Origin: Dermatophagoides farinae
Taxonomy: Eukaryota > Arthropoda > Arachnida > Sarcoptiformes > Pyroglyphidae
Reading direction: 5' to 3'
DNA: 64,000 bases
Assembly (NCBI RefSeq): GCF_024713945.1
Contig: NC_134684.1
Coordinates: 1,841,001 to 1,905,000 of the forward strand
Position numbers and translations under genes: made by a program. Position 1 is the stretch's first letter. The number at the start of each line of letters is the position of its first letter. Below are positions 1-64,000 of this stretch, in pieces. Under the pieces are notes generated by a model, which searched no databases, was not told the DNA's origin, and was given only the letters and a program-made list of their open reading frames with translations.

Positions 1-355
1 ATACGATCAATGATGATGATGTTCTGAAATTGAATCGATCAAAGATGATGGTTAAAAGAAGAAGAAGAAGCAAAAAATTAATAGCCCCATCGTTAATAGA
101 TTTTCCATTGAAGTTTAGATAGATATCAGTTTTTGAAGTAGTCTTCTAGCTCCAGAATTCTTTCATAATTATACAGTAGGAAAAAAATCAAATTCATTCA
201 CATTCTGTTTTTTTTCTTTTGAAATTCTGAAATTTTTTCAAATTGAATAAATTGTTTTTTAAACAAGAATTTAGTTAACATTTAATTAAGAATTAGTTAT
301 TATTATTAATAAAGACGTAATGTTTTGGGATTGAAAATTAAGTGCATTTAATTTT

Positions 356-386
<31 letters not shown>

Positions 387-2676
387 ATGTGATCGTAATC
401 ATTACCAACCACTACTGTACTGTTATGTTTGAAATGAAATGGATGATGATTTCCACCATTGTTGTTGTTGATGATGAAAGCAATTGATAAAGGCAAAATG
501 TTTGGAAAATTATTCTGTTCAATGATCAGAGAGGGAGAGAGAGAGGATATAAACGACGACAATTGAATTCAACTTGTGAAACGGTCGACCAACAATTTCT
601 ACAATATCCCTATGTGATATATACAGCTAAATTTAATTATGTTGATTGCTCTGATGTTGTTGTTGTTGTTGTCGTTCGATTTTGTTTTCGATATATTTAT
701 GTGTTCATGGATCCAAGTGACAAACTCCGGAGGTTTTTTTTCATTTTCTTACCCCTCTTTTTTTTCCTGTTATTGCTACAGATTCTTACGTCAATATAGT
801 CACATTGAGAATTCAATCAAAAAACATCAATAACGACGACGATGTATGTTTTGCACAACAACAACAAATTTGAATCATCATTGAGCATTCCCATTTTTTT
901 TTTGCTGTATGTTTTGTTGTCATTGTCGTTATATATTTGTTGTATGGGCAATGCAATTGCCTTAATTTTTCACTTTTCATTCGCACACTACTTATATTTT
1001 GATGTTGGTATGTGCTGCCGATGATTTCATATATAATAATAATAATACCACACATTCTCACTTACACACAGATATACTTCCTTTACTGCCAAAAAAAAAA
1101 CTATAAGTTCTGGTTCGTGTATTATATATTTGGATGCTTTGGTTAGTATTGCCTATGTATGCACAATGAATTTTTTTTTGTGTGTGTCTCAACAGCCTCA
1201 ATTCCCTTAGCGATATTCAATTTAATTGACAACTTTTTTTCCCGTTCATTTATTCTCTCTCTCTCTCTCTATACACACACACAAAAATACGATCCTGTTT
1301 CGTAATTTTGTTGGGCATCGAACCTTCTTCTTCTGTATAATGTACAACCTATGTGCTTGATTCTGGGTGGTATCATTGATTACATTGCATTGAACGTACA
1401 TTTTTTTTTGTTTGTTTGTTTGTCACCAAAGAATACCGTCAAAATGGATATGATTATTATTTACCGAAAAAAAATACGCTACATTATATATATAGGGATT
1501 CTGATGTTGCCTTGTGATCGCAATATGGTGGTGATTGTAGTTCACTTTTCATAAACAAATTTATTTGAGCTATGACCGAATTAGATCCCTCTAAATGAGA
1601 TCGAATAGAAGAATGGGAAGATTGAACAATGTTCATTTTAGCATGATAATCACCATTGATAACTATGATGATGATGATGATGATGGTGATGATGCGCATA
1701 GTATACATCAATCAGATTTACAGGATATTGTATATATATATTCTGGAAAAAAACGTCCTGATATTTTCTTTTTTTTTTTACTTTTAACTGTATTATTTCA
1801 TCATATGCTAAGCTAAGCATAAAAATGTTTAGAGAAGAATAAAAAAAAACCTAAACCAAACCAACCAGATATATGTCGGAAATTGCCTTCAAGAAGAAAT
1901 TGGCAAGACTCCAATTACTGAAATTACATTAACGACAACGATAGCGATTCCGATCTAATTTATAATATGATAATGGAATTAATTCAAACAAATTGATCAT
2001 ATCACCACTATATCATCATCATTATAATCATCAAAAGGAGATATTGAGAGACAATCAAGTTGGCTATTTGGGCATATTTTTTTTCACATCGCTACATAAA
2101 TCCAATACTTATTCATTACCATTAGTGATATATTCTTACCATTATATATCAGTGGTATTTTGATCAATGATACTATAATTCACAGTGCATCACATTATGG
2201 AACCAATTCTCAATTCAATTATTCTAATTTATTTTGTTTTTATTATCATTATTATTATCGCCTTAGGTAAATATTGACAGCATTCAAAAAATTGATAAAT
2301 TCTTCAATTCTTTTGAATTTTGAAATTAAATTTTAGACACTGATTTTCATCATAAATTCAGAGCACTTTTTTTCATTAGAATTTATTGATTTATAGTGTT
2401 AAAACATTAATGTTGAATCAAAACACCACCTATTTTTGTTAGATTTGACAATAAAAAAGATTTGAATTTGAATAATCAAAAATTCATTCGAAAATACACC
2501 GATAGATGGCTGTTCATTAATTCAACATGTCAACAAAATACGTGCGTCATCTGGTGGTTAACAAAATTGTTATTAATTGTTCTATTTTCACAATAGTCGT
2601 CATGACATGTGATCTCTATAATTTGAAATCAGTATCATCATCAGTATTTATTTATTATAATCTGTTTTAATGATTA
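1..2676. other. Intergenic region upstream of CDK7, no gene recognised
   Basis: No open frame here has recognisable protein similarity. The stretch contains a (TCA)n run around 356-386, poly-T and CA tracts, and short frames made of simple sequence. The last 200 bases are presumably the CDK7 promoter and 5' UTR. They contain a CTCF-like word on the reverse strand at 2545-2557 and a related AGATGGC word near 2504-2510. A remote exon of a neighbouring gene cannot be excluded. Confidence 0.6.
356..386. repeat. (TCA/ATC)n microsatellite
   Basis: About ten uninterrupted trinucleotide units are seen directly. The same GAT/ATC unit recurs throughout the window and is a general property of this genome. 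Confidence 0.9.
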
Positions 2677-3885
2677 ATGATGAATAACAAAAAACGAAAA
2701 GCGTCAGGAGCTTCGAAAAAGAAACGCTATGAGAAAATTGAATTCCTTGGAGAAGGTCAATTTGCCTATGTGTATAAAGCTCGAGATGTACAAACCGATC
2801 AAATCGTAGCTGTCAAGAAGGTTTGTATGAATCTTTAAATCTGTAAATTCGCTAAATTTTCTATTGTTAGATCAAACTTGGATCTCGATTTGAGGCACGC
2901 GATGGAATTAATCGGACCGCGCTGAGAGAGATCAAGATTTTGCAAGAATTATCTCATGAGAACATAATCGGGGTAAGTCTCCATTCATCAATATGATTTG
3001 TAAAGCCATGACATTTCGTTTCTTTCATTGAAGCTATTAGACGTATTTGGTCATGTTTCAGATGTTTCACTTGTTTTCGAATACATGCTTACTGATCTAG
3101 AAGTAATCATAAAAGATATAAACATATTTTTGACTCCTGCTAATGTTAAATCATACATAATAATGACCCTTAAAGGTCTTGAATACCTGCACACCAAATG
3201 GATATTACATCGTGATCTCAAACCAAACAATCTGCTTATTGATGGTAATGGCGTGCTCAAGATTGGAGATTTCGGTTTAGCTAAATCTTTTGGTTCACCA
3301 ACAAGAATACTTACAAATCAGGTCGTAACTCGTTGGTATCGTGCACCGGAATTATTATACGGTGCTCGTATGTACGGTACCGGTGTCGATATATGGTCCA
3401 TTGGTTGTATCATCGCCGAATTAGTCATACGATTACCATTTTTCCAAGGCCAAAGTGATCTAGATCAAATGCTTAAAATATTCCAAGTGATGGGCACACC
3501 AAATGAAACTAATTGGCCAGGTGTAACAAACCTACCGGATTATGTGAAATTTAATGTGTTAGAGCCTGTACCATTTGAAAACATATTCACAGCTATCAAA
3601 GAAGATTTAATACAAGTTCTTCAATCAATGCTGGCGTTGGACCCTAATCGTCGATGTACATGTTCACAAGCATTACAAATGGCCTACTTTCACAATGATC
3701 CACCACCAACGCCTACACATTTATTACCGAAAGTAAAAAACGAGATATCTTCGGAGGATATTACAATCACTGATCAAGCATCAGGTGAACCAACCATGAG
3801 TGGCACTAAAAGAGCCAATCTGTTTAGTTTGGATAATGTGGTGGCACCACCACATGTAAAACGATTAAATTTCGATGATGATTGA
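2677..3885 (+). CDS. CDK7: Cyclin-dependent kinase 7 (CAK / TFIIH kinase)
   Basis: Exons join(2677..2820, 2871..2972, 3034..3885); GT-AG introns of 50 and 61 bases; 365 residues (human about 346). CDK7 with cyclin H and MAT1 activates cell-cycle CDKs and, inside TFIIH, phosphorylates the RNA polymerase II CTD in the nucleus. The protein has a basic N-terminus, the glycine loop [11 protein letters not shown] (about 25-35), catalytic Lys47, the CDK7-type NRTALRE helix (62-68, in place of PSTAIRE), HRDLKPNN with Asp143, and DFG at 161-163. The activation segment carries Ser170 and Thr176 in the positions of the two CDK7 T-loop phosphosites, before [19 protein letters not shown]. The C-terminus is short and basic (GTKRANLF). 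The start is the first of two consecutive ATGs. A five-codon upstream frame (2670-2687) overlaps it. AATAAA lies at 3905-3910. Confidence 0.96.
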
Positions 3886-4047
3886 CATCAATTATTGTTT
3901 ATGTAATAAAATAATAAAATAATGATGATTGTCATGCAACAATAAATAGCCGTTCTACAAATATAATACAAATAGATAATATATACGGATGTGCATCCTA
4001 ATAAATGTATGATCCATGTATGTACAAATGACCAATTAGTGTCGAGG

Positions 4048-7000
4048 TTAGATAAGCCGTTCTTCTGGTGGTGGTTTCAGAATCTCTCCAGCAGAATTTC
4101 CAAACATTTCCTGAGTCGATGGTGAATATGTGCCACGTGTTGCTCGAGCACGTTTTATGCTTCGAAATACAACCAACATGATGACTGCCAAAGCTATAGT
4201 CATTATGGCACCCACAGATGCAATCAATATGACCACAAGGTTGATTCGTTTCTGTATGTTCAACAAAAATTAAACCAAATGAATTGCATAGATCAAAATC
4301 AGTGTCAAACCTTTTTCTCACAAATTAGTCCTTCATAATCGTCCGAACAGATGCAATAATAGCCACGACCTGACTGGACACATGTTCCACCATTCTGGCA
4401 AAGACCAGTGGCCATTGAGCAATCATAGATTGGGTCACAAAGCGAGCGATTATATAATCCAGCCGGATTAGGTAGGCAAGCACAAAGGTTATGTTGTATA
4501 TGTGACATTTTTTTCACACAATGTGAATGCTCTGGATGACATTCGGGCATGTAACAAGATCGGCGTCGATCACAACGTTCGCCTAACCAGCCGATCGTAC
4601 ATTCGCAAATATAGGAATCGTTACTTTTCTTCAAACACGTAGCTCCATTTCGGCATGGCGATGAAATGCATGGATCGATCAGATATTGGCACATTTTCCC
4701 CTCAAATCCGTAAATACACTGACATGAATAGGAATTGATTTCATCGATACAAATACCTCCATTCTGACAATGGTTAATTTGGCAATCGTCTTTGTTGATC
4801 TCACAATCGATGCCTTCGAATCCTGGTACACAGGTACAAGTATAACCAACCGCTTGATGACTATGACGCAAAACCGTCAATTCGTCCAGTTCATATTTGT
4901 CGCGAAAATTCTGTCCAAACAATGATGCATCGTGAGCTTTCTGCTGACAGGTACCACCATTTTGACATGGATTTGATTCACATTCATCGATGTCAATCTC
5001 ACAATGATGGCCCGTGAACCCAGGTCGACAATGACAACTGTAATTAAGATGCAAATCTTCGCATCTAAGCGTCCCCAATTGAGAACAAGGCATTGGTTCA
5101 CAGTCATTAATTTCTTTCTCACAATGTGGGCCATCAAATCCGGTTTCCGTACAATTACATTCGAATGCATTTACCAAATCGATGCAGCGGCCACCATTCA
5201 GACAAGGATCATTGTCGTTGTTAACTGATTCGGCACATTCATCAACGTCTTTTTCACAATGATCCCCTTCAAATCCAGGTAAACATTCGCATTCATAGGT
5301 GCCATTACGATTCAGACAGGTACCATTGTTCATACACGGACTTATGACGCATTCATCAACGTCTTTTTCACAATGAATGCCTTCAAATCCATGATGGCAT
5401 TCGCAATGGTAGCTAGCTAATTCATTGACACAGCTACCACCATTCTGACATGGATTCTGAATACATTCATCAATGTCCAACTGACATTGTGAGCCTTGAA
5501 TGCCTGAAGGACAATGGCAAAGATATCCACCGATCAAATCAGTACAGGTTCCACCATTTTCACAAGGATTCGATTTGCATTCATCTACTTCTAACTCACA
5601 ATTCTTGCCGGAATATTCAGGTGGACAATCGCATTCATAAGTAGACTGTAGATTTTTGCAAGTACCATTGTTTTGGCATGGACCAGAAAGACATTCATCA
5701 ATGTCCAGTTGACATAATGGACCGGTATAACCAGGCCTACAATAACATTCGAACGAGCCAGGTTGATTGACACATAAGCCATGAACACATGGATGGTGTA
5801 CTGAGCATTCATCGATATCATGTTCGCAAAATTGGCCCTCATATCCGGTTGCACAGTAGCAGCTATAATCTGTCAGGTTATTCAAACACGTTCCATTCTG
5901 ACATTTATGCTTTTTGCAATGATCGATACGGTTTTTGCATCCGATACCTTCGAAACCTGGAGAACATTCACAACGGTATCCGTTGACTAAGTCGATACAA
6001 ATCTGCCCATTACTACAGTTATGTTGAGCACAATCATCGATGTTAATTTCACAATTATCACCTGTCATTTAATGGTAATAGTGAGCTAGGCTGAATACAT
6101 TGTTTCTATAGAGCTTACCGGTGAATCCCAATGAACAGCTACAATTGTATGATAAGAAATCCTGAGCAGTCAGACAATGGCCTCCATTTTGACATGGATT
6201 TTCTTCCGGTGATTGGCATGGATTCCATATGTTTGTACAGTTTGCACCATAATAAGGTGGAATACATTGGCACGTGTAATTGCTGATTCCGTCCACACAG
6301 TGACCACCATTCGAACATGGATTCGGTTTTGGACAATCATCGATATTGTGCTCACAATTTTTTCCTATAGTCAAAGATTATTGATTATTATTAACAAATG
6401 AAATGCCAAAAAAATTATCGATACGAACCGTCGAATCCATCAATACATTGACAAACGGCAAGACCATCGGGTCCATTGATTTGACAATGGCCATTGTTGA
6501 GACAATTGATTGTATCACATGTGTGTAGGATATGTTCACAGTTTTCACCATGATAACCTAACCATTGGATATCATTAAAATCGTTGATATAATACAATTT
6601 GAATTGGGATAACATCAATTATTAAACATACCCGGTTTGCAAATGCAACTTGGCATGGTTGAATTTTCAATAAGGCTGCATGTGGCACCATTTTGGCAGT
6701 TGTGATTCATTCCACAAGCTTGATTACGGTATTCACAACGTGGTCCACTGAAATTTCCAGTGCAAAAACAATAAACTTCAGCATCACTGACCACTAAACA
6801 TTGGCCCAAATTCTGACAATGGCCATGTCGACAACGACAGAATTCATCTACACATTCAGAGTGTTCGGGACAATCGTCATTCGATTGACATTTTAATTCG
6901 GCATCGATTCCAAAATGTCCATCTCGACTAATCAATGGGTTGTTTGTAGACGATTCGATTAACGATAAGGACGACGGTGGTATTATAGTCATTGTTTCAT

Positions 7001-7277
7001 TTCTCGATTCTTCAATTGAATCTGATGATGAATGACTTATGTTAGCATCTTCGTTTGTCATGTTTAGTACGGCCACTATGGGTCCGGTAGTTGTCGGGGC
7101 AGTTTGTTCGTCATCGTTGTGATGTAACCAAGAATTCGAAGACCATGGCTGGTCATCGCTAATGGTTGTATATGGCAGTGATTGACAATCTAAAATTGAT
7201 ACCAGTGTCAGAATAATGAAGACAGTGGCCAGAACTAATGGACATTTTGATCGTCTGGATATTCTGATTGTCGGCAT
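4048..7277 (-). CDS. crb: Crumbs-type polarity protein with an EGF-only ectodomain
   Basis: Exons complement(join(4048..4251, 4311..6061, 6119..6364, 6429..6557, 6632..7277)); 991 residues, all phases consistent. A signal peptide (ATG at 7277; an in-frame ATG at 7310 is the alternative) is followed by a Ser/Thr-rich segment and about 19-20 EGF modules, many calcium-binding (IDEC/VDEC). One transmembrane helix (about 930-950) follows, then a short tail. The tail carries the Crumbs juxtamembrane FERM-binding motif RATRGTYSPS and the C-terminal PDZ ligand ERLI after KPPPE, so identity as a Crumbs-family apical polarity protein rests mainly on this tail. Family knowledge: the tail binds PALS1/Stardust, Par6 and FERM proteins. 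Odd: no laminin-G domain is visible between signal peptide and membrane, whereas fly and vertebrate CRB1/2 have several. EGF 16 has a roughly 30-residue insertion. CDK7 is convergent, 162 bases away. Confidence 0.9.
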
Positions 7278-9115
7278 AGTTTTGATGAATAAATAACACA
7301 GTATTAACATATAGAATATGTGGAATAATGTAGCTAGAAAGTAGGATGATTTGATCTATAAATTAGCCATTTGAATACGGAACAATCGATGATCGTAATC
7401 ATGTGAATGTAGTTGATTGTAAAATAGTCTTCATCCAAATGACAACCAATTGGACGATGATTGTAGCATTATACATCCGGTGATTATTATGTAAAATAAT
7501 GATTGTGTGATTTTACAATGAATTTTACAGCCAATTGTTAATTTGGCCTATTGTTGGCCTAAAGTGAAAGGGATGATTTTAGTCACCAAGTCAGTCAGTC
7601 AGTCAATTTCATTCAATCAATCAAGGAAACGATCGATCTACAAATCTATTCATTCATTCATATCATTCACTGTATTCACAATGATTGTTTGTCACATTTA
7701 TAATATATGCATAATCAAAACTGGATGCTACTCTCTAAATTAATGTGGCTAGTTTATATAAACTTCCTCATCATCAAATTTATATACAACACAAACACAT
7801 TATTAAACAACAAGTTGAGCTGATTCAAGTTTAGGTCCATAGACTCCCACCACAATTGTAATCATTATTTTGGTCACAATATGACAAAAACGGTTACTTT
7901 AAAAAATTTTTATAGAGACGACGATAATTTCTTTGCGAAATTGAAACCATTGAGCACTTTTTTTTCTACAGTTAATAAGCATCGACGTCACTAGTTTATC
8001 AAACAAACAAACAGGTAAGATGCACTCGGCATGACTCATAATGTAGCTTTCCATTAGTGGTTAAAAAGCCAGCCATCACAATCATCATCAACAGGTATAT
8101 TGTGTTATTCTATGTTACTCAATTTGTTGTGTGTGTGTGCGTGTGTGTGTTTATATATTATATTCCACTGCCTCTGCCCTTTGGCCACAATAAACAATGA
8201 ATCCATTCAGATGGTGAGCGCAACCAACTGTTGCCATGACCACCGCCACTTGTCCTGAATTCGCACACATCACATCATCATCATCAGTTTTATTATTCGA
8301 AAATGAGCAATGTTTTCAAATTTTCAAAAAGTTCCAAAAGCGTAAAATAAAATTTTTGTAAGCCATAATTATCAGAGAGCCAACTGATGAATAATATCGA
8401 TGGAATATGGTTGAACCAGGCTCATGCTTCATATAGCAAGAAAATTTTTCAATTTTAATTTTTTTTTCCAACAAACCTAACTCTTTCAAAACTAGCCGTA
8501 GCCAATAATTTTAATTTTATTGCATTTTAAATTATTTTAAAAATTTGAAAACAACATCAGCAACAGTTTTTATTTAATGTTTCATCAATGAATTATTAAG
8601 AATTCTTATTGTTTAAAAATTATTTCATTGTTTTACAAACAATTACAATTACATGTAATACAATACATTGGATTGATAATAGAATGAATGAATGATGATT
8701 AATAATTAATTAATTTACGAATTTATCATTGGGGAGGAAAAATTATGATATTTTCACACTTCTAAGACCCACCCTTACAATTTAAAATTGATATACAATG
8801 TTCAAATAACAAACGTCCTATATGAACAGACGCCTTTTTACAAAGTTGTTTTGATGCACATTTGAGTTTGAGTATTTTTTTTTATTTTTATATTTATTAT
8901 TAAGCAAAGGCATAAAGTGATAACTGTTAACTGCATCAATATCAAAAATCGGTGACGAACTGATCTTGTGTGTAATAAATTATTACTCGTATATATATAC
9001 GAATTTTATTTTGCCTTGGTTTTGGCGTCATTGGATTATATGTAATCCTATCCATTGTCTGTTTGTGTGCGTGTTTTTTTTCATTTTTTATTTTTTTCAT
9101 TAGAACATTAGCACA
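7278..9115. promoter_or_regulatory. Shared upstream region of the Crumbs-type gene and CHMP4
   Basis: The two flanking genes are transcribed away from each other. No coding segment was recognised. The segment holds tandem AGTC units near 7590-7605, CA/TG tracts near 8130-8150 and several poly-T runs. A pyrimidine tract ending in TTTTTTCATTAG at about 9104, 12 bases before the CHMP4 ATG, may be the acceptor of a 5' UTR intron. Core promoter elements were not identified with confidence. Confidence 0.4.
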
Positions 9116-9885
9116 ATGTCATTTTTTTCTAATTTATTCGGTGGTAAATCAAAAACCAAGGCACCAACGCCTGGTGAAGCGATCCAACGGCTTCGAGATG
9201 TCGAAGAAATGCTTACGAAAAAGGTAGATTTCCTTGAAAAGAAACGTGATGAAGAACTGTTGATAATCAAGAAAAATGGTACCAAAAATAAACGAGTCTC
9301 ATTGCAAGCTTTAAAACGAAAGAAACGTATCGAGAAACAACTCGAACAAATCGATGGTAAGTTTTGGTATATTGATATTCTACTAATTTTAATTTAATTT
9401 GTTCATCTTTCAGGTACATTAACAACGATCGAGTATCAACGTGAAGCATTGGAAAATGCCAATACCAATACCGAAGTGTTGAAGATCATGGGCGGTGCCG
9501 CCAAAGCCTTGAAACAAGCTCACGACAATATGGATATCGACAAAGTTGAAGATTTGATGGATGAAGTTCGTGAACAGCAACAAATCGCCGATGAAATATC
9601 CAATGTCATTTCCAATCCAATCGGCTTCCAGAATGATGTCGATGAGGATGACCTGTTGAAAGAGTTGGAAGATCTTGAACAAGAAGAAATCGATAAACAA
9701 TTATTGGAAACAGGTGAATCTGAACCGCTTCCCGAGGTTCCTTCTGCCGAACCTGTCAAGAAAAGTAAGTATTCACCACACTTGTTTTATCTACTAAAAA
9801 TTTATTGTTTGTTTTTACAGAAACACCTGCAAGCAAACAGAAAGATGACGACGAATTGGAAGAACTAGCTGCTTGGGCTAACTAA
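9116..9885 (+). CDS. shrb: ESCRT-III subunit CHMP4 / Snf7 (shrub)
   Basis: Exons join(9116..9356, 9414..9764, 9821..9885); 218 residues (human CHMP4B 224). Snf7/CHMP4 polymerises on endosomal, nuclear and midbody membranes to drive inward budding and membrane scission, recruited by ESCRT-II/CHMP6 or ALIX. The N-terminus MSFFSNLFGGKSK matches the family's membrane-inserting start. A basic coiled-coil half (about 20-100) and an acidic half rich in Asp/Glu (about 115-190) follow. The last residues, DDDELEELAAWAN, match the CHMP4 C-terminal helix that binds Bro1/ALIX. Both introns are short (57 and 56 bases) with GTAAGT donors. It is convergent with CTNNBL1, with 239 bases between stop codons. 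Confidence 0.95.
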
Positions 9886-10124
9886 GAAGAAGGAGCCAAA
9901 CACTCAACTGGGAGAATCTACTCAGTTTTTATCTTTACCACCCCCACACTGTTTTACTAACCCCCTTAACACACAGGCGAGGTATAGTTGTAAATACAAA
10001 CTAAACTAAAATTCCGTTCTACTCGGCCAATAATACCAAACCAACACACACACACACACCCACAAATGGTTGTTTTTGTTTTGTTCAACTAATTAAATGA
10101 TCGAATTGTTAAAATAAATTTTAA

Positions 10125-11977
10125 TCAAAACGATTGTGTACATTTCAACAGGTATTCATCCTGTGTTCGATTATCTTTTCCATTTTTCTCGTCTAGATAT
10201 TCAGTAACAATTGATTTGATCACTTGGATATGATCTGTATTACTATGCATATTGAGCAATCGATGTATCCGTTGCTTAATGGAATGTTCGACAGATGATG
10301 ATGATTCCCAACGGTTTGATGAGATCATCACAATGACCTGGTCAACTAGTTGCAGGATGAAAAGACCCCCTTCGTTCAATCGTTGTAGAAATAGTTGTTC
10401 AGCATCCTCTTGATTTGATAATGATGGATAATTATTACGATCATCGAATTGCCTTAAACGTTCCAAATATTTGAGATGTAACTCGATAAGACGTTCGGTT
10501 TTGACGAAATTTTGCTCTATAAATTTGTTTAATATACGATCTCGTAGTTCCGGACGGCTGGTAAATTTGAGTAATGCAACGATAATGACCAAGGCATGTT
10601 CTTCGATTTGATCGATCAGGGCCGCTTGTTTTCTTCGTCGACTACCACTGCCATGACCAATAATTGAATTGGGTCGTAAAAATATGGGCATAAGTACACG
10701 AAGACCGAGGATTTCGATAAATTTATCGGCCAATGTAATGAGCTGTGTGGCTATTTGATCATCAGCCACATGGCTAAAACAGTGGCTCAATAATTTCAAA
10801 GCACCAACACGCACATCAGTCGACGAATGTTTTTTTCGTTTTTCTTTTAATATCAACACCATCAGTTCAATACCTTCGGCCTTAATAAAAAGTTCCAGGT
10901 TTCGGCTAGACATGAATAAAGAACAACAAAGACAATCGTATAGGTTCTCTACGTATTCTTCTTCATCAGCAGTGGATGGATCATGTCTTTTGTAATACTA
11001 TTTTGGAAATATAAGAATAAGCAAATAATACAGAAAGTACATTTAAACTTACTGAAAGAACATGTAATAGAATGTCGATTCCATTCAATGTACCAACCAT
11101 CGTACGGTTATCAGAACTGTTCTGTAATAGTATGGACAATATCTCCGATGCATACAATTTATTCGCTGAAAATATTGGTGATTTGGATTTAAGTTTTCTA
11201 AGTAGCCAAAGGATCAATGGTCTAACATCTTTGCTCAGTTCTGGCTGGTAATCAGTAAGATTCTCAATGATTGCTGTGAATAAAATTAAATAATCAGATC
11301 AAACAAATTCATCATTAATAAATGAAACACAAACACTTACCCAACGAGTTATAAATGCCCTCAGATTCTTCGCGTACATTTTCATCTAACCGTTCCATGT
11401 TGGCCACCAATGCTACCGTTATCTGACCATCGATTAATGCATCCATTAAGCGTCCAACCTGTTCAATTTCATCCACATCATCTAGGTCGGTCAATTCTTG
11501 TATTAAAGCTACTACAGAGCAGGCAATGTCCGTATTCTCATGAGACAACAAACCTAACAATTGTGGAACTAGATTCATCTGTATGGCTGTATCATATAGT
11601 GTTGGCTGAGTGGCGATCACATGAATCTCTTTAATTATATCAAACAGTTCACATTCAGAATCCATGAATTTGGTCGGATTATCTGCGTGTTTAATACGCA
11701 TTTCTTGATTTTTCAATTGTCGACGTTCCAATTGTAACACCAAACGTTTCAATGTTTCCGAATCGATTTCATTCACATGTTCGATGCCAGTTTGAGCGAG
11801 TAATTTTTCAATATCTTTAGAATTAATATGTCCATCTCGAGCCAATGATACTGTTGGATTGTTATCCAAACGTTGTCGTTTCGATGTCGATTGACTTTCA
11901 TTGTCATCATTGTCGTCGGCATTTAAAATTCCGCTAGTATGTGGATTATATCTTAATACTTCTTCGATATTCATCAT
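10125..11977 (-). CDS. CTNNBL1: Beta-catenin-like protein 1 (spliceosome-associated)
   Basis: Exons complement(join(10125..10997, 11053..11273, 11341..11977)); 576 residues (human 563). CTNNBL1 is an armadillo-like helical protein of the PRP19-CDC5L spliceosome complex; the vertebrate protein also binds the nuclear localisation signals of CDC5L and PRP31. The N-terminus is acidic with a KRQR basic cluster. It is followed by NQEMRIKHADNPTKFMDSE, close to the family's KNQELRIKFPDNPEKFMESE, and GLLSHENTDIACSVVALIQE, close to GLLGHDNTDVSIAVVDLLQE. ANKLYASEILSILLQ and NKF...LIELHLKYL follow in family order, up to the end. Start: two adjacent ATGs at 11977 and 11974; the first is taken. The C-terminus HHs with family length, so the gene looks complete. 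Confidence 0.95.
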
Positions 11978-12222
11978 GTTTATATCTTGTGTGTATGGGA
12001 CAACAAAAAAAGTCCCACTGTTGAATTGAAAAACAATCGGTTTATAACTTGACGAGTAGCAGAAAAAATAGTTCTTGTTTTGAATTTACACATGCCAACG
12101 ATGAATTCATTCACCGCAACGGTTACATTATCTATGACGGGCCATATTTTCGGTTATTGTTGGCGCCACTAAATGAGTTTCATCATCATTTCGAATAAAT
12201 TTAATTTCTTTCGTCATCAAAC
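11978..12222. promoter_or_regulatory. Bidirectional promoter between CTNNBL1 and the RING gene
   Basis: Only 245 bases separate the two divergent start codons, so both 5' UTRs and promoters must share this stretch. It contains the word TTGGCGCCACTAAATG near 12160, which includes a palindromic GGCGCC core. Similar GCGCC words occur near 19091, 19221 and 21601. Shared regulation is an inference. Confidence 0.5.
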
Positions 12223-12821
12223 ATGGATTATAAAATCAAGATAGATAACTCAATCGCCGATCTTTGTGAAATGGCATCATTGTTGACTTGTCACTTATGG
12301 TAAGTTTACAATATAAACGATTTTTTTTTTGGTATTACATTCATTTAATTTATCGTTATAACAGTGGAAAATTCATGCATGATCCTCTTAGACTGGATTG
12401 TATGCATCGATTTTGTCGCCCGTGTTTGATGGCTCAACTGTCGAATAGCTTGGAACCAAAATGCATATTATGTCAAAAATCGTACTCAGGAAAACAACTG
12501 AAACTACAACCACAATTGGCCATGTTTATCAACACGTACACCAAATTTATGACAGAATTGCGTAACATCTTTAATAGTTCATCAGACGAAAGAATGGCAG
12601 AGATATTCGAATTTGTCTCTCGAATGAAACGTTTGGATGACCTGTCTACAAATGTTTCTAAATACTTTGCAACTGGACCACGAATCACTGAACAAGAACC
12701 TACTGAGCAAATAATATCTGGAAAAGAGGATGTTTTAGAACCACTGATGCACTTACTCACCGATAGCAGTACCATGCTGGAATGTTCCGAGTTGGATGAT
12801 TTTGATAATATTTTTTGTTAA
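12223..12821 (+). CDS. Small RING-finger protein, BARD1-like N-terminus
   Basis: Exons join(12223..12299, 12365..12821); 177 residues. A C3HC4 RING (residues about 23-65) is formed by CHLC, then CMHRFCRPC, then CILC; the intron splits the second zinc-ligand cysteine codon. The segment after it, KQLKLQPQLAMFINTYTKF, resembles the helix that follows the BARD1 RING (hydrophobic LK-x-N-x-QL spacing). That helix is used for BRCA1/BARD1 heterodimers in known proteins. The rest is helical and acidic with no recognisable ankyrin or BRCT domain. It is therefore probably a ubiquitin-ligase partner subunit, but the BARD1 link is an inference from the RING and one helix; other RING-HC families remain possible. 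It shares a promoter with CTNNBL1. AATAAA at 12845-12850. Confidence 0.85.
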
Positions 12822-13126
12822 TTGATTTAATTTAATTGTTGACAAATAAATTTAATAATAAAAACAACTATATTTAGTTTAGTTAATGAGATTTTATTGG
12901 GCCGAAACAGTAATCAAACGAATGGATTCATATATTCTGAGTAGATTATCTCCATGCATTTCTTTATGATTCGACTAGATTAGAGCTTTAGAGCTTGACA
13001 CACACACACACACGCACACAACATTCATCTTACAAATTGATATCTGGGAGATATAGATAAATAAATAGAAATCAATACGATCGAAGAACGGATAGAAAGA
13101 ACAAACTATTGATCAATGATGAATAA
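12822..13126. other. Convergent 3' UTR region, RING gene and troponin I
   Basis: No coding sequence. It holds the RING-gene polyadenylation signal AATAAA (12845-12850). On the other strand a TTTATT at 12893-12898 is a candidate AATAAA for troponin I. A (CA)n run lies near 13000-13020. Confidence 0.6.
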
Positions 13127-14028
13127 TCATTGAGCTTTAGCCACATCTTTCTGCACCGATGCTGCCCATTCCGGTTTGTTGTCTTTTTTAGGCAACTTTT
13201 CATCCAATTCAATTTCCTTTTTGACCTGTTTAAGGCCACCACGCATATCCATTTTAGCCAATTTGTACGTCCATTGACGCATTTTTTCCAATTGTGTTTG
13301 GTATTTGGACACCTTTTTCAACGGTGGAATTATGCTATATGTGATTGATTGATTGATTGATTGAATGAATTAATTAAATTGTAAATATTGATTGATTGAT
13401 TTTGAAACTTACAATTTGCCTCGCATGTCATTCACTCGTGATTGTAAATCTTGAATCTCATATTCTTTGAGACAAACAACCAATTCGAGATCCCATTTCT
13501 CTTCATTGAGTTTGTAGATTCGATTGTGATATTCTTTGCAGGCGGCAATCAATGCAGCTAACCAATATGAAAGAAATGAATAATAATTAATAATTTAAAT
13601 GTCATTTCATATGTCTAAGTTTATACCTTCATTACAATCATGAGTGGGCTTCGGTTTTCCAGTTCGTTCGCTTATGGCTTTTTGTCGTTCACGTTCACGA
13701 ATTTCCTGTTGCCGTTTTACTTCTTCGGCTGCTTTTCGTCGCAATAGATTCTTTTTTTTTTTTTTGAGAGATAATAATGAACAATGATAATCGAATTTTT
13801 TTTTCCCTATTAATTCATCACTTACCCTGAGAGCCTTTTTACGTTCTGGTGTCATAAAGCCCTTCTTCTTTGTGCTTTTCATTTGAGCTTCGAGACGAGC
13901 TCGAATCTCCAATTTTTTACGTTCCTTTTCATCGAATTTGGCTTTAGCATCACCCTATATATTTTGATAAATAAATGGATCAATGGAACGATGGGATCAT
14001 TGCAAAAAAAAATAAAAAATATTACCAT
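13127..14028 (-). CDS. wupA: Troponin I, arthropod type
   Basis: Exons complement(join(13127..13334, 13413..13557, 13627..13750, 13826..13954, 14026..14028)); 202 residues (fly isoforms about 200-210). Troponin I is the inhibitory subunit of the thin-filament troponin complex in muscle. The arthropod signature [14 protein letters not shown] (about 30-44) is followed by [20 protein letters not shown]. The coiled-coil TnT-binding region comes next, and then [19 protein letters not shown], the inhibitory/actin-binding segment. The tail is Lys-rich. The first coding exon supplies only the ATG, spliced to GGT GAT GCT; the alternative is an unseen upstream start. I see one copy of each exon, so the mutually exclusive exon sets known in insects are not evident here. 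Intron 3 ends in an unusually long T tract. Confidence 0.92.
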
Positions 14029-16421
14029 TGTGGACCAGATCTATTGATACGACTATGGTTGATGGTGAATAGCGACCAAGTGGATAGGATAGCAACAAAG
14101 ATGAGTGAAGAAATATTCTCTGCTTACCCGAACAAGTGAGGTCGAAAATATAGTTAAAAGCTTGCAAACGAATAAACCAACCAACCAATGCCGAATAAAG
14201 TGTTCAAAAATGAAGAATGTATTTTTCAAATCAACACCCAAAAAAAAAAAAAAAAATTCTTAGTTTAAACTGGCAACAAGAAAATCAAAGAGAATATTTT
14301 GTTCATCGTTGAACATACATCCTTGACGCACGAATGGCTTCCCATTTTTTTTTTCATCTCATTCCATTTTCAATTCTTACCGATGAGATCGAAATATCGT
14401 AACAGCAGTAGTGGTAACAACAACAGTATTATAGTAATTATTATATTAGACAAACATTTGGGGCATACATACATCTAACAACATTTTTCGAAAAACATCA
14501 AAGACAAATTTAGAAATTTTTTCAAGCCAAAAAAAAAATTATTATTATTTTTTTTTGTACAACTAAATTTATAAAACACATAGAAAAACAAATCTGTTTT
14601 TTTTACGGTAGAATATACACACAATATTTGCTTCTAACTTCAGTTGTATTCAATTTTTCGTTTTTGTAGGCAGAATTTTTTTTTTTTTATCATCCATGAC
14701 GATAATAGAATATATGATAACCATACAAACGATTTGAATCATTCAGAGGATGGCCATACCGTCATATCGATTGTAGACATGAATGGTTTGTATGTAAATC
14801 GAATCGACCATGAAAGCCTTTGGTAATCATCTACTGTCATATGAATCGATCTTTAAAAAAAACAAATCCTTTTTTTTTTGTTAAACACAATAGATAATTC
14901 TGTCAGCAAGGCAGTTATAACAAGACAACAATAGTTATACATTGCATATACTGCAATTAATTAATCAATTAGGCTCAATTAAAAAGTACAAAATAGATAG
15001 TCATCACAAACAGATATAATCGACAGACTCCCATTGTGCTCGATTCTTTTTTACTCGAATAATAGTCATTAAATTATTTTGGTTTTTATCTTCATTAACC
15101 GAACGGACAATACGTTTCGGTATTCATATATTGGAGCACATATTATGATGATGATGATGATGATTGCCATCATAAGCAAGCAATATGGTCGGACGTCATC
15201 ATCATCATGATCGTTGCAATCGTACTGGAAAATTACAACCTCACACACACACACATTGGCAGCCTCGATTCCAGATTGATTTGATGTTTTATAATTTTAC
15301 ATCAACATTTAGGTTATTGTTGGCTTTTCCTTATGGTTTGTTTGATTATTTTTAGCTACAAATTCATGGCATCGAGCCATTGTAAATTGTAGCTTCATTT
15401 CTATCGCTCTCTCTCTCTCTCTATTTTTTTCTTCAAGGTAACTTTTTTTTTATTTATTATACAGCAATTAACCATTTGTTTGTTCTAATATTGCTGCCAT
15501 CTGATGATTTTGATTTGATCATTATTTTTGAGAAAACACCTCTCGAATCTACAATGATTTGAATAGGAATTTCCGGAAAATTAAATCCACCCATAAGATT
15601 GGAATAAATCCGATTAGGGCAATATGTAATATTAATTTTACTTATCACAATGAGATCTAGTCTCAATAAGTTGTCAAAAAAATTCCATAATCAAAAATTT
15701 TACCGGAAGAACCAGAAGAGAACGCATCACAGTGGTCATTTCAAATCATACAGTGGTCATTTAATGAATTAAATCGATTCTGAATGGCCTATTAAATCGA
15801 ATGAATTGATTAATGGCAAGCATGATTCCATTGCATTCGTTTGTTGAATTTTGTTTTGTTTCCAACATTTTATGTTGCTGCCATTGTGTGTGCCAAAATA
15901 TTTGATGCTGCATTTTTTTTTTTTTGGCTTGTTCGACAACAAACGAATGGTTGCCAGGATCGAATATTATTCCCTAATATCATCCACAGGAGAAACTAAG
16001 AATATGGCTGAATGCCTAAGAATGGAGCCAAGAAAAATTTGATTTGCCCTCATCAACCGCCATATCATCATAATCATTATTCGTTTGCGAGAGCTTCCTC
16101 TCATCATATTCATCATTGCATCACGAATTCAATCAAAACAATCCATTCATTAAACCATCAGTAATTTTTTTTTTGATGCTAATAGTTTGTGGCCATCGTC
16201 CATTTCTATTTTACATTATTCTTCAGATTATTCAACACCATTGAATAAGAGGTATGTATCATTCTCATTATTATACACATGATGATAAAGACAAAAACTT
16301 TAATTTAATTCTATATTGCATATGCCTGAAATTGCCAATTAGGTTCATTCAACAATTCAACAGCTAAAGTTATTTTATGTGTGTGTGTGTATTGCACTGC
16401 GTGTGTATCTGGACTTTTCTA
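14029..16421. other. Intergenic region between troponin I and NFI
   Basis: This should contain the troponin I promoter and 5' UTR exon(s) and the NFI 3' UTR. Seen directly: poly-T/A runs, CT repeats near 15410-15422, GAT repeats near 15147-15160, and an imperfect direct repeat around ACAGTGGTCATTT at 15730-15762. A possible decayed transposase fragment (15457-15660, minus) is listed separately. No complete gene was recognised. Confidence 0.5.
15457..15660 (-). pseudogene. Possible decayed PIF/Harbinger-like transposase fragment
   Basis: A minus-strand open frame without a usable ATG reads FPEIPIQIIVDSRGVFSKIM followed by IKSKSSDGSNI. The pattern Q-x-V/I-V-D-x-R-G-x-F followed about 15 residues later by S-x-D resembles the catalytic core around the second acidic residue of HARBI1/PIF-type DDE nucleases, where the family has DxxGxF...GSxHDS. 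Only about 65 codons remain, the glycine of the G-S-x-x-D motif is gone and a stop follows. No terminal repeats or flanking nuclease parts were found. This may be chance or an orphan exon. Confidence 0.25.
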
Positions 16422-19400
16422 TTACTCAGTTCCGGTTGTATCATCATGAATCTCTTCTTTCACTTTAATTTGGTTAGCATGCTGCTGCTGTTGTTGTTGT
16501 TGTTGATGAGGGTGATGAATATTGTCCATGGAACATTCAGATTGGCTAGAATGACCTTGAATGGCCGATTCATTATGACTATCGTTTGTACTATCCATAT
16601 TAGTATTTATTGCCATTTGTACATGATGGCCATATGAATGGATATGTGATGATTGTTCCAAGATCGATGTTGTTTCCGGCCCGACAACAGAATTAGTGAC
16701 TGGTGATCCAACATCACTGGCTGTTGATGTAGTTCCATCACCACTAGTTCCATGATTTGTTTGGCCTACCATTTCGACGTAACCTATATTGGTATATAAA
16801 AGGCAATGAATATTTGACAAATCTGTGATTTTCATAACATACCTGATTGGCCATGATGATATTGACTGTAATGATGCTGGTATTCATATTGTTCACCACC
16901 ACCGAAAGTTGTCGTTGTGGCCGTTAACAATTGTTCATCAATTGGTGGATGGGACCGATCATGCACATTGACTAACATGGGACACATAGAAGATTCTTTT
17001 TTGACCATTGCTTCTGAATTGGTGTCATTATCACCCGAACAATGCCATCCGCTCTCATTAGTAGCTGACATCCAACCGCTTTCAGTTTCCGCTTCCGATG
17101 TTCTCATGGCAGACTGATGATGCGAATGACTGAGTAGGCTTACGTTAGCGTCTATCATGAGCGAATGACGCTGTAATAGCTGGGCAGTAGCGTTCGCTGG
17201 TTGTGAATGTTGCATAAAAGCTAGATTGCATTGGTCATTGTTGAGAAGACGCTGTCGTTTATTGACTTGTGGTGAAATTGCCGAAGTTGATCGCCGTAAG
17301 CTGTTTGATTGTTGTTGACTAGAAACATTCGAATTCGTCACTGCCGTTGTGGTGGCCACGGTCGATGTTGTAGCCGCTGCAGCTGCCAATAATGTATAAA
17401 AGGATTCCTGATCGCTAGCCGTCGTTCCAATTACGGTAGCATTAGACGATTCATCGCCCATAAGCGATTCTGGCTGCTGCTGCTCATGGTGATGTTGATA
17501 ATACTCATCCGGGTATTCTTCAAGCTTTATCACCACCGTTTGTGATTGTTGCTGTTGATTGCTGTTATTGGTGGTTGTTTCCGGTTGATGTTGACCACCT
17601 GCACTATATTGATTGCCATAGATGAGATTATTGAAATGATGATGATGATGATGGTGAGCATTAATCGGAGATGGTGCTTGCTGTCCGTGGAATGGCTGAC
17701 CGATTGAAGCGGCTACTACACCCATTTGTGTATTGGGAGATTGACAATCACTTCCGTTGCCTCCTAAACCGGTAGCATTATCCACAGTGCCTGTAGGTGT
17801 ATGACTCAGGGTGTAATTAAGCGGATGAGGAGATGGCGATGATGTGGATGAATTGAGTTGTTGTTGTTGTGTTGACAAGTAAGCCATCGCTTCTTCCATG
17901 TTAACATCATGAACCAGTGGGCCCAGTTGTGACTGCTGTTGTTGTTCTTCTTCCTGATGCTGTGGATAGGTCACCAATTGACCAGTTTGCATTATTGACG
18001 CTAATGGATTGAGTGGACAATTATAGACATTGATGAATAAAAGAATTACGAACCTCGAGACAATCGGAACAATTCTTCCGAAGTGAACACAACAGTACAT
18101 GAATTCATAGCCAACGATGTGGTTGTTGTCTGAGTTTGTGAATCATGGTGATGGTGTGTAGGATCGTCATTACCAGTAACATTTGCAGATGCGTTGGTAT
18201 CCGAACTTGATCCTTGTATTTCGATATTTGCTGGCGGAGGGATACCACGCAAATGTTCTACATATTCAAAGGATAGTAGATTTTTTTTCATTGAATGAAA
18301 TAGTGGAAATCAAATGAATGAACATTAAATCATTGCCTACCATGCGAGAAGATGAGATTGGCTAGATAAAGATCCAATTCACGAACAGAAACATTGATAT
18401 GGTATGGGTTGACACATAGATTAGGATAATGGCAATCTGCCGATTTTTCCAATCGCTCACCATCCGTCGATTCGAGCGGTATTGCTTTGAACAGAATAAC
18501 CATGACCAAATCCAAACGCCATACTTTATCTGCTTGTCTTAGGCAATCAATACGGCGCATTTTACCTTTCTGATCAGGATTCGACAACACACAGCTAATA
18601 CGTTTTCGTCCTGTAATGCCTAGGACAAAATCTTCACGTGATTCTTGAGTTATGTCTTTGCGCAATTTTCCCAATAATCGTGATGCCCATTTCTGTTTTA
18701 CTTCGAGACGTTCATTCTGAAATAATAAACACACATACACAAACATAACAATCATATGATCAGAATATCGTGTTAAATTGGCTATTTAATTTCATATACC
18801 TGAAGTTGTTCTTTACAGTGACGCTCTTCAGTCAAGCTCATACGTTTCTCATGTTTTTTGTAATGTTTCCGTTTTGCCGCTTGTAGATTGAACCATGTAT
18901 AAGAGAAACATTTAACGAATGGCAACAGTGCTTCAATGAATGGGTGGAATTCATCCTGCCACACACACACAAGAAATAAAGAATGTATGAGACAAAAAAA
19001 GCGGACAAAAATAGAAAAGGCTAACACAAGATATAGCTAATGACATATGATCGTTTATGCTGTTGATGGTTTTGGTCATACAAAGAAACCGGGCGCCATT
19101 CATAAATTTGACTATTTATAGCATTCGCATTAACGATCTATAATGTCATCATACATCAACTTGATAAAACTTGTCACACTACCATCAACATTGGATTGTT
19201 GATCAACTGCCGCGACACTTGTGGCGCCCTTCTATTTCCGACAACGGAATTACATTGCTTTACAGCATTTCAATAACAATAACTGCAGCAATGACCGGAA
19301 CCCTAACTCACCAATGGAATACAATTCATCGGATCTGCATTGGCCACACTACCGCTGGATCCTATATTGGTACTCACTGCAGTGGATAATGATGATGATG

Positions 19401-20973
19401 ATGATGATGATGATTGATGTTGGGTATGATTGGATCGGACAATGAAAGTAGGCGGAGTCGCACAGGATTGTTGTTGTTGTTGTTGTTGATGATGATTTGG
19501 CTGCCTTTGTGACTGCCCAATGGTCATCGTGTGGACAACCGTTGCAGAATGGCTGCTTGTAACAGGAGTATTCAATGAAGAATTTCTATGTAGCCTACCG
19601 TTGGTTGGAGATGTTGATGATGAAGATGCTGAAGAGACGTCCCTCACTTCTCTGGATCTGTCCTTGGGAGAATCCGTTGTTTGCTTGTTGCCAGTTACTG
19701 ATTTTGCAACCGTTCTAATTGATTCGGAGCGATTACCGATTGAATTTTCGGTCTCTCCAGTTGTTGATGTTTGCGATGTACAGTCTAGAATGACCGGACT
19801 GGCCATCGATTGGGATTGTTGTTGATAAGGTTGTCGTTGTTGTTGTTGTCGTGCTGCTGCTGCCGCGATCGTCGAAGATGGATAATATTGCTGGCTCGAC
19901 GCCGAAACCGAAATCAAACGATGACAAGTGGAAGAGGATGATGATAATGATGGCCGTGGTGGTGGTGGTGGTGGCGGTGATGATAATGATGTAGATGATG
20001 AAGCTATTGCAGAATAGCAACGACGACGTCTTGAAAAACTATGATCATCATATACATGGTTATTATGGTTATTCACAACCTCAGGTTGTTCGCTATGACC
20101 TGAATTCTGTGGTTGTTGTTGATGTTGTTGATTATGATGAAGATTCTGGTGGCTACTACCACCATTCACAACGGCAGTAGCAATCGAGCCTGGTGATGTA
20201 GATGATGATGCAGGCGACCAACATGATGGAGAACTAAACGCCGTCGTGCTGGAATCTGTATGTTGTTCATCTTCATCATCAACATTAGCATCATGGCCAT
20301 AGCTACTAATCTGACTGTCACCATTGGGCGTCAGTCGAATGCTACGTTCTTTGATGCTTGTTATGTTGGTATTCATCTTTGAAACATAAGAATTGGATGT
20401 TTCGCTGGCTCCATTTTCTTTACGAACCATAGCTGTACATGAAGATGTTAAAGCTAGTAAAGATAGGCATTCCTCTTTTCTTGCTTCTGTCGTTGATGAT
20501 TGTGGTGATGATGCCACTAGACGATTCTTGTGCCTGTAGCTATCATTCATAAATGCAGTAGTACAATATTCATGTGATGAACTAATCACGCTATTCTCGT
20601 TCGTTGTTTTTTTGCTCGAAGATTTATGCATAACTGATTGCCGTACGTCACTACCATTGTATCGTCTATCCCATGCATGCTGGAGCATCTGCACATTGAC
20701 ATTTTCGCCAAAAGATGGGTTTGATGTAGTTGATCCTTCTTTTCCGTAAGCCATCATCATATCCATCATAGCCGTCGATCGTTGTTGGTCACAATGTACA
20801 GATGATGACAAAGGATGAACAGTAATTAATGAACCGTAAGTAGCATTAATGGTTGTCTGCTGCTGTTGTTGAGTTTGATGTTCAAATTCATTGATGTTAA
20901 TAGATTGTCCCGTGTTGTTAGTATCAATATCATACGCACAATAATTAACATGAAAAGAAGAACTACTGGCCAT
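16422..20973 (-). CDS. NfI: Nuclear factor I (CCAAT-box-binding / CTF family)
   Basis: Exons complement(join(16422..16783, 16843..18000, 18054..18257, 18341..18716, 18800..18955, 19312..20973)); 1305 residues, phases consistent. NFI dimers bind the palindrome TTGGC(N5)GCCAA and regulate transcription and development. The DNA-binding domain (about 555-730) is unmistakable: [50 protein letters not shown], then [40 protein letters not shown] and [11 protein letters not shown]. Exon B begins exactly at DEFHPF, as in vertebrate NFI genes. Odd: 554 residues precede it, rich in Ser, Thr, Gln, His and Asn, while vertebrate NFIs have about ten. A short form starting at MNCIPL in the same exon is the alternative. 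The C-terminal half is also Gln/His/Ser-rich with poly-Q. The frame continues upstream to a GTG at 21006, so 20973 is the first ATG; upstream exons are possible. Confidence 0.93.
19112..19121 (+). promoter_or_regulatory. MEF2-type word in the NFI intron
   Basis: CTATTTATAG fits the MEF2 consensus YTAWWWWTAR exactly. It lies in the 356-base intron between the N-terminal extension exon and the first DNA-binding-domain exon of NFI. A single ten-base match in AT-rich DNA may be chance. Confidence 0.2.
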
Positions 20974-23188
20974 TTGATGATGTGGCGATCGAAATTTTGC
21001 TGTCACTGTTAATGCGGAAATGTTGGATCAGTCATCGATTCGATAAATAGACTGTAACGATGGCTATTGACCTAACTACAGGCTATTGTCGATTGAGATT
21101 CATTCATAAGAATTATTGCCGACATCAAACACACGTTTGGTAATTATGTAAAATTATGTAAAAACTAACTTTTTGTTTCCAAACACACGAAAACACACGA
21201 GCAAATATTTAGGAAATGAACTGATGGGTTCTTTTGACGTTAGCATTCATTTCATACGGACGCAAAAATTAAATACAAACAAGCACTGTTGTTGTTATAG
21301 CGATTTCGATCGATCATCAAATGGATGGATGGATGGATGGATTCACATATCTATTGATGGTCATGCATAAACGATAAATCGATAAACATCGTTACTATTG
21401 ATGTGTGAATGGTAGCTCTACCAAATACCAACCTCGGATCTATCGATCCGATCAAAAACACGAACAAATTCAACACACACACACGCCTAAATAACTAGAT
21501 AGGACAACCATAAAGTGATAAAGTTTTTAAAGATAAAGTGAAAAGAGGCGAACAAGCCAAACCTTTTAGTAGGCTGCACCTGCAATTTTGTCGTAAATAA
21601 TGGCGCCCAGTAACTTTTCAGGTTGATTCCCGACACTAGGAATAATGATGACCTTTTGATCAATCGGGTGTGTTCATCAATTCCAATCAAAATGTATTAG
21701 AAACAAGGCGGAGTTTATTGGATTCATCATGATCGGTTTCGTATCCACGTTTGTGTTGAAACAAATGAATATGGATTGGAATTAATTACCAAGAAAATAA
21801 CTAAACAATAAAAAAGACACACACGCACACACACACACACAGCAGTTGGTCTGACGTAAAATAAATAAAATGAATCGATGAAAAACAATTGGTCGCATCA
21901 GCTTAATGATGGTTATATTATTTTTTTTTTGTTCGACTTTGCCATCATGGGCATCAATCCATAATCTGTGAGGAATGCCTGGTGTTGTGTGTTTGTGTGT
22001 GTTTGCTTATGTGGCTTATTATTGTTGCTATCAATATACTAATGGTCCTCATCATGATTTAAAAGACACGATCATTGATTAGTATCAGAACAATCATAAG
22101 TTTGATAATGACATTGACATAGTGCACGTAATGCAGCAATTCTAATAGCAATCAAGCTTGATCAATTGAAAGAGAAAAAGAGAAAATAGATTTGATAAAT
22201 CATTATTCTCACATGCTCGGCTCGATTTATATAATCAATAAGTTTGATCGTAAACAACCGATTGGATAAAAAAGAACTTTGATCGTTCATAAAGTCGCGA
22301 GAATGCCGTATAAGCCATCAATTCACATTAATCAAATACATAGCCATTGTTGTTGTTGTTGTTGTTGTTGTGATCACTGAATCCATTTGTTTGTGTTATT
22401 GCTTACAAAAAAAATTCAACAATTGATGACTAATTATATGAAAACATAAAAAAAACAAACAGCCCTTTTTTTAGTTTTCTAGTTCGATTATCCTTCTTTT
22501 GTCATAGTTCAATCGATTATGATTGACAGCCATACTGGTTTAGCAAGCAATAATTACATGTTTGATGCTATCATTGTTGCTACTTATATTGATAGTGATC
22601 ACCACTTCTATCTATCTCTATCTCTCTCTCTCTCTTTTTCTTATAATTTTGACATTGATAACTTGATTCAATCTCGATTGCTATTTTTTTTTCACTTACT
22701 CGACCGACGGATATCGAACCAGTATGATTGTAACCTTTAATAATGACCCAATATATTATGTCATGATGATTGTGTAAGAAGATGACGCGTGTTCACACAC
22801 AGCCATACACACACACACACGATACATTTTCTGCCGGAATCAAACAATTGATTGTCTTCTGTGTATATATTTTGTGCCTTTTGTGATTACAGGTTATACA
22901 AAATGACATTGGCCAACCAAACATCTGTCATCGTGTTTTATACCCATATTACACGTGTCACAGGTGAATGAGTTAGAACATATCAAATACAATAAAAAAA
23001 AACGATCGATTCGATCATGCCTTATCAATAAAGTCAGCCATTATGCACTACCAATCAAGCAAATATTATAGTCATCGGTTCGTAACGATTGTGTATTATA
23101 TGGGAATGATGATATTTAAAGATGTTTTAATGTCAACAACTCTTCAATTTAATAACAAGATTACAAAATAAAAAAACAAAAGATTTAA
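20974..23188. other. Upstream region of NFI
   Basis: No coding exon recognised. It should hold the NFI promoter and 5' UTR, and the 3' UTR of the next minus-strand gene to the right begins just below 23189. Visible simple sequence: a GGAT run near 21320-21341, (CA)n near 21826-21842, (TTG)n near 22347-22370, and CT runs near 22611-22636. The word TGGCGCCCAG occurs at about 21600. An ATTAACAG acceptor-like site just above 21006 could join an unseen upstream NFI exon. Confidence 0.5.
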
Positions 23189-26100
23189 TCATGATGGTTG
23201 TGTTATATTATAAGAGCCGCGATTGCGAACGATTAAGGCCATTCCGTGTTTGGATCGATTTAATGATGATTCTTGCAAATGGACCGTCTTTATCGTCGGC
23301 TCTTTGCTGTATTGATCAAACGATGGTCTATTGTAATTGTCATTGGAATCGGTGGCCTCAGTGATTTTTATGTTAACAGTCTGCGGACGAAATTCTAATG
23401 TTTCTGATGATGGTGATGATGAGGATGAATACGAATCAGCTTTATCTGTTGACCTGAACAATGGCATAAGAATCGAGAATGAAGATAGAATGTAAGTCAT
23501 GATCGATTTGTTCTGTCCAAGACGAAAACGGAATAAAATATGACAATGAAGTCCGAAAGAGCGAAGCGTTCGGGCATCGATAAGTATGAAATGAAAAAGG
23601 TAAGCCATGTACTTACTTGTTCCTAAAAAGTAATACATATGCTAGACTGGCGAATGCCGCTACGATGACCAATGAGAGTATGACGATAGCGACGATCCAT
23701 CCAACATTTGAACCGAATTCATTCTCACATCTTTCTCCATAATGTTCGCTATCACATCGGCATTTATAACCATCATCGCCAACTGGTACACATTCACCAC
23801 CTGAAGCACATGTATCCGGTTGACAAACATTGACACAAGGTTCCTGTTCTGAATCACGTCGATATCCCGGTTGACATCCACATAATCGACTTTTTTCCCA
23901 TTTACTTTTATCATCTTTTCTTCGAACTGGATCCATTTCGAAACATTGTTGATTATCGCCTGTACAGTTACCGCATAATTCACGGCTCAAGCAACGTTCA
24001 TTCTTACTGGTGATCAATTCATTAATTGTCTTAAATATGTACGATTTTTCAACTACAAAATAGTCTTGATTACATTTACAGGAAAAGTACCCATTCCATT
24101 TAGTATTATTCAGACAATCGGACATTCCTTGACAGACATCTACTTGACTACATGGCTACATTAATTAAATAACAAGAACGAAAGTTAATGATCGGATGAA
24201 TTTCCTGAATAATGATTAACTTACATCAAATGACATTGGTTGAGTTTCAAATGCCATTTGTAAGTATGGAACGAGACACCATTCACCGTGTTTGAAATAT
24301 TTGATCTCTTTGTCTGCATTACGATCACGAATATAGACTATCACCTGATATTGATCATGATTGTCTGGAACGTCGGTTTCTACAGGATCCATACCTACCA
24401 AATCCAAATGATATTTTTCTTCAACAACTTTAAAATTTTCCATCATAATCCGCATATGATCACGTAAAACTTGTTGTCTTATCAAGGCATTCCATTTTTG
24501 TTGATTATCACGATTACGTTCTTCATTCATTTTCAATGAACGAATCTGTGCTTGAGCCCAATTGATTGGATCAATGTAATCCAGCCTGTATGAACAATAA
24601 TTGATTGTGACAACGATTTTTGCCAATTTTTGTAAACATACCTGTTTTTTTTGTTGATAGATGTTTCTCGTATCGCTGAATAATTGAAAGAATTTCCTAG
24701 CAATTTATTGAAACTGGCAATACGAGATTCGAATTCACTCTGCAATTGAACCGTCCATGTATGTTTCATATGATAAGCGGTGGCATCAACTACTTGTTCA
24801 CAGACATCGCCATCACGACTACTTCGACGAAACAAACCCGGTATACAATCACAATATTCCGTTGACATTTTTTCATGATTGTTTGAGCTATGTAGATATT
24901 TCCATAATTTACTCGGATTACAACGACCACCAATTGCTGAACAAATTTGTTCATAATACGGCAGCTCACAAACTGGATAACATTTGCCATCGATCAACGA
25001 ACTATCTTTTTTCGATTGAGTCTTGTCAGAAAACATATATCCTTGTGGACATAAGCATTCAAAATTATCTGGACGTTCTGAATCGAGTATACACAATGCT
25101 CCATATCGGCGACATGTTTGATCTCCTTTTTCATTTTCATCGCAAGCGGTTTTGACCAATGTACATGAACCATCGTTAGATTGTTGCCACCAATCGGTTA
25201 GATCTTTGTGCGTACAATCGCAGAACGTACGATTAGTCAATGAATCGATACGCAGCTTATTTAGTGGACAAGCCATCTTAAGGTCTAAAGAACACAAGGT
25301 CAACATAAAGAAATAGTTGGAAATGCAAATTATTGTCTACTCGCCTTTGATGATGCATTCCATCTGGCCATCCGATGATCGCTTTGGTTCGAATCCTTTC
25401 CTACATTGACATTGGCCATCATTGCAAAGCTGATTAGCGCCAGTACATTTTTCACATAACTTAGGAACATTATTCCGCAATTTGCACCCAGTATACGTAA
25501 TATTGGTTATTGGATCGATCTTGTCTTCTGTCTCATAATATTCTTTGTTACATTCACAACGAAAGAATGGCTCTTTGTCTATAGATGTACATTTTTGTTG
25601 ACAAGGATTCATCGAAGGAAATAGACATAAATCCGGTTTACATTTAATTCCATCAAATTTAAAACCTTGAGGGCATTTACATAATAAATTTGAGCCTTGT
25701 TTCATACATTTCATTTGGTGATCAGGACAAGCATCTGAACTACATTCGTCGTTGTTACTGACCACACATTGATTCTCTGGGTCCTTTGGATCTGGTTCAT
25801 AACCAATTTTACAATTACAGTCACATTTTCTAGTTTTGTCATTATCACGACATTGGCGTCGGTCTAATTGGCCAGGCATATCAAGCAGACATGGTTGAAC
25901 TGGGCGACATTTCCTTTCATCCATCTTAAACCAAAGCGATTCATTTTTGCATGTGCATAAAAATTCAAAATTTTGAAATCGACCTTCATAACATTCGGCG
26001 TCATCATTTTTACAATATTGATCGCCAGTTATATTATGAGATTCGCTTTTTATTTTTATATGTCGATACAAACAATAATTCTTTTCTTTGCAATTACGCC

Positions 26101-29100
26101 CTTTGGCACCATTTTTGAAGTCACAATCACATTGATAATCAATTTCTGTACGATCTATTGAAACGTTTCGAAAACATTTAATGTTCGGGTCTTCTATTGC
26201 TTCCAAGTTGTAACAAATCTGATCTTCACCGTCGTTTTTAACGCATGGATCACCGAATGTAAAATCCATCACATCGAAGAGAGATGACCTTTTTACTTGT
26301 GAATTTTGATGAACAGGATCATCGAAATAAAATTGAATGACTACTTTATAGAGAGTTTCATTGTTGATGTTTAATTTTGACACATTGATCACTTTTTTTT
26401 CACCCAATACGATCATATCATGCTCGTCTTTGTGATCTTCGGAATCTTCTTTGCCGCATACATGATATGTACCCATATTGTACAATGGTTGACGATGTTG
26501 ATCGTATAATTCAATGTGTACACGTTTCAAATAATTTGGTGTCTTAGAATTTAGCTTGAAGGCCATGACTGTTCTTTCATTAATGGTTCGCCTTAGCAAC
26601 TGGGTTTCAAGTTGAGCAAATCCAGTGGTTTGTGAATGTAGCGGTGATAATGATATGATTGATGTTTCATTTTCAGAATCAGGTTTTTCATTTTTCCAAC
26701 GTCCATTAGGAAATTGTAATGGCCAAAAATCACTATCACTATTGATATTAGCGTTTTTCCACTGTTTCAGACCAGATTTCGTTCGACTTATGTATGGCCA
26801 AGGTTCGTCAGATATTCGTTGTCCAATAGGCTGCGTATGAATTCCAGATATTTGTATCAAAGTGAGATCATTCAAATGATCGTTCAATGTTGCCACTAAG
26901 GTCATAGATTTTAATGGTTCTATTTGTTGTCTACCAATCATTTCTTTAATACAAAGCTTTTCCATATAGTCACTTGACAAAGACAGCATTTTTTGATCAT
27001 CATGAGCAATTTCTTTAGTTTTTGCTAACATTTCTATGCCAGCAATTTGAAAGAGGTTTTGTTCACCGTCATCATTTGCCATCATTGTGAGGTTTAATCG
27101 AGCATTTTGGCCAGCCAAAAAATATCGAAAATGTAGACAAATATCTTCATCATTCAAATTGTTTGGTAGGCTAATCTCTTCAATTTGTATGCGGCTACCC
27201 GATTTAGCCGTGTAGTATACGGGCGGTTGACCAGATTTAAATAGAGATTGGTCGATTCGTGGAAAATTACTTGGTAGATATTTCATGTTTTGTGCAAGAT
27301 TTTGTAGGAAACATTGTGGACTAGTTCCATTAATCATGGTACCACAAATCTCATCTTTACGTTTAATAATCGCTTGTCGACAACTGAAGAAGAGAAAAAA
27401 TTTATTAATAAGAAACAATAAATAATCTGATAATTACCTGACTGTTTTTTGATCAAATCGATAACCAACCGGACATTCACATTCAAATTTTTCTTCAGTG
27501 ATAGGTACACATTTTGATTCATTGTCAATTTCTTCATGACATTGTTTAACCTGATCATCCTTACATTTGGTTAGCTGACATTTATCCCCATAATGACCAT
27601 CGTCACAATTACATCGATAATTTTGGAATCCATTAGCTGTACATTCACCGTAGCCACTACAGTCATGCCAACAAGGATCCAAGATGGAAACTTCAAAAGG
27701 ATTGGTTTTATTAATACCACTGTCATAGAAAAATTCAAAATGGAAACCATAGTCTGAATTATCTTTCAATAGCCTGATTAATGCTTTTGGATTATCAAAT
27801 TCAGAGCAATCGCTGTAGACCGTTGCAAAACATACTTGTCGTCGATCTGGTTTTCCAAATTCAATTCGAATTTTTTGATCAGTTTCTTGTTCACCCAATA
27901 TGCTATATGGATTTTCGAACCATTGAGTGATTAAAATTACCTGTTTTTCAGTTTCGGACTTGAATTGAATGCTTCTATCAGTAATATTAAAGGATTCAAT
28001 GACAGTTCCAATTGAATGCACATTTTCCATTTTATTAATGCTGCGTATGGACGGTTCCCAATTTAGTGGAGGATTATAAAATGCGACTTTGGCCGTTACC
28101 GTTTTGTTATCAGTATTTTGTATATGAAGAAGCAATTTCCTTTTGAGATTCCAATACAAAGCGGTCAGATTGAGATAATGACTCAGACACAAATTATAAG
28201 ATTGACTTCCATCCAAATAATCAGCGTCGAGCAAAACTTGTTTATCTAATTGAAATTTCAATTTAAGAAGTGGAACCGACTCAGTCTTGTTTGTGGCAGC
28301 GTTTTGAATCAAAACACAAATGTCATACAAACGGATATCAATGAGAGACGTGTCGGGCAGAATGAATTTTTTGCCATTTTCTTCTGGTTTCGGCTGTTTT
28401 TGTTGATGACATTTTTTTTCGGTGCTATTATAGATAATAATTTCATCAGGCGATTTGTTATCACATTGAATTTCAGCTTCATTTGCAAAATTAATACATC
28501 TCATCGTTTTAGAGTCCCATGTTAATTTGAAACAATGGTCCACTTGATTACAATCATCACCCCACCAACCATCAATGCAAGAACAGGCACTTTCCACGTC
28601 ATTGGCCCGAACATATTCACTTGATTCATCGCATTTGCTATTACCCACACAAATTGGATTAGGTTGGCATGGATTGCCAAAACTTATCATTTTGATTGTC
28701 AAATCCGTAGAACTTTCAGTGATGAATTCGATATGCAAATTTAAATGGCTACTTTTGCTATTTGGATGTGGTTCGAATTGGAATGAATATTGAAATAAAT
28801 TTTCGATGGAAATTGATGATTTCTGCATTGATTGTATACATAAACTTGTCACGTCGCAGAGTTTAGCTCGAATTTCTTTTACTTGAGAGCTTAAGGATAG
28901 TATCAATGGCCGTAAGGTCAGTAAATGATTGTCTTTATAGAATAACCATGCGGTCGACACAAAATATTTGGTGGCTGATTTTAAATTTTTCATATTCAAA
29001 TTTGCACCATCTGTTCCAACTTCTATGTCAGATATCGGCATAATTGATTTTGACCATACTGGATATTTTTTGTTATCCTTTAAGGTCAACGGAAAGAAAG

Positions 29101-30774
29101 ATGGTTCAGGCAAACTGCTATCACTTGTTTTTCTTTCGTTCGATTTCTTTTCGTTCGTCACAGCTATGAACACTAAGTTTTCCGACTTGTCATTGTCATG
29201 TAATTGAATGTAAAGCTGTCCTTTAGGTTTAGTAAAAGGATCTATTCGTATGAAATCAGTTGGACAGAATCGAAGTATCTCACTATGATTGAATTGTTGA
29301 TATTCATGTAAATTGTATAGTTGCGATTTGTTAGGATTTGTATGATGATTAATTTGCAACCAGATTTTCATTTGTATTGGTCGATCCACTATGTAGGCAA
29401 TTTCCAAACAAGGATTGTTGTTGTTAATATTAAGATCTACTTGCTCATGAATGATGGTCGCCGATTCGATATTAGTATTATTAGTTTCAGTTTTGTGCCA
29501 AAAATATAAAGGAATATTTTTTTTCTTACAATCTTCAATGAAAATTTTAACCAATTTTGGACTGGGACTTTCATTCAGCATAAATTGATTACCATCAATA
29601 TTATTTGGAATGGCTACAAAATCTTCCAAATCAAAAGCAACGATTCCATCATCCTTTGGCTGGATCTTTATTGTCAATGAGGTTTTGTTTATTTTTTCCA
29701 AGCCTTCTGTCGTCAGAAAAACTGTATAACAATTGTTGTCTGATTTTGATTTCCAATCTTTGTCTTTTATGAGTTCTTTTTTTGATTCAAGAATAAAGTT
29801 GACTTCGGAAGGATAATGACAACGAAATAATTGAACATCTTCTGATCGTTTTTGTTGATCAAATTTGTCATATCTGAAAGAGCAATTTTTTGTTGAGCAT
29901 TCATACAGATTTAATGAGCCAACCATCGTGTCTTTTTTGATGTTAAATATTGATTTGCTTGGTTGTTGCAATTCGTTTATTATCATGGTATCGTTTTGAT
30001 CACTTAAACTGCTGTGATCATAAGATAACCGAACTTCTTTCAAAGCCAATATCGAATTCTCACAACCAGCCAGATTATTCATGGTCAATAATGATTTTTC
30101 GGTCAATTCGACCAACGATTGACGATCATCAATCACAAATGTCCGACTGATGTTCACCCATTGTTCAGGATTTTCTAAGGGCAGTTCATTTTTATCACCA
30201 TAAACGTAATAGCTACGTGTACATTTAACATCTGTATTGCCATTCTGGTTATACCAAATCTTGATCGATGCAAATTGGGTTAGTTGTTGTTAGCCTGTTG
30301 TTATAACTTACCTTGAAATGAAATATTAGTCGTTCGAATGGACTTTGATCATAATCTTTGAGCAAATTGGTAATTGTTTCGTTAGTCATTTTATGTGCAC
30401 CAACTTCATACAGGCCTAATGAATAAAAAAATCGTCTGCTATCCTGCTGTAGTTCATTGGTATCAATTATCCGTGCTTGTTCTTCAACCTTTGGAAAACT
30501 TTTATCAATGATGATCCAGTCTTTTGGATCAGCGATCACCTTTAATTCTATTCATTGATATGTTAAGCAATAAATAAACAAATTAATTAATTTGATTATT
30601 TAATTATCACAACTTACCAAGTTTGCTTGATTCAACTTCAATAGGTTCTTCTGGAATGGAATGTATCAAATCGATATCATTATGATGATCTTCGATAGCC
30701 CAAGATTCGTAAACAATAATAGACCACAAAAGAACAATTGTCCAATGTGGAATGAATGAATTTGGCCACTTCAT
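23189..30774 (-). CDS. Giant single-pass EGF/beta-module membrane protein (unnamed)
   Basis: Exons complement(join(23189..23453, 23617..24155, 24225..24585, 24642..25284, 25345..27383, 27438..30259, 30312..30547, 30618..30774)); 2353 residues, all phases consistent. Signal peptide (MKWPNSFIPHWTIVLLWSII) at the N-terminus, one transmembrane helix (about 2236-2262, VGWIVAIVILSLVIVAAFAS) and an 88-residue Ser- and Tyr-containing tail. The ectodomain alternates Cys-rich EGF-like modules with Cys-poor beta-rich stretches of about 150-250 residues. Three of these stretches end alike just before an EGF: ISFGNPC, VSILDPC and FTFGDPC, which suggests a repeated jelly-roll unit (MAM-like spacing; inference). 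The C-terminal part has EGF modules around a helical segment ending in GEWCLVPYL. This resembles the EGF/SEA-like layout of the tick gut proteins Bm86/ATAQ, but homology is unproven. One intron uses a GC donor. Function is unknown; a surface adhesion or receptor role is likely. Confidence 0.88.
25285..25344 (-). other. Probable GC-AG intron
   Basis: The exon end AAAG is followed by GCGAGT, and the acceptor is TTCTTTAG. Using this GC donor keeps the reading frame (IIK-D-LKMACP). The nearby GT two codons on would create an immediate stop after splicing. All other introns modelled in this window are GT-AG. Confidence 0.7.
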
Positions 30775-31362
30775 GCCTGAATATTTTGTTTTCGATGCTA
30801 TTAAGATGAAATTCTTGTGTGTATGTGTGTAAAAATGATAAATTTAAAAAAAGTAAAAAATTTTGATGAAGAGAAACGCACAGATGAAAATCAAGACTGA
30901 AAATGATGGAATGATCATCTCTAACCATTAACCATAGACATCTAATAATTGCAATCATTTCATATCTAGATGTAACGATGACGAATGGTCTTACCATAGG
31001 ATTAACAAAAATGCTATTTAGCTTGCCATAATAATAAATCCTATTGATTACTTTCAATGGAAAAGGAAAAGATCATCCTGGTATGAAGGGCGATGGCAAC
31101 CAAGCGACCAAGATATTTGCTATAAGATATATGTGAACATCTTTATTCTTGCATCAATACAATACCGGCATTAATCCTATATATTATCAAAACTCGAGCA
31201 AATAAATACAAGTAATGAAAATGGAATGCAGTGACCAAGTAATTGGATTTAATGCTCATCTATAGGAAATTATTACAATGAATGATTGCTCATTTTTTTT
31301 TAAATGTCAAACATGAATTCTAGATTTAATAATGCACAAGCCAAAACTTATCATAACGGTTA
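30775..31362. promoter_or_regulatory. Spacer between two giant minus-strand extracellular genes
   Basis: It holds the 3' UTR of the CBM14/PAN gene (candidate polyadenylation signal as TTTATT at 31142-31147) and the promoter of the giant EGF membrane-protein gene. No coding exon seen apart from an overlapping out-of-frame shadow of the signal-peptide exon. Confidence 0.5.
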
Positions 31363-34300
31363 CTATTGGTGCTGATAATTACGAAGTGAATCAATGATTG
31401 CCAGATATGGGTCTTGTAATTTTGATCGGATATCATTTTCTTTCCGTGGAATTTTTCCCTCATCAGCGTTGAGCGTAAACAACTGAAAATAAAACAATGT
31501 ATTAGTGAACAAACACAATGGTATTAATTAACATCCAATTACCCTTAGCAACAGTTTTGATTGATGATTAGCCAATGGCCGATTCTCCCAATCAGGTAGA
31601 TATTCGTTTAGTCCAACGAAATAGCATCGAATCAATCGATTTTGTTCATATCGAGTGACCAATGCCTGACATCGGTTAATTGATTTACGGTCACATTCAC
31701 GAAGGCAGTGTGCTAAATCTACCGGACGGCTAAGCATCAGTGTTTCATCGGTTACCTTAGGTGAAACTAATGGCCATTCAATTGCCATATAGAGACTATC
31801 ATCTTGGCTCTGTATATATTCCGATCCAATTTCTTCCGATACTTTTCCGCTATCACGAGGCACCAAGAATGCACTCAAAGCTTGTGTGAAATTTGTTTCG
31901 TAAAAAGCGCAATCAAAATGTTGCAGTTGTTGATCAGCCTGTCGAACCGGTATGATTATGACCAATCGACAAAAATGAGATTGAATAAAATTCGATGATT
32001 TCGAAGACAAAAATGATGGATTACTGTAGTATAACAATTTGGATTCCCATGTACGAACACATCGATCTAAACATTGATGACGATTAGTAACGTTGGATAT
32101 ATGCCAGAATGCTAATCTTCCGCTGTCGACAATCGATCTAGAAATTGATTCCATATTATTTTTGTCTACAATCCGTTCAAATGAATCGTATTTATCAACC
32201 ATTTCATCTGAATCAAAACGAGTAGTTACGAACGACGGTATTGAACGTAATCGATAATATTCGACAGGCGTCGACCAATCTAGATCCGGATATCTTTGCA
32301 GAGTTACATTGTAGTTGTAAAGCAGACAACGATAATCTTCGGTATTATTCCACAAGCGGCGATTAGGCTCAATAATCACCAATTGACATTGATCTAATTG
32401 ATTAGTGCTATAATAATTGTATTCGGAACATCGACTCAAACAATCTTCCACAGTGGTCATATTTTCGGTTGCAACCAGAATCGGTTGATAGGATTGACGC
32501 ATGAAATTTAGCGATTGGCTGTACATTGATGGATCGACATAATCATAGGTGTCAGTATCGACCAGCTGATAGACAAGTACTTGGTCATAATCAATTGGTG
32601 TTTGTATTTTTAGAGCATCAATCTTTTCTATATTATTCTGCTGTGGATAATGATCATAATAAAGACATTCATATTGAACCAATAAACGAGCTGGAAGAAT
32701 AGGATCGGACATGAATATTGGACGAGCAAAAATGAGCAATCCACCAGATTCTGGGTTGTCAGAATTTCGGCGTTTTGGTCGAATTTTTGAGCACTGAACT
32801 GCATTCGAAGCATGACTAAAATGATATTGAGCTTTCCATTCCCCATTAGATTTTTTTAATTGTTCATCATTCATAGTCTCATACTCAGTATGATTCAATT
32901 GCATGATCAATTGAGGACGATCATTTTGACTTGAATTGTTCGACACTCGATATACATTGATAGGATATTCGGACAATTGATTTTGATATCGTTTTTGTTG
33001 TGATATCTGCGCCAATTGTGCATCAATAACAATATCATAGATCATACATTCATATTTATTGTTTAACGTTATGTCGGGCTTTGCCAATACTACTCTACAT
33101 CGATCCGGATCGGCATAGTGATGATTTGATCGTGATCGAGCCCAAAGTAATAAACAAAGACGAAGACAATTGCTTGGATTTGTTTCTCCTTTCAAACGAT
33201 ACAATGGTTCATAACGGTTAAGCATACGTTCAATCGTTGATTGATTTGTTGATGATGAATCGCTTGTATTAAGTGACTCTGACATGAAATAATCGTCTAG
33301 TAAATTATTTGGTATAGTAGAATAAAAGCCTGAGCCTGATTGCCTGACATCATGTTCAGGTAGACTACGTAATCGGAATAATTGAATTGAACCAGTTTTG
33401 ATTTTGTTATCCATAATTCGTTCATAGAAACGACATTTTAGATGACCAGTCTTGAGTTTTCCAATGTGTAACTTGTGACAATAATGATGAGCCATGTGGC
33501 TAGATGATAAATTCGTGATATGTGTTTGCAAACAACGGGACAAACATTGTTTCTTATCGGTAGCTGTAATGGTCAATTCGTTAAGAAAATTAATTTGGCT
33601 ACTACCATTTGTTTGCATGTTTGGTGTTTCAATAAAATAATCCATTACACGATCTAATTTGAATGAGAAATCTGGTAATGGCATTCTTCGTACGGTGAAC
33701 CAAGATTGTTCAGTGAAAGCAATCGGACTTAATTCAAAAAATGAACAATTAAAACGATGGGAATGCTGTCCATGCCATTTGACCACTAGAAACCGACACA
33801 AAGGTTCAGTAATTTTTTCCGTATTATGCTTGGTCATAGAATTGTTGCCAACAGATTGTAGCCACGAATTGAAGCAATGACGATAGCATTGATTCTCGTT
33901 GCTAACGCCATACCATTCTTCGTATGATGGTCCTACCAATTGTTCAGAATCACTAATGGTCGATGGATCATGGATGTTAAATTTAAGAAATGGTTCAGGC
34001 GTATCAAGCACATAGGCAGACATTCCTAATGTTCCAAATGGTTCATTCTCGTTCTCATCGATAACATTATCTAGTTCGCGTTCCAGTTCACGGCGTTGAC
34101 GAACCGTTGTAACAATGATTGGCGATGCTAGTCTTTCAAACGGTCGGTCTAGTATGCCTGTCGTTTCAAGATCTCGTTTAGCAATAGTGGCACGTTCGGT
34201 CATCATCAACTTGTACATAATTTGAATCAGGTCTTCGGTGAACAGCAGACAAATTTTCTATAAATAAAAAATAATGATGAGCCATTTAGGTCATAAGTTT

Positions 34301-37277
34301 AATCGTAAGGAACATACTGTTTGGTTGTTGTGTCCATCCAACAGCTGTTCATAAACGGCTATGAATCGACATTTCAGATCCGTCATGACGGCACAATCGT
34401 GTTCACATTGCCGCACATCAGTCACGTTTGTTATTCGACGTTTTGGTTCCAGATAACGCCCAAGAAAATATTTACGATCCTCTTCACCCATCAAAAGTTG
34501 TTCGAATAATCTGATGTAAACCGGTTTCTTTTCGATGACAAAATCGGGTTCCATATTGTTGTCTTTTTGGTCCATCATTGCAACACCAATAGTCCATCCA
34601 GCACGAATGCTAAACGAATCAGATAAAACATTGAGTTTGCGGTTAGCATCAGGTTGTTGTTGTTCAATAAGACAAAGACCGGTAGGTCGATGATGCAAAA
34701 CGTATGCACAGGATTGACGCTGTGGTTGCATACATTGCTGTAGGCAATCTAAAAATGTCTTACTGACACCAATTGAGCCATACATTCCATTTTGGCTTTT
34801 GATGGCTTTCACACGTTCCAAATGAAGGCCATCCTCGCCATCAACCAAATTGACAATTGAATGTGCCAATCTTGGTCGTACATTCTCGCCAATCAAAACG
34901 TCATTATCGTATGCTCGATACCATCTTGGTTGAACAAAAGTAGTGGTTGATGTAGATTCATTTCGCATGAATGTTGCAATATTATTTCCATAGCTGGACG
35001 ATGCATTGGCCAGTGAAGTTTGCACATCCAATTCATATGCAAGACGACATTCCATGCTCTGACGATCATAAGTAAATCCAACACAAACGGCCAACATTTG
35101 CCAGCAATATTGTTGACATTTTTGTAGTGATTCTGTTTGTCTCGTTTGCACGAGTTTTGAATATCGGTCATCAAGAGCCTGGTTGTATACTTGAAGCCAT
35201 TGATAATTCGATCCGGTATTGGCTGATTCTATGATCAAACAATCTGTATCGGGGCATTGAGCAATCGTTTCATTAATCTTGGCATGATCTGTGTTCATTT
35301 TTTGACTATCAGATATTTTGCGTTTCAATCCTATTATTTCAGCTAATTCATCAGAAATCGAATGATTCTTGTTATCGTCGTCATTCGCATATAATACGTA
35401 TGAAGATTGATCATTTGTATTATTGAACTGAGGCCATGTTACTACAATTATATCATCTCCATTGGATGGTAATTTTGATTCTCGTTCTATTGGAAATTCT
35501 GTAGTGGTTGCAGTGTTCGTGTCTGATGTTTTAATTATTTGAGTTGGATTGAATGTGGCAATAAATTGACTAAGATGATTGGCCAATCTACTATTAGCTG
35601 TTGTAGTTTCCAATGTATCAAGTCGGTTCTCTATGTCATCATCTTCACGTCTAGATAAATTCTTCGGTTCATATGGAACAGTTTTCAATCGAGATTGTGA
35701 TGGTAGTCCTTTATCATCATCGGTAGTTATGATCTTAGCAGATTTGTGATGGCTATCTAAATTACGGGCTTGGATTACATTTTGATCATGATGATCTGTT
35801 TGATTATCCCCGTAAACAACGCTTATGCTATCATTTAATATTGGTGGATTATGGGGGCCGGTCAATCGTAAATATTCCTCTAGCTCATCTTCATAAACGA
35901 CAAAACTTCTCATCAAATTTGGTTCTGTTTGTTTCTCATTGATTGGTTGTCGGGATTCAAGAGCCGTGTTTGTTGAATCGTTGGTTTCGAGTCGTTCCAT
36001 GGGTTTACTTGTTGAAGTAGTTGTTTGTTCAATGATTGATAAATTCGATTGTTTTATCGGTTGTCGCCGGAAAATTGTGTAATCATCATTATTATTGTTT
36101 TGATCATGCAGGTCATTATCAACGTAAACAACGTGACTTGCTTGTGTTGATAGGTCATCAGGCTGGTTTTGGATTTTGATATCAGCATCGTTTGAATTCG
36201 GTCTGACGTTTGGTTGATTTGGCAAGTATTGACTGCGAGAATACATTGCAGGTGTTGTTGATGAATGATTATTTTGATTCAAAACGAATGGTCGTATGAC
36301 TTTTTGACGTGATTGTGGATCGGAAATTGCCTTATCATGCGATTGATTAACTATATTAAGAGAATCAGCTGGTCGAATAGAACGATTAAAATTTTGAATT
36401 TGATCAGTATTATGGCCACTCGATTGACGTGGATAAGTTTCGTTTGACTGTATTGCACGACCGTTCGGTACAGAATGTGCTTTTTGGCTTGGAAATCTTG
36501 TTTCATAATGAAATTGATGATATATACCAGTTTGTGGATCATAATACAATTGGTTGGGAGAAACGTTTTTCGGTGCCAAAACTATTCGTTCACTTTTTCG
36601 TACGGTTGGCTTGTTTATTCGATTGCCAAATGTAGTATCCATTCGGTTGTATCGTAATTGTTCACGTTCTATGTTCGACTCAGTGTTGGTAATTATTGGG
36701 CGTCTAAATGATGATGGAGGCGGTGGAATCAATGTTTGGTCATTGTCATTCGATTGATATTGTGCACGAGAAACTGGAACAATATAACGAGGTGGAAGTA
36801 CAGTAGTTGTTGAAATAGGTGGCTTCCTTAACACTGTTGGTTTCCGCCTTACGAATGGTTCATTTCGGTGGATTTGAACGGGTTGCTCATAACGAGCATA
36901 TTGAATAGATGTTTGATCACTAGCAGCAGCATTGTGTGAATCAATACCAGTTGTTTGGCGTGAAGAATGAAGACAACCAGAATTGTAGGGCCAATCACAT
37001 GTCATTATTGAAGGATTGTAATGAGTACCAGGTCCACAATCAAATGAATATGGTGTACCATGAACGCAACGATAAAATTTACCACAATCATTTGGATGTG
37101 GATAAAAGCCATCATCTGTGTGAATGAAAAAAAAAATTTTGATTATTGTTATTTGCAATGAAAATTGAACTTTATTCTACCTTGGCATTGAAAAGATGCA
37201 TTACAATCATGAAAATTGAATGAAAATGATGAAATGAATAGGATACAGGTAACAATATTGATTAATCGATTTAACAT
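31363..37277 (-). CDS. Secreted chitin-binding (CBM14) plus multi-PAN/apple protein
   Basis: Exons complement(join(31363..31482, 31543..34257, 34318..37115, 37181..37277)); 1909 residues. Signal peptide from ATG 37277 (ILFISSFSF core), then one peritrophin-A/CBM14 domain (about 31-80: FQCQDDGFYPHPNDCGKFYR, then FDCGPGTHYN and CDWPYNSGC) with the six expected cysteines. A disordered Asn/Gln/Ser/Thr/Arg-rich stretch (about 85-620) follows, then about ten PAN/apple-like modules to the end. The modules are recognised by recurrent CxxxC pairs such as CQQYC, CLQQC, CEHDC, CYRHC, CLSRC, CLRLC, CLDRC and CLREC, each followed by two more cysteines. No transmembrane helix or GPI signal: the C-terminus is hydrophilic. 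Known roles: CBM14 binds chitin; PAN modules bind protein or carbohydrate. Inference: a cuticle or apical-matrix linker. The family is not named with confidence. Confidence 0.88.
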
Positions 37278-38547
37278 TGTTAATTACTAATTAATCGATT
37301 GTACATTCATTCAGTTATAATAAATTAGTAAAAATTGTTTACAAAATGGTTGATATGGAATCACAAAAACAACCGATTTCATTCGTGAACAAAATTCAAT
37401 TGAACGACCATAATCATCATATATTGACGATTGTAGCTTCTATTGATAAGATTAAGTATGACTCAAACATTGATTTTGGCTGCCTTTCCTTTATCATTAA
37501 ATATTGTCATATGAGAAGAAGATTGGTTGTGAAACATCGTCGGTCAACAATGGTGAAATTTTCCACATTCATATCCTGTCATTCACCACATATATATACA
37601 CACATATGACGCCCATCGTGCACGGGTTTTTTTCATATTTTTTTCCATTTAATAAACACAACCCTTCAGTCAATTTTCATGCAATCATAATAAGTTAGCT
37701 CTAAACTTTAATAAACGAATTAAATTAACTTATTACCAACCAACCAAATCATAATTCACGTCGAAGCCTGAATCATTTTTATAAACATGTAGGATTAATG
37801 GGAAATCCTTACAACACACTAACAAACAAGGAAATTTACCAATCAATCTTTCATTGTAATTTTTATGCCACTGATGATGATGATGATGATTAGTGATGAT
37901 ATATAACTCATATAAAGCATTAGTATTTACAATCTGTCAATCAAAAAACAACAAAAAAAAATTATAATCAAACAAAATGCTTGAATAATTCATTGGCAGA
38001 TTCATCGTTTATTTTTTTTTTATTTAATTATGAAAACTTCGAAAAAAAAAATCATTAAAATTTTTGGCGAATTAATCATTCGGTGGTAACATTCGAAACC
38101 GACAGGTGGCAGCATATTAGTGGATTTTTTTTTTCAAGGATAAATCCCAAAATATTTATCGAATATATTGGATATGGATGATGATAATACGGTAAAATGA
38201 GTATACGCACGCGTCACCAATAATTTTTTTTTTTTGGTCGATTGACTCAAAAGAGGCTTTGGATGGACGGGATATTGAAAGAGAAGAAAAAAAAACGCGC
38301 GAGTCCATTCACATTTAAGAAATAGCGTTCAAAGTGTTCACATGGTTTTTTTTCAGTTGAAATTTCTTATTATTATTAATTCTTTGATCTCAATTGATTT
38401 CAATTATACACACATATATGACGATTGATTAATAAATCCAACCACATTTGGTTATCATTGGTGTGTGTATCTTTGTGTGTGCGTTTGTGCGTTAATCCAA
38501 CAACAATATAATAATTATATCAATCCAATTTTTTTTTGTTGAATAAA
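37278..38547. promoter_or_regulatory. Divergent intergenic region between the PAN gene and the DIP-like gene
   Basis: The flanking genes point outward from it. It contains GAT repeats (37871-37890), long A/T runs, a TG tract (38460-38490), and near 38104 the word ACAGGTGGCAGCATATTAG, which resembles an insect-type CTCF core (AGGTGGC). No coding exon was recognised. Confidence 0.45.
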
Positions 38548-41500
38548 ATGTGTAACTTATTACAATCAATATGGCTACTAAAAGCCATAAATTGTTGGTG
38601 GTTCACTTGTTTGATGATTAGTCTGTTTTTGATAAGAGCTACTGATCATAATATGATCATCAATGCAGCAATCGATGATGGTATTATTGATCAATATCAA
38701 AGTCATACAAAAGGTAAGTAATTTTTTTTTCTATTTTCAATTTTTCTTCTTTTTTTTGGCCATGATGAATGTTGTTGTTTTTACTCTGTATGTGTTGTGT
38801 GTGTGTGTGTAAACCATTTATTCTGTCCAGATAAATTGTCCATTTTGATTCAGGTATATTCTGTGATTCAAATTTATTTGTTTGTGTGTAAAGATTGATG
38901 CCGGCCCTAAATGATGATAGTAAACGGTTGTTGTCGTTGTTTTTGTTTTTGTTTTGTTCACAGCCGTCGACAGCATTTATTTATTTTTTTTTTTTTTTTT
39001 TGCTTCAACCAATGTTATTTATGAACGCCATCCAATGATGTCCAATGTGCGATCAAAAATACATTTAGCAACAAACTGGGATAAAATGGGCTCTAAATTT
39101 TTTTTTCCTTTTTAGAATTGGAAATTTTTTGGTATGAAAAAAATAAATGTCACTTTGATGGTTTAACGGTTGTATATGTTTTGTAGTGAGGAGAGAAAAT
39201 TTATGTCCATTCTGGCGGCAGCAACAGCAGCAGCAGCAATTACAGATTAGGACAAATGGCCATCAATCGCAGAAACGAAAGTAGGAAAAAAAAAGCCAGG
39301 CAAGGTAGCCATAATAATATTTTGGTCGTTTGTATGACACCAATAAGTTATCGTTCCATTTTCATTTCTGAATGTGTATGAATCAATGGTTGATTTCTAT
39401 AGCCACAATGTGTGTTAAGAATTTACACCACCACCACCACCACCCACACCAAGTAATCGAATCGATGAATCAGATTGTAACTATTTTTCAATGTTGATAG
39501 ATTGTGACTGAACATTGATTTTTGAACTAAAAAAAAGACTTTAGACATCAATCATGAATGATGATGAACTATGTTTGTTTGTTTGTTTTTTTTTTTTTTT
39601 TTTTTGTAAATCACCAATACCACTACCATCATCATCATCATCATCATGCATGATGAAGCTAAACAAAAAAAAAAAAAAAAAGAAAAAAATAGAGAAAAAA
39701 AAACTAGACTAGAATTAATCTAGACAAAATCATTGAAACCATTTCTATTGCCTCTTATCTCGTTTATTTTGTAATGTTATATTATGTTAACAAGGCAACC
39801 GGAAAAACCCGGAAAATATTAGAGAGAGAAAAAAAAATGAACAAACATTGTCGGTATTCTATCTATCAATCCATCTTTATCATCATCATCATTTGCTTCC
39901 TATTTGCAGCTACTATATTCACATTATTCACTAATTTGATTCAAAATGGTTGCCTAATGATTCATTGGATGCACCAACAAAAAAAACTAGGCCTTGTGTT
40001 TGTGGTTTTATTTGATGATGATGTGTACAGTAGTACCGATTGATGTATTTTATTTTGTCAATTCGGATGTCATCGTCATCATGATTTCGAGTTGATGCAA
40101 AAGCATGGCAAAGTTTTTATTCGTAATTTTTGTATATGTCCGGACATGTTTATATTTTGTTGTCATCATTGCACACTTGTTCGTTTGTTTGTTATGAAAA
40201 ATACAAGTTTATTCTCCATATAAAAATCTCTGGTCATTGGCATAAACAAAATAAAAATGGATTTCATATCCACCATATATATGGATATAAATGATGCCTA
40301 AATTGGAACATAATGAGCCGTAAACAACAGTATAGTTGCATAAGCTGATTAGTGAATTCGATTCCATTTAATATTGGAACCTATTATTTTACAATTGTTT
40401 TCATATTCTCCTTAAAAGATGGGAATTTTTTTTTTGTTGCCTAAGGGCTAAGTGGAAATATTATAGACAGTATAACGAGAATCGTTAGATCACAAATTGG
40501 TTTTATACTCACATCAGAACGCGTGCAAGTTGTCTTTGAAGAATACAGTCAGCTAAGTAATCAGCTTATTTTTATTCGTAATGAGACGTTGATTGCCTGC
40601 CATTACAAGCCATTCAATTTTCATTATTCCATTCGTTTGCTCTACCTCCTCCCCGAATTCCATCCACCAATCAAAATCATCATTTTGTATTTAATCGGGT
40701 TATGATGATGACTGGCTGGCTATGACCATTCAATATCCGGAAACTAATCGATCGATTCAATCTTAGTTTCCATTAGCATTGCCGTTCTGGACCATCAGCT
40801 TTAAATCGGAAATCTTATCCTTGAGTTATGGCTGAACAGTCAGTTATACAAAATCGATTCATTGATAGCTGTCCAAAACGATCCAAATCTAAACTACTGC
40901 AGTGATTAACTTAATTACTATTGTGATGATTCTCCAAACAATTCAAACGGTATCGGCCTATTTCCTTTACGTATTGAATTGGGCTCTGGTTTGGTCAGTA
41001 GCGATTACCAATAACAATATAATGACTGTCTTGATCGGTAACAAACATTTCAAGCTAAAATTAATAGCTGCTTAATTCAGTAGAGTCTTAACTCATCGAA
41101 TGATGATGATGATGATGATGATGAGAATTTAGCAAAGCTAGAACTTGAGCCTAACGAAAAATCCTGGTGTGTTTGTTGGTAAATTGATTACAATGATATT
41201 AATATGGGTTGGACACGTATGAACGTGTGTATGTTGAGGATTGTCATCTCGAATCATAGGTGTTACGGTTTATTACGATGGGTGAATCTTGGTCATTTGT
41301 CAAGAGAATGGTTGCCATGTTTTTATCCGTTATATTTACTATGTGATGATGAGAATGACAAAACTTGGTCGGAGACCATGGACGGTGCTAATTGTTTTTT
41401 ATTTTTTTTTTTTTATTTTTTTTTGTTGTTACAAATGACTGGACATTGCATATATTGATGCTATATGACCATCATCTATCATGATCACCAATGGCACGAA

Positions 41501-44500
41501 GCCATATGCAGCGATGCGAATCGTTAGAGTTCCAAAACACAAGTATAGAGCCTTAGAATGGATTCCTACAATCGATTGTTTGCTCCATTCATTCGCATCA
41601 TTAATAATTAACTTTTTCTTTGCTCGGCTTTTTTCTTCTTTCTTAGATTCTTCATTGGCTCCCAGCTAAGATTTATGGCTTTTTTCAATATTATATATAT
41701 ATAGACAAGTCAACCACAGCCACCCACATAAACACAGATTCAATCCAAAGTAACCTAGCCACAATTTAATTGACGATAAGCAAAAGAAAAAAGAAACAAC
41801 AAAAGGAAATCAGATGGGTTGTGAATGACTTGGATCATATTCTCGACCAATCATGATTACAGATTTTTTTGTTTGCACGTTATTCTAGTTCCGGTGATGG
41901 TGATGATGATGATGATGATAATGTAAACGGAAACACCATTTTTAATGCACCTGCCATTATTTTGTCTATCCGATTGCAAGTTTGTATCAAAATTGCTAAA
42001 TGAACACACACACACAGTGGTGGTGGTTACCACCGGTTATGTATGCTTACATCTGCATCATATTCTCATGTAATCAAAAAAAAAAAAAAAAAAATCTTGC
42101 CCACCATCATGTTGTGATGGACCCAATCAAAAAAAAAAAAAAAAAAAAAAAAAAAATGCTCTGCATGTGGGGGATGTAAGCAATGGTAATGCATTTCTCT
42201 TGAAAATCCATTCAACCGTCCATTATATGAATATTACAATTGACAATTGTAAACCTTAAACTAATAGTGTATTTGTGTGTGTGTGAGTAATTGAAAAACA
42301 GCTCTGGAAATTACATTTTGTTAAAACCCAATATGGCCAGAAAATGTATTGAATTCAATCAATGATTGTATTGATGATTGGTCAAATGTTTAGAATGCAT
42401 ACAATGCTAAACAATAGAATGTCCATTATTGAAAAGGAAAGAAAGATAAAGAGAGATTGAACCCGATAATGGCCGATTTCATTTTCTCCATCATATATAT
42501 ATATATATATATATGGACATTTGAAAATTCTGACCAAGTTTAGTTAACCTAATTGATTAATCTACTATTTTCTATTTTTTCTTATAATCAAATAAACACT
42601 CACAACTATATTTCATCGCATCATGATAAGTAATTTGACAATATTCCTTTAATTACAGGAGGTTTGAACTTTATTATTATTATTATTATTATACATTGTA
42701 AATATATGTGTTTGATTGTCTCATTTGAACTATTCATTCATTCCGATCCAATTGAAATCTTGTACACTAAGTGGGTCAATTTTTTTTGTCTCGGATCGTG
42801 ATCAGAATGGTAGTGTGTGTGTGTATGTGTGTATGTGTAAGTTTCACGTGTAGTGTATCATAATTATTCAATGGACAATAGTTATTGTAACTAGAAAAAA
42901 AAGAACGGAACAGGAAGTTCTTTATTTATTGTACAACCATTATTCAAGCTTTGTCGGAATCGATTAGGAAATCGAATCGAATCGTCGTATTTTGCCTATT
43001 CCAAATTGATTATTATCATTGTTTAATGTCCGAATTTTCGTTGTCATCTATCCATTTGGAATGAACCTGAAATGAAATGAAATGGTCATGATCATTGATG
43101 CATTTATTTGTTCATTGTTCCATTTTGAGAATCTGGTCCGTTCATTTCTGCTCTAATGGTCTAATTGTTTTTTTCGTTAAAATAATACAATCCTAAGATA
43201 TGGTCATGGCATTGCCATCCTATGGTAACTACGAATGATCATCCATGTTTAAGCTTATGAAGATAAGCTATTGGTCAAGGCATTGTATAAAGAATTATCC
43301 ACAAGAATCGATGATATAACATTGCTGATTGAATCTGTAACACGTTAATCTCGTTTGATTTATTTTCATGCAATTTAGGTGGTTGATATTTGTGACAATC
43401 AACCTAAATGAACATTCGAATATTCATTCACAGCATGAATCTATGTTTGTTTATCTATACGTATAATTGTACAGTTGATTTTGGTTCATTCGAACGATAA
43501 TTTTGCTTTGTAATGAAATGAATTACTTAGTGAACAGGATTTTTATTTCCACCAATGATGATGACATTGATCATTTTTTTTATTGATGGTGACCAAACAC
43601 ACGACGTGATTCGATTCGATTCATCGTCACTCATGGGCCTTTCATGATGTGCTTAGTACGAATCTCAACGATGATTTATTGAATCCATTCGATAATATTG
43701 CTTTTGGTGGTTATGGCGATAATAAAATCTTCATTGTTCATTAGTAAAGAGAGTTCCCATTTGTTTGAACTATAGAATCCATCATGGAAATGGACTATTT
43801 CTGTGTTTGTTTGTGCATGTGTGTGTGTGTTTGTCACTATTTCATTATCCAAAAGTTGAATTACTTTTTGATGATCATCATGATTCGACCAGAAACTTTT
43901 AGATCCATGGTGATGATGATTATTGTGTCATGACATTTGTAATAAAAAAAATGGTGGTCATAAATGGTTATTCTGTTTGCGTGATATCAGAGGTCAATGT
44001 TTTTTTTTGTTGTGATCCACAAAATAGTGACAAAAACTGGCCAAATGGTATTATGATTATGATATTTACATTACGGTCGGATGGTGTTCGCGTGTCTAAC
44101 TTTTTTTTTCTGTATCATATCGTTTCTTGGACTTTGTTTGTTTAATAGTCGAAGGCCAACTCGATTAAAATAGACAATCATTTAGCCCTAAGATGGTTGG
44201 TTTGGTTGGCCATTAAACTTTCTCCTTATATATATAGTAATTTAGCAATTCATTGATGCATTGATGTAAATTTTAGGCTATAACTTGGTTGGTTGTTGTG
44301 TAACATCCACATGATGATGATGATGATGATGATGTTGTTGTTGCTAACGATAATGGGCCGGAAATTATCCTTCATTTTTTGAACAAAAAGCTTGATTATC
44401 AATTTAGCCTTGGCAATCGCTGTTGTTGTTGTTGTTGTTTTTTTGAGTTGAGTTTTCTATAAAAATTCTATCCATAATCGACTTTATATAAATAAATTCC

Positions 44501-47107
44501 ATTTAAGCAGTCCAATTCATAAGAAAAAAAAAGAATATTCTCATGTACATTCTACATTAGACTAAACTAGACTAGACATATCTACTCTATCTAAAAACAA
44601 AAACAAAAATGCAAAAGGTTTCATATTACCAACTACCGTTGGTTTGTTTGGATGCTGAATATACTGTATTTTACCTCGATTGATACAGGATTTCATGTTA
44701 CAGGAAACAAAAAAAAAAACTCTATCCATATCGATAGATTCAGATAATCATTGATACCATAAAATGTCAGTAATATGATCACTGATCAAACACAATAGAT
44801 ACAGGGAAAACTTACAACGCGGACACACGCAACAAAAAAAAACGATTTTTTGTTGATGTTGTGTGTGTATCATTCGATTTGCGAGGCAAAATTCTGTTTA
44901 TTCCAATTTACTGAGGATGAACCAAAAAAAAAAAGTAAAATAAATGATGATTGTCCAATAAAGCCAACAAGGTTGTGACCGACCTACCACACCACCCTAC
45001 CGATAATTTTATGTCTTTTACCCGAATTTATATTCGACCGAAAATAAAAACGACAAAATTCAGTCCAGATGGCCAAATGAATGAAACAAATGGCCCGTTG
45101 ATTTAGAAGGTTGTCCCGTTATTTTTTTTTTTTTTTTTGGGGGTGGTGGTGGTAATAAACACTAAGGCTGTTTTTCACCTCTCTCTCTCTCTTGATTCGA
45201 GATTTGTCCGGCCAGTATATGACTATGGTATTGACATCGCCTGGGTGACAAAACCCCCATGAGGTCGGTGTATATACACACTCACTCTCTCAGAATGTGG
45301 CAATTATTGATGAAATCAAGTCAAATACAACTTGTACTAATTCTAATTTACGGTATTTGTTCTAATAATACCAAATAGCTAACGGTTTACATTAATATAT
45401 CGTATCCTGGAACGCAAATGAATAGTTTTTTTTTGTTTCTCAATTCGAATCTCAATTCGATTTCTATATTCATCTATTGGCCATTTGAATTAGTTTTCAG
45501 AACAACAACGACCAGACCAAGTCGTTGATTCATTTAAATGGATTCAGTTTTCTTGTCAAATCTTGGCATTAGCGTCAGGGTCTCATTTGGGACATAATGT
45601 CACTATTTGTGTTGTTGATGTTATAGCCATTTTGTATCCAAAGCTTGAGAAATGTAGCCAATTGTCATTGACATATGACAGCAGCAACAGCAACAACAAC
45701 ATGCTTGCTTGCTTGTTTATTGCTAAAATTAATGTATACCGTTTTAGTTTGTTCGTTTGTATTACCCTCTATTACTGATGACATGCATGACGTATACAAA
45801 AAAATACAAAACAGTCAGACAATATGACATTCGTTTCCCAGGTCATCATCATCAAGCTCGTTCCAAGATGTACATATGATTGTGATGATTCCAATTGATT
45901 TTCAGTAATGCCTTATGCATGTTATTTTGCATCTTATCAGTTGATGCATGCATGAGATGAAACCTGATACTAACTAGCAACGATAAACAAGAATTTAAAG
46001 CAAAATAATTCACATGGATCACAGCTGGGTTATCCACATGTCATTCAAATTTTGATAGAAATGATGACAGGAAAACGTGTGTCAATCAAATTTAGCATGA
46101 AAAAAAAGGTGATGATTAGTTGTAGCTTTCTATATATATATCAGAAAGGTCATTATGAGATGATGATGATAACCATATGACTCATCATCCAAATACAAAT
46201 CCGGTCGAGTTCATTCACAAATGTTTTATGGTATGTGAGAAAAATCTCAGCTTCTTTGTGGAATTTTTGTGTGTATGTGTGTTCATTGAAATTCCTTTAT
46301 AAGTTAGGTCAAAATTCAAGTATTTAGGAATCGTTTGGTCGATTCATTTGAATGGTATGTGATAATGTGTGATGATTATATAATATTCAAATTCATAATA
46401 ATAATGAAGAATCAGAAAAAAAGTGATTTATATGTATATCCATTCATTATTATTCGATAGTCAATTTCAACTATCGATTGTCACATACACACACATATAT
46501 TAATATTATTTTGTTGTTGTTGTTGTTGTTGTTGTCAACTGCCGGTTATTATGAATGAATGAATGAATGGAAAAAAAATATTTGGCCTCCCTTTCAATGT
46601 TATGTTGAAATGGAATGTGTATGGAAATAATAATAATAACAACAACAACAAAAAAATATAAGATATGGCCAAAAAACATTGTCAGATTTATGTGTGTATG
46701 TCTGACCATACTAAAGATGACCATAACTATCCATCTCTATAGTGTGTGTATAATGTAACGAATCAAGAATCATCATTTGATTTTTTTTATTTATTTATTT
46801 ATTTCTCGTGCTATGATCTTGTTTACAAAAAAGGGGAAAAAAGAAGAGAATTGACCGTTGCCCGACCAAAAAAAAAAAAAAATATGATGCTTTTACCACT
46901 GCAGTTGTTGGTTCAACCCCTGATCATTAAGATTGTCCGTCTGTGTGTCTTTCTGTTTGTGTTTGTATTGAATTTTAGCATTACCATTCCTGAACTATTG
47001 TGGTGATATGGTGAATGCATCGTTACGAATTATTATTATTATTATTACACATTCAGCATTCATCATCATCATCATCATGAAGTTTTTTTTCTGCGATTCC
47101 AATATTC

Positions 47108-47146
<39 letters not shown>

Positions 47147-50100
47147 TCAGTGTGTCTGTCTGTGTCATTGTTAGAGCTGGAATTTCTAATTATCTATCTA
47201 TACTGGCCGATTTTTTTTTTTGGTGAAAAAACAGCAAAAGAAACCGCAAATGGAAATGGAAATGGAAATTTTCATCCGTATATCACGAACAAACTTACAA
47301 ACGGCAATTGGATCGATTTTAGAGTTCCCATTGTGTATTGTGTAGAATGATCGGCTATATATATAAATATATTGTACATTCACAACAAATATAGAACAAC
47401 ATCTGACAATATTCTATTGGGTTTTTTTTTCATTCAGCATATTTTAAAATGTCATCTCTCTCTCATACGATTTCAATATCACATTGTTTGTTTGTCTGTT
47501 TGTTGGTTCATTTGTCTGTTATGGTTTCTATAGAAAGGCCTAGAATAAAAAGAATGAAAACAGAATTCTTATTTTTTCATCATCATCATCATGCCAACAC
47601 GTTCACGGTTTTGTGGCTTTGTCGTTGTCTGTTTGTTTGATTGTGGATATTGTGGATATATAATCAGTATTCAATTTCGTTTTTATTTTTTTTTATTTAT
47701 TTATTTTTGATTTTTTTTTTTTTTTGGATCGCTATGAGAAGAAGAAAAAAAAGTTATGAGTGGCATTGCAACCTGACGACAGTGGAACCAGAAAATGAAA
47801 ACTTCATTGATGCCTGCCGCCTACGAACGACCACAATGACAAGTTTGTTGTTGTTGGATCGAAGAATGAAAATATTTTTTTTTCATTTTTTTTTTTTTTT
47901 TTGGTAATAATAATTGAATCGAATGAACCACATTCTATACATTGATGGTAGCCATTATTCTTCGTCTTGTTGTCAATCCATTCTTCATTCTCATTGATCA
48001 TTATGGCAACATTTCAATAATAATAATAAAAAAAAACCAGATTTAGTTTTGGTTTGATTTGATTTGTTCACTGAAGCTAGCTAGCTAGCTCTTTTGTTCG
48101 GCAATAATGACAATCCATACCATTGAACAAAGCAATGATGAAAAAGATGGTTACCGGGCTTTTTTTCTGATTTTTTTTTCACCCAAAACTCAATAATATA
48201 TGTCACTAGCACTCTCTCTCTGTGTATGTGTGTGTGTGTGTCGCAAATCAAAATTGAAGCATAAGCAACCAAAAAAAAAAAATCAAATCTTGTATCATCT
48301 TTGTTTGACACATCTAATTAATTTTCATCATCATTATACATTGTACGAAAAAATTAGTTGACAACCAACCAACCAACCAAGTACACTAAACATTTACCTT
48401 GAAAAAAAGTACCCACTACCCATTTTCACATTCATAAATCAGGTATAAATTGTTCGTTTTGATATTTAATGCAATAATGGCTTTTACGAGCTTTCAAATG
48501 TTTTTTTTTTGTTTCCAATCTAATAATAATGGGGTATCATTATCATCATCGTCATAATAATCATAAATTTTAATAGTTATCGATTGTGTGATGTTCATCA
48601 TCATCATCATCATTATTATTTGTTGTTGTTGTAGTTAAGGTATACTTAAATGATCATTCATTTTCATTTGATTTTGACATGCATCCCCCCCCGCCAAAAA
48701 AAATGGCTACAATCAAAAATCATTTCATACAGATTTAGTTTCAGTTTATATTATAATGCTATCCACTATAGTGAATCCCATTTTTTTTGCACATCGTATT
48801 CTAATACTTTGTAATCAAAAAGGGGTTATATAATCATTCATTCAATATCATCATCAAGGGGCAATCATTGTTGTGTTAAATTAATGAACGAAACTGTCCA
48901 ATTATTTGTTGTTATATGGATGTTATTGGAACCAAGAAATAGAGACCGGTTTGACTAATTGCCTATAACCGATTGTGTTGTTGCTGTTATTATTATTATT
49001 GTTGCCACATGTGTTGATGCCATCCGGATATGATTGCCGTCGTACAATCATCAAAAGTTGTTAGAAAAGGATGCACAAGCTAACAAACAAAACAAAACAA
49101 AAAAAAACCCATTTTGCCGTACATGATTTGTATGTGTGTGTGTGTGATTGGATTCACTTCACTATTCGGCAAACTTTTTCCGTTTGGCCGAAAAGATAGC
49201 AGAGAATAACCAGGTTTTTCTTGTGCCGTATTCTGGTAAAGGCCAAATAGATGATGATGACGATGATTTGAGTTGATGAAACATTTTTTTTTTTTTTGTT
49301 CAGACCCATTGTCATGCTCGTCAGCCTTTTTTTTAGGTTTCATTCCATTTCACGTTTGACGTTGTTGTTGTGTCGGTGAATTGATAACACTGAAAATAGA
49401 ATTCTGAGAAACAGACAATCAAGACAGACAGACAGACAGACAAACTGAATTTACCGTTTTATCATTAGGAATTTTTTTTCCTCCTAATCATCACCAAATG
49501 AATTTGGATAAATTGACCAAACTCATTAAAATGTCATTTAGATGGATTTTTTTTCTCCGAATTCAACGAATTCATTTGCAAAGAAAAAAACTTTTAAATA
49601 GATCCATGCATTTGTGGCTACCGTAGTGGTCATCAGTTGTTATCGCAATAATAGAATAATATTCTACATAACTACCGAAAAAGCTGTCATCATCACTTGG
49701 TTGGAATGAGATAATTAGATAATTAATCTAAATTATGCATATGCAACCGGATGGTTGAATATTATGCATGAATCAAAAAAAAAAAAAAAATAAAAAAAAT
49801 AAAAATAGCGCTGGTCAGATATATGGCATTAAAATGGCAGCAATCTAGCTGAAAAATCTGTTCACGGTTTTTTTTAGCATCTCGTATATCATTTCATTCA
49901 AAATTGTTTTCAAGTATGACCCACATTCTCAATGTCCAAATTGTTATATATGTGAACAAACACGTGTCGTTTTTATTATTGTTGATAACTGGACATTTAT
50001 ATAGTTTATTCATTTTAATCATCTGTCATTTAGTGGTGGTAATTGCTGCTGTTTTTCTGTTATAAATTCTACTCAAAAATTTGTTATTGAGGTTCCCGAT

Positions 50101-53100
50101 TTTTCTTCTTTGATGCATTTGATCACAATCGATTCGTCCAATCATTCACGTGCAACGTGTGTGTGCATGTGTGTTTGCACGTGTCTATGAAAACGTATTG
50201 GCTTTAGCTGTTGACAATGACAGTTGGGTGCCGCAATGAAAAAAAAACGATCTGTTTATCTGAACTGAACGATCGAAAAATGACACTGTCCACTGTAGTC
50301 AAATGGTCGGATATTTAGATGCTTTGGTAAGATTATTATCTGTTCGCTTGCTTGGATTAATCATGATATAATATACATTCATTTCAATTGGATAGGAATT
50401 GTCAAATTCAATATCCAGCAAAAAAAAAGATGCCTTCACCACCACCACCACCAATGATGATTGGGGCCACACACGAGCCATAAAGTAAATAATAATATAA
50501 TATGATGATATAAACCCACCCACCCCTCCACACACAAACACACGCAAGCAATAGCAATTATATTCTCTTTGATTCAAGTTATTAAATTCTTCTTCGTTTC
50601 TTTCCATCATTGGTTCCATTCAGAATTCATTTCTCATTTCACACGGAAAAAAGCATGTGTGTGTGTGTGTGTGTATGTGCAAGTGAGTGAATAAAAGATC
50701 GAAAATTTTTTTTTTCGATTAATTTTCGGTCCAAACAAAAAAAAAAAATTTCGCCTTTTTGATCTTTATCAATTTATGGTGTTGTTTCGTGTGTGTGTGT
50801 GTGTGTGTGTGTGTTTAGATTTTGTTAGCCAAAGTAATGCCAAAAATTGAATTCACCAAAAAATAAAAATAAAAATAAAAGCAAGCAAGAAAACAATGGC
50901 CTAATGGAGTGTAGAGAGAGAATGGATTCTTTTAGAAAATGACTCAACTTCCCCCCCCACCTTTCTTTCTCACACACACACACATGACATGGACTAGAAA
51001 ATGAATTGTAATAGAACTATGTTTTTAATGAAAAAATTTTTTTTTCGTCATCTATTGTTGTTTTGAAGTTTGTGTTTGTGTTTGTGTGTGTGTGAATAAA
51101 TGTGTGCATCATCCATGTGTATAGGATCCATGGATGATTGACTATATGCTTTTTTTTTCTTACATCATTGATAGCCTTATACGCGTTGCATCTTTGCTTC
51201 AAACACCAATTTTTTTTTTGCAGTGTGGCAAGCCAAATCAAAAATCTATTGGATGCTGTTTTTAGGGCCATGTTTACTTATGGGCCAGGTTCATGCTAGT
51301 GTTTGCTTGATTCTTTCTCTTTCATTCATTCATTTGTTCGCTTAAATGATGATGATTTGCATTTTTTGTTTTTGTTTTTGTTTTTTGTTTTAACATCACA
51401 CGAATCTATGCAATCTAATCAGGCGAATAAAGTGTCGATTACGCTTGATAGGCTAGAATCCATCTTTTAATACGAATATGTGTTGTTTATGTTTTTTTTT
51501 CTTTTGAAGGCAATTCAGTGGAAAACATGCTGACATCAGAAAGACAATTGTGCATGTTGCCCAATACATCAGAATCATATTTAACTCAATGATCGAATGG
51601 TTATGTACAACCAGATAGTGGCCATCAACCATATCGTTGCAATCAGATTATCGTTAACAACTTGACGGCCGGACCAATTTTGAAGGAAAAAAAATCAATT
51701 CAATTCGATCCACTTGGGACCTAATAGTACTATACTATACTATAGTCCAGAGGGTCATGTTGTTTTGTTGCTTGTTTATCCCTTTTTTTCAAATACTGTT
51801 TGCTATATCCATATATATAAGACATATATATCGTTTATTTAGATCGATTCATATCAGCGCTGAATATCTATCGGTCATGAATATAGATGCATGATATTTT
51901 TTTCTATGGTCAGGTTGTTTTACAGAGAAAAAAAAGGCCATGATGAGTGCCATTTTTCGATAATCGTACACAATCGAGAATGTCTGATTGTTGATTTGAC
52001 TTGTGATTGACTATGAATCGACGAACGAACGAAAAAAAAGAAAATTCGATTCTGTAAGCGGCTCATCATCATCATCATCATTCTTATATAATTCCCTAGT
52101 GAGACACACAAGCACAGACACAAACAATGTTGTTGCTGTTGTTGTCATTGCATTTGTCTATTAATCATTACATCCGTTTCTATTATTATTGAATCTGTTA
52201 TTGAATCGAATTGTCGATTCATTGGACAATGTTGGATGCCAGCCATTCAAATGACAGTCACAATTAATAATCATCAACAAATGCCATTGTAAATGCCTTT
52301 TTTCATTGTTATTCTGGATTCTGATCGTATTACGATGAAGAATTGGTCTGAATAGAGAACTTTGACGAATGGTAGCTAGTGCCAACAAACCAAGCATACA
52401 TACACCTGCCTAGTTATTCATTTAAATCTTTACATCCTCCCACTTATCTTTGAATCGAAGTCGATTGCCGCCCAACAATTGGAGCATATCCTTATTATTA
52501 TTGTCTGGCTATGATAGCCCAAGTAATACTGGTTCTCTTCAATTTTTGGATGACGGAACCATCATTGATTGCCAGTAATGGTTTTCTAATGCAAATCTTA
52601 CCAATAGCTATCATGGCCATTCAAGGATAATCGGTTCGAATTCAATTTATATTCAATATATTATCATTCATTTCCTTTCCTTTCTTTTTATTTCTTTCTA
52701 TACGACAGAATGGGTAACATTACCAGATTGGATGGCTATCAAAAGAAAACGTTATACTTTACATCAGACAGATGAACCAGAATTTGTTGGTATGATACCA
52801 AATCTGACCATATCAGTTGGTCGTGATGCTAAATTTCCTTGCATCGTCAACAATTTGGATACATATCGAGTAAGTTATCATCATTTTGTGAACAATAGTT
52901 GTTGTTGTTGTTGTTTTTTTGGGCCAGGTGTTTAAGAAAAAAAAACATACACATTCACCAGGCAGTTGGATTCATATTAACGATATATTATATGTAATAA
53001 CTATAAGGCTTGGAGCCATCATCAATCTCAGACTAAACTAATAGTTTTCATTGCTATTGCTAAAGAAACAAAATTTCTATGTATGTGTGTGTGGTGATAC

Positions 53101-56100
53101 ATAAGGACAAAGATGGCATGTTAACTATAGAGATGAAACATGTCATCGTTCATCATAATGAGAATCTTGTATTCGGTGAGAAATGTCTACAACAATTGTC
53201 CACGGCCGCCGTTTTCTACCGCTGCATCAGCTATTTTTTTTTTGTTATTTTTGGGAGACCGTGTTTGCTTGTCGCGTGTTCCTTGTGTTTTATTGTTGGT
53301 TATTGTTGTTGTGCCATTATTCATTCACCTGGGGCCTTTTACCAATCGCTTGTCAGGATATCACATATAAAACATAACGGTACATTATAAACATTCACCA
53401 TACACACACAACAACAAAAAAAACTTTGGTATTTGTTTGTTGATTCTCTATATATGGGCGACTCCCTATTGATTTCGATTGAAAAACTAGGTTAGACAAA
53501 CAAGACAATAAAATACACACACACACACACACACACACACAAAGCCTTGTCATTAGCATTCATCGATTTTACTATGAACCACATATGTGGTAGGAAAAAA
53601 ACCAATGGTGACCAATCATCATTTGTTGGCCATCATCATCAATGATTATCGTATTTTTTCCTTAAAGATATAGAGATCCTTGCCTCTGTTGTCATCGGCA
53701 AATATTTACTGACTGGATCATTTTTAATAAAGGAAACAGTCATTGCAAAATTGATTCTTTTTCTTTTTCACACACACAAACTACTTTCACTGATTACGAT
53801 GGCCATTCGGGCGATTCATTTGTGTGTGTGTGTGATAAATTTGGCTATATTCTCTAGAGATCTGACTGTACCTGTCTCATCGGGTTTGGCTTATTGTTAG
53901 AAACTGGTAGCAGAATCTAGGGAAAAACTGATTTTTTTTTCATTTTGACTCGTTGACAATCGATGATGATGATGGTGGTAAGTGTTTGTGTGTATGGTAC
54001 CAAATGTTGTCATTCGTATACCGATTTGCATAACGAATTTTGTTTCATACATCGTATATGTGGCAGCAGGCTTCATTGAATCGTGTTTCAAAAATTGAAT
54101 GTAGTGAAACGAAAAATTAGAACGGGTTATTTGTGCCTGACAAATTAAGTGCATTTTGCTGTTGTGTGTGTGTTGTTTCATCATCATCATATATATATGA
54201 ATGATGAGCATATATTCTGCTGTTAAGTGAAACAATTGAAAAATAGTTCCATTTGCATTTATTTTAATATTAAAGCATGTTTTACTTGTTTTTTTTTCTC
54301 TCACTGACGAGAAGGTCGGCTGGATTCGTAATGAAGATAAATCCATTCTTACTATACAACATCAAGTTGTCACCCGTAATAGCCGCATATCATTGACCCA
54401 AAGTGAACATAAAATTTGGACATTACATATAAAAAATGTACAAGAATCTGATCGTGGAGGTATAAATATGGTAGATTGAAAAATACTACAATTATCATTG
54501 AATTGTCCATACATTCATTCATATATAGGTTATATGTGTCAAATCAATACAATGCCAATGAAAAGCCAAATTGGATATCTTGATGTAACTGGTAAGTGGA
54601 CGACATTTATATATTTTTGTATATTATATCTATTTTGCAAAGTAAACATTTATATTATATAACACACTGATATTAAAACGAGTGAATGAACAGTATCGTC
54701 AATGCCACATGGATCATAAACATTACCAAAAAAACACATACACAAGCATAAAACACATTCTTTGAAACTTGATAGCATTCCTTTATATTATTTCGTATTT
54801 AAAGTTCCACCAGATTTCATAAATTCGGAAACATCTTCTGATGTGATAGTTCGTGAGAATCAGAATCTTACATTACGTTGTAAAGCTCGTGGCCATCCTG
54901 AACCAAAGTAAGTAAAATTAATAATCCATATTTTTTTTATCAACTCTGATTCTAACCAATAACCAATATGTAGGCTAACTTGGCGACGAGAAGATAACAA
55001 GCCAATCGAATATGGCAATTGGCAATTGAACAAAGAAAGTGGATTCGAATATCGTGAGTTATGATAAATGTTTCACATATGTCGTTTTGTTGATTTCAAA
55101 AATGTTTTGAATTTGAATTAAATAAATAAATAAATGAAAAAAAACACAAGCTAATACCACCGAAGGCGAAGTGATACACATAGAAAAAGTAAGCCGTCTT
55201 CATATGGGCGCCTATCTTTGCATTGCCCAGAATGGTAAGTAGTTTCATTGTATCTTTTATATAATAATCACTATATGACATCTGACAAACATTTCAAAAT
55301 TATATGAAATTAGGTGTTCCTCCATCGGTATCCAGAAGGATCGTTCTTCAAGTCAATTGTAAGTATATACAATGAAACGGTTCTTGTCTCAAGGTTGCGG
55401 TTATAATCCATTGTGTGTGTGTGTGGCATTATTATACTCTCTATTAAAAAAAAATGGTTTAGCATTTCCTGTTAAAGAAAACCAATTCTATAAGTTCAGC
55501 AGAAAAAAAACAACCTTGTTCATTCCCATAATGACAGAATTATCCTCACGATTCTTATTCCAATATATTTATCTGCTAGTTGAGCCTGGTCATATCGAAA
55601 ACAGAGAAGATTTTTTCATTTTATTTTTAGACAATTCTAACAGTAAGTTGTTCCCTGCCGTGTGTGTGTGTGTGTGTTCAACCTACAGCCGACAACCAAA
55701 GAGCAGCGTGGTTTCCTATAAGTTTGTTTGGGCTATTATAAGTATATATGGACGCCATCGTCAAGATGATGATCGCAGATACCATCATCATCATCATCAT
55801 CATAGGTGTCTGGTATATAAACTACAGTGTGAAACAAAGTAATCCCCAAGGATTACTGATTCGTTCTGAAAAATGAACCAATTGTTTGCTCCACTCCTGC
55901 CCCCCTCCCAGTTCCCGGTGAACGAAATTATACAATAGAATAGAGAGAGATTTTTTTTTTTTTTTTGGCGACCAATTCAATTCTCATCAAGCTCAAGTCA
56001 GCAAATAAGCGCTAGAACAAAGCAGCTTTTCTCTCTCTCTCTTTCTCTTTTTCTGATATTCCATCAACATGATGATGATGATGGAATCGAGAATCTTTTC

Positions 56101-58261
56101 TTTCTATGTTGATCATTTGTTCTCTGTGGCCAAGGATAATTTTTCATTTTATATACTTAATCTTGAACAAAAAAAAACTGTCTATCCAGTGAATTATGTG
56201 GCTCACGGAATGGCGTCATTATTATTATTATTATTGTTCATGTTGTAAATGAATGAATGTGTAATCACTCATTGTGTATTTCAATTGTTGTATATATTTA
56301 TATATATAGTGTGTGGAATACAATTTGTCACCAATAATGAATTGTTATTTATAAATGAATGGTGTATTATATTGAATGAAAAAAATTTTCATTCTTCTTT
56401 TGAATTTATATGATAATAACCATCTAGTTCCACCTATGATTTGGGTGCCTAATCAATTGCTTGGAGCCACCATCAATGATCAAGTCACATTACGTTGTGA
56501 TACTGAAGCATTTCCATTATCATTGAATTATTGGACTAAAGAAGATCGTTCTTCATCATCATCATCATCATCATCAACCAAAGGAGATGAACCAGATCAT
56601 GGTGAAATTATGATTGTCAATTCAGATCGATATCGTATTGCCAATCAAGAACAATCATATAAAGTACATATGAAATTGGTTATCAAACATATTACTATTG
56701 ATGATTTTGGTATGTAATGATTGAAAATAAACTTTTCATTGTATTCCCCACTTTAAAAAAAAAATTCATTTGCATATTCCAGGCATATACCGATGTCATA
56801 CTAAAAATAGTCTTGGTTCAACACAAGGATCCATACGAATCTATGGTATTCAAACATTATCGAATATTTCATACTTTCATTCATTCATTCATTCATCTAT
56901 TGTTTTATTTTATTTACAGAAATTCATCGAACACCATCATTATCATCATCATCATCAACATCATCCGATTCTACTATCAGACCGATTACGATATCTAGAA
57001 AAAAGGAACCATCTACAGCCAGAATATTGGGTTTGAATGGTACATTCAAAACGAACGAATTTACACAAATAACAAACATTCAAACAGACAGACACACACA
57101 AACACACACACCATTGACCTTGATGTGGCCTAGACATGTTCATTCACTCGTCTATTAGAGGAAAGGGATCCAGGTTGCCACATTAATGTTGACACTTTTT
57201 TTTTATTTCCTTCATCTTCAACAGTCACAACAAATCAGACAAAAGAAAAAAAAGAGAGAAAGAAAGAAAGAAAGAAAAAAAAACTTTGCTTTACCATCGA
57301 TCGATTATTTTTGGGACCTATATTTTCTCTATGTAGTTATTTTATTTATTTATTTATTTTTTTTTGAATCGAATCAAAATCGACAAACTTTTTGATATTT
57401 GTATACAAAGATTGCCATCACCATTTATATATATAGTATTTATTATTATTATTGTCGTTGTTGTTGTCGTTGTCGTTTGGAATGAAACCATTGGAATTGT
57501 CTTTGTATTTTCTAAATTGTAAATTTTTATTAGCCAAAAAGCAGCAATACCAATACAACAAACAGAAACAATGATGTTTTGTTGGTTGCAGAACCACCAC
57601 CACCACCATCACCACCAGCGGCACAATAACAACAACAATAGAATAATAGAATACTTGGATAGATTGAATGAACCAAATCGAACACAAATGCAATGAATGA
57701 ATGAAAAAGTGAAAGAACAATAACAATTCAAATGCATGATGATGGACCAAATGAATTAAATTAAATTGAATTCAATTCGATTCGATAAGGGCCATTGTTC
57801 TTGAATTCGATTCCAATACCATTTGATAATAATGCCCGTACATATATGTGGCTTTTATTCTTTTCCTTATTTACGATTCATATACAAAAACACATTCCAT
57901 AAATATGACTCAATGAATTTGAATCAAACAACAAAAAAAAAATTCTTGGCAAATGACATTTGAAATTTAAAAAGAAAAAAAACAAAGCCAACATGTGTCA
58001 TTCACCAAAATTTTTTTCACTAATTGACTTTTTATTTTCATTTCTCTGTTCCCAGATTCTTCCAATGATCCTATGAATGAAGAATACTATTCATCTAGAA
58101 CAATTGGTCTATCATCATCATTTGGTAAGTTTATTCTCGAAATACGTTTATGACTCGAATTTTATTTTTTACATTTTTCTATGTCACATTTTTATATAGG
58201 TTACCTGGTTCAAACTTTATTAGTGTTCATGATGATTACCAGATTACTGGCGTTTTATTAA
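38548..58261 (+). CDS. GPI-anchored three-Ig adhesion protein, DIP/lachesin/IgLON type
   Basis: Exons join(38548..38713, 52709..52869, 54315..54459, 54529..54591, 54805..54907, 54974..55053, 55151..55234, 55314..55358, 56428..56709, 56783..56845, 56920..57039, 58056..58124, 58200..58261); 480 residues. Signal sequence (exon 1, weakest link, 14-kb intron), then Ig1 with GRDAKFPCIVNN, VGWIRNEDKSILTIQ, DRGGYMCQINTMPMKSQIGY; Ig2 with NLTLRCKARGHPEPKLTWRR and GAYLCIAQN; Ig3 with QVTLRCDTEAFP and GIYRCHTKNSLG. A Ser/Thr-rich linker follows and a final hydrophobic helix (YLVQTLLVFMMI) with no cytoplasmic tail, as in a GPI-attachment signal. The Ig1 strings match arthropod DIPs (Dpr-interacting proteins) and lachesin. 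These mediate neuronal recognition at synapses; which paralogue this is cannot be told. Ig3 holds a run of nine serines. Exons are in phase throughout. Confidence 0.9.
42129..42156. repeat. Poly-A run
   Basis: About 28 adenines in a row, preceded 35 bases upstream by another run of about 18 (42077-42094). No target-site duplication or element body was recognised, so it is listed as simple sequence. Confidence 0.85.
47112..47144. repeat. (TG)n microsatellite
   Basis: Sixteen TG units without interruption, inside the first intron of the DIP-like gene. Confidence 0.95.
50789..50814. repeat. (GT)n microsatellite
   Basis: Thirteen GT units, inside the first intron of the DIP-like gene. Confidence 0.9.
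53515..53540. repeat. (AC)n microsatellite
   Basis: Thirteen AC units, inside the second intron of the DIP-like gene (between the two Ig1 exons). Confidence 0.9.
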
Positions 58262-59460
58262 TATATAATAATAATATTTATTCAATAACGAGAGTCAACT
58301 AAACGTTTACACATTGGGAACAATTGTATAGATGCCAAATGCACACACATACACACACACACACGGATACAAATACATTTTTTCCATTATTATACTCTTT
58401 TGAGAATATTTTCTTAATAATAATAAATACTCTATAATGATATATGTACACTAAATTAGGCCGGGTACACGCACAAACACACCCACACACACACAAAAAC
58501 AAAAATTGTATTTTGTAAACACAAACAAACACACACACACACATTTGTATTTATATTCTCATAATTTAATATCACAAACAATCAGTATTAGAGCCTGTTT
58601 TCATTTTCATCATCATTTTTGGATGAATCGATTATTATAATAATAATCAGGCATCAAATAAAATCAGATATTCTTTAATATATATAAAAAAAACATAACG
58701 GTAACAAATGAATTCATTATCATCAAACGACGAAATATATAGCTCCACATTCATTTATTCATTCATTTATAAAAAACACCAACATTTTTTGCACAACACA
58801 ATTATCAGTAAATCAAACAACAGACAAATATAATGTGAACATCATATAATCTCATCACTAATTTTTCTATTTCATTCATTCATTCATTTATGATAATTAA
58901 AAAAAAACTCGCCAATATTTTTTTGGATTTTATATTCTATTCACTTTGATCATCATAAGAATTATCATCGCCATCTGGTATGCAAGAAATAGAATAATTC
59001 GGGATCCAATATTGAATTTCAATGCATCCAAAACAATCAAAAAAAAATCACCAGTAATTGAACACGACTAAACTATCCATTAAAGTAGAATCAATTTGAC
59101 CACATCGATTTCAATTGCTAGCTCAGCACAATCAATATTGCAAACAAAAAAAAAAAAAGAATCAAATGTCGATTCGCGAATGTGAATGGTCACGTTCGAT
59201 TGTATGTATGCATTAGGGCCAATGTAAATGTGTTGTCCGTTTGGCTGTTTAAGAAAAAAAAAACATTGAAATACATTTAACAAACAAAGATTGAAATGAA
59301 TAGAAAAATGAAAAATGTAGTCGTATCGATTACTCGAATGATTTACTTGAATCCGATTCAAATAACGATCAAATTGATGAAAAATTAAGATTCCATCATT
59401 CGAATCAAAGAACAGGCTGTACTTATTTATCATGTACTTATTTTATGATATGTTGCCGCA

Positions 59461-59489
59461 TTGATTGATTGATTGATTGATTGATTGAT
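59461..59489. repeat. (GATT)n microsatellite, left arm
   Basis: About seven units. It is reverse-complementary in unit to the (CAAT/AATC)n run at 59966-59993, about 480 bases to the right. Confidence 0.9.
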
Positions 59490-59962
59490 CGTCAAATAAT
59501 CATTGTTTTCAAACACGTTGATGTTCCGGTTATATAGCTTTTACATAGTGACATTCAAAGGTTAAGGCTATCAAAATTTCAAACAAAACAAAATGATTGA
59601 CAATGATAAGCCGGATATACGTGATTGAAACGATCGATGAAGAACTTGAACTTGGTCTTTATCGATGAAGAAAAAAAAACGCACCGGATGCAGAGGTGTA
59701 GAAAAATTTGGAAATTTTCCAATAATCATCATTTATTATTTTTGTTTACGATCAGATATAACGATAAAGGGTAATAAGACATAACTAAAAAAAAAAAAAA
59801 AAAATGTAACGTTGTTGTCATCATCGTCATCATCATAAATCATCGTTAAATATAGAATGAACACCGGAAATAATATTTAGCTAGTAAATATTTACCATAT
59901 CATCCTTTTATCAAATCTTTTTTTTTTTTTTTTTTTTTTTGATTTAATCAAATCAATCATAA

Positions 59963-59965
<3 letters not shown>

Positions 59966-59993
<28 letters not shown>
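59966..59993. repeat. (AATC)n microsatellite, right arm
   Basis: About seven units. It faces the (GATT)n run to the left in inverted orientation, and a poly-A/poly-T pair lies between them. Confidence 0.9.
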
Positions 59994-59995
<2 letters not shown>

Positions 59996-60106
59996 ATCGT
60001 TCGTTTGTTGATAGATTGTCACTCAAATCATAAAATAATAATAAGCATAACTTTATTATTATTAGTATGATGTGATTATGCTGAATAAATTATGGCAACA
60101 AGTACC

Positions 60107-60112
60107 CATCAT

Positions 60113-60143
<31 letters not shown>

Positions 60144-60162
60144 ATCATCAGCAGCAGCAGCT
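60107..60162. repeat. (CAT)n/(CAG)n compound microsatellite
   Basis: Mixed CAT and CAG trinucleotide units over about 55 bases in non-coding sequence. Confidence 0.9.
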
Positions 60163-60476
60163 TGTATATAAACAACGGACAAACATGAAATCAGCTTAAA
60201 ATTTACCATTTGCATTTTTTTTTGTTTTTAATCATATAAAAATATATAATATTAGTAATTTAATTCTTTCAAATCAAGGGTGAATTATTTATCATCTGTT
60301 TAATGAGTGAAATTAATAATAAAAATATATAATCATCATCATCATCAATACATAATTTATAAACATCATCATTCGTTTCTAAACGACCATAATTTCATAT
60401 ACAACATATAAATCTTCCATCATCATTATCGATTGTTGGCCAACTAACCGAGATATAACGTAAGAACGTAAAAACC

Positions 60477-60477
<1 letters not shown>

Positions 60478-60511
<34 letters not shown>
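60478..60511. repeat. Poly-A run of about 34
   Basis: An uninterrupted adenine run about 160 bases upstream of the TIL gene start. No associated retro-element body was seen. Such runs may be length-uncertain in assembly. Confidence 0.85.
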
Positions 60512-60514
<3 letters not shown>

Positions 60515-60671
60515 ACGAAAACAAAAAGTGGCTAAAGTTCATTGACCAACATCAATAAGGCAACATTTTTTTCTTCAAAGGCCAAGGCATAGTCCTTGCA
60601 AATATAGCATCGTTAAAAAGTTCCAATCGAAAAGATATATGCAACATAGAAAACATCAAAAAAAAAAAAAA

Positions 60672-61209
60672 ATGTCTGGCAATATCGTAAATTCAAATTC
60701 ATTGGCTATCACTTTGATTTTCATATCGATTCATTTAATCATATTCATTTCGATGAACGAATCGATGATCACATCGGCTGCTCCAATCGTCGGTAAGTGT
60801 TACGATTATTACGATGATAAATAATGAAAACATATTCTAAAATACTAAAATTATTCATATAGATGAATGTCCTGAACATTCCACATTCAATCCATGTATG
60901 ACTAGATGTCCGGTCACTTGTTCCAATTTTCATAGTGGTCCTCCTGAATGTTTATCCATTTGTCAGGTTGGTTGTGAATGTCAACCTGGTTTCATAAAGG
61001 TTTCCAAAAATCCATGGGGACCTTGTGTCAAACGATACGAATGTCAGCTCTATACATTAAACAGCTATAATAACAAACAACAACAACAACAGAAAAGGAA
61101 TCGTCTATCTATGTTTAATCAGAAAAAAAAGATGAGCCAAATCTATCAATCATCACAACAATCTAATAATCAAACTCAAACACAAACTCAAACTCAGATC
61201 AATTTGTAA
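60672..61209 (+). CDS. Secreted TIL-domain (trypsin-inhibitor-like) protein
   Basis: Exons join(60672..60792, 60863..61209); 155 residues. An N-terminal hydrophobic segment (LAITLIFISIHLIIFIS) acts as signal peptide. The TIL domain (about 42-96) has exactly ten cysteines in family spacing: ECPEHSTFNPC, RCPVTC, ECLSICQVGCEC and ending in PCVKRYEC. TIL proteins are compact serine-protease inhibitors or protease-regulating factors in arthropod haemolymph, gut and saliva. The reactive loop lies between Cys5 and Cys6 (C-LSI-C here), which is short, so inhibitory activity is not certain. The tail is unusual for the family: Gln/Asn/Lys-rich with alternating Thr-Gln repeats and no cysteines. The intron sits just before the first cysteine module. 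AATAAA at 61285-61290; EED is convergent, 99 bases away. Confidence 0.88.
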
Positions 61210-61308
61210 TTTTCATTTATTAATATAGTCACATAAAAACATTGATTGAATATACAATTAGTATATAGGATTCTGTTCATGTAAAATAAAATTCATTATT
61301 CATTTTTT

Positions 61309-63273
61309 TCATTGATTAAGAAGTGAACCAAGATAAGCTCGAACCATTGGTTTAGTAACACGTAATAGATCATAACGGGTAACGGTACTATTCTCACCCA
61401 ATACAATCAATATGGTACCATCCTCATTGAATGCAGTCTGACGAATTACACGACTGTATGCACGTTGTGGTAAGGAATTATTATTCTTTTTCTGTGAACA
61501 AACAATTGTCGGAATCGGTACAGGCACCTCAAATGCTAAGCGATAATCTCTGGGATTAAAATGTTTAAGATCATAGAGAAATAAATGTCCTTGTAGATTA
61601 CCGATGGCTAAGATGAATTCATTTAGATCCAACGAAAATCGTACGAACCACATATTATTACGGTCCAAATCAAATCGGCGAATAATTACCACATTTGATG
61701 TAGTCGAATCATCACTAGAATCTAGTGTTCCATGGGTTGCCGAATCTGAATAATATGTTCGTCGTTCAAGATCATCAAGCGTTTCATTTTCGCTTGCCCC
61801 CGGTTTCCATATGATTAATTTTTCATCACAAGATTTGGTCACCAATAGATCACCAAACCATTGTACGGAATCAATGTAATTGTGATGTACATCACGGGTA
61901 GAATAATTGGGAAAATGTTGAGAAACAGTGGGAAATTGTTGAGCATTTTGATCCGATATGAAATGACGAGATTTTTCGATTGCTTGAGCAACTTCATGAT
62001 GACGGAATGACCATATTTTGATGGAATGATCGATTGATACTGAAACAAATAAAGAACGTGACCTATGGAAATCGATGGCCAACACTTCATCACGATGACC
62101 TTGTACTCCACCGAATATTGCAATCAATGTATTCGTAGCAAGATTCCATAGACGAATACCAGAATCTTTTGATGCGGACAGCAATAATGATGGATCACGA
62201 GGACAAATCTTGAGATCATTGATGGCAGCACCATGGCCATATAGAGTCTTCGATTCACATTGTCGCCGTACGTCAATGATACGGATAACGCCACGTTCAC
62301 CACCAACACATAGATACGGATGATCTGGACGTTGATAATCATGTGACCAGCAACAACAGTAATACGAATCATTACTGTCAGTATGAGCGAACAACGGTTG
62401 TAAACCATTACGATTCGATTGTTGCTCGATCGTTGATAAACATCGATACACAATGAGCAATGATTGACCACAAACGGCGAAAACATTATCCGGATAGCTA
62501 AAAGAATTAAATGCCAGACCATACATTACTGGAAATGTTGGATCATATTGTGATGAATTTAATTTTAACATCAATGATGAGCTACAATCAATGAGGAATT
62601 TATCCGTGCTCAATTTGGTAGCCATTGCTTTCTCGTTCATTGTCGTTAAATTAGGAGAAGTTTGTTTAGCGTTTTTATTTTTGGCTCTTTGTTTGAGCGA
62701 TGGCTTAGAACTAGTTGCCTGTTTCGATGTTGACTGTTGTTGTTGTCTTCGTGTAGACCGAGTGTTTATTCGTTCATTTTCATCTTCATTTTCGCCATCG
62801 GTCATAGATGTATCACTATGGGAATATTCGCCTGGCCAATGGTTATAATTGATTGCAAAAGAATCTTTGTTGAAATCGAGAAATGATCTGACGAATTGAG
62901 TCAATGTTTCCAACTTGTCATTTTTCCATGCTTCAGAATCGTCTTCATCAGCATCACTATCATCTTCAAACGAATGGTCACAGCTTACCGTTTGTGACAA
63001 AAGTTGCAAAATTTTTCGAGCCATTTCAGGTAATTGATGATGGGTCCACAAATCAGTCGGTTGATGATTACCATCAGTGACATTTTTTGGTTGAAACTTT
63101 AATGAACTAAGTCGATCCAAGAGGAACCGTTGAGCAGACTGGATGGAGTCAATTTTTTCATCACCATCATTAAATGGACCATCATTACATTGGTCAGTTT
63201 CTTGTTTGATTTCGCAGACATTTTCCGACATTATTTTTTGATCATTTTCACATGAATGGGCAAGATTCGACAT
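61309..63273 (-). CDS. eed: Polycomb EED/ESC WD40 protein, PRC2 subunit
   Basis: Single uninterrupted frame, 654 residues (human EED 441). EED is the WD40 beta-propeller of PRC2 that binds H3K27me3 and activates EZH2. Family strings in order: YGLAFNSF, CCWSHDYQRPDHPYLCVGG, RGVIRIIDV, LYGHGAAINDLKICPRDPSL, LLSASKDSGIRLWNLATNTL, IAIFGGVQGHRDEVL, IDHSIKIWSF, HFPNYSTRDVHHNYIDSVQW, and NNMWFVRFSLD. The Trp of the trimethyl-lysine cage (human W364) is present in NMWF, with Phe at the next position where human has Tyr; the Tyr in DSYYCCCW matches human Y148. About 200 extra N-terminal residues (acidic, then Gln/Ser/Lys-rich with basic clusters) precede the propeller. Acidic loops are inserted near 525-550. 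The ATG at 63273 is the first in frame. No introns, unlike every other complete gene here. TTTATT at 61216-61221 is a candidate polyadenylation signal. Confidence 0.94.
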   Translation of the reverse strand: MSNLAHSCENDQKIMSENVCEIKQETDQCNDGPFNDGDEKIDSIQSAQRFLLDRLSSLKFQPKNVTDGNHQPTDLWTHHQLPEMARKILQLLSQTVSCDHSFEDDSDADEDDSEAWKNDKLETLTQFVRSFLDFNKDSFAINYNHWPGEYSHSDTSMTDGENEDENERINTRSTRRQQQQSTSKQATSSKPSLKQRAKNKNAKQTSPNLTTMNEKAMATKLSTDKFLIDCSSSLMLKLNSSQYDPTFPVMYGLAFNSFSYPDNVFAVCGQSLLIVYRCLSTIEQQSNRNGLQPLFAHTDSNDSYYCCCWSHDYQRPDHPYLCVGGERGVIRIIDVRRQCESKTLYGHGAAINDLKICPRDPSLLLSASKDSGIRLWNLATNTLIAIFGGVQGHRDEVLAIDFHRSRSLFVSVSIDHSIKIWSFRHHEVAQAIEKSRHFISDQNAQQFPTVSQHFPNYSTRDVHHNYIDSVQWFGDLLVTKSCDEKLIIWKPGASENETLDDLERRTYYSDSATHGTLDSSDDSTTSNVVIIRRFDLDRNNMWFVRFSLDLNEFILAIGNLQGHLFLYDLKHFNPRDYRLAFEVPVPIPTIVCSQKKNNNSLPQRAYSRVIRQTAFNEDGTILIVLGENSTVTRYDLLRVTKPMVRAYLGSLLNQ

Positions 63274-63443
63274 GCCCGAAATCAAATTTTATTATGGTAA
63301 AACAAAATTAATCCCGAAGAATTTTGCAACAAGCAGTCCAATTCATAATATACGTATCGTCCACAGTGTGTGTTATTTTATATTTTTCATCGAATTTGTT
63401 GATCGATTGCCTCATTCAATCTTGATTGCTCGTTCGATACAGA
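63274..63443. promoter_or_regulatory. Bidirectional promoter of EED and the edge gene
   Basis: Only 170 bases separate the two divergent ATGs, so transcription start sites of both must lie here or overlap. No core element was identified with confidence. This is inferred from gene layout. Confidence 0.5.
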
Positions 63444-64000
63444 ATGTCAACTCATTTAGAATCAGAGTTGAAATCAAAATTGTTAAAACGAAAATATCGT
63501 TTGGAACAATCTAATTTGCCTGAATATCCGGCAAAATGTTCAACACCATCATCCGAACGATCATCATCACCAATATCTGAATGTCCATCATCATCATCTG
63601 TTTTGGTCGGATCGACAGCTAAAGAAGATAATAATTCAAAGCGTAAAAAATACGGTAATCAATTCAAACTATCATCATCATCAATTATAACAAATCCAAA
63701 GAATGATACGATTGTTGACCGACAACAACAAAGTGTTCGCTATGAATATATGAAATTAAAAGATGTACAGCGTTTGTTTCCATTAGCCTCTAAAAAGTTA
63801 GTTTCCATCTATGGCATAATTGTTTCATACACTGTAGATGGTATCATGATCATCAAAGATGAGACTGATCGACTACGTTTTTACCATAATTTGCCAATAA
63901 ACATTGTTACTTCTCGACTCACAACAACAATCGAAGCAGTAAACGCCGATGATAGTCCTTCAATTACCAACGAGAACGATGGTTTTTCATACAAAACTGG
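63444..64000 (+). CDS. 5' part of a gene with a possible POT1-like OB-fold (cut by the window edge)
   Basis: The frame is open from ATG 63444 to the window end (185 complete codons), truncated at the right. The first about 95 residues are Ser/Lys-rich with short basic clusters (KSKLLKRKYR; SKRKKYG). Then comes YEYMKLKDVQRLF, followed by KKLVSIYGIIVSYTVDGIMI and IKDETDRLRFYHN. The layout (Y-x-Y-x-x-L-x-x-L, then V-x-I-Y-G-I-V leading into beta strands with I-x-D-E-T) recalls the start of the first OB-fold of POT1/telomere end-binding proteins, which read YxYTPL...VNVYGVV...IVDQT. This is an inference from one partial domain; another OB-fold protein is equally possible. It is divergent from EED. 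Confidence 0.8.
   Translation, partial: MSTHLESELKSKLLKRKYRLEQSNLPEYPAKCSTPSSERSSSPISECPSSSSVLVGSTAKEDNNSKRKKYGNQFKLSSSSIITNPKNDTIVDRQQQSVRYEYMKLKDVQRLFPLASKKLVSIYGIIVSYTVDGIMIIKDETDRLRFYHNLPINIVTSRLTTTIEAVNADDSPSITNENDGFSYKT

Follow-up and report, generated by a model that had tools for sequence, protein, structure and literature searches.

The locus considered here raises the question of what a very large mite membrane protein is built from; that is, whether the long cysteine-poor segments between its EGF-like modules are copies of one new module, degenerate members of a known family or unrelated domains. The window analysed comprises 64,000 nucleotides of Dermatophagoides farinae contig NC_134684.1. 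The gene occupies positions 23189..30774 on the minus strand, as do all features described below. Splicing and phase define eight exons (30774-30618, 30547-30312, 30259-27438, 27383-25345, 25284-24642, 24585-24225, 24155-23617 and 23453-23189) that join in phase into 2353 residues and a single terminal stop, reproducing the model of the original prediction to the residue. The seven introns are 52-163 bases each, with AG acceptors in all seven and GT donors in six. The fourth has a GC donor (GCGAGT, 25344-25343) in a good donor context, and use of the GT four bases further on would break the frame. Codon usage, trained on 2747 codons from four other long open reading frames (ORFs) of the window, scored above zero solely in the used frame in every one of the eight exons, including exon 8 and the short exons 1 and 2; the gene is therefore a real coding sequence. 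Retention of the last intron would bring a stop directly after RNK, past the membrane helix (ORF 23613-24155).

The protein opens with a signal peptide (MKWPNSFIPHWTIVLLWSIIVYESWA, judged by eye), continues as cysteine-poor segments alternating with EGF-like sets, and ends with one transmembrane helix and a 90-residue tail. The predicted helix, at about residues 2237-2263 (23625..23705), is the strongest hydrophobic stretch of the protein and, together with the signal peptide, bears out the expected type I layout. The putative cytoplasmic tail, read from the translation (residues 2264-2353; 23192..23624, with one intron inside), is serine-rich near its start, and inspection by eye found no known tail motif in it. 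Three of the 31 N-glycosylation sequons fall at or past residue 2265, in the tail. The 113 cysteines cluster at residues 662-748, 994-1073, 1452-1913 and 2088-2229, and the cysteine map delimits cysteine-poor segments 1 to 4, of 635, 243, 378 and 172 residues, respectively. These are segment 1 (residues 27-661; 28670..30696), which holds 11 cysteines, segment 2 (residues 750-993; 27674..28405), segment 3 (residues 1074-1451; 26246..27379) and segment 4 (residues 1914-2086; 24225..24799).

By hand, the cysteine list resolves into 14 six-cysteine and 2 four-cysteine EGF-like sets, and a loose EGF pattern recovers 10 of the 14. The set at residues 662-701 (28550..28669) fits the loose six-cysteine pattern and scores 16.5 bits with EGF_2, below the cut-off of 22.1; it is followed by a partial set with four cysteines, recognized from their spacing, at residues 707-748 (28409..28534), with the sequence IYNSTEKKCH. 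Two sets that fit the loose pattern, with one intron inside, cover residues 994-1073 (27380..27673), and here too the Pfam scores are below cut-off (EGF, 20.6 versus 21.5 bits; EGF_3, 21.0 versus 28.5 bits). The tract at residues 1452-1913 (24800..26245), with 52 cysteines, divides by hand into eight six-cysteine sets, five of which the pattern itself recovers, and one four-cysteine set. Three further sets occupy residues 2088-2229 (23727..24152), two of them found by the loose pattern. Among these, residues 2197-2227 match EGF (PF00008) above cut-off (23.5 versus 21.5 bits) with nine pieces of the protein scanned separately; in a scan of the whole protein the best PF00008 score is 18.7 bits, below the 21.5 cut-off, and no EGF passes. 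When the first 1100 residues were compared with PDB sequences, the top match was the EGF of L-selectin (E = 0.00033).

We then turn to the cysteine-poor segments. The original prediction could not assign them to a known family, jelly-roll or MAM-like spacing being its nearest guess. For segments 1, 2 and 4 the first statement stands in the searches run, as neither Pfam nor PDB sequences (nor NCBIfam, for segment 1 only) provided a placement. For segment 3 it proved too strong, given the MAM core strand described here. The sole Pfam match of segment 3 is MAM (PF00629), at 12.8 bits (E = 0.11), far below the cut-off of 26.4. We collected MAM stretches from the same genome, where the Pfam model finds 31 places with E ≤ 10, the gene under study being absent from them. 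A first profile was made from 19 of these stretches and a second from 20 (one on contig C16 dropped, two from contig C10 added). At E ≤ 0.01, an alignment of 18 same-genome stretches matches 18 PDB sequences, which from their names we take to be known MAM proteins; among them is 8a28, titled LAST-MAM.

Against the whole protein, the first profile scores 13.4 bits at residues 1133-1185 (27044..27202), in segment 3a. For segment 3, 0 of 953 and 0 of 937 shuffles scored as high with the first and second profiles, respectively (1000 shuffles were made each time in these and the following profile tests, and denominators are the shuffles giving a score); a sub-profile of the MAM core gave 0 of 2000 shuffles for segment 3a. 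Among the 235 ORFs of the window the gene ranks first with the first profile (15.6 bits, E = 1.6e-4; next ORF, E = 0.21), and it is likewise ahead of the next ORF with the second profile (E = 0.0015 versus 0.21) and the core sub-profile (E = 0.071 versus 0.91). Reversed window ORFs reach 6.2 bits at most, and an EGF block of the protein, used as a control for the first profile, gave no signal (206 of 767 shuffles as high). In HHalign all 100 shuffles ranked below segment 3, although the probability was just 10.4%. The alignment falls on the strand that carries the third MAM cysteine, with DICLHFRYFLAGQNARLNLTMM beside, for example, YSCLRFAYYLMGNRNVSLS, and the core pattern C-[LF]-x-[FIL]-x-Y, which includes this cysteine, is satisfied in segment 3a. 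The match is statistically significant, and we regard these residues as containing a MAM core strand. A sub-profile of the first half of MAM fits nowhere among the ten pieces tried, segment 3b gives no signal with the MAM profile (588 of 992 shuffles as high) and the gene is absent among the six window-ORF matches listed for a sub-profile of the MAM end. One scan of prokaryote genome records, run as a contamination check, found no orthologue of segment 3.

In segments 1 and 2 there are weaker, MAM-core-like stretches. That of segment 1 is at C415 (NPCLEIAYIV); 12 of 974 and 19 of 951 shuffles score as high with the two profiles for segment 1b (residues 330-668), and 45 of 965 and 37 of 942 for the entire segment, for which HHalign detects no match (99 of 100 shuffles reach its score). 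That of segment 2 is at C822, with 3 of 954 and 0 of 943 profile shuffles and 1 of 100 HHalign shuffles as high; its score is just 4.5 bits, sixth of the 235 window ORFs, and noise ORFs reach 5.5 bits. We therefore treat both segments as giving hints only, segment 2 being under the noise ORFs and segment 1 null in HHalign, and do not assign them to MAM. The distance from the core cysteine to the closing cysteine is 247, 172 and 298 residues in segments 1, 2 and 3, compared with 78-104 residues in the mite MAM stretches (17 of 20 stretches, those holding a later cysteine). Thus, if these segments are MAMs, each must hold more than one, with cysteines lost, and we read segment 3 as two tandem MAM-like jelly rolls.

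The predicted structure of segment 3b is compatible with such a reading and also introduces an alternative. Structure prediction gives a beta sandwich at about residues 1314-1451 (26246..26659), modelled as a jelly roll; its structural neighbours include MAM-bearing chains. A jelly roll is thus predicted for the latter half of segment 3 and, with the core strand in segment 3a, the jelly-roll/MAM-like guess holds up. Among the top structural rows are GH85 (7.1), PAPP-A (7.0), F-type lectin domains (6.9) and CBM4, CBM11 and CBM32 (6.1-6.6), and these are level with the MAM-bearing rows. This tie speaks for an explanation in which the protein is a surface lectin whose cysteine-poor segments are galactose- or carbohydrate-binding jelly rolls instead of MAM; the core strand in segment 3a points instead to MAM, and we consider a lectin unlikely. 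Structure prediction was the check put forward originally; for residues 485-998 (segments 1c and 2) AlphaFold, run without an alignment, returned a mean pLDDT of 33.8, unusable for a fold search.

Whether the segments are copies of one module is a separate matter. The original prediction based duplication on a common ending before an EGF, and the three endings are present as claimed: ISFGNPC (662) for segment 1, VSILDPC (994) for segment 2 and FTFGDPC (1452) for segment 3; the fourth segment ends in MSFDPC (2088). The final PC of the endings is in part the first cysteine of the next EGF. As marks of a duplicated module the endings are not shown to exceed chance: when the closing parts of segments 1, 2 and 3 are aligned locally two by two, 24, 20 and 143 of 300 shuffles score as high. 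These alignments are among 28 pairwise comparisons of eight pieces, of which we set aside four pairs that overlap by 11-21 residues (1a/1b, 1b/1c, 2a/2b and 3a/3b, with z of 1.7, 3.1, 14.2 and 4.8, respectively). The lowest of the 24 pairs kept, segment 2b versus segment 4 (5 of 300 shuffles), can arise by chance in 24 tests. With no significant similarity in the non-overlapping pairs, we do not accept a single repeated module on sequence grounds, and a new module common to all segments is unproven.

These results lend some weight to the explanation that unrelated domains simply stand in front of EGFs, their shared endings being chance plus an obligatory PC. The lengths of segments 1-3, which differ up to 2.6-fold, agree with this, as does the behaviour of the endings against a profile of the MAM end, where they rank 2, 27 and 32 of 248 overlapping windows and where 322, 641 and 1392 of 2000 shuffles score as high as the whole segments. 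However, compared with MAM closing strands at places picked from the original prediction, the three ends are equalled or exceeded by 44, 105 and 206 of 2000 shuffles, jointly a Fisher P of 0.006, and the position of the MAM core is the top-scoring place in each of segments 1b, 2 and 3. We consider unrelated domains a real possibility, although one to which we give distinctly less than an even chance.

Segment 4 is a domain of another kind than segments 1-3. The cysteine map shows one cysteine, within a GEWC motif, and by eye the segment is partly helical. No Pfam family exceeds its cut-off there (just CtIP_N, 16.4 bits versus 27, E = 0.009), no PDB sequence matches better than E = 0.21, and neither of the two MAM profiles gives a signal (103 of 997 and 369 of 992 shuffles as high). 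The motif and its surroundings raise the possibility of a link to the Bm86/ATAQ gut antigens of ticks, of which the gene could be a distant, enlarged relative, MAM-like modules having been either gained at its front or lost from the tick proteins. The order of EGF tract, low-cysteine domain, further EGFs and membrane anchor is common to both. In segment 4, GEWC is followed by hydrophobic residues and EGFs, and the stretch of Bm86 printed in the table of one paper (residues 319-501) is a low-cysteine region with GEWC between EGF-type cysteines (PMC7996562). The layout of the family and the ATAQ signature YFNATAQRCYH are described in PMC2998001, according to which the signature is characteristic of ATAQ proteins and the two I. 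ricinus Bm86 homologues lack it. The signature is absent from the mite protein; the nearest sequence, IYNSTEKKCH (residues 740-749), was likened to it by eye only.

Against this relationship, BLASTP of Bm86 319-501 with the tail of the window finds as its best match the GEWC six-mer (E = 0.45), and Smith–Waterman alignment gives z of about 0 in three settings (466, 636 and 476 of 1000 shuffles as high). The best place of the Bm86 stretch in the whole protein is the EGF tract, away from segment 4. A whole-genome search with the same stretch was empty, although this emptiness alone, without a known positive, shows nothing. All these sequence tests rest on the one printed stretch of 183 residues. 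The EGF spacing published for Bm86, C-x(3,9)-C-x(3,6)-C-x(8,11)-C-x(0,1)-C-x(5,15)-C, is matched by only three of the 14 sets, and the single cysteine of segment 4 compares with several in the Bm86 region. With BLASTP, Smith–Waterman and genome searches all negative, we rejected membership of the Bm86 family, and a distant kinship is quite improbable. Its strongest form, with this gene as mite counterpart of Bm86/ATAQ, an ancestral giant MAM-EGF gut receptor of acarines from which the tick antigens are shortened descendants, is a little less probable still. If it were true, a family of unknown function used in tick vaccines would gain a relative from outside and a rationale for its domains. 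Bm86 homologues in other Acari were uncharacterized as of 2016, according to PMC5059928.

The gene appears to be alone in its genome. Searches of the assembly (62,435,336 bases, 22 contigs) with residues 1-1071 and 1072-2266 found no paralogue, returning the gene's own exons and one EGF place on contig C9 (E = 0.057 and 0.042), which from its translation, by eye, belongs to a LamG-EGF gene of perlecan type; each search scored just the best five candidates, which leaves room for a very distant paralogue. In the literature searched on Bm86/ATAQ in mites and on MAM/EGF proteins in mites, the protein is undescribed.

Taken together, we favour, with about even confidence, a giant type I membrane protein with no paralogue found, in which EGF-like modules and MAM-like jelly-roll sandwiches form a chain that works like other MAM/EGF surface proteins. 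In this view the membrane-distal sandwiches would engage a ligand or an adjacent molecule, with the EGF tracts as a disulfide-braced stalk, and the 90-residue tail, which lacks an enzyme domain, would serve either as an anchor or to relay binding through partners. Distal sandwiches on an EGF stalk with an enzyme-less tail would suit an epithelial surface receptor or adhesion protein, and by analogy we infer such a role, the likeliest setting being an epithelial surface such as the gut. In surface proteins, MAM modules probably serve for binding. Among arthropods, Spodoptera scavenger receptor C is an example, with a MAM domain that binds an insecticidal protein and could have a part in its uptake (PMC6191154). 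If our reading holds, the gene encodes a surface receptor in which degenerate MAM sandwiches are combined with EGF tracts at an unusual scale and which belongs to no named family in the libraries searched; this would make it a plain target for localization and knock-down.

How does the protein compare with known systems? Like Bm86/ATAQ proteins, it has a signal peptide, several EGF-like domains including partial ones, a low-cysteine region with GEWC and a membrane anchor. Unlike them, it has 2353 residues rather than the 570-664 of the family members compared, shares no sequence similarity that we found and mostly departs from the published EGF spacing. Arthropod scavenger receptor C has a membrane anchor. 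Its domains are given as CCP, MAM, somatomedin B and a Ser/Thr-rich region (PMC6191154). The likeness is a MAM module in an arthropod surface receptor; an EGF tract is missing from the domains listed there.

The MAM family (PF00629) includes meprins, neuropilins, RPTP mu/kappa, MDGA1, enteropeptidase and Limulus LAST-MAM. The mite protein resembles it in the C-L-x-F-x-Y core strand of segment 3a and in the predicted jelly roll of segment 3b with its MAM-bearing neighbours, and differs in a score below cut-off, a closing cysteine 172-298 residues away instead of 78-104 and the lack of a recognizable first half. Meprins, which are membrane-bound, and EGFL6/nephronectin combine EGF and MAM, and the mite protein likewise carries EGF and MAM-type modules on one extracellular chain; unlike these proteins it has no protease domain, is far larger and has several cysteine-poor segments alternating with EGF tracts. 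The protein looks like an uncommon assembly of parts already known, and the novelty lies in their combination and size.

The genome to which the window belongs holds 31 matches to the Pfam MAM model (PF00629) at E values up to 10. Two clusters of tandem MAM stretches within long open frames, one at C4:1119160-1127409 with 11 of the 31 places and the other at C5:3005710-3013604 with 8 of them, probably encode giant multi-MAM proteins, and a third cluster at C8:3589140-3591686 comprises seven shorter places.

Divergent MAM stretches were found at the ends of genes on contig C10 (positions 3348-4307 and 4944-7307 of stretch L037) and of further genes in stretches L022 and L028 of contigs C6 and C2, respectively. 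These stretches close with AYGNC, GYGYC, GYGQC or GYGNC, and one of the genes carries a long tandem repeat with a unit of about 20 residues (NSPRTDIVVPSNDQYRRPDL). The genes look like a separate small MAM-related family.

A MAM-like stretch scoring 60.5 bits against the Pfam model in the own-genome search lies within a single open frame of 1,616 residues (C16:141668-146518; positions 3668-8518 of stretch L036), the second half of which appears by eye to be copper-amine-oxidase-like. The small contig C16 (344 kb) may be of foreign origin, that is, DNA of another organism, because the adjoining frames appear by eye to be long and intronless.

Within the studied gene, the fourth intron has a GC donor (AAAG|GCGAGT; window 25344-25343), which is supported by phase. 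Directly upstream of the gene, on the minus strand, are large exons in which cysteine patterns of the PAN/apple-like type occur together with a domain that resembles chitin-binding peritrophin A (31528-37176; by eye only). By eye, a CDK7-like kinase (3004-3885, plus strand) and an EED-like WD40 protein (61309-63288, minus strand) are ordinary neighbours. Another nearby minus-strand gene (4305-7355) encodes many canonical EGF repeats of the calcium-binding type, set in a long array that is Notch/Crumbs-like by eye, and differs from the studied gene in EGF type.
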